Below, piece by piece: positions 1 to 21,459 of a stretch of 21,459 bases of DNA. The position numbers and the translations under genes were made by a program. How positions within the stretch are numbered: position 1 is the first letter of the stretch; each line of letters opens with the position of its first letter. The DNA lies in IMG/VR virus record IMGVR_UViG_3300032157_000048, positions 1-21,459 of that record; one strand, written 5' to 3'. The stretch is from a virus. The notes under the pieces were generated by a model. The model was not told where the DNA came from and made no database searches. It saw only the letters and a list, made by a program, of their open reading frames with translations.

Positions 1-90
1 GGTGCCCCACGACCAGATGCCGTAGACCAGGTCGCGCCATTTGCGGCGCAGCGGCGGGGTGGGGACCGTGGGGATCGGTGATTCAGGCAT
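1..90 (-). CDS. Putative holin-like small membrane protein, N-terminal fragment
   Basis: Thirty codons are visible, running off the left edge of the window. The ATG overlaps the stop of the preceding HExxH gene by 8 bases and is preceded by an AGGAAGGA Shine-Dalgarno about 5 bases away. Third codon positions are almost all G or C. The peptide is Pro-rich at first (MPESPIPTVPTPP), then has a basic patch (LRRKWRDLVYGIW) and enters an aromatic, apparently hydrophobic segment. A short Pro-rich or basic head before a membrane helix is common in actinophage holins, and the gene sits right after the cell-wall hydrolases, which fits. The membrane helices themselves lie outside the window, so holin is an inference from context. 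Confidence 0.6.
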   Translation of the reverse strand, partial: MPESPIPTVPTPPLRRKWRDLVYGIWSWGT

Positions 91-469
91 CAGAGTCCTT
101 CCTGCAGTGTTCCCAGATCCAGCGGGTGAGCCAGCCCACGAAGTACGCGGTCGGTTCGTCGGTGCCGGTCGGGGTGTGACCGATGTGGTTGAACAGTTCG
201 GAGGCTGCGTGGCTGGCCTCGTGCGCGCAGGAGTCGATCAGTTCGCCTTCGCCGTGGTGTTTCGCGACGTCGACCCAGAGGATCAGGTGCGGGACCGAGA
301 GGCCGCTGTTCGGCTCCCAGACCGCGAACTGGGCTTGCCCGGCACTGGTGGGCAGGTCCTCAACGAAGTCGAACCTGCGGCGCAGCCACGCCCACTGGCG
401 GGCATTCGTGGCGCAATACACCTCCGCCCCGTACACATCGACCGTGTGATGCGCGGGACGAGCGGTCAT
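83..469 (-). CDS. Small HExxH-motif putative zinc metallopeptidase-like phage protein
   Basis: 128 residues; the ATG overlaps the stop of the PL7 gene in an ATGA arrangement, so translation is probably coupled. The central part carries H83-E84-A-S-H87, the HExxH zinc-binding signature, in a helix (CAHEASHAA). An acidic segment about 18 residues later (DEPTAYFVGWLTRWIWE) could give the third ligand. Phage proteins with this layout (HExxH, then an acidic/aromatic helix ending in W/Y-rich residues) are widespread and mostly uncharacterised. No signal peptide or membrane segment is seen, so any activity would be cytoplasmic or released at lysis. Peptidase activity is not shown by the sequence; the motif could serve a structural metal site. 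The gene is real by codon bias, spacing and overlap. Confidence 0.8.
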   Translation of the reverse strand: MTARPAHHTVDVYGAEVYCATNARQWAWLRRRFDFVEDLPTSAGQAQFAVWEPNSGLSVPHLILWVDVAKHHGEGELIDSCAHEASHAASELFNHIGHTPTGTDEPTAYFVGWLTRWIWEHCRKDSDA

Positions 470-1353
470 GCTGCGTGCAGCACGTCGAGGTCCTCGATCC
501 GCACACCCCCGCCGGCGCCAGGCTTGTCACCCTTGGACAGGTTCGAGTTCACGTACACACCGGCCTTGAAATACGCGACCTCATCCTCGATGACGCGGTC
601 GACGTCGAGCCCGGCACCGTTCGCCTCGAGGTGGATCCCGTCCGGCGTCGCTTCGATCAGCCAGTCGAACGGCTCACCGAAGCGGACCACCGCCAGCCGG
701 CGCCGGATACTGCTACCGGGGCCGAGCGACTCGGAGAGGTACATCTGGATCAGCTGGTCGTCGATCGCGCGGGCCAAGAGCATCACGACGTCGTCGACGT
801 TGTCGTGGATCTGGCCGATCACGATCTCCGGTTTCACCACAGGTGTCTCGAGGATCGCGAACCGGCCAGTGAGTCGGTGGACGCCTTCAGCGCTCGACCA
901 GGCGGCCTTGGCGGTGCCGTCCATCTCGCGGAACTCGTCGCGGCAGTAGTTGGAGCCCGGCGTTGTCGCGCCGTCGATGGGTGCGCGCAGTTCGATCGAG
1001 CCGTCCGGGTTGCGGCGCAGCCACTCGCCGGAGTAGGTGGCCAGCTCGGGGTTCAGGATTTCCCGTGCGCGGCCGCCGGCGTCTTCAGCGGTGGTCAGTT
1101 TCCAGGGGCGCAGGTCGATCGAGAACCGTGGTGGAGGGTCCGCGAGGAGTCTGGCCAACGTTCGCGGGCCGACCAGGCCGTCGGCGCCGGTGCCTTTCCA
1201 TCCTTGGGCCAGCTGCCATGCCTGGACGCGGTCCCTGAGGTTGTGCATCAACCGGGTGGGAGGGAACCCGTGCGCGGTGAGGCGCGCATCGAGGACCGCG
1301 AACTGTGGCCCGTGCTGCTGCATCCCGAAGTCCTCGGGGCGGTAGGTCGTCAC
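466..1353 (-). CDS. Peptidoglycan-binding domain fused to PL7 (alginate-lyase family) polysaccharide lyase
   Basis: 295 residues, GTG start overlapping the M23 gene stop (GTGA). Residues about 20-72 form a peptidoglycan-binding_1-type domain (VQAWQLAQGWKG followed by DGLVGPRTLARLL). Residues about 80-295 match polysaccharide lyase family 7 by its three signature blocks: R138-D-E-F-R142 (the family R-x-E-L/F-R motif), Q181-I-H183 (QIH), and Y261-F-K-A-G-V-Y267 (YFKAGxY). In the family, Arg, Gln, His and the last Tyr form the active site that cleaves 1,4-linked uronic-acid polymers by beta-elimination; all four are present. No signal peptide is visible, so export would depend on a holin. It lies between the M23 lysin and a holin-like gene, which suggests a lysis-time or virion depolymerase against a uronate-containing envelope polymer. 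The substrate is unknown; alginate itself is not implied. Confidence 0.87.
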   Translation of the reverse strand: MTTYRPEDFGMQQHGPQFAVLDARLTAHGFPPTRLMHNLRDRVQAWQLAQGWKGTGADGLVGPRTLARLLADPPPRFSIDLRPWKLTTAEDAGGRAREILNPELATYSGEWLRRNPDGSIELRAPIDGATTPGSNYCRDEFREMDGTAKAAWSSAEGVHRLTGRFAILETPVVKPEIVIGQIHDNVDDVVMLLARAIDDQLIQMYLSESLGPGSSIRRRLAVVRFGEPFDWLIEATPDGIHLEANGAGLDVDRVIEDEVAYFKAGVYVNSNLSKGDKPGAGGGVRIEDLDVLHAA

Positions 1354-2489
1354 GGGATCACGATCCGGGCCTCGATGCGGCGGTGGTCCGACAGCTCCAG
1401 TGACGTGTTGTCCACCTGGCCGCCGGTGATCCGTGCCTGCGACGGAATGGTGAGGATGGTGCTGTAGTCCTTGCCCTTGGAGGGGAACTCGGCTAGCGAC
1501 TCGTTGGCGATCGCCGCCTGCTCCTTGAGGTCACGGAAGCCAAGAGCCCGCAGGGGTGCCATCAGCATCTGGTTGAAGTCACCGGGCAGAACCACCGGGC
1601 CGTCGACGCTCCGCACGAGGTCGGCGAGCCAGCGGCTGTATCGCGCCTTGCCGGCGTCGCCTGCCTCCTGCTTGATGGGAGCGTGCGCAGCGACGATCGC
1701 GACATGCTGGCCCGTCTGCTCGCGCTTGAGGTGCGTCACGAACGCGCCGCGGTTGGCAACACTGGACCGGTAGCCGGCCGACCAGCGGTCGATGTCCCAG
1801 CGTCCGTCTTCGGCGTAGAAGATCTCCATGCCGGCGGGGCCGCCTGCGACGGCTTGGCGGTTCGCGCGGCGGAAGTCCGGCCCGAGTGCTGTCGAGATCG
1901 TGGCGACCTGCTCGGCCGTGAACACCTCGGTGAAGACATGGATGGACGCCTCAGTGCCGACCTCGGAGCCGCGCAGCTCGCGGATGATCCCCGCCGATCG
2001 AGGTGCCCATGCACGCCCGAACCACGGCGCGTAGGCCTGAGCCCAGAACGACAGATCGAACACCGTCGCATTTCGGCTCATGGCAGGCGCAGCGGCGTCG
2101 ATGAAGCGTGGGGGCCGATCCGACTGGTAGGCCGCTGGTCCCTGCACGAACTCGGCGTAGTGCAGATGCGCGCCGGTGACGTTGCCGGTCGCGCCGGACA
2201 GGCCGAGGCGTTGTCCTGCTTCGACCTGCTGACCGGCGGTGACGTGCTCGGCCGACAGGTGCCCGTACAGGTGCCAGATGTTGCCTGTGCGGATCACGAC
2301 GTGGATGCCGAACGCGGGGCCGTAGCCGCCCCACCCTGCATGGACGACGGTGCCGCCGGTGGTCGCGACGACAGGCGTGCCGGGATCGCAGCCGTAGTCG
2401 ACGCCTCGATGGATGTACGCCGGGTTGAACCGGGCACGCTGGCGGTAGCCGAGAGTGACAGGCCAGCGGGTTGCGACAGGACGGACCAT
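1350..2489 (-). CDS. M23 peptidase fused to endonuclease/exonuclease/phosphatase-fold domain (putative endolysin)
   Basis: 379 residues. The ATG at 2489 was chosen because GAGGAG lies 8 bases upstream; a longer frame to 2552 has no such site. Residues about 20-135 are an M23/LytM metallopeptidase: H27-x3-D31 (HRGVDYG), H73-LYG-H77, and H108-L-H110, the zinc and catalytic set of Gly-Gly or stem-peptide endopeptidases. Residues about 138-379 have the endonuclease/exonuclease/phosphatase (EEP) layout: a first strand ATVFDLSFW, Glu188 in FTEVF, His269 in VAAHAP, G303-D-F-N306, and S367-D-H369 near the C-terminus. The Asn usual in the first strand is Asp here. EEP proteins cleave phosphodiesters in nucleic acids or lipids. 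The fusion is unusual for a lysin; a role on DNA or on phosphodiester-linked wall polymers is inference. Confidence 0.85.
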   Translation of the reverse strand: MVRPVATRWPVTLGYRQRARFNPAYIHRGVDYGCDPGTPVVATTGGTVVHAGWGGYGPAFGIHVVIRTGNIWHLYGHLSAEHVTAGQQVEAGQRLGLSGATGNVTGAHLHYAEFVQGPAAYQSDRPPRFIDAAAPAMSRNATVFDLSFWAQAYAPWFGRAWAPRSAGIIRELRGSEVGTEASIHVFTEVFTAEQVATISTALGPDFRRANRQAVAGGPAGMEIFYAEDGRWDIDRWSAGYRSSVANRGAFVTHLKREQTGQHVAIVAAHAPIKQEAGDAGKARYSRWLADLVRSVDGPVVLPGDFNQMLMAPLRALGFRDLKEQAAIANESLAEFPSKGKDYSTILTIPSQARITGGQVDNTSLELSDHRRIEARIVIP

Positions 2490-2659
2490 GGCGCTGTCTC
2501 CTCGAGTGAGTGTTGAAGTCGGACCCGGCCGCCGCATCCCCGGAAGGCACACGGCCTTGACCCCGCGACGGCCGGGCTTCGAGGACCGCGGATCTCACGA
2601 CGCGCGTCCCCGTGATGCCGCGCTCTGCTCGCCGGAGTGGTGGCGGCGGCGCGGACGTT

Positions 2660-2812
2660 CTACTGCAGCGAAGAGATCTGGCCGCTCACGCCGCCGAGGA
2701 CATCATTTGCGATGCCCTTGACCGTGTCCGTGGCCTTCCCCGCGTCCTCCGGGAGAGGAACGGTGGGAAGGCTTGGAACTTCGAGACGGCGGACCGTTAC
2801 CACCGCCCTCAC
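2660..2812 (-). CDS. Alternative-frame coding segment overlapping the end of the coiled-coil gene
   Basis: This frame is +1 relative to the upstream membrane/coiled-coil gene. It stays open to a TAG at 2660 and encodes a plausible tail: RRLEVPSLPTVPLPEDAG, then KATDTVKGIANDVLGG. From about 2750 leftward nearly every third base is G or C, whereas the other frame over the same bases reads His/Gly/Arg-rich low complexity. Three explanations are possible: the true C-terminus of the upstream protein reached by a +1 frameshift, a sequencing or mutational indel, or a separate 50-residue protein from the GTG at 2812. The GTG has no good ribosome binding site, which favours the first two. Confidence 0.4.
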   Translation of the reverse strand: MRAVVTVRRLEVPSLPTVPLPEDAGKATDTVKGIANDVLGGVSGQISSLQ

Positions 2813-3227
2813 TGGAACGCTGTGGCGTCGACGTCGTGCCGCTGGTGACACTCCTGCGGACGATGCGCCGTGTCGTCGACGAGGACGAGTCACCGTCACC
2901 GCTGGAACGGCGGATCGTGACACCGGCCGGGATCAGCTCAGCCGGGATGTCGTACCCCAGGCCAGTGAAGTACTCGATGAGACGTTTCTGGTTCGCGGCG
3001 ATCGCGTCGTTCTGCCGCTTCATGTCGATGAGCTGACTTTCCAGGGCGACGTTGTCACCCCTTAGGCCCTTGACGATCTCGAGCAGTTCCCCACGCTCGG
3101 CCGCGTGCGCCTTCGCCTCAACATCGCGCTGATGGGCGCCAGTCACCGACGAGTACACCACCGCGAACACGATCACCAAGACCGACAGAGCCCCGATGAT
3201 CGGCGGCCAGCGCGGCGCCTCACGCAT
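2703..3227 (-). CDS. Membrane-anchored coiled-coil protein, possibly ending in another frame
   Basis: 174 residues from the ATG at 3227, which overlaps the preceding gene's stop by 8 bases; a GTG at 3269 with GGAG about 10 bases upstream is an alternative start. The N-terminus has one membrane helix (residues about 9-28, PPIIGALSVLVIVFAVVY), followed by a charged coiled coil (about 32-85) and a segment ending DIPAELIPAG. The rest is Ser/Gly/Arg-rich low complexity. One N-terminal helix plus a coiled coil resembles inner-membrane spanin-like or holin-accessory proteins, but no specific family is recognised. Over the last 35 or so codons this frame loses the G/C third-position bias, while another frame gains it (see the 2660-2812 entry), so the written C-terminus may be wrong or may represent a frameshift. 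Confidence 0.6.
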   Translation of the reverse strand: MREAPRWPPIIGALSVLVIVFAVVYSSVTGAHQRDVEAKAHAAERGELLEIVKGLRGDNVALESQLIDMKRQNDAIAANQKRLIEYFTGLGYDIPAELIPAGVTIRRSSGDGDSSSSTTRRIVRRSVTSGTTSTPQRSSEGGGNGPPSRSSKPSHRSSPGGRGEGHGHGQGHRK

Positions 3228-3567
3228 CGCGATCTCGACCCATCTCGGTGCCGTCGTGCCGGTCCTCACGCTTCTGCCGCTCCAGTGCGGTGTACTGCCA
3301 GGTGCAACCGAGCGCCAGACCGATGTCGGAGAAGACCACCATCACGAGCAGCCACGTGGGGAACAGGTCCACGATGGACGCGACGAAAATCCAGACCAGC
3401 AGCTCGACGATCGCTTTGGCCAACACCGCACACGACTTGAAGAACAGCGCCCGGCCAACGAAGTCCGCCCGCCAACCTCGGCCGAGGCCGTATCGGGTCA
3501 CGAACAGCGACTGCGCGACCACGACGACGATCAGCAGGACGAGGGTCAAGTCTCGGATGTCGCTCAC
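3220..3567 (-). CDS. Three-helix small membrane protein, holin candidate
   Basis: 115 residues, GTG start overlapping the previous stop (GTGA), which fits translational coupling in the lysis-region operon. Three hydrophobic stretches are evident: residues about 5-23 (LTLVLLIVVVVAQSLFV), about 43-67 (FFKSCAVLAKAIVELLVWIF onward), and about 72-90 (WLLVMVVFSDIGLALGC). The C-terminus is highly charged (ERQKREDRHDG), as holins often are. Size, topology and position near wall hydrolases fit a class I-type holin or an accessory membrane protein, but several neighbours are also membrane proteins, so which one is the holin cannot be decided. Confidence 0.75.
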   Translation of the reverse strand: MSDIRDLTLVLLIVVVVAQSLFVTRYGLGRGWRADFVGRALFFKSCAVLAKAIVELLVWIFVASIVDLFPTWLLVMVVFSDIGLALGCTWQYTALERQKREDRHDGTEMGRDRDA

Positions 3568-3788
3568 CGCATTGAATCCTTCGCTCTGGCCGTCCACCCG
3601 TTGATGACGACGGTTTCGTGCCGCAGGCCGGCGTTGACCTTCTTGACCAGCGGCCACTGCGCCTTGACCCGCGCAACCTGGTCGGCTGCCTCTTGGGCGT
3701 CGACGGCCGCCTGCCGCGCGTCCTCAGCCGCCTTCTGTGCGTCGGCGGCCGCGGATGCCTCACGGAGCCGCCATGGGCGCCACCTCAT
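3564..3788 (-). CDS. Small alanine-rich helical protein (DUF7620-like)
   Basis: 74 residues; the ATG overlaps the previous stop by 4 bases (ATGA). It has a basic/aromatic N-terminus (MRWRPWRLRE), then an Ala/Asp/Gln-rich heptad-like helix (residues about 11-40), and ends VVINGWTARAKDSMR. No membrane segment. The layout resembles small actinophage proteins of the DUF7620 type found beside lysis or tail-tip genes, whose role is unknown; that family assignment is from memory of the pattern only. The overlaps on both sides place it firmly in the operon. Confidence 0.7.
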   Translation of the reverse strand: MRWRPWRLREASAAADAQKAAEDARQAAVDAQEAADQVARVKAQWPLVKKVNAGLRHETVVINGWTARAKDSMR

Positions 3789-4087
3789 CGCTTTGCCTCC
3801 ATCGCCACTCGGAGCCCTTCGACGACGTGCGTGATGGTGCGGTTTGCTTGAATCAGATCGCTGTTCTGCTTCAGCGCCTCCGTCAACGCCTCCTCCTTGG
3901 CCTTGAGCTGGGAGTCCTTCGCCGCGATCTGTGCGTCCCTGGAGTCGAGTTGTGAGAGGACGAACCGGTACTCGGTGTCGGTGTGGATGTTGCCTCTCAT
4001 CAGCAGCCACCACGAGGTGACGAGGAGGGTGGTGATGATCGCGACGACACCGACGCCTTGGAAGAGGCCGGGTGGGAGGAAGTCCAT
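3785..4087 (-). CDS. Small membrane protein with one helix and coiled coil
   Basis: 100 residues. An N-terminal membrane helix (residues about 11-30, GVVAIITTLLVTSWWLLM) is followed by a charged, Gln/Lys/Glu-rich coiled coil (about 40-80, with DSRDAQIAAKDSQLKAKEEA). The single-helix N-in or N-out topology with a coiled-coil tail is like i-spanins or membrane-anchored accessory lysis proteins. It is the same general architecture as the gene at 2703-3227, so the two may interact or may be diverged copies; identity is too low to decide by eye. It starts 3 bases after the upstream gene ends and overlaps the next gene by 4 bases. Confidence 0.75.
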   Translation of the reverse strand: MDFLPPGLFQGVGVVAIITTLLVTSWWLLMRGNIHTDTEYRFVLSQLDSRDAQIAAKDSQLKAKEEALTEALKQNSDLIQANRTITHVVEGLRVAMEAKR

Positions 4088-4090
4088 CGC

Positions 4091-4381
4091 TCACCCCTTC
4101 GTCGGCGGCGTCGTGGTCGGTTGTCCGGTGCGTTGGGTGCAGATGGCGTGCAGTGATGCCGCTGGGCTGCCGGAGATCCCGTTCGGGGACATCACCGAGA
4201 CGATCAGCCGCTTCTTCTCCTTCCGGACGACCTTGACGTCGGTCACGCGGGCGGAGCGCAGGAAGTCCACGTCGTAGTCGGTGCGGGGCATCTCGCGTGA
4301 CAGCTCGATGACAAGCTCGACAACCTGTTCAGGTTGTGAAGCCGGGATGGGCGCGGATCCCACTGCCATGTCGGTGATCAC
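4091..4381 (-). CDS. Small hypothetical protein
   Basis: 96 residues from the GTG at 4381, 4 bases after the propeller gene's stop; an ATG four codons later (4369) is also possible and neither has a strong ribosome binding site. The first two thirds look like a small alpha/beta domain (VVELVIELSREMP, then VTDVKVVRKEKKRLIVSVM) and the C-terminus is Thr/Pro-rich with a single Cys. No signal peptide, membrane helix or known motif is seen. Its position between tail-tip and lysis-region genes suggests a structural or accessory protein, but no function can be assigned. Confidence 0.6.
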   Translation of the reverse strand: MITDMAVGSAPIPASQPEQVVELVIELSREMPRTDYDVDFLRSARVTDVKVVRKEKKRLIVSVMSPNGISGSPAASLHAICTQRTGQPTTTPPTKG

Positions 4382-4385
4382 GCTG

Positions 4386-5228
4386 TCACCCGCACGGGTT
4401 GTTCGGAGTCGGGCCCGGGGCCGGCGTCGACCCGCCAGTCGACGGGGCGGACTGCCACGGCCAGTACGCGGACGGCAGCGCCACGTTGTAGAACGCAGCA
4501 CCGGCACCTTCGGACGTGATCCAGAACGACAGGCCGTCGCGGGCCATCGTGATGCCCTCAGGCTTCACCTGTGACGGCACGCTGACGGTGTCAACGAGGG
4601 CCCAGCTCGTGGCGTCGTGGACGAACACGATCGTGTTGTGGCCCTCGCGGCGGAACAGCACGAACCGGCCATCGAGGGTGAACGTGCCATCTGACACGTC
4701 CGACGGCATCGCCTGCGGCTGCCGCACGCACTTGTTCTTCACCCCCGACTGCAGAGCAGCCGGCAGCAGGTACAGGCGCCCGTTCCCGCCGGCCTTCTTG
4801 GTCACGATGTAGCGGGCCTGAGTCACCGGGTGGATCAGGAAGCACTCGGCGTTCTTCGCCCCGTCGTCCTTGCCCTTGGCGTTGACGTACTTGATCGGGT
4901 ACTTGGTGCGAGCGAGCGCGCCTTGGCCGGTGCCGAGTCCGGGTTCGGGACGCATGAAGATCGCGCAGTTGTCCCGGTTCCCGTCGTTGTCGCCGATGTC
5001 GGCGTACCAGAGGCGACCTTGGTTGTCGACGCAGATCGCTTCGGGGTCGGTGATGCTGCCACCGTTCGCCCAGGAGAAGTCGATGACGGTGTCGCCGGTG
5101 ACGGTGGAGACACCGAACACGTGTGGGGTCGTGTTCTCGTCGTTGCACGTGTAGAGCACGTTCGCGTGGACGACGGACATCGCGGCCGATGAGGCTTCGT
5201 CGATCCGGCCATCAGTGAACGCGACCAT
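4386..5228 (-). CDS. Beta-propeller-like tail-tip protein, putative receptor-binding or fibre component
   Basis: 280 residues starting 5 bases after the fibre-like gene. Repeated strands of the propeller type are seen: SITDPEAICVDNQGRLWYADIGDND, later GTFTLDGRFVLFRREG, and KPEGITMARDGLSFWITSE, each with the D-x-G-x-L/F-W/Y pattern of propeller blades. The DIGDND..NR segment is typical of a host-type family of secreted bacterial beta-propellers. The C-terminus is a Pro/Ser/Gly-rich tail (STGGSTPAPGPTPNNPCG). There is no signal peptide, as expected for a virion protein. Lying last in the tail-tip block, it is probably a receptor- or glycan-binding accessory. It differs in sequence from the NHL propeller further upstream, so the two seem independently acquired. 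Confidence 0.7.
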   Translation of the reverse strand: MVAFTDGRIDEASSAAMSVVHANVLYTCNDENTTPHVFGVSTVTGDTVIDFSWANGGSITDPEAICVDNQGRLWYADIGDNDGNRDNCAIFMRPEPGLGTGQGALARTKYPIKYVNAKGKDDGAKNAECFLIHPVTQARYIVTKKAGGNGRLYLLPAALQSGVKNKCVRQPQAMPSDVSDGTFTLDGRFVLFRREGHNTIVFVHDATSWALVDTVSVPSQVKPEGITMARDGLSFWITSEGAGAAFYNVALPSAYWPWQSAPSTGGSTPAPGPTPNNPCG

Positions 5229-5233
5229 CGCGG

Positions 5234-5761
5234 TCAGCCGATCTTCCGGATGTACAGCCGGGAGATCGTCGAGGAGGAGTGGTCGGTCGCCCCGGCGCCT
5301 GCTAGGTACAGGTCGAGTTCGACGGTGTCGTTCGCGGCGAGAGGCTCCCCTTCTGTGTAAGGGGTTCCCGCCCAGAGACCGTTGCCGCCGCCCGAACTGG
5401 CAGCAAGGACGACAGAGCCGCCAGCGGTGTACAGGCCGTTCTTGGAGATCACGACATCGACCCGGTTGGAAATTGCGACCTTACTGCGCGCGGAGATGTT
5501 GTACTTGCCGGCCTGCAGGACGGTGATGACGCTGCCGGACACCGAGAAAAAGTCGGTGTCGTTGTGAACGGTCGTGGCGAGGTTCACCTTGGTCGCCGTG
5601 TTCGCGAGTATCCCGGTCGTCGCGGCGGATGCGACGAGTTCGCAATATGGCTGATACAGGACGGCCTCGACAGCTTCGGCGAGGGCCTTCATGTCGCGGG
5701 GCACATTGTCCGAATCGCTCAGCGTGGGGTACGGCAGAAGCAGTTTCGTTGTCGTAGCCAC
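5234..5761 (-). CDS. Minor tail protein, fibre-like with C1q/TNF-like beta domain
   Basis: 175 residues; GTG start with AGGAG 5 bases upstream. The N-terminus (LLLPYPTLSDSDNVPRDMKALAEAVE) is the typical start of many actinophage minor tail and fibre proteins, where a Pro-rich strand and short helix dock on the tail tip. The remainder (residues about 40-175) is beta-rich, with FFSVSGSVITVLQAGKYNIS and later NDTVELDLYLAG, and it ends SSSTISRLYIRKIG. This resembles the trimeric C1q/TNF-like jelly-roll heads of phage receptor-binding proteins. It lies directly after the small tip protein, which fits a baseplate-attached fibre or adsorption protein. Confidence 0.75.
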   Translation of the reverse strand: MATTTKLLLPYPTLSDSDNVPRDMKALAEAVEAVLYQPYCELVASAATTGILANTATKVNLATTVHNDTDFFSVSGSVITVLQAGKYNISARSKVAISNRVDVVISKNGLYTAGGSVVLAASSGGGNGLWAGTPYTEGEPLAANDTVELDLYLAGAGATDHSSSTISRLYIRKIG

Positions 5762-5769
5762 GGGCGCTC

Positions 5770-6027
5770 CTAGACGGTCTTCAAGCAGATGGGTGGACAG
5801 AGATTGGTGACCAGCGCGACACCGCGATCACCGACCGAGTAGCTGGCGCCGGACAGCTGCAGCGCGGCCACTGGTTCACTGCCGCCGGCGAGGTAGACGG
5901 TGAAGTCCGGGGCTGTGGTCGCGACCTTGAACATGCGGTACTGCGACGCCTTGATGTCGATTTGCCGCAACAGTTCGTCACGCAGGTCTGCGAGCAACTT
6001 GGCGAGGAGCCCGCCCGGTTCGCTCAT
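5770..6027 (-). CDS. Small tail-tip protein
   Basis: 85 residues, ATG overlapping the hub gene's stop (ATGA). A helical N-terminus (LLAKLLADLRDELLRQIDIK) is followed by short beta strands ending LSGASYSVGDRGVALVTNLCPPICLKTV. The second half resembles the short OB-like strands of small proteins that commonly follow DUF5047-type minor tail genes in actinophages. Likely a structural subunit of the tail tip; the function is not established. Two Cys residues lie close together near the C-terminus (CPPIC). Confidence 0.7.
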   Translation of the reverse strand: MSEPGGLLAKLLADLRDELLRQIDIKASQYRMFKVATTAPDFTVYLAGGSEPVAALQLSGASYSVGDRGVALVTNLCPPICLKTV

Positions 6028-7154
6028 ACCGTCATCAGCTCCGTCTCGTACAGGGCGGTGTCGTTTCCCCGTGCCGGTGACGTGCCGGACTCGAGGTCGA
6101 TCGACATCGCCGTCAGCAGGTACGTCTTATCCAGCCCCGGGTCGGTGCTGGTCCGTGTGGCCGTGATGTCGACCGGGTCTCCGACCTCGAGGAGTGGGTT
6201 CGCGACGACGGTGACGTCGGCGGTCTCTTGGCCCTTCAACAGGCGCTGCAGTTTGGCTTCACCAGCGAGCTGTGCTTCGGCGGCCGTGTTGATGGTCTTG
6301 ACCTTCAACTCGAATGGGCGCAGCCCGATCTTGTCCTCGTGCGCGGGATGGTTCGGGTCCGCAAGCCGGACGGTGACGTAGTCCCAGGTGGCGAGCGGGT
6401 TGTCGGGGATGACTGCGACGGCGTTGTAGATCCGGCCGAAGTCTTTCGCGCGGATGCCGCTACCACCGACGATGGTCCCGGACGGCCCTGTCGACAGTTC
6501 AGCGACCGGGATAGTGCTGGCGTCGATCTCGGGCATCTTGCGGATGATGAGCCGGCCGGCGCCGTCGAAGTACACGTCGAGGCGGCCCTCGGCGGCCAGA
6601 TCGGTGATCGTCTGGGTGCGGGTGGCGTTGATGACGACGCCTTCGAGGCAGATGCTGCCGCCGTGGTCGAGGATCACAACCTCAACGCCAGGGATGACAG
6701 CGGTGACGATCCCGGCGATGAACGTCGCTCTGGTCACCAACGTGACGGGCAGCGGTTGGGTGAAGGGGACACCTTCGAGCCATGCCCACGGATCGATGAG
6801 ACTCAACTCGACCTCGGACTCGACAATGCGCGTGGATCCCTGGGCGGCATACCCGTGGAACACGGGAACCATTTCGACGTCGTCGGCGGAGACGCGTTGC
6901 CCGATGCCAATGTCGAACGTCGCTCCGGGACGTTGCAGGAGGGTCCACAGTTCGCGGGCCTGGACGTCGAAGGACACGACTCGCAGGCCGTTGACGTTCG
7001 AGCGGGGACCCTGCCCGGCGGTCGAGTCGATCATGGCGCCGGAGACCAACTGCAGCGCGAGCTCGCCCTCGTCGGGAATGGTGGCGGTGACATCCTGGGT
7101 GAACGTCGGATTGGCCTTCAGCTGGTCCTTGAAGGCTTGGGATGCAGCACGCAT
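6024..7154 (-). CDS. Minor tail protein, DUF5047-like tail hub
   Basis: 376 residues. The N-terminus MRAASQAFKDQLKANPTF and the beta-rich body (VFHGYAAQGSTRIVESEVELSLIDP, then a domain with GRLDVYFDGAGRLIIRKMP, then QRLLKGQETADVTVVANPLLEVGDPV) follow the DUF5047 minor-tail pattern of actinophages. These are thought to form the tail hub below the distal tail ring, analogous to the N-terminal part of phage lambda gpJ or Tal proteins. No peptidase or lysozyme domain is attached. It follows the NHL-containing tail protein with 5 bases between, in the expected order tape measure, distal tail, hub. Confidence 0.8.
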   Translation of the reverse strand: MRAASQAFKDQLKANPTFTQDVTATIPDEGELALQLVSGAMIDSTAGQGPRSNVNGLRVVSFDVQARELWTLLQRPGATFDIGIGQRVSADDVEMVPVFHGYAAQGSTRIVESEVELSLIDPWAWLEGVPFTQPLPVTLVTRATFIAGIVTAVIPGVEVVILDHGGSICLEGVVINATRTQTITDLAAEGRLDVYFDGAGRLIIRKMPEIDASTIPVAELSTGPSGTIVGGSGIRAKDFGRIYNAVAVIPDNPLATWDYVTVRLADPNHPAHEDKIGLRPFELKVKTINTAAEAQLAGEAKLQRLLKGQETADVTVVANPLLEVGDPVDITATRTSTDPGLDKTYLLTAMSIDLESGTSPARGNDTALYETELMTV

Positions 7155-7159
7155 CGGGG

Positions 7160-9319
7160 CTATCCGGTCAGACGTTGGAGGTAGGTGCGGCCGCTGTTGA
7201 CGGCGTCGCCGTACGTGCCGCCCGCGATGACGTCGTCGGCGTAAGTGCGACCGAAACTGGCCTCGATCACCGGTGTCCGTACCGGTGTCAGCAGAAGAGT
7301 TATGGTCGATTCCTGCCCTCGGTCGAGGGTGGGCAGGTCGCGGCGTTCGATGGTGACGTCACCGACGGAGAACCAGCCTTCCGGCAAGTCCAGGTCCCAT
7401 GAGCTTGGGGACCGCAACAGCACAGGATCGTTCGACTTCAATGGCGCGAGGACAAGGTCGCGGGCGTCGAAGTCGGCAGTGAAGAGTTGAAGCGTCCGGT
7501 CGGGGATTCGCCGCGGCCCAGACGTGACGACCACTGGCAGGTCGGAGCCTTCGATCTCCAGAACGTTGCGGCCGCTCGCCGGCGATGTCAGCGACTGGGA
7601 AGTCTGCTCGGTGATGTAGACGTCGCCTTCGACACCGTCGGGTCCGGTGTCGATCTTGACCGACAGATTCGGTGTGGTCGGGTGGATGAGCCAGGCAGCG
7701 GCGCCCACGAGGGTTTCTGTGTCGGAGCCGAACACCGGGGTTGGCGAGGGCGGCGTGAGCGTGACGGTGACGTCGTCGACGACTGCCGCCTGCTGGCTCG
7801 CCCCGAACTTCCGGATCGTGAACGCCGAGACGTCGGTGACATAGACGGCGCCGGCGCTGTCGGTTGTGACGGCGTACGGGTTGGCGAAGCGGGTGCCGCC
7901 CGAGACGGTGCCGTCGAACGAGTAGAGGAACGTGCCGGTGTTGGAGAACTTCTGGATCCGGTCGTTGAAGTTGGTGTCGGCGACGTAGATCTTGTCGGAA
8001 GCGTCGGCGCGAATCCCGACGGGGAATCTGAACTGGCCTTCGCCGATGCCCTTGGTGCCCCACTTCGTTTGCCAGACACCGGAGGAGTTGAACTTCTGGA
8101 CTCGATGCCCGCCGCTCAGGTCGTCCGCACCGTACTCGGCGACGTACACGTTGTTCGACGAGTCGCTGGTGATTCCGGTCGGGTATCGGAATGCGCCGTC
8201 GGCGGTACCGAATGACCCGAACTTGAGTTGGAACACGCCTGCGCTGTTGAACTTCTGGACGCGGTGCCCGTTGAACTCGGTGACCCAAATGAAGCCGGCC
8301 GAGTCGACGCAGATACCGAGCGGCAGATTGAACTGCCCATCGCCTGAGCCAGCGGTCCCGAACTTCGACGAGTAGACGTAGGTGCCGCCCGAGGGTACGA
8401 ACTTCTGGACTCGGTTGTTGCCGCCGTCCGTGATCCACATGTTGTCGGAAGCGTCGAAGGCGATATTGCGGGGCGCGTTGAATTGGCCGTTGCCCGTGCC
8501 ATAGCTGCCAAACGACAACTGGTAGACGCCGGCCGAGTTGAACTTGTGGATTCGGTGGCCGTAGAAGTCGACTGCCCAGATGTCGCCGGCCGAGTCGATC
8601 GCGACGTCAAAGGCGGCAAAGTTCAGGTCCGTAGTGAAGGGCAGCCCGGTATCCCAAGCCGAAGGGAATGACAGCGACTGGGCGGGGTCGCCCAGCGCGG
8701 CCACGAGTTGCACCTTCGTCGGGACACCTGAGTACGTCGTCGAGATCGCCGTGTACGACGCTCCGGCCAACGTGACAGTGCCGCCGGAGAACATCATCGA
8801 GAAGGCACCCGAACCTGCGGCGACCACCGGAGACCCGGAGCCTGTGAGGACGACTTGGTTGCCCACGACCGAAGCAGTTGCAATCACAACGTCGGAGGCG
8901 TCAAGGATCCGCACGGTCGTCCAGTCGACGTCGAGGGAATCCAAGGAACCGATCGTGCCGGCGGCCGTGCGGGTGATGGTGGCGCCGTCGGTCGACGACG
9001 TTGCGGTACCTGGCGATGCAGACCAGCCTGCGACCGTCGCCGTCCACGACGACAGGTTCGACCACGTCTCGATGAAGCCTGGCGTGACCGTGAGGACCTC
9101 GGCGTCGACGGTGTAGACGCACGCCTGGTCGTAAGGGGCGTCGTAGTCGTAGACCACCGACACGCTCGACCCAAGCGGAGCGACCGCGCGGATCGGGACC
9201 CCGTCACGGCGGACGACGATCGACGTGAAGGTCGACATCAGGTCTTCGGTATCGAGGTCCAGGCGCATCCGCGGCGGTTCCTCGAGCGGGGCCGGTTCAG
9301 CGGTGACGGTGAACAGCAT
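7160..9319 (-). CDS. Distal-tail-type minor tail protein with inserted six-blade NHL propeller
   Basis: 719 residues, ATG overlapping the tape-measure stop by one base (TGATG). Residues 1-80 (RDGVPIRAVAPLGSSVSVVY, YDQACVYTV) and about 525-719 (AAWLIHPTTPNLSV, DVTIERRDLPTLDRGQEST, SFGRTYADDVIAGGTYGDAV) are the two halves of a common actinophage minor tail protein that usually lies directly after the tape measure. Between them sit a Ser/Thr/Ala-rich beta region (about 85-225) and six NHL-type repeats (about 236-504). These have recurrent D-S-A-G-x-I/V-W/Y-V, R-V/I-Q-K-F-N-S-x-G-V and G-x-F-x-x-P elements. Six repeats would close a six-blade propeller, a fold used for binding proteins or glycans. 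It is probably displayed at the tail tip as an adsorption module; the ligand is unknown. Confidence 0.85.
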   Translation of the reverse strand: MLFTVTAEPAPLEEPPRMRLDLDTEDLMSTFTSIVVRRDGVPIRAVAPLGSSVSVVYDYDAPYDQACVYTVDAEVLTVTPGFIETWSNLSSWTATVAGWSASPGTATSSTDGATITRTAAGTIGSLDSLDVDWTTVRILDASDVVIATASVVGNQVVLTGSGSPVVAAGSGAFSMMFSGGTVTLAGASYTAISTTYSGVPTKVQLVAALGDPAQSLSFPSAWDTGLPFTTDLNFAAFDVAIDSAGDIWAVDFYGHRIHKFNSAGVYQLSFGSYGTGNGQFNAPRNIAFDASDNMWITDGGNNRVQKFVPSGGTYVYSSKFGTAGSGDGQFNLPLGICVDSAGFIWVTEFNGHRVQKFNSAGVFQLKFGSFGTADGAFRYPTGITSDSSNNVYVAEYGADDLSGGHRVQKFNSSGVWQTKWGTKGIGEGQFRFPVGIRADASDKIYVADTNFNDRIQKFSNTGTFLYSFDGTVSGGTRFANPYAVTTDSAGAVYVTDVSAFTIRKFGASQQAAVVDDVTVTLTPPSPTPVFGSDTETLVGAAAWLIHPTTPNLSVKIDTGPDGVEGDVYITEQTSQSLTSPASGRNVLEIEGSDLPVVVTSGPRRIPDRTLQLFTADFDARDLVLAPLKSNDPVLLRSPSSWDLDLPEGWFSVGDVTIERRDLPTLDRGQESTITLLLTPVRTPVIEASFGRTYADDVIAGGTYGDAVNSGRTYLQRLTG
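7800..8640 (-). repeat. DNA-level imperfect tandem repeats encoding NHL blades
   Basis: The block aacttctgga (plus strand, encoding the start of the QKF motif) recurs at 7947, 8091, 8250 and 8400, with a one-base variant at 8541. The spacings are 144, 159, 150 and 141 bases, all multiples of three. Neighbouring words such as gttgaacttctgga and cgatgcccg/cggtgcccg also recur. The retained nucleotide identity points to duplication of blades by recombination, and the unequal lengths show in-frame insertions within blades. Confidence 0.85.
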
Positions 9320-12300
9320 CAGCGGATCGCCCCCACCACAGTCGACGCCACACCATTCGTGATCCGCAGCTCGATCTGACCGATGCCCTGCTGCCAGTCA
9401 TCGATCCGGAAGTTCGCTACCTGCACACTCGGGGACGCGCTAGCCAGGAACTCACCGGTAGCGGTCCGCAACGACTCGATCTGGTTGTACGTGTTCTGCA
9501 GATCCATCACATCCGACGCAGGCCCCGACAACAGCGCGTTCGCAGCCCGGGTCCCGGTATCGATACCCATCGCGGCGATCTCCTGCAAAAGCATCCCGCC
9601 GAGGCCACGCTTCTTCAGCTCGCCGAGCTTGCCCAGGAAGCCCTGCGCCTTCGCCAACCTGGTCCGAGCCCAACCAGCCACGTTCATCGACCCGGGCGTC
9701 GACCAGGGGTTCGCGGGTTCGCTGAACCGCGACGCAAGATCGAACGTCCCCAACCCCGATGTGAGGGTCTCGATGTAGTCGTGCATCGGGCCCTCTTGCC
9801 CAGCATTGAGGCGAGCGAGTTTCTCCTTGGCCTGCTGCAGCTTCAGCGCGATGATCCGAATCTCACGCTTCGACTTCTTCTCACCCGGCACCCCGGTCGA
9901 CGACGCTGGCGGGTTCTTCGCCTCCTTCAGCTCCTTGCGGAGACGGCGGACATCTTCCTTCGCCTCGAGGCGCTCGAGCTCGATCTCGCTGGCCGTGGGA
10001 GCGATCGCTCCGCCTCGAGCGAACCGCGGCAGGCTCCCCGCCAGCGCGGCATTCCGCAGTCGCCGCATCGCTCCGTGGCCGCCGGCTGCACGGACCTCAC
10101 GCGCGGTCCACATGTGCTCATCACGGGACGCCATGATGTGCACCGAGTCGGACGTCGTAGTCCCGGGACCAAAAATGGGGCCACCCCGGGCGCGGCCACC
10201 GCCAGCCTTGCCGCCACCCTCTGTGGAGTTGTCACCCATCCGTCCGCCGGTAGCGGTGGTGGTCCCAGCGTTCATCAACGACCGGAGCTTCGAGGCGAGC
10301 GAATCAACCTTCGCCTCAGCTGCCGCGGTGTCCACGTCTGCGGTTGCCTGCGCCTCGGTGCCATCGAAGTCGGCCAGCAGGCCTGTCAGGTCAACGACGC
10401 CGTCCTCGGACTCCTCAAGCCCAAGAACCGATACGAGTGTCGCGACCTGCTCCGGCGTCAAGTTGTACTGCTGCTGAAGCGCCTGAACCTCCGCGAGAGT
10501 CTGGGGCGCTCCTTGGGCCAGAATCCGTGTCACGACTTGCTCCGGCACGCCAGCCAACGCCTGCTGCAACGTCTGGGTCGCCTGGTTGACCTGTAGGACC
10601 TTCTGGCGCTGCCGTTCGTATTCAGCGTTGACCGCTTGGATCGACGACAGGATCTTGCCGGCCACGCCTACGGCCACGGGGTTGCCCGAGACAAGAGCTT
10701 GATCGATCGCCGCCGTGACACGCTTCAGTGCGTCGGCCTCGCCCAACGAAGCCGAGACGAGGTCCTGCGTCGGGATTCCGATCGCGGTCGCGTCACCGAG
10801 GACGCCGTCCTTCTGTAGCTTCATCGCCGCGACACGGCGGGTGAATTCGCTGATCTGAGCGTCAACGCCCTGCAGCGTCGAAGCGAAGTCGAGGACATCC
10901 TTCTGCGCGGTCTTCGCACCTTCGCCGCTGTCGATGAACGAAGCACCGAGGCCAGCGAGGCCGCCGATGGCACCGCCGATCAAGGTGCCAGGGCCTGGGA
11001 AGAACGAACCGATACCGGCACCGATCGCGGCACCGCCGAGAGTCCCGGCCAGCGCGTCCACGGTTTGGCTCGTGTCATCTGCTGCGACAGAGAACGCCGT
11101 CAGGCCCGCGCCGGCCGCTATCAGCCCGCCACGCCGGAACAGTGCGCCGCGGGACACGGCGGCTTCCGCGACACCCAACGAGATCAGTGCGGCGCGCAGC
11201 GCAGTGACGCCGGTAACAGCCCGTGTGAAGACGAAACCACTCAGCCCGACCACCGCGGTCATGGCGACGGTCGCGCCGGTGATGTCCTTGATCGGTTCGG
11301 GCAGTTCGCCAAACGCGTTCGCGATGTCGGTGACCGCGCCGAGTCCGGTGTTGATCATCGGGAGCGCGGTGGCTCCCAGGTCGATCAGGTTGTCCTTGAT
11401 GTTGTTCCACGCGATCTGCGTCTGCGCGGCCGTGGTCTGCTGACGCTTCTCGTACTCCTTTTGCAGCGCGGTGTTTCGCTCCCACGCGCCCGCCTGCAGG
11501 TTCAGCGAGTCCGACAACAGGTCGCCAGCGCCAGCCAGCTTCAGGATCGATCGGGTGACACGGATGTCCTCAAGCCCCAGGTCGGAGAGGACGTCGTGAA
11601 CGTTCCCGCCTTCGGCTTTCACCCGCGCGAGCCCGGTGACGAATGTGTTGAGCGCGCGCGCTGGCGACTGCTCGAACGAGCGAGCGAACTCTTGGACCGT
11701 CATCCCCGACGTTTCGGCCCACACCGCGAGGTCCGCGCCGTTGCTCTGGATGGCCTTGTCCATGTCCATCAGGACCCGCGAGACCGCCGTGCCGCCAGCC
11801 TCAGCTTCTTCGCCGACCGACGACAACGCGTTGGCGATCGCCAACACTTCGCCCTCGGAAGCACCGACCAGCTTGCCGGCACCGGCGATGCCTTGAGCCA
11901 TCTGCACGATGTCGCGTTCGGTCGACGCACCGTTGTTGCCGAGAGCGACCAGCGTGGCACCCAGGTTGTCGACCTCGCCGGCACCAGTGCCCATGACGTT
12001 CGTGATGCGGGCGATCGACGTCGCAGCCTCGTCGGCGGTCAGGTTCGTCGTCTCGCCGAGCTTGATCATCGTGTTCGAGAACGACGCGATGTTCTCGCGC
12101 TTCACCCCGAGCTGGCCGGCTGCTTCGGCGACCGCCGCGATCTCCTGATGCGTCGCCGGCATAGTGCGCGCCATGCCCCGCAGCTGGTCTTCCAGCTTCG
12201 CCATCTGCTTCGCGCTGCCACTGGTCGTTTTAGTGACACCAGCCCACGCGGTTTCCCAGTCGACCGCGGCCTTCACCGCTGCACCAACCCCGATGGCGGC

Positions 12301-12474
12301 CGCAGTCCCGATCTTTCCGTACGCGTTCCCGATCTCGTTGAGGGCCTGACGCTTCGACGCCGACCGTTCGAGCTCTCGCGTGAATCCCTTCACCGACGCG
12401 ACCGATCCGGCGATCTTCGACTTGAACCGCGAGTCATCAAGATCGAGCTGGACGGCGACCCGGCGAACGCTCAC
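9319..12474 (-). CDS. Tape measure protein (TP901-type)
   Basis: 1051 residues, GTG start with AGGAG 5 bases upstream. The N-terminal third is the phage tail tape measure TP901-type domain (AAVDWETAWAGVTKTT, MARTMPATHQEIAAVAEAAGQLG, TAVSRVLMDMDKA). Two hydrophobic regions follow: about residues 395-440, and a Gly-rich segment about 475-515 (LGGAAIGAGIGSFFPGPG). A Gly-rich stretch, GRARGGPIFGPGT, precedes a SDSVHIMASRDEHMWTAREV segment, a conserved feature of actinophage tape measures. A coiled coil follows (LERLEAKEDVRRLRKELKEA). Tape-measure length usually sets tail length at about 0.15 nm per residue, so a tail of about 150 nm is expected. It is immediately followed by tail-tip genes. Confidence 0.93.
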   Translation of the reverse strand: MSVRRVAVQLDLDDSRFKSKIAGSVASVKGFTRELERSASKRQALNEIGNAYGKIGTAAAIGVGAAVKAAVDWETAWAGVTKTTSGSAKQMAKLEDQLRGMARTMPATHQEIAAVAEAAGQLGVKRENIASFSNTMIKLGETTNLTADEAATSIARITNVMGTGAGEVDNLGATLVALGNNGASTERDIVQMAQGIAGAGKLVGASEGEVLAIANALSSVGEEAEAGGTAVSRVLMDMDKAIQSNGADLAVWAETSGMTVQEFARSFEQSPARALNTFVTGLARVKAEGGNVHDVLSDLGLEDIRVTRSILKLAGAGDLLSDSLNLQAGAWERNTALQKEYEKRQQTTAAQTQIAWNNIKDNLIDLGATALPMINTGLGAVTDIANAFGELPEPIKDITGATVAMTAVVGLSGFVFTRAVTGVTALRAALISLGVAEAAVSRGALFRRGGLIAAGAGLTAFSVAADDTSQTVDALAGTLGGAAIGAGIGSFFPGPGTLIGGAIGGLAGLGASFIDSGEGAKTAQKDVLDFASTLQGVDAQISEFTRRVAAMKLQKDGVLGDATAIGIPTQDLVSASLGEADALKRVTAAIDQALVSGNPVAVGVAGKILSSIQAVNAEYERQRQKVLQVNQATQTLQQALAGVPEQVVTRILAQGAPQTLAEVQALQQQYNLTPEQVATLVSVLGLEESEDGVVDLTGLLADFDGTEAQATADVDTAAAEAKVDSLASKLRSLMNAGTTTATGGRMGDNSTEGGGKAGGGRARGGPIFGPGTTTSDSVHIMASRDEHMWTAREVRAAGGHGAMRRLRNAALAGSLPRFARGGAIAPTASEIELERLEAKEDVRRLRKELKEAKNPPASSTGVPGEKKSKREIRIIALKLQQAKEKLARLNAGQEGPMHDYIETLTSGLGTFDLASRFSEPANPWSTPGSMNVAGWARTRLAKAQGFLGKLGELKKRGLGGMLLQEIAAMGIDTGTRAANALLSGPASDVMDLQNTYNQIESLRTATGEFLASASPSVQVANFRIDDWQQGIGQIELRITNGVASTVVGAIR

Positions 12475-12523
12475 GTCAGCTCCTAAGAGGTCGGGGGTCG
12501 TGGCCGTTGGCGCCCGCTTGGGC

Positions 12524-12529
12524 TACCGT
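12524..12529 (+). promoter_or_regulatory. Candidate -10 element of a leaderless promoter
   Basis: The hexamer TACCGT fits the actinobacterial TANNNT -10 pattern and ends 7 bases before the ATG at 12537, which would put the transcription start at or beside the start codon. No Shine-Dalgarno lies between. No convincing -35 is seen at the expected distance. It falls in the short gap between the tape-measure start and the plus-strand gene. Confidence 0.4.
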
Positions 12530-12536
12530 TCGCGCC

Positions 12537-12782
12537 ATGGGGAAGAGCGCGTCACAGAAAGCGATCGGGACGTTCCTGCTGACTGGGGTATGTGCACTCG
12601 TCGTCAGTGGCGTCTTCACCGGTCTCGGCCTGGCGCTGTTGGCGTCGACTGATCCCAAACCCGGAGGCTGGGCTCTAGTCGTCGCCGGCTCGCTCGGCTC
12701 CCTTGGCGGGTTATACGCCTTCGGGGTCGCCGTCATTGGCCGAGGCGTCGAGCTGGGCCTTCGGGCAGCAAGCGAGGAATAG
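12537..12782 (+). CDS. Two-helix small membrane protein on the opposite strand (moron candidate)
   Basis: 81 residues, transcribed against the surrounding structural operon. Two membrane helices are clear: residues about 8-34 (AIGTFLLTGVCALVVSG and onward) and about 41-66 (GWALVVAGSLGSLGGLYAFG), joined by a short STDPKPG turn. The C-terminus is charged (LGLRAASEE). The ATG at 12537 was preferred over an in-frame start 10 codons upstream because a TANNNT -10-like hexamer lies 7 bases before it. It fills almost the whole gap between chaperone and tape measure, ending 12 bases from the convergent chaperone gene. Small membrane proteins placed like this are often lysogeny-expressed genes such as superinfection exclusion proteins; that role is inference. 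Third-position G/C bias is moderate. Confidence 0.65.
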   Translation: MGKSASQKAIGTFLLTGVCALVVSGVFTGLGLALLASTDPKPGGWALVVAGSLGSLGGLYAFGVAVIGRGVELGLRAASEE

Positions 12783-12794
12783 GCGCCAGCTCGG

Positions 12795-13804
12795 TTACTC
12801 CGGCGGCCGTAGACGCCGCTGGATCCGGCGCGGCCGCCTCGCCTGCTCGATCTCCTCAGGCGTGGCCAGGCGCGGCAGGTAGATCATTCCTGCGTTCGGG
12901 TGCGGTTGACCGGGCTTCAGCTTGATGTTCTCGTGCTTCGCCAGGTCGTTCCGCCGCTCAGCGTCGAGCGCACGCGTGAAGACGCAGACGTCCCGGTCAA
13001 CAGACACGAACGCGGTCTGATCCCGGCACACCTCGAGCGGCTGCCCGCACTGCCGGCAGAAGCCCAGCCGGTAAAGCTTCAGGGCCTCCATCTGCGCGAA
13101 TTCCTCGGCAGACCATTCCGACTCCGTGGTCGTCACTGACCGGACCAGACGGCCGTCCGATTCGTACTCGTGGGTCGTGACCGTCTCTGGAACCCAACCG
13201 TCTAGGACGCGGGGCGCTCGCCCGATGGCTTCTGCGATTTCGAGACGTCGGACTGCGCCTGGAGAATCGCGGAGGCGAGCAAGGAAAAAGGGACCTTGGT
13301 CCCCTCCTCGTTCAGGTTCAGGACCGCGGCGGCGAGCCTGTTGATCTCACCGTCCACGAGGACCTCGGCGAGCCGTTCCCAGTCTTCGTCGTCCAGTTCA
13401 GGGGAGACAACCGATTCGGGGATGGCGACCTCGAGCAGGGAGTTCACGTCGGCACCGAACTGAATATCCAGCTGGGACGGCTCCTTGCCCATCGGATGGT
13501 CGGTCTTCATCTCACGCCAACGACGAGATGAGAACGCCTCCAACTCGAACTCGAGGGTGTTCTCCAGCATCTCGGCCTGGATCGCCTCAAGCTTCTTCGC
13601 CACCTCCACCACCGGCGACTTGGCGCCGGCCAACCGCGACGGCCCCTTGCCTCGGGCAACGTCGCTGGTCTTCAGCTCGTCCTCGAGGCGCTGGGCCTCC
13701 ACGACGAGGTCGCCGCGGGTGCAGACGTTGACCATCTTCCGCGGCAACTTGGCCTGGGACAGCAGCTTCTTGACGTCCTGCTTCTTCTTCGCCTTTGCGG
13801 GCAT
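12795..13804 (-). CDS. Tail assembly chaperone, long form via programmed -1 frameshift (gpGT-like)
   Basis: Reading starts at 13804, follows the short chaperone for 173 codons to the slippery heptamer at 13286-13292, slips back one base and continues to 12795, giving about 336 residues. The -1 frame has no stop from about 13350 to 12795, so it covers the short form's TAG at 13202. After the shift the protein reads coherently: LEIAEAIGRAPRVLDGW, then VTTHEYESDGRLVRSVTT and SEWSAEEFAQMEALKLYRL. A Cys cluster follows (C-R-Q-C-G-Q-P-L-E-V-C) and the C-terminus is Arg-rich. The HEYESDGRLVRSVT type of segment is common in second-frame tail chaperone products of actinophages. A separate gene from the GTG at 13136 (113 residues) is the alternative, but it has no good ribosome binding site and discards 50 open codons. 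The long form would load the tape measure during tail assembly. Confidence 0.75.
13202..13804 (-). CDS. Tail assembly chaperone, short form (gpG-like)
   Basis: 200 residues. The start at 13804 has GAGGAG 7 bases upstream; a longer frame to 13879 lacks such a site. The N-terminus is Lys-rich (MPAKAKKKQDVKKLLSQAKLP), the middle is helical and charged (VVEVAKKLEAIQAEMLENTLEFELEAF has the look of a coiled coil), and an acidic segment DDEDWERLAEVLVDGE follows. It sits between the major tail protein and the tape measure, the invariant place for tail assembly chaperones. Such proteins coat the tape measure and recruit tail tube subunits and are absent from the virion. The last 28 or so codons overlap the -1 frame used by the long form. 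Confidence 0.85.
   Translation of the reverse strand: MPAKAKKKQDVKKLLSQAKLPRKMVNVCTRGDLVVEAQRLEDELKTSDVARGKGPSRLAGAKSPVVEVAKKLEAIQAEMLENTLEFELEAFSSRRWREMKTDHPMGKEPSQLDIQFGADVNSLLEVAIPESVVSPELDDEDWERLAEVLVDGEINRLAAAVLNLNEEGTKVPFSLLASAILQAQSDVSKSQKPSGERPAS
13286..13292 (-). promoter_or_regulatory. Programmed -1 ribosomal frameshift slippery heptamer CCCTTTT
   Basis: On the minus strand the zero frame reads GTC CCT TTT TCC, so C CCT TTT fits the X XXY YYZ rule exactly, with re-pairing to CCC TTT. It lies inside the window where both frames are open (about 13350-13202) and directly before the downstream frame continues without stops. A downstream stimulatory structure was not identified by eye. 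Confidence 0.75.
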
Positions 13805-13893
13805 GACTCGACTCCTCGACTCGATCGACTCGATGAAGATTGGGAACGACGGTGCGGGCGTCGAGTCGGGCACCCGCACCGCCGCGTCAGGGG

Positions 13894-14415
13894 TTACGCC
13901 AGAACCGCGAGGTCCTGCTTGTCCGGACCGGTCACGACGACCTTCTGGATCACCGTGAAGTCCGAGTACTCGTCGTCCGGGTCCACGGGCTCCTTCATCT
14001 GGCGCCCGAACGTCACCGGAGCGACATCGACGAACTCGCCGGCCGACCAGTCATCGGTCTCCGCGTCCAGACCCAGCCGCAGAATCAGGAATCCTGAGAC
14101 GCCCTGCTTGAACGTCAGGTACGCCTGATACTGGATCGAGGTTGGGTTCTGCGGATTGAACACGTACTTCAGATCGTCGATCTGGGGCGTGAAGCGGCCC
14201 AGGCGTTCGAACTGCCGCTTGGTGCACAGGCGGGCCGGCGCGTTGCCGGTCGACTGCTCCCCACCAAAACCGAAAGGCCCGACGAAGTCGCAAGAGACCG
14301 TCTTGGTGATCTCCGCGAGCGTCGGGGCGAGGGTGGGCGAGGCGATGGACGGCGCGAAGCCGACCGTGGACAGGCCGAGCGTCGGCACACCCGGAGGGAA
14401 AACGGGAAGCGTCAT
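13894..14415 (-). CDS. Major tail protein (tail tube)
   Basis: 173 residues, ATG with AAGGAG 5 bases upstream, a strong site fitting high expression. A Pro-rich N-terminus (LPVFPPGVPTLG) precedes a beta-rich tube domain: TKTVSCDFVGPFGFGGEQST, QIDDLKYVFNPQNP, GVSGFLILRLGLDAET. The ending SAGEFVDVAPVTFGRQMKEPV with FTVIQKVVVTGPDKQDLAV is a recognisable C-terminal pattern of actinophage major tail proteins. It forms stacked hexameric rings around the tape measure. It lies directly upstream of the chaperone genes, the canonical order. Confidence 0.85.
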   Translation of the reverse strand: MTLPVFPPGVPTLGLSTVGFAPSIASPTLAPTLAEITKTVSCDFVGPFGFGGEQSTGNAPARLCTKRQFERLGRFTPQIDDLKYVFNPQNPTSIQYQAYLTFKQGVSGFLILRLGLDAETDDWSAGEFVDVAPVTFGRQMKEPVDPDDEYSDFTVIQKVVVTGPDKQDLAVLA

Positions 14416-14417
14416 GC

Positions 14418-14669
14418 TTACTCCTTGGACTGGTCAGCCGGACTTCCGGCCTTCGATTCGGATGTGGACTGACTCGATGCCGCCGTTTTGCGGGCGGGGG
14501 TTCGGTTGGGCTTGGCCGGCAACAGGTGGCCGCCGGGTCCCACTGCGGGCTTGTCGATGACCTCGTGGGTGTCGTCGAGCGAAGCCGCTCGGATGGAGTA
14601 CTCGTGACCGGTGACCTTGTCCTTGACGCGGAGAGGCTGGTCAGGTTCGTACTTCGGCTTGCTGGGCAT
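14418..14669 (-). CDS. Small hypothetical protein preceding the major tail protein
   Basis: 83 residues from an ATG with AAGGAG 6 bases upstream; the reading frame is open further upstream but without such a site. The first half forms a small beta domain (PLRVKDKVTGHEYSIRAAS, then DTHEVIDKPAVGPGGHLLP), and the second half is Lys/Ala/Ser-rich and probably disordered. Short proteins beginning with a V-x-D-K-x-T-G-H segment are common at this place in actinophage tail modules, with no known function. It ends 2 bases before the major tail gene. Confidence 0.75.
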   Translation of the reverse strand: MPSKPKYEPDQPLRVKDKVTGHEYSIRAASLDDTHEVIDKPAVGPGGHLLPAKPNRTPARKTAASSQSTSESKAGSPADQSKE

Positions 14670-14693
14670 GCGGTGCTCCTTGTTGCAGGCGAA

Positions 14694-14718
14694 AACCCCG
14701 CCGGAGGTCGACGGGGTT
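14694..14718 (-). terminator. Intergenic hairpin between tail terminator and 83-residue genes
   Basis: A 7-base stem AACCCCG / CGGGGTT encloses an 11-base loop, in the only sizeable gap (62 bases) of the connector-to-tail-tube region. In minus-strand direction the stem ends GGGGTTTTC, so only a short T run follows. It may be a weak terminator or an mRNA processing/stability element setting the higher expression of the downstream major tail gene. Confidence 0.4.
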
Positions 14719-14731
14719 CGGTGGGCAGAGG

Positions 14732-15211
14732 TCAGGACGACGAGTGCGGAATGGACGCAGAGAAGATCAGCGGGGTCCAGTAGCGGGGCGGCCGTTCGTC
14801 TTCGTCGCGCATGCTCGGGCCGGGTTCGTTGATCTGCAGGAACGGCCGCACTGTGACCGTGTCGTACGGCGAGGCGAAGACGGGCCGCCAGGACTCCATC
14901 TTCGACGCGACGAGCTCGACGAGCGGCGCGAGCGCGGACTCGTCGCCGACCACACAAGTCAACTGGGTCGTCCAGATCAGGCCGTTGCGGCGACCGGAGA
15001 GCCGGTTGCGGTTCCCTGGCCGGCCCGCTGAGGGGTGTTGCACGACGTAGGGCCTGACCCGCAAGTCAGCCGAGTTGACAGTGGGCGGTTCGACATCGTT
15101 CGGGCTGCCCACGACGTGACCGACACGGCGCAGGTACACCGTCAGGTTCGAGATCTCCTTCAGCCGGGCATCGACCTTGTTCTCAATGACCCGGCGAGGG
15201 ATCGCCGCCAT
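14732..15211 (-). CDS. Tail terminator / tail completion protein
   Basis: 159 residues, ATG overlapping the previous stop by one base. It contains RVIENKVDARLKEISNLTVYLRRVG at the start, then SADLRVRPYVVQHPSAG, the WTTQLTCVVGDESALAPLVELV segment and a C-terminal beta region, FLQINEPGPSMRDEDERPPRYW. The order (short N-terminal helix, strand with a D-L-R-V-x-P-Y motif, ferredoxin-like helix after a QLTCV strand) matches the tail terminator/completion proteins of siphophages. These cap the tail tube and dock it to the head. Position after the HK97 gp10-like gene and before the major tail protein agrees. Confidence 0.75.
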   Translation of the reverse strand: MAAIPRRVIENKVDARLKEISNLTVYLRRVGHVVGSPNDVEPPTVNSADLRVRPYVVQHPSAGRPGNRNRLSGRRNGLIWTTQLTCVVGDESALAPLVELVASKMESWRPVFASPYDTVTVRPFLQINEPGPSMRDEDERPPRYWTPLIFSASIPHSSS

Positions 15212-15549
15212 CAGAGGATGTTCCCGCCGAGCTCTTCGATCGCCCGCACGAACCCAGGTTCGACCTCATCGAACGCCGGACCGAGGAACGGCTGCGGAGC
15301 CATCTTCGACGTCCCGTACTCGAGGTAGATCCCGTAGTCGGCTGTCGGCCCGATCTCAGCTGACATGCCGTTGATGTCGGCCGAGATCGAGTTCCGCAGG
15401 TTGCCGGTGTCGACGGGGGCGTTGATCTTCGCGGACGCTTCGATGTCGTGCGCGGCCTTCGCGAGCGCCTGGCTGCCGGCGACCTGCATCTTGAACGGGG
15501 CTTCGGACAGGTCGGCGGCGAGGGCACGGACTTCGGAGGCGTTGAACAT
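15211..15549 (-). CDS. HK97 gp10-like head-tail connector protein
   Basis: 112 residues from the ATG at 15549; a TTG one codon earlier has the better distance (7 bases) to GGAGGAGG and may be used instead. The central block AKINAPVDTGNLRNSISADI is the classic gp10-family signature (P-V-D-T-G-x-L-R-x-S-I), followed by DYGIYLEYGTSKMAPQPFLGPAF, also diagnostic (Y-x-x-x-x-E-Y-G-T, P-x-P-F-L). Members work at the head-tail interface or as tail completion factors. One-base or four-base overlaps join it to both neighbours. Confidence 0.88.
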   Translation of the reverse strand: MFNASEVRALAADLSEAPFKMQVAGSQALAKAAHDIEASAKINAPVDTGNLRNSISADINGMSAEIGPTADYGIYLEYGTSKMAPQPFLGPAFDEVEPGFVRAIEELGGNIL

Positions 15550-16010
15550 CAAGGGGTCGCCTCCTCCAGCTGGTCGGTGCAGTAGAGGTCGCGTTCGAAC
15601 CGGAGCGAACCGCGGTCGACGCGCTCAACGGCGAGCCGACGGCCGTCCTGCAGGGTGGCGTCGTTGGAGGTGACGACTTCGACGACGTAGCCTCGCCGGA
15701 TCGGTGCGGCCTCCCGGTCGATTGCCACCAGGTACGCGACGGACGAGACAGCCTGGTCGCCGATCATCTGGTTCGCAGCGTCACGGCCGCCGGACAGGAC
15801 TTGGATCCGTGCGCCGCCGACGTACACCGGAGACGGCGACCCTGCGTCGTCATACGACAGGTCGTCCTTGATGTCGGGGGCTGTGGCGCGGGGCCAGATC
15901 TTGACCGTCGCGGTGAACGTCTTGGCCGCTACGACGGCATGGTCCGCTTCCCACGCCGGCGGGATCACTGCAGTGCCTGGCCGGCCGTGCGCCCTGCGTG
16001 GCCGTGGCAT
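15549..16010 (-). CDS. Head-tail connector, DUF6093-like stopper
   Basis: 153 residues, starting 3 bases after the adaptor gene. It has a basic, Pro-rich N-terminus (MPRPRRAHGRPG), then a beta-barrel-like body: TATVKIWPRATAPD, GGARIQVLSGG, SSVAYLVAIDREAAPIRRGYVVEV, and the C-terminal LQDGRRLAVERVDRGSLRFERD. The strand order with I-R-R-G-Y-V-V-E-V resembles DUF6093-type proteins of actinophages, which occupy the stopper position below the adaptor ring. The family call is from pattern and position. Confidence 0.75.
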   Translation of the reverse strand: MPRPRRAHGRPGTAVIPPAWEADHAVVAAKTFTATVKIWPRATAPDIKDDLSYDDAGSPSPVYVGGARIQVLSGGRDAANQMIGDQAVSSVAYLVAIDREAAPIRRGYVVEVVTSNDATLQDGRRLAVERVDRGSLRFERDLYCTDQLEEATP

Positions 16011-16013
16011 CGC

Positions 16014-16367
16014 TCAGCCCTCAGCCAGTTCGACGTGCCCGAGCGGGTCATACTCGACGACCTCGAAGAACCCGTCACCCTCGGCCTCAGCCGCGTACTG
16101 CTCACGCAGCGTTTTCGCTCGAGCACGCAACGCGTCAGCGACCTTCGCGCCATCGGTGGACAGGTCTTGGGTCTTGATGACCTTCGACGACAGGGCCTCG
16201 TTGTCCGCGATCGTCTCGATAGCGGTTGCGGCTGCGAGCAGCACCGCGCCGTCAGTCAGCGCGAGGAACGCGTCGATCTCCTCGTCGGTGAATACGGGGT
16301 TGTTGTCGTCGACGTCGTTGGCGAGGAGACGGACCTTGCCCCTGTTGGAGGTCGGGTCGTATGGCAT
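16014..16367 (-). CDS. Head-tail adaptor (gp6-like)
   Basis: 117 residues, ATG with AAGGGG 7 bases upstream. Mostly helical: TSNRGKVRLLANDVDD, then PVFTDEEIDAFLALTDGAVLLAAATAIETIADNEAL. The opening R-x-L-x-x-D...F-T-D-E-E-I-x-x-F-L pattern is typical of gp6/gp15-like adaptor proteins that attach to the portal ring. It is the first gene after the strong hairpin, so expression from here may be set separately from the head genes. Confidence 0.8.
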   Translation of the reverse strand: MPYDPTSNRGKVRLLANDVDDNNPVFTDEEIDAFLALTDGAVLLAAATAIETIADNEALSSKVIKTQDLSTDGAKVADALRARAKTLREQYAAEAEGDGFFEVVEYDPLGHVELAEG

Positions 16368-16410
16368 GTTCGTGCCCCTTCACCTCGTGGGATGTGGCGT
16401 CCTGCCACGA

Positions 16411-16448
16411 CCCCACCCGAACCCAGGGGAAGCGGGGTTCGGGTGGGG
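16411..16448 (-). terminator. Strong intergenic inverted repeat between head and connector genes
   Basis: The arms CCCCACCCGAACCC (16411-16424) and GGGTTCGGGTGGGG (16435-16448) pair perfectly over 14 bases with a 10-base loop. It lies in the 95-base gap after the HeH-like gene. No T tract follows in the minus direction, so it is not a textbook intrinsic terminator. A smaller hairpin (GTGGC/GCCAC, 16394-16408) lies just downstream. A partial terminator, or a structure protecting the abundant upstream capsid mRNA, would fit. Confidence 0.6.
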
Positions 16449-16462
16449 CAGAAGCGGGACGT

Positions 16463-16762
16463 TCAGCTGGCGACGATCGCTTCCAACTTCTCCGTCTTGT
16501 TCGACGCGCCGCTCAGGTCGATGCCGTGGTCGGCGGCGTATGCGTCGAGCTGCTTGACGGTCCAGTCGTCCGAGGGATCACCCTCGGGAACCGTGACCGA
16601 CTCCGAGGAATCGCTCGGCTTGTCGGACTTGGCCGACTTGCCGGCCTTCTTCGCACCGTCAGGCAGCAGATCAGTACCGATCCACGCCTTCGGGACCGAA
16701 CCGAGCGGCTTGCCTTCCGCGTCGACGACGTCAACGAAATCCTTCTCCGTGTACGCGCTCAT
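16463..16762 (-). CDS. Small HeH/SAP-like domain protein
   Basis: 99 residues, ATG one base after the capsid gene stop. An N-terminal beta segment (DFVDVVDAEGKPLGSVPKAWIG) leads to a Lys/Ser-rich linker and a C-terminal helix-extended loop-helix motif: W-T-V-K-Q-L-D-A-Y-A, then G-I-D-L-S-G-A, and K-T-E-K-L-E-A-I. This is the HeH/SAP/Rho-N-like fold seen at the C-terminus of many small proteins just after phage capsid genes. It may bind nucleic acid or act as a capsid-associated fibre or adaptor; the role is not established. Confidence 0.75.
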   Translation of the reverse strand: MSAYTEKDFVDVVDAEGKPLGSVPKAWIGTDLLPDGAKKAGKSAKSDKPSDSSESVTVPEGDPSDDWTVKQLDAYAADHGIDLSGASNKTEKLEAIVAS

Positions 16763-16763
16763 G

Positions 16764-17882
16764 TCAGACCGCCAATCCGTCAGACGCCCAGGTGAACATC
16801 GGGTCACCCTGAGCGGCACCAACGATGTGCCGGCCGCGGTAGTACACCGCGTCCACATCGAACGATCCGTCGTCGGCGCCGAGCTCTCCGCCACCGATCG
16901 CGCGACCCTGATCGGCCTTGTACCGCAGATCCGGCGTCTCCCAGCCGCGCAGGAACGCGACGTAGAACGCCGGCCGCGGTGCCCGCGGCAACGGGAGGAC
17001 GAACCAGGCAGCGCCCGGCAGGTTCTCCAGCACCGTCAGCGTGATCCGACCGCGCAGCGGGTTCGGCTCGATCGTCTCCACCGAACCGGTGGTGACGCGG
17101 ATCTCGGTCTGATCGAGGAGCCGCTGAGCGGTGAACTGCAGCGCCGGCCCGACAACGAGCTGCAACGGCCCCGGCGACAGCAGGTTGCCGTCGGCATCCT
17201 TCTTCGTCGAGACCGTCGTGATCGCTGCCTGCAGGGTCGACTGGCTGAGAACACCCGTGCCGATGTTGGCGTTCGCGACCTTGAAGAACGCCGTGTTCGG
17301 TGCACCCGTGACCGGGTTCGCCAACTGCAACAGCGCTTCGTAGTCCTCGGTCAGACGCGCCGAGTTCGCGAACTCACCCGGAACCTGGGCGAGCTCATCG
17401 ATCTCGTCGTTGATCTTGGCCTCGAACGAGTACCCGAACATGCGGCCGAACTTGGCGACCGAGATCGCGCGCTCCGCCACGGAGTAGTCAGCCGAGGGAT
17501 ACTCGGACAGCTCCGGGACACGTTCGAACCGGCGACGACCACCGGACAGCTCGCGCAGGTACTTCGGCCTGAAGTTCCGCACCATGGTGCGGGCAGCGAA
17601 CTTGCCCCACTGGGTCGGCATGGCCTCGTACTGGGCGAGCATCTCGCGGTCGAGGACGTCGCCGGCGGCGGACTTGAACAGGTCCGACGTCGACAGTGCC
17701 TCATGGACTGCGAGGTTCGCGTACTGCGAGCCATTGAGAGCCGAGCCGAGCAGCTCGGCGGCCTCCTTGACCTGCTTGGCGCGCTGGCCGAGAACGGCGC
17801 GGCGTCGGGCTTGGGGCCCTTCACCGGCCATGAGGCCAGCTTCAGTGACGCCGAAGGATTCGGCGATCGTGGTGATGCTCAT
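16764..17882 (-). CDS. Major capsid protein (Mu gpT-like)
   Basis: 372 residues, ATG with GAGGAGG 6 bases upstream. Recognisable features are an N-terminal helical region with Arg/Gln/Lys, a block GRMFGYSFEAKINDEIDELA, the RLTEDYEALLQLANPVTGAP segment, KDADGNLLSPGPLQLVVGPAL, and the C-terminal RGWETPDLRYKADQGRAIGG, DVDAVYYRGRHIVGA and DPMFTWASDG. These match HK97-fold capsids of the Mu gpT-like group in actinophages. It follows the protease-scaffold and decoration genes as expected. If the scaffold-linked protease trims the N-terminal helical region, the mature protein would be shorter; no cleavage site is evident. Confidence 0.85.
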   Translation of the reverse strand: MSITTIAESFGVTEAGLMAGEGPQARRRAVLGQRAKQVKEAAELLGSALNGSQYANLAVHEALSTSDLFKSAAGDVLDREMLAQYEAMPTQWGKFAARTMVRNFRPKYLRELSGGRRRFERVPELSEYPSADYSVAERAISVAKFGRMFGYSFEAKINDEIDELAQVPGEFANSARLTEDYEALLQLANPVTGAPNTAFFKVANANIGTGVLSQSTLQAAITTVSTKKDADGNLLSPGPLQLVVGPALQFTAQRLLDQTEIRVTTGSVETIEPNPLRGRITLTVLENLPGAAWFVLPLPRAPRPAFYVAFLRGWETPDLRYKADQGRAIGGGELGADDGSFDVDAVYYRGRHIVGAAQGDPMFTWASDGLAV

Positions 17883-17893
17883 GGTTGGCCTCC

Positions 17894-18253
17894 TCAGACC
17901 TTCGTGAGACGAACGTGGACGGTGCCCGCGCCAGCGGACTTGGTGCCACCGGTTCCGTCAGCACCGTGCAGGGTGTGACCGAACAGCGTGTTGCCGCTGG
18001 AGGTCGTCGTCAGCACGTTGCCGCTGGTGATGTAGATCGGCGTGCCTTCGGCCGCGACCGCATCGGTGGTGGCCAGATCGAAGACACCTTCGGTCCAGAC
18101 GGTGGCGCGGCCGTCGATGTTGCCGCCCTCGTTTTCCTTGGTGGCCGTGACGCCCGGAATGGCGGAGAACAGCAGGACCGGCGAACCGGACGGCGTGTCG
18201 GCCGGGACCGGGGCACTGAACCGGCTGCCTTCGTGGAGTCGTTCGTTTCGCAT
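17894..18253 (-). CDS. Capsid decoration protein (DUF2190-like)
   Basis: 119 residues, ATG with AAGGAGG 7 bases upstream, a strong site. Small beta-barrel layout: an early strand with SPVLLFSAIPGVTATKE, the block GRATVWTEGVFDLATTDAVA, GTPIYITSGNVLTTT, and NTLFGHTLHGAD with a final VHVRLTKV. The G-V-F-D-L...A-x-G-x-P-I-Y-I sequence is the DUF2190 pattern, often mislabelled as a recombinase in databases but in fact a trimeric capsid-stabilising or decoration protein. Its place between protease/scaffold and major capsid gene is standard. Confidence 0.82.
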   Translation of the reverse strand: MRNERLHEGSRFSAPVPADTPSGSPVLLFSAIPGVTATKENEGGNIDGRATVWTEGVFDLATTDAVAAEGTPIYITSGNVLTTTSSGNTLFGHTLHGADGTGGTKSAGAGTVHVRLTKV

Positions 18254-18255
18254 GA

Positions 18256-18717
18256 TCAGGCCTCCTTGACCTGGCGGCCGAACGCGTTCGCGACGGCCTT
18301 GTCGATGTCGGTCTCGGAAACCTCAGAGGAGGTGTCAGAGGGGCCGAACCCCGTGATCGTGCCGACGCCGGCAGACTCGGCGAGCCCGGCGAGGTAGGAC
18401 TCTTCGGCGGTGCGGGCGGCTTCGACGCGCTTGTCGAACGCCGCCTCGTCGAGCTTGCGGTCGTCGGTCAGCGGGACCTCACGCAGCGCTTCGGCCACGA
18501 TGCGGTCCACGATCGGCGCTGCGAGCGTGGCGTTGGACTCCCGCACCTTCGTGCGGGCGCGCTTGTCGGCGTCCTTGCGGGCGTCGGCTTCAGCGACCTG
18601 CCGCTCTGCCGCATCGGCGCGCTGCTTTTCGGCGTCACGCTCAGCTTCCAGCACGGTGGCCCGGCTGTTGGCTTCATCGGCTCGGCGGTTGGCCTCCTCG
18701 ATTTCAGTTCCTGCCAT
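18256..18717 (-). CDS. Nested internal scaffold start inside the protease gene
   Basis: An in-frame ATG at residue 273 (MAGTEIEEANRR) is preceded by GAGGAGG with only 5 bases spacing, as good as any start in the window. Translation from it would give a 153-residue coiled-coil scaffold without protease, like lambda Nu3 inside gene C. It falls exactly at the junction between the protease half and the coiled-coil half, after an acidic linker (TTEESEED). The site could in part be forced by the Glu-Glu-Asp codons, so expression is a strong inference rather than proven. Confidence 0.6.
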   Translation of the reverse strand: MAGTEIEEANRRADEANSRATVLEAERDAEKQRADAAERQVAEADARKDADKRARTKVRESNATLAAPIVDRIVAEALREVPLTDDRKLDEAAFDKRVEAARTAEESYLAGLAESAGVGTITGFGPSDTSSEVSETDIDKAVANAFGRQVKEA

Positions 18718-19533
18718 GGTGTCCTCCTCGGACTCCTCGGTTGTTGACTGCCCAGCCGGGATGACTGGGACGTATTGGGTGACCTGGCGGACCTCGACAC
18801 GGGCGCCGGTCAGAGCGGTAGCCACGCCGTCGGCGTCCGAGGCGTACGTCTGCTGGTAGACGCCGGAGTCGTCGCCCGATTCGACCTCGAACCAGGCGGT
18901 CGCGTCGTCGAAGTCACGGAGCCAGACGTAGACCTTGTCCGCGGAGTAGGCGTCCTTCACGACCGTGGACAGCGCTTCGCGCTTGTCGTTGACGGTGGCC
19001 TCAGCGACACCGCGGTCGAGAGCGCGGGCGTTGGTGCGCGCCGACTCGAGCAGCTGCAGGACCTTGCCGCCGCGGCCTGCGGCGGTGACGAAGTCGACGG
19101 AGTCGATGTGCGCGAGGCCTTCGATGATGCCGCCGCGACGCCCTTCGGCTTCGCCTTCCACGATGTCGGTAGCTGAGCCGCGGATCGAAAGGCCCACGAC
19201 CTCGGCCAGGTCGGTGAGGAGCTCTTTGTACGGCGCCATCGGCTTGGCCTCGGCGACCACCGCCTGCCGTTCGGCGTCCCAGTGGCCGTCCTCGGTGAGG
19301 ACCGCGGCGATGTCCCGGACCGAACGTGCCGGCCGGTCGACCTTCTCGCTTTCGCTGGGGTGGTCCAGGTACATGTGGGTGCCGGCCTTGAACAGCGGCG
19401 CGGCGGCCTCGACGACGGCGGGGGAGTAGTAGCCGCTGGAACCCCAACCCGCGGTGATGGCCTGGATGACCATGTGGCCGTTCTTGGATTCGACCTCGCT
19501 CAGCGGGCGGTTCTCGGTGACGAGTTTGGGCAT
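18256..19533 (-). CDS. Capsid maturation protease fused to scaffold
   Basis: 425 residues. The ATG at 19533 was chosen because TGGAGGGA lies 7 bases upstream. Residues about 1-170 are a prohead protease of assemblin-like fold: H58 in HMYLDHPS, Ser116 in VGLSIRGSA (the G-x-S nucleophile), and H142 in GLAHIDSVDFVTAAGRGG; these three are the likely His-Ser-His set. Residues about 200-270 form a small beta domain. The C-terminal part (about 273-425) is a highly charged Glu/Arg/Ala coiled coil (NRRADEANSRATVLEAERDA onward), typical of scaffold. It would be made as a fusion, guide capsid assembly, then cut the scaffold and probably itself. Confidence 0.85.
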   Translation of the reverse strand: MPKLVTENRPLSEVESKNGHMVIQAITAGWGSSGYYSPAVVEAAAPLFKAGTHMYLDHPSESEKVDRPARSVRDIAAVLTEDGHWDAERQAVVAEAKPMAPYKELLTDLAEVVGLSIRGSATDIVEGEAEGRRGGIIEGLAHIDSVDFVTAAGRGGKVLQLLESARTNARALDRGVAEATVNDKREALSTVVKDAYSADKVYVWLRDFDDATAWFEVESGDDSGVYQQTYASDADGVATALTGARVEVRQVTQYVPVIPAGQSTTEESEEDTMAGTEIEEANRRADEANSRATVLEAERDAEKQRADAAERQVAEADARKDADKRARTKVRESNATLAAPIVDRIVAEALREVPLTDDRKLDEAAFDKRVEAARTAEESYLAGLAESAGVGTITGFGPSDTSSEVSETDIDKAVANAFGRQVKEA

Positions 19534-19555
19534 GGCGAGGGTCCCTCCAGGGCGG

Positions 19556-19561
19556 TAGATT
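19556..19561 (+). promoter_or_regulatory. Candidate -10 element of a leaderless promoter
   Basis: TAGATT fits TANNNT and ends 6 bases before the ATG at 19568, with no ribosome binding site between. It overlaps, on the opposite strand, the region just upstream of the protease gene's Shine-Dalgarno. Only a weak -35-like sequence (TGGCGA at 19533) lies 17 bases upstream. Confidence 0.4.
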
Positions 19562-19567
19562 CTGTGG

Positions 19568-19759
19568 ATGGGTGACGGGGCCGGCAGCTGCCAGCACGAG
19601 TCGGTGATGTCCTCGATCGAGCCGGTCAAGCGCGATGGTCAGGTCGGGTTCGCGTTCGTCGACGAGTGCGCGCGGTGCGGCACCACCTGGTACGAGGCGT
19701 CCAATCTGGACAAGTTCCCCGACACCGGCGGACTGGATCCGAGGCTGCACAACCTCTAA
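19568..19759 (+). CDS. Small Cys-rich putative zinc-ribbon protein on the opposite strand
   Basis: 63 residues, transcribed against the head operon and fitting the gap between MuF protein (tail-to-tail overlap of 3 bases at the stops) and protease gene (diverging). About nine tenths of its third codon positions are G or C, which argues for real coding. It has C8-x-H10 and later C34-A-R-C37 (DECARCGTTWYEAS), which could make a small zinc site, and an acidic/Pro C-terminus. No signal peptide or membrane helix is seen. A TANNNT -10-like hexamer 6 bases upstream suggests leaderless expression. Function is unknown; regulatory or moron roles are possible. Confidence 0.6.
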   Translation: MGDGAGSCQHESVMSSIEPVKRDGQVGFAFVDECARCGTTWYEASNLDKFPDTGGLDPRLHNL

Positions 19760-20799
19760 CCGCGGGGCGCCTTCGCCGGAACGATCGACGGCCGCCACTC
19801 CGGTGTCTGACGACGCACCGCCCACTTGCTCATCGGGAAGTCGCCACGGTCCCAGGCGGCCAACCGCGCCGGGCCAAGGATGGCCAGCTGGTCGGCCTTC
19901 GACAGTTTCGCGAACTCGGCTCCGCCGTCCGGGAGCGTTGAGCGCGGTTCCTCGATGTCGAACCCGAGGTCCTTCCACGACTTCGTCACCGGGACACGGA
20001 CACACCGACAGTTCTGGTGACCCAATGGGCCCGGGACGCTCGGCGGGAACTGTTGGCCGTGCATCGACCAGCACGCCGGACACGTACGGGAACCGAGGCC
20101 GGCAACCCAGGTCCACCCGATTACGACATCGGTGTGCAGGCTTTCGGACAGCTGCGCCGCGGTGCGGTGCGCGTCCATCATCTCGGTACGCGCGATCGTC
20201 AGCGCCCTGGACAGGCCGCCGTTGAACTGTTGCTCGGTCCGGACCAGCATCCGGCGGGCCGTCGTTCGGGGGTTTGCGCCGGTCAGCATCCCGCGCACGA
20301 GCTCGCGCTTCATCACCCGGGTCGCTTCAGGCTGCAGCGGCAGCGTGCGGGCCGTGATCTGTTCGGTCGTCCGGTTGATGATCTCGTCGATCCTGATCGG
20401 GTCGATCCGTGCCCACAGCGACGTATCGCGCTCGCTGGGCAGACCAGTGGGCAGCTGCGAGTTGACCATCAGCTCGGTGATGAACCCGGCGTTGTTGACG
20501 ACCTTCTCCAGGTCACCGATCACCTCGGCGGCGGTGCGGTCGACCAGTTCGCCGAGGCGTACAGAGATCAGGTTGAGCGCGTTGGTGAGGCGTTCCACTC
20601 GGTTGATCTGGGCCCTGGTCAGGCGTCCCTCGCCGGCAGCGATCACCAGCTCGTCCAACGCGCGGGCGAGTTCGGGGGCGACGTCGTCCCAGCCGCGGGC
20701 CCACGCGATCGTCGCGTTGCGGACCTGTTCCTGCTGGATGGTCGCGATCTGGTTGCGAAGCCGGTTGACCAAGCTCTCCGACTCGTCGGAGAACGCCAT
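19756..20799 (-). CDS. MuF-type minor head protein
   Basis: 347 residues, ATG overlapping the portal stop by one base (TGATG). The N-terminal two thirds are helical. A MuF-like domain follows: IARTEMMDAHRTAAQ (R204-T-E206 motif), then GWTWVAGLGSRTCPACWSMHG, FPPSVPGPLG and HQNCRC, giving C240-x2-C243, H247, H261, C264-x-C266. This Cys/His set is typical of MuF/SPP1 gp7-like domains and probably binds a metal. These proteins sit inside the procapsid bound to the portal and in some phages are ejected with DNA. No toxin domain is attached at the C-terminus, which ends in a basic tail. Confidence 0.88.
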   Translation of the reverse strand: MAFSDESESLVNRLRNQIATIQQEQVRNATIAWARGWDDVAPELARALDELVIAAGEGRLTRAQINRVERLTNALNLISVRLGELVDRTAAEVIGDLEKVVNNAGFITELMVNSQLPTGLPSERDTSLWARIDPIRIDEIINRTTEQITARTLPLQPEATRVMKRELVRGMLTGANPRTTARRMLVRTEQQFNGGLSRALTIARTEMMDAHRTAAQLSESLHTDVVIGWTWVAGLGSRTCPACWSMHGQQFPPSVPGPLGHQNCRCVRVPVTKSWKDLGFDIEEPRSTLPDGGAEFAKLSKADQLAILGPARLAAWDRGDFPMSKWAVRRQTPEWRPSIVPAKAPRG

Positions 20800-21459
20800 C
20801 AGAGATCGGGCTCCTGGCCGTCGCGGAACCGCTTTACCGCAGTGTCACCGGCAGACGCGAGCGGGTCGATCCAGTTGCCGTCAGCATCGACGAGCTCGGC
20901 CATGACTTCGTCGATCTCGTCGACATCGAGCGCCGTGAGGAGCAGGCGGGCGATGACCTTCGGCGGGATCCTGTCGGTACCGTCAGCGGCCACGATGGCG
21001 TCGACGATGACCTTGATGTCGACCTTGTCCAGCGACGGCCACTGGAAGTTGATGACCGCGTCGACGTCGCCGGCAAGCGCGATGATCTCGCGGCCGCGGT
21101 CGTCGATGCGGATGGTGCCGCGCAGGACGCCGGCGGGCGCTTTCACTGACTGGCCGATCACGTACTGCAGGAGCGCCCGGTCGGCTGCCTCGTGCAGGGA
21201 CCGGCGCAGCTGCATCTCATGCTTGGTCGGATCGTCCAGCGTCTCAGCGACGGCGCGGGCCCCGGTCTGGCCGGGATCGGCGAGCAGCATCGTGACCGGG
21301 ACACCCAAGGCGGCGGCGACCATGCCGGCCAGCGGGCGCCCCGACTCGGCGTCGATGGTCGCGCCGGTCTTCGGGATCGCCTCGAGCTGGGCGTCGGAGG
21401 ACACCGCGGTCGCACCAGCTGCAGAGCCTGACCCGGCCGGTGCGGGGAGGTTCGCGACA
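20799..21459 (-). CDS. Portal protein, C-terminal part
   Basis: About 219 residues are visible; the reading frame continues without stop through the right edge, so the start lies outside. The visible part includes AESGRPLAGMVAAALGVPVTMLLADPGQTGARAVAETLDDPTKHEM, a hallmark of phage portal proteins (a helix with L-G-V-P, then D-P-G-x-T-G-A-R-A, then the E-T-L-D helix). Helical wing/crown segments follow (RRSLHEAADRALLQYVI, INFQWPSLDKVDIKVIVDAI, PPKVIARLLLTALDVDEID). Twelve copies form the DNA channel at one vertex and dock the terminase. A terminase gene would be expected next, outside the window. Confidence 0.88.
   Translation of the reverse strand, partial: VANLPAPAGSGSAAGATAVSSDAQLEAIPKTGATIDAESGRPLAGMVAAALGVPVTMLLADPGQTGARAVAETLDDPTKHEMQLRRSLHEAADRALLQYVIGQSVKAPAGVLRGTIRIDDRGREIIALAGDVDAVINFQWPSLDKVDIKVIVDAIVAADGTDRIPPKVIARLLLTALDVDEIDEVMAELVDADGNWIDPLASAGDTAVKRFRDGQEPDL

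Follow-up and report, generated by a model that had tools for sequence, protein, structure and literature searches.

A PL7 lyase domain joined to an endolysin-type peptidoglycan-binding domain in the predicted lysis cassette of an uncultivated phage

Gene order and the lysis region

The DNA described here, called the window throughout, is the whole IMG/VR record IMGVR_UViG_3300032157_000048 with a length of 21,459 bases, and probably represents part of a phage genome. Its minus-strand gene order starts with the portal, a minor head protein and two matches to head maturation protease or major head families, continues with tail genes, the tape measure, distal tail genes and beta-propeller proteins, and ends with small membrane proteins, an M23 peptidase gene, the gene of main interest, a phrog_1365 gene and a further gene at the window end. 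The last four genes are linked by overlaps of 4 to 8 bases. The features needed for the interpretation are as follows.

1..90, minus strand: beginning of another gene (MPESPIPTVPTPPLRRKWRDLVYGIWSWGT...), cut by the window end, as read from the sequence
83..469, minus strand: 128-residue protein, phrog_1365 (unknown function; PHROG E = 2.8e-10), with a HEASH (HExxH-type) motif found by reading
466..1353, minus strand: PGBD-PL7 gene, 295 residues, GTG start at 1353 (PF08787, PHROG endolysin PGBD, AlphaFold2 and PDB fold matches)
475..1119, minus strand: PL7 lyase domain, residues 79-293, with R138, E140, R142, Q181, H183, K263 and Y267
1135..1329, minus strand: peptidoglycan-binding domain (PGBD), residues 9-73 (tblastn, PHROG 17214, PG_binding_1 below threshold, likeness to contig L004)
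1350..2552, minus strand: partner lysin gene, 400 residues, with an M23 peptidase (about 2154-2414) and an EEP-type domain (about 1353-2084)
2703..3269, minus strand: one predicted membrane segment and a coiled-coil-like stretch (hydropathy), candidate lysis accessory protein
3785..4087, minus strand: 100-residue protein with an N-terminal membrane segment (hydropathy), candidate holin or accessory protein

The plus-strand frame at 466-1353 is nonsense and the coding strand is the minus strand. A chance or artefactual reading frame was ruled out by the PF08787 match (E = 9.8e-29), the unbroken frame and a codon composition like that of the neighbouring genes. Directly upstream the partner gene overlaps the start of the PGBD-PL7 gene by 4 bases, and its M23 peptidase occupies residues 47-133 (Pfam E = 5.6e-23). 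On the other side the phrog_1365 gene overlaps the stop, again by 4 bases; tblastn with its product matched nothing in the phage collection, and the protein is possibly a metallopeptidase-like lysis protein. No holin profile was matched in the window, and the N-terminus encoded at 1-90 may, at a guess, be holin-like. A preliminary description of this DNA had placed the gene in a phage lysis region. This is borne out by the M23 gene directly upstream, the overlapping genes, the position after the tail genes and the small membrane proteins nearby, which together support a lysis cassette.

The beta-propeller encoded at 4386-5228 (minus strand) gave only short matches in the PDB, nearly all of them to designed Pizza propellers. 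Flanked by the tape measure and a tail protein gene, positions 7160-9319 (minus strand) encode a 719-residue protein in which Pfam recognises NHL propeller repeats (5.1e-34).

The host is probably an actinobacterium. The preliminary description had spoken of an actinophage, which is likely in view of the tape measure, which compares at 44% with that of Brevibacterium phages, and of a PGBD shared with Streptomyces phages; the GC content of the window is 66%. The assignment is not secure because for the tape measure and major head protein still closer relatives are found in a Microcystis phage and in contigs from the human gut. Prophages were sought with the EEP and PGBD-PL7 sequences, for each in 395 genomes from the classes to which two actinobacterial genomes belong; weak partial EEP matches and separate PGBD or PL7 matches were all that came up, and no fusion.

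The two domains of the fusion protein

Residues 79-293 match the Pfam profile PF08787 (Alginate_lyase2) over its full length (positions 1-225 of 225) with E = 9.8e-29, and with a score of 101 bits against a curated cut-off of 29.7 the match is far beyond chance. The blocks RxExR, QxH and YxKxGxY with the catalytic arginine, glutamine, histidine and tyrosine are all present, as RDEFREM from residue 138, QIHD from 181 and YFKAGVY from 261, so that R138, Q181, H183 and Y267 stand exactly where the preliminary description had put them, in intact blocks behind a PGBD. By alignment R138, E140, R142, Q181, H183, K263 and Y267 correspond to R146, E148, R150, Q189, H191, K280 and Y284 of Sphingomonas A1-II', and these seven active-site residues are identical in all 58 aligned PL7 sequences. 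Matches to the domain were obtained with phmmer for AlgAT5 (1.5e-24), a Corynebacterium polyguluronate lyase (4.3e-21), A1-II' and, more weakly, a glucuronan lyase.

An AlphaFold2 model of the protein, calculated from 61 aligned sequences, reached a mean pLDDT of 92.4 and predicts an all-helical domain at residues 6-70 followed by a beta-rich domain. In a Foldseek search of the PDB with this model all top matches were PL7 lyases (5zqi, 1vav, 1uai, 2cws) with TM scores by target of 0.80-0.87, the best being 5zqi (E = 2e-20, TM 0.86 by target length). Profile search and structure prediction, both proposed in the preliminary description, thus place the domain inside PL7; at the level of sequence and model it is confirmed as genuine PL7, its predicted active site being intact. 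The domain departs from the family in RDEF for RSEL and WKLTTAED for WKLTLP. In the PL7 tree it forms a long branch which is not firmly placed, its nearest relative by path being the domain of L004, a second viral contig described below. The long branch together with RDEF for RSEL suggests that the specificity may have shifted.

The N-terminal 75 residues or so match PHROG endolysin family 17214 (E = 1.9e-6), and a tblastn search with this domain found 20 Streptomyces phage records in which the matched feature is annotated as endolysin, with E values down to 5e-7. Matches to PG_binding_1 (E = 0.004) and to NF038080 PG_bind_siph (E = 6.5e-6) were below the cut-offs, and the domain is 58% identical to that of L004. 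By sequence it is an endolysin-type PGBD with predicted binding to peptidoglycan. No catalytic domain cleaving peptidoglycan was found in the 295-residue protein, in which PF08787 is the sole Pfam domain, the M23 domain belonging to the neighbouring gene. The protein was therefore classed as a lysis-associated lyase and not as an endolysin. By hydropathy it has neither a signal peptide nor a hydrophobic or membrane segment. Many bacterial PL7 reading frames, unlike the window protein, start with an apparent secretion signal as judged by eye.

Among 140 PL7 reading frames, some of them duplicated across overlapping loci, PGBD and PL7 occur together only in the window and in L004. A third such row proved to be a plain endolysin with a weak and spurious match to the PL7 profile.

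The partner gene and PL7 domains in other viruses

The C-terminal half of the partner protein found no Pfam match. It was read as an endonuclease/exonuclease/phosphatase (EEP) domain because it is homologous to the product of L004 6447-7604 (plus strand), which matches Exo_endo_phos PF03372 above the curated cut-off and is 36% identical to the window protein over 250 residues (E = 4e-34). The motif-I asparagine of the L004 domain (WNVA) is not kept in the window copy. The AlphaFold2 model of the M23-EEP protein, with a pLDDT of 28, was left out of the reading.

Directly downstream of its EEP gene L004 carries a PGBD-PL7 protein which is 45% identical to that of the window over 282 residues (E = 1e-68). 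Otherwise it is a different phage, with a phrog_1357 major head protein, an SU10-type adaptor (weak match) and other tail genes, and here the two genes are flanked by those for the major head protein and the adaptor. Since this second phage has the same architecture, the fusion is not a one-off chimera or assembly error; an assembly chimera as the main reading was ruled out by the same fusion with the same neighbour. The peptidase part joined to the EEP domain differs, being M23 in the window and a family-unassigned domain in L004, for which no tblastn match was found in phages and which from its His/Asp pattern alone is presumed to be an M15-like peptidase. As the EEP and PGBD-PL7 parts remain paired in two phages that differ in backbone and in peptidase, the sequences make peptidase-EEP and PGBD-PL7 a two-gene module conserved across unrelated phage backbones.

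A further contig, L109, encodes at 3-962 (plus strand) the same PGBD family fused to a domain read as EEP-like, which found no Pfam EEP match; the neighbouring genes encode a membrane protein and what read as a terminase and a portal. In the phage lysis-region proteins at window 1350-2552, L004 6447-7604 and L109 3-962 a wall peptidase or PGBD is joined to an EEP-type domain, of nuclease or phosphodiesterase kind. None of the 50,697 phage records matched these EEP domains. When viral contigs were scanned for EEP with two short patterns per scan, only the L004 contig came back, so that absence is weak evidence.

PL7 itself was found in none of the 50,697 phage records in tblastn searches with four PL7 domain queries from four phages. 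IMG/VR pattern scans revealed it on at least 22 uncultivated viral contigs (21 loci and one more), two of which share the same protein. Many of these viral domains lie within large proteins, several of tail- or spike-like appearance. Eleven of them (L008, L012-L016, L018-L022) form a purely viral clade (100/99) apart from all bacterial PL7 sampled, and by its sequences this clade is a family of predicted phage PL7 depolymerases that has carried no label. Many of its members are in large tail- or spike-like proteins. A fold search of BFVD gave giant-virus alginate lyases as the two best matches and phage proteins at much weaker similarity.

Other arrangements also occur. In L002 the gene for a stand-alone PL7 protein directly precedes one whose product has several hydrophobic stretches, an arrangement in line with a role in lysis. 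L010 7929-10079 (plus strand) combines PL7 with a right-handed-repeat-like and a phosphoglycerate-mutase-like stretch; this contig is classed as viral and may not be phage. In L005 5946-8627 (plus strand) PL7 is fused to a beta-propeller in a large tail-like protein, and the propeller is homologous to the product of window gene 4386-5228 (29% over 258 residues, E = 1e-21). Propeller lectins of Streptomyces umbrella toxins bind teichuronic acid (PMC13274773), and the propellers of the window and L005 could therefore be receptor-binding.

Among bacteria, several divergent PL7 genes per genome were seen in Pseudonocardia (L026, L027, L033, L034, L035, L037, L042, L044, L067, L070, L075, L078, L080, L092), which is puzzling for a non-marine actinomycete genus.

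With the known PL7 enzymes (AlgAT5 5zqi, ALY-1 1uai, A1-II' 2cws, glucuronan lyase 7nde) the window protein shares the fold, the full-length profile and the catalytic-site residues; it differs from them in being phage-borne, lacking a secretion signal, being fused to an endolysin PGBD and residing in a lysis operon. Actinophage endolysins with a C-terminal PGBD, as in Streptomyces phages Puginator, Salutena and Marav, have the same PGBD family in a similar post-tail position, the Puginator endolysin gene following minor tail genes as in the window. These act on peptidoglycan (one, for example, being annotated as amidase), whereas the window PGBD is N-terminal and joined to a predicted uronate lyase. 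Tail fibre and spike depolymerases likewise are phage enzymes against host acidic polysaccharides, but the window protein lacks tail-protein architecture and has a wall-binding domain and lysis-gene neighbours. The tail or spike PL7 domains of uncultivated phages (L005, L008, L012-L016, L019 and others) have complete PL7 motifs like the window, but are mostly parts of large proteins and none has its PGBD.

One review mentions phage alginate lyases solely as enzyme activities reported for phages of Pseudomonas and Azotobacter (PMC5380687). PL7 and PL6 genes of viruses have been classed as auxiliary metabolic genes (PMC9948696, PMC12285232), and a Curtobacterium prophage depolymerase has been compared with a PL39 enzyme, not with PL7 (PMC9862828). 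In the open-access literature neither a description of PL7 joined to a PGBD or in a lysis cassette nor a PL7 lysin was found. That PGBD-PL7 in a lysis cassette is without counterpart in the isolated phages of the collection searched (50,697 records) is supported.

Proposed function and alternative readings

We give about an even chance to the proposal that PGBD-PL7 is a lysis-cassette lyase which cuts a wall-linked uronate polymer by beta-elimination. Once a holin has opened the membrane, PGBD-PL7 and the other lysis proteins would reach the wall, where the PGBD would hold the enzyme on peptidoglycan. The PL7 domain would then cut the wall-attached uronate polymer and leave a 4,5-unsaturated uronate end, with tyrosine and histidine as acid and base and with glutamine and arginine holding the carboxylate. 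Meanwhile the M23 domain would open peptide cross-links, and the EEP domain may cut a phosphodiester in teichoic acid, in its linkage unit or in released DNA.

Actinomycete walls contain acidic glycopolymers besides peptidoglycan, and mannuronate-cleaving PL7 lyases process 4-substituted beta-mannuronate residues. By analogy the polymer cut would most likely be a teichuronic acid of an actinomycete. Teichuronic acids with 4-substituted ManNAc3NAcA occur in Streptomyces and other Actinomycetota, the repeat of the S. griseus polymer being ->3)GalNAc-alpha(1->4)-ManNAc3NAcA-beta(1-> (PMC13274773). A polymer of the S. griseus type is favoured because its ManNAc3NAcA is a beta-linked, 4-substituted residue of mannuronate type, the geometry handled by mannuronate lyases. 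Against the teichuronate reading counts that the characterised PL7 enzymes known to us have alginate or glucuronan as substrates and not N-acetylated uronates.

A rather unlikely alternative is that PGBD-PL7 is a virion enzyme on the tail which clears a surface uronate polymer of wall or capsule at adsorption or entry. The prevalence of large tail- or spike-like proteins among viral PL7, with eleven domains in one viral clade, speaks for such a role and against lysis, as does L005, where the fusion to a propeller homologous to that at window 4386-5228 keeps a virion function in play; the window gene also lies downstream of tail genes, and the L004 module between major head protein and adaptor genes. 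However, Pfam and PHROGs revealed no tail-attachment domain in the 295-residue protein, the remainder of which is an endolysin-type PGBD, and the overlapping neighbour is an M23-EEP protein and not a tail protein. For the window gene the PGBD and the peptidase-EEP neighbour, which is conserved in L004, tip the balance towards lysis, while PL7 in tail-like proteins leaves some weight with the virion.

It is distinctly unlikely that the enzyme acts after lysis on an extracellular matrix or capsule of alginate or glucuronan type, freeing the progeny, and not on the wall. Alginate and glucuronan are indeed degraded by characterised PL7 enzymes, and in Curtobacterium prophages a link of depolymerase genes to lysis has been proposed (PMC9862828), but the PGBD would tie the enzyme to the wall. 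A non-catalytic PL7 module which helps a lysin to hold acidic wall polymers would fit the divergent sequence, the long branch, RDEF for RSEL and the lost WKLTLP motif; it is very improbable, as all seven catalytic-site residues persist in the window, L004 and each aligned relative, although a binding module could do without them. An auxiliary metabolic gene releasing sugars for the host, a role for which PL7 has been listed among soil viruses, many of them predicted on Actinomycetia among others (PMC9948696), is scarcely credible for a protein with no signal peptide, an endolysin PGBD fusion and an overlapping wall peptidase gene, in a pair conserved in another phage.

The preliminary description had further suggested a new class of actinophage envelope depolymerase acting at lysis or from the virion, which holds in outline, though it made no mention of the M23-EEP partner, of that pairing in L004 or of PL7 in tail-like phage proteins. 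In favour stand the intact PL7 domain, the PGBD, the lysis cassette and the lack of such a protein in the isolated phages searched; the lyase activity and its polymer are predictions. Returning to the wall-directed lyase, we tentatively put forward, at well below even chances, a transferable actinophage two-gene lysis module in which the peptidase would act against peptidoglycan, EEP against teichoic acid or its linkage and PL7 against teichuronic acid. We know of no phage enzyme that removes teichuronic acids.

With PL7 in none of 50,697 phage records but on at least 22 uncultivated viral contigs, isolated phages may under-sample lysis chemistry. If true, the three-polymer module would include what to our knowledge would be the first genetically identified phage teichuronic acid lyase and would define a new class of endolysin partner. 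A lyase acting as predicted would open a neglected class of polymers to enzymatic tests, could serve in studies of their structure, and would explain how phages breach walls with acidic glycopolymers.

Follow-up and report, generated by a model that had tools for sequence, protein, structure and literature searches.

The window analysed here, 21,459 bases long, is an entire IMG/VR record. It covers a block of head and tail genes from a tailed phage, with the main genes on the minus strand, and it encodes an actinophage minor tail protein (P0001) that is interrupted by about 450 residues carrying a predicted six-bladed NHL propeller. We propose that this insert probably serves as an accessory adsorption module, facing outward at the distal end of the tail and binding a component of the host surface. 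The architecture, its borders, the propeller prediction, the family assignment, the gene position and the exchange of modules among relatives were computed here. P0001 is thus a known kind of protein with a new decoration, and not a new system.

Gene order and the two conserved halves

The reading frame of the tail protein opens with an ATG and extends over 719 codons with 0 internal stops (Table 1). It is preceded by genes for a portal, a Mu-F-like protein, a protease, a cement protein, the capsid protein, a tail tube protein (PF25595) and the tape measure protein (TMP). A phrog_1887 protein follows, and farther downstream lie genes for a small protein resembling a fibre, for a propeller-like protein and, at the end, for an M23 peptidase and a lyase of the PL7 type. 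The same phrog_1887 family comes next after this tail protein in a second IMG/VR contig (L036) and in the phages AGM15 and Crosby; in AGM15, SF3, VWB and Constance, as in the window, the tail protein gene lies directly after that of the TMP. Over 365 residues, the TMP of the window is 54% identical to its counterpart in Microcystis phage MinS1, where the gene that follows has a different sequence. As for the last two genes, the PL7-type alginate lyase domain (PF08787, E 1e-28) belongs to the product of 466-1353 (-), which stands at the expected endolysin place, matches an endolysin PHROG and has a weakly peptidoglycan-binding-like N-terminus (PG_binding_1, E 0.11). The M23 peptidase (1350-2552 (-), E 6e-23) continues into about 240 residues that by eye resemble an endonuclease/exonuclease/phosphatase domain and for which a Pfam scan gave no match.

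A preliminary description of this DNA had recognized in P0001 the two halves of a common actinophage minor tail protein, separated by about 440 residues. We built a family HMM from ten relatives, leaving out P0001 and the L036 protein, and used 500 shuffled P0001 sequences as a control. The model matched P0001 with a full-sequence E of 7.1e-11, against 0.14 for the best of the shuffles, and the match consists of two colinear pieces, residues 29-81 (hmm 24-82) and 542-715 (hmm 100-258), in agreement with the earlier claim. The N-terminal piece is weak by itself (i-E 0.012), and its backing comes from colinearity and from the N piece of the L036 protein (3.8e-7; C piece 6.9e-25). PHROGs, which are independent of the HMM, place the N part in phrog_11649 (E 0.0024) and the C part in phrog_16363 (E 7e-4), in agreement with it. 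The two halves are thus real and not a product of chance. Streptomyces SF3 gp17 matches both of these PHROGs, and a profile comparison of the C-terminal part of P0001 with the phrog_11649-type family gave E 4.6e-6. By these profile matches, P0001 is confirmed as an actinophage minor tail protein of the phrog_11649/phrog_16363 kind that has both conserved domains in order, as do AGM15 gp17, SF3 gp17, VWB gp48 and Constance gp19.

Short members of the family were reached through relatives of the neighboring genes; among the cultured phages that we examined, the protein is between 269 and 860 aa long. The short homologues (269-296 aa) occupy the same gene position after the TMP and are without the region that separates the two pieces in P0001, so this region is not an integral part of every member. 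Insert-free examples are Brevibacterium AGM15 gp17 (286 aa), Streptomyces SF3 gp17 (296 aa), Arthrobacter Constance gp19 (275 aa), which matches the family HMM, and the proteins of the Propionibacterium phages B22, E6, G4 and PFR1 (269-271 aa). A PHROGs scan assigned the AGM15, SF3, B22 and PFR1 proteins to phrog_11649; those of E6 and G4 were assigned to it as near-identical to B22, which was scanned directly. One further member (L054) matches 81 phage records, 71 from Arthrobacter and 10 from Streptomyces, most of them annotated as minor tail protein. The cultured members examined have either no insert or CBM-like modules and, unlike P0001, none carries an NHL propeller. Close relatives of P0001 were not found by tblastn of phage records, viral contigs and genome contigs. 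The profile phrog_16363 is listed under 'unknown function'; its last 250 positions correspond to the phrog_11649-type tail protein, and its longer N-terminus fits the decorated members. Two candidates were rejected: LuckyBarnes gp24, whose gene follows immediately on that of a TMP akin to the one in the window, appears from its sequence to belong to another family, and the match to L062 was spurious, its frame resembling malic enzyme.

Since P0001 comes from a single metagenomic contig with no close relative found, the fusion could be an artefact of assembly or of a frame running across two genes. A separate contig, however, encodes the same architecture from end to end. This is L036 (IMG/VR contig 3300017700_000558; L036/L048), whose 730-aa protein aligns with P0001 over its whole length (34% identity, E 4e-93) and lies after a TMP gene and before a phrog_1887 gene. 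It shares architecture and neighbor order with P0001 and differs in its TMP, which is of other families, and in its G+C content (0.56 versus 0.66). In addition, the frame of P0001 is free of stops, and the propeller has a GC3 of 0.865, in line with its flanks (0.78-0.88) and the neighboring genes. The architecture of L036 refutes the artefact reading for practical purposes, and we regard it as exceedingly improbable. A recent import of the propeller was also considered and is not supported, since no GC or GC3 anomaly was found.

Fold, borders and site of the insert

Within the insert, Pfam recognizes NHL repeats (PF01436, E 5.1e-34) in five stretches above threshold. By eye and from predicted strands, six repeats of about 47 aa each extend over residues 214-507, and they share 23-51% identity among themselves. 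AlphaFold2, run with eight input sequences, predicted most of residues 233-510 with a pLDDT of 85-97, dipping to about 60 near residues 471-480 and to 75 at the last residues. The 23 predicted strands form six blades, of which five are four-stranded and the last has three strands. Residues 214-219 ('QSLSF') align with the strand that lies outermost in the other blades and are probably the missing strand that closes blade 6; this closure is read from the sequence because the model lacks confidence ahead of residue 233. A Foldseek search with the predicted propeller found the NHL domain of Thin (6xg7, E 4.3e-28), and VIA-align superposed the two at 2.0 A over 267 residues (Z 41.4). The insert is thus predicted to carry a six-bladed NHL propeller, and the six repeats and the beta-rich segment noted in the preliminary description were both recovered.

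The nearest solved relatives of this propeller include the RNA-bound NHL domains of TRIM71/Lin41 and Brat, and the possibility that it binds nucleic acid must therefore be weighed. The fold by itself is uninformative on the ligand, however, residues 213-508 have no net positive charge (22 K+R versus 25 D+E), and P0001 is a tail protein. We consider nucleic acid binding very unlikely.

Alignment with insert-free homologues, which had been suggested as the way to fix the borders, places the insert at about residues 82-531, between hmm 82 and 100. It has a beta-rich part of about 130 aa in addition to the six repeats. In the insert-free protein SF1/L018, the N-terminal domain has a predicted FN3 fold (Z 9.3 over 87 residues), and its strands 97-106 and 115-121 correspond to F and G. 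On this model, the inserts of P0001 and L036 both lie in the F-G loop of an FN3-like domain. A protein from an actinobacterial genome (L057) is broken at the same loop, where it has another insert, about 200 aa long. When short members were aligned together with NHL-bearing rows, they were wrongly placed within the propeller, and such mixed alignments were not used for folding.

The beta-rich segment was modelled with a pLDDT of 26-44 and its fold is not established; a Pfam search with the segment, also when joined to the strand that follows the propeller, gave no match. It is perhaps a LamG/ConA-like jelly roll, and the strand 'VVDDVTV' behind the propeller is proposed from its sequence as the last strand of this domain. 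The arrangement might then have two levels, in which a LamG-like jelly roll occupies the F-G loop of the FN3-like domain and is itself interrupted by the NHL propeller ahead of its final strand ('VDDVTV'), and the whole might travel as one stacked adsorption module between otherwise unrelated actinophages, an idea that we regard as possible but somewhat doubtful. A scan of 394 actinobacterial genomes for the beta-rich segment without NHL repeats gave two matches (L068 and L069), whose frames look unrelated.

Table 1. Coordinates of the tail protein gene, its neighbors and its domains in the window
Feature	Positions	Residues	Strand	Basis or remarks
Tape measure protein (TMP)	9319..12474		-	Directly upstream of P0001; PF10145 E 3e-16, phrog_13339 E 2e-129
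Minor tail protein with predicted NHL propeller (P0001), whole gene	7160..9319	1-719	-	ATG start, residue 1 at 9319
N-terminal FN3-like domain, strands to F ('YDYDAPYDQACVYTVDAE')	9080..9319	1-80	-	HMM piece 29-81; predicted fold of SF1/L018
Beta-rich segment ('ETWSNLSSWT...TKVQLVAA')	8684..9079	81-212	-	Kept in L036, 30% identity
Predicted six-bladed NHL propeller	7796..8683	213-508	-	Pfam, AlphaFold2, Foldseek, VIA-align, repeats by sequence
'VVDDVTV' strand and linker, proposed	7727..7795	509-531	-	Alignment with L036 'SVDDITV'
Presumed G strand of the FN3-like domain ('SDTETLVGAA')	7697..7726	532-541	-	Alignment with L036 'SDSVTLTPDD' and insert-free relatives
Conserved C-terminal domain, phrog_11649/phrog_16363 (end 'GRTYADDVIAGGTYGDAVNSGRTYLQRL')	7163..7696	542-719	-	HMM, PHROGs
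Next tail gene, phrog_1887 family	6024..7154		-	After P0001

Modules on the scaffold and their exchange

NHL propellers had been described as unusual in distal tail proteins. NHL repeats are indeed rare in tail proteins, but the propeller in P0001 is not unique. An NHL codon pattern run against 2.9 million viral contigs matched 18 stretches, one of them in L036. Besides L036, NHL-repeat proteins were found in IMG/VR as L030, L047, L045, L033, L038 and L042, of which L042 matches a minor tail family and L033 and L038 match virion structural families. The tail fibre NRS2_61/NRS3_61 of the Nitratiruptor phages NrS-2 and NrS-3 has six NHL repeats, three of which are absent in a sister phage (PMC9723563). 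These proteins resemble P0001 in placing NHL repeats in a phage tail protein and differ from it in being annotated as tail fibre and in the phylum of the host.

Other modules are found on the same scaffold. CBM_4_9 is present in L058 (1e-4) and, more weakly, in L029 (0.015) and Rowa (0.012). L011 contains CBM96 (E 1e-18); its match to the family HMM (E 0.076) is below significance, with C-termini of L011 and L012 that are similar by eye, and its CBM96 is therefore weaker support than the other modules. In actinobacterial genomes, the frames L063:3-1232 and L058:1465-3477 (-) join the C-terminal tail domain to a polysaccharide deacetylase (PF01522, E 1e-5 in L063; by eye in L058), so that the scaffold may carry enzymes too. 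Inserts enter the FN3-like domain near hmm 24 (L023, L025 and L029), near hmm 50 (Wollypog gp18) and in the F-G loop (P0001, L036 and L057), and with these three places the domain is thus a general acceptor of inserts.

The clearest comparison is between L023:3224-4723, from an IMG/VR contig, and L025:1191-2726, from Brevibacterium sp. ZH18, whose backbones are 87% identical while their inserts of about 200 aa share 26%; L022 and L024 have no insert and are 86-93% identical to these two. Near-identical backbones with such dissimilar inserts show that modules have been exchanged within the family. The preliminary description had called the propeller an exchangeable module, and this holds at the level of the family. 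The strongest case concerns CBM-like inserts at another loop than the NHL module, and P0001 and L036 are too distant from each other to separate exchange of the NHL module from inheritance.

The propeller might itself be an enzyme of the SGL or Vgb lactonase/lyase kind that cleaves or modifies a polymer of the host surface. Its profile also fits an enzyme family (Pfam SGL, E 3e-7, above the cut-off), and Vgb_lyase is matched at E 7.6e-7, although its 28.7 bits fall short of the curated cut-off of 50 bits. Structural matches of the propeller include the lactonase 7ris and the lyase PAL 3fvz, the deacetylase of L063 sits on the same scaffold, and an alginate lyase of the PL7 type is encoded in the window. 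However, binding propellers (Thin, TRIM2/3/71) match best both in structure and by profile, and we rate an enzymatic role as quite unlikely.

Place at the tail tip and proposed role

The gene position of P0001 fits that of a distal tail protein, with the TMP upstream and the phrog_1887 tail protein, a candidate hub, downstream. Structural comparison was made with an insert-free relative, for which the model is poor (mean pLDDT 56, about 30-63 in the C-terminal domain). Its Foldseek matches are weak and mixed, with the tube or baseplate proteins 9g8s_S, 8kee, 9ki1_u and 6rbk (E 0.02-0.1) among many FN3 domains, and a comparison of the family profile with the PDB found no relative. A Dit-type fold is absent from the fold-match lists of this poorly modelled relative, which is not counter-evidence. 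The ring below the tail tube, on which the preliminary description had placed the propeller, is a hypothetical arrangement.

The gene thus encodes the conserved tail protein that comes directly after the TMP and consists of the FN3-like and the C-terminal domain, and the F-G loop of the former bears a module of about 450 residues composed of a beta-rich domain and the predicted six-bladed propeller. Since a propeller pairs its first and last strands, its ends adjoin, and it could loop out without disturbing the host domain. The C-terminal domain and the remainder of the FN3-like domain most likely act as an anchor in the tail tip, with the inserted unit exposed. The propeller would then face outward and bind to the surface of the host. 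Its ligand is probably a glycan or some glycosylated polymer, and glycans of the surface or polymers of the wall are the likeliest targets because those sibling inserts that can be named are sugar-binding or sugar-modifying. The location in the particle, the outward display, the class of ligand and the role in adsorption are what we infer here. The adsorption module would be accessory, beside a separate main receptor-binding protein, for which the product of 5234-5761 (-) is a candidate. This protein of 175 aa has a weak tail-fibre match (phrog_16053, E 0.007) and resembles a small trimeric receptor-binding head. The second propeller-like protein of the tail block (4386-5228 (-)) weakly matches Phytase-like, SSL_N and Reg_prop profiles, with E values from 7e-4 to 0.03, and tblastn against phage records gave 0 matches for it.

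Alternatively, the propeller could be a docking platform within the particle that binds a virion protein, such as one of the two just described, and not the host. NHL propellers frequently bind proteins, and two more candidate tail-tip proteins are encoded just downstream in the window. The inserted loop of the Mysterious DTP is also known to touch accessory baseplate proteins (PMC13252515). However, the recognizable sibling inserts on the scaffold are carbohydrate-binding or carbohydrate-modifying, and inserts are swapped or missing on a backbone that is retained, something that an interface required for assembly would hardly permit. We therefore think docking unlikely and favor adsorption to the host surface.

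An accessory adsorption module of this kind would have counterparts in other phages. In the 'evolved' Dit of lactococcal, streptococcal and Lactobacillus phages, CBMs inserted in loops of the distal tail protein bind host cells (PMC7291167). The insert of P0001 likewise sits in a loop of its scaffold and is absent from the short homologues; it differs in being a predicted NHL propeller, with no CBM found in P0001 by Pfam scan, and in its FN3-like scaffold, which belongs to another family. The receptor-binding protein of phi11 has a propeller whose cavity was modelled for GlcNAc of wall teichoic acid (PMC4901313). Like the propeller of P0001 in its presumed place, it stands at the tail tip of a siphophage of Gram-positive bacteria, with sugar binding proposed, whereas it has five blades, its stem is trimeric and helical, and it is a separate receptor-binding protein rather than an insert. 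Among actinophages, the distal tail protein gp58 of Corndog has a Rossmann-like insert between its two lobes (PMC13252515); P0001 is comparable in its extra domain and differs in the kind of domain.

Collectively, our analysis extends the set of modules found on the phage protein that comes after the TMP by the NHL propeller. It also ties phrog_16363 to a tail-tip scaffold that takes inserts at several loops of its FN3-like domain. To our knowledge, the receptors of actinophages are mostly unknown, and the sequence rule that emerges here, by which insertions between the two conserved halves are candidate adsorption modules, may be applied to actinophages.
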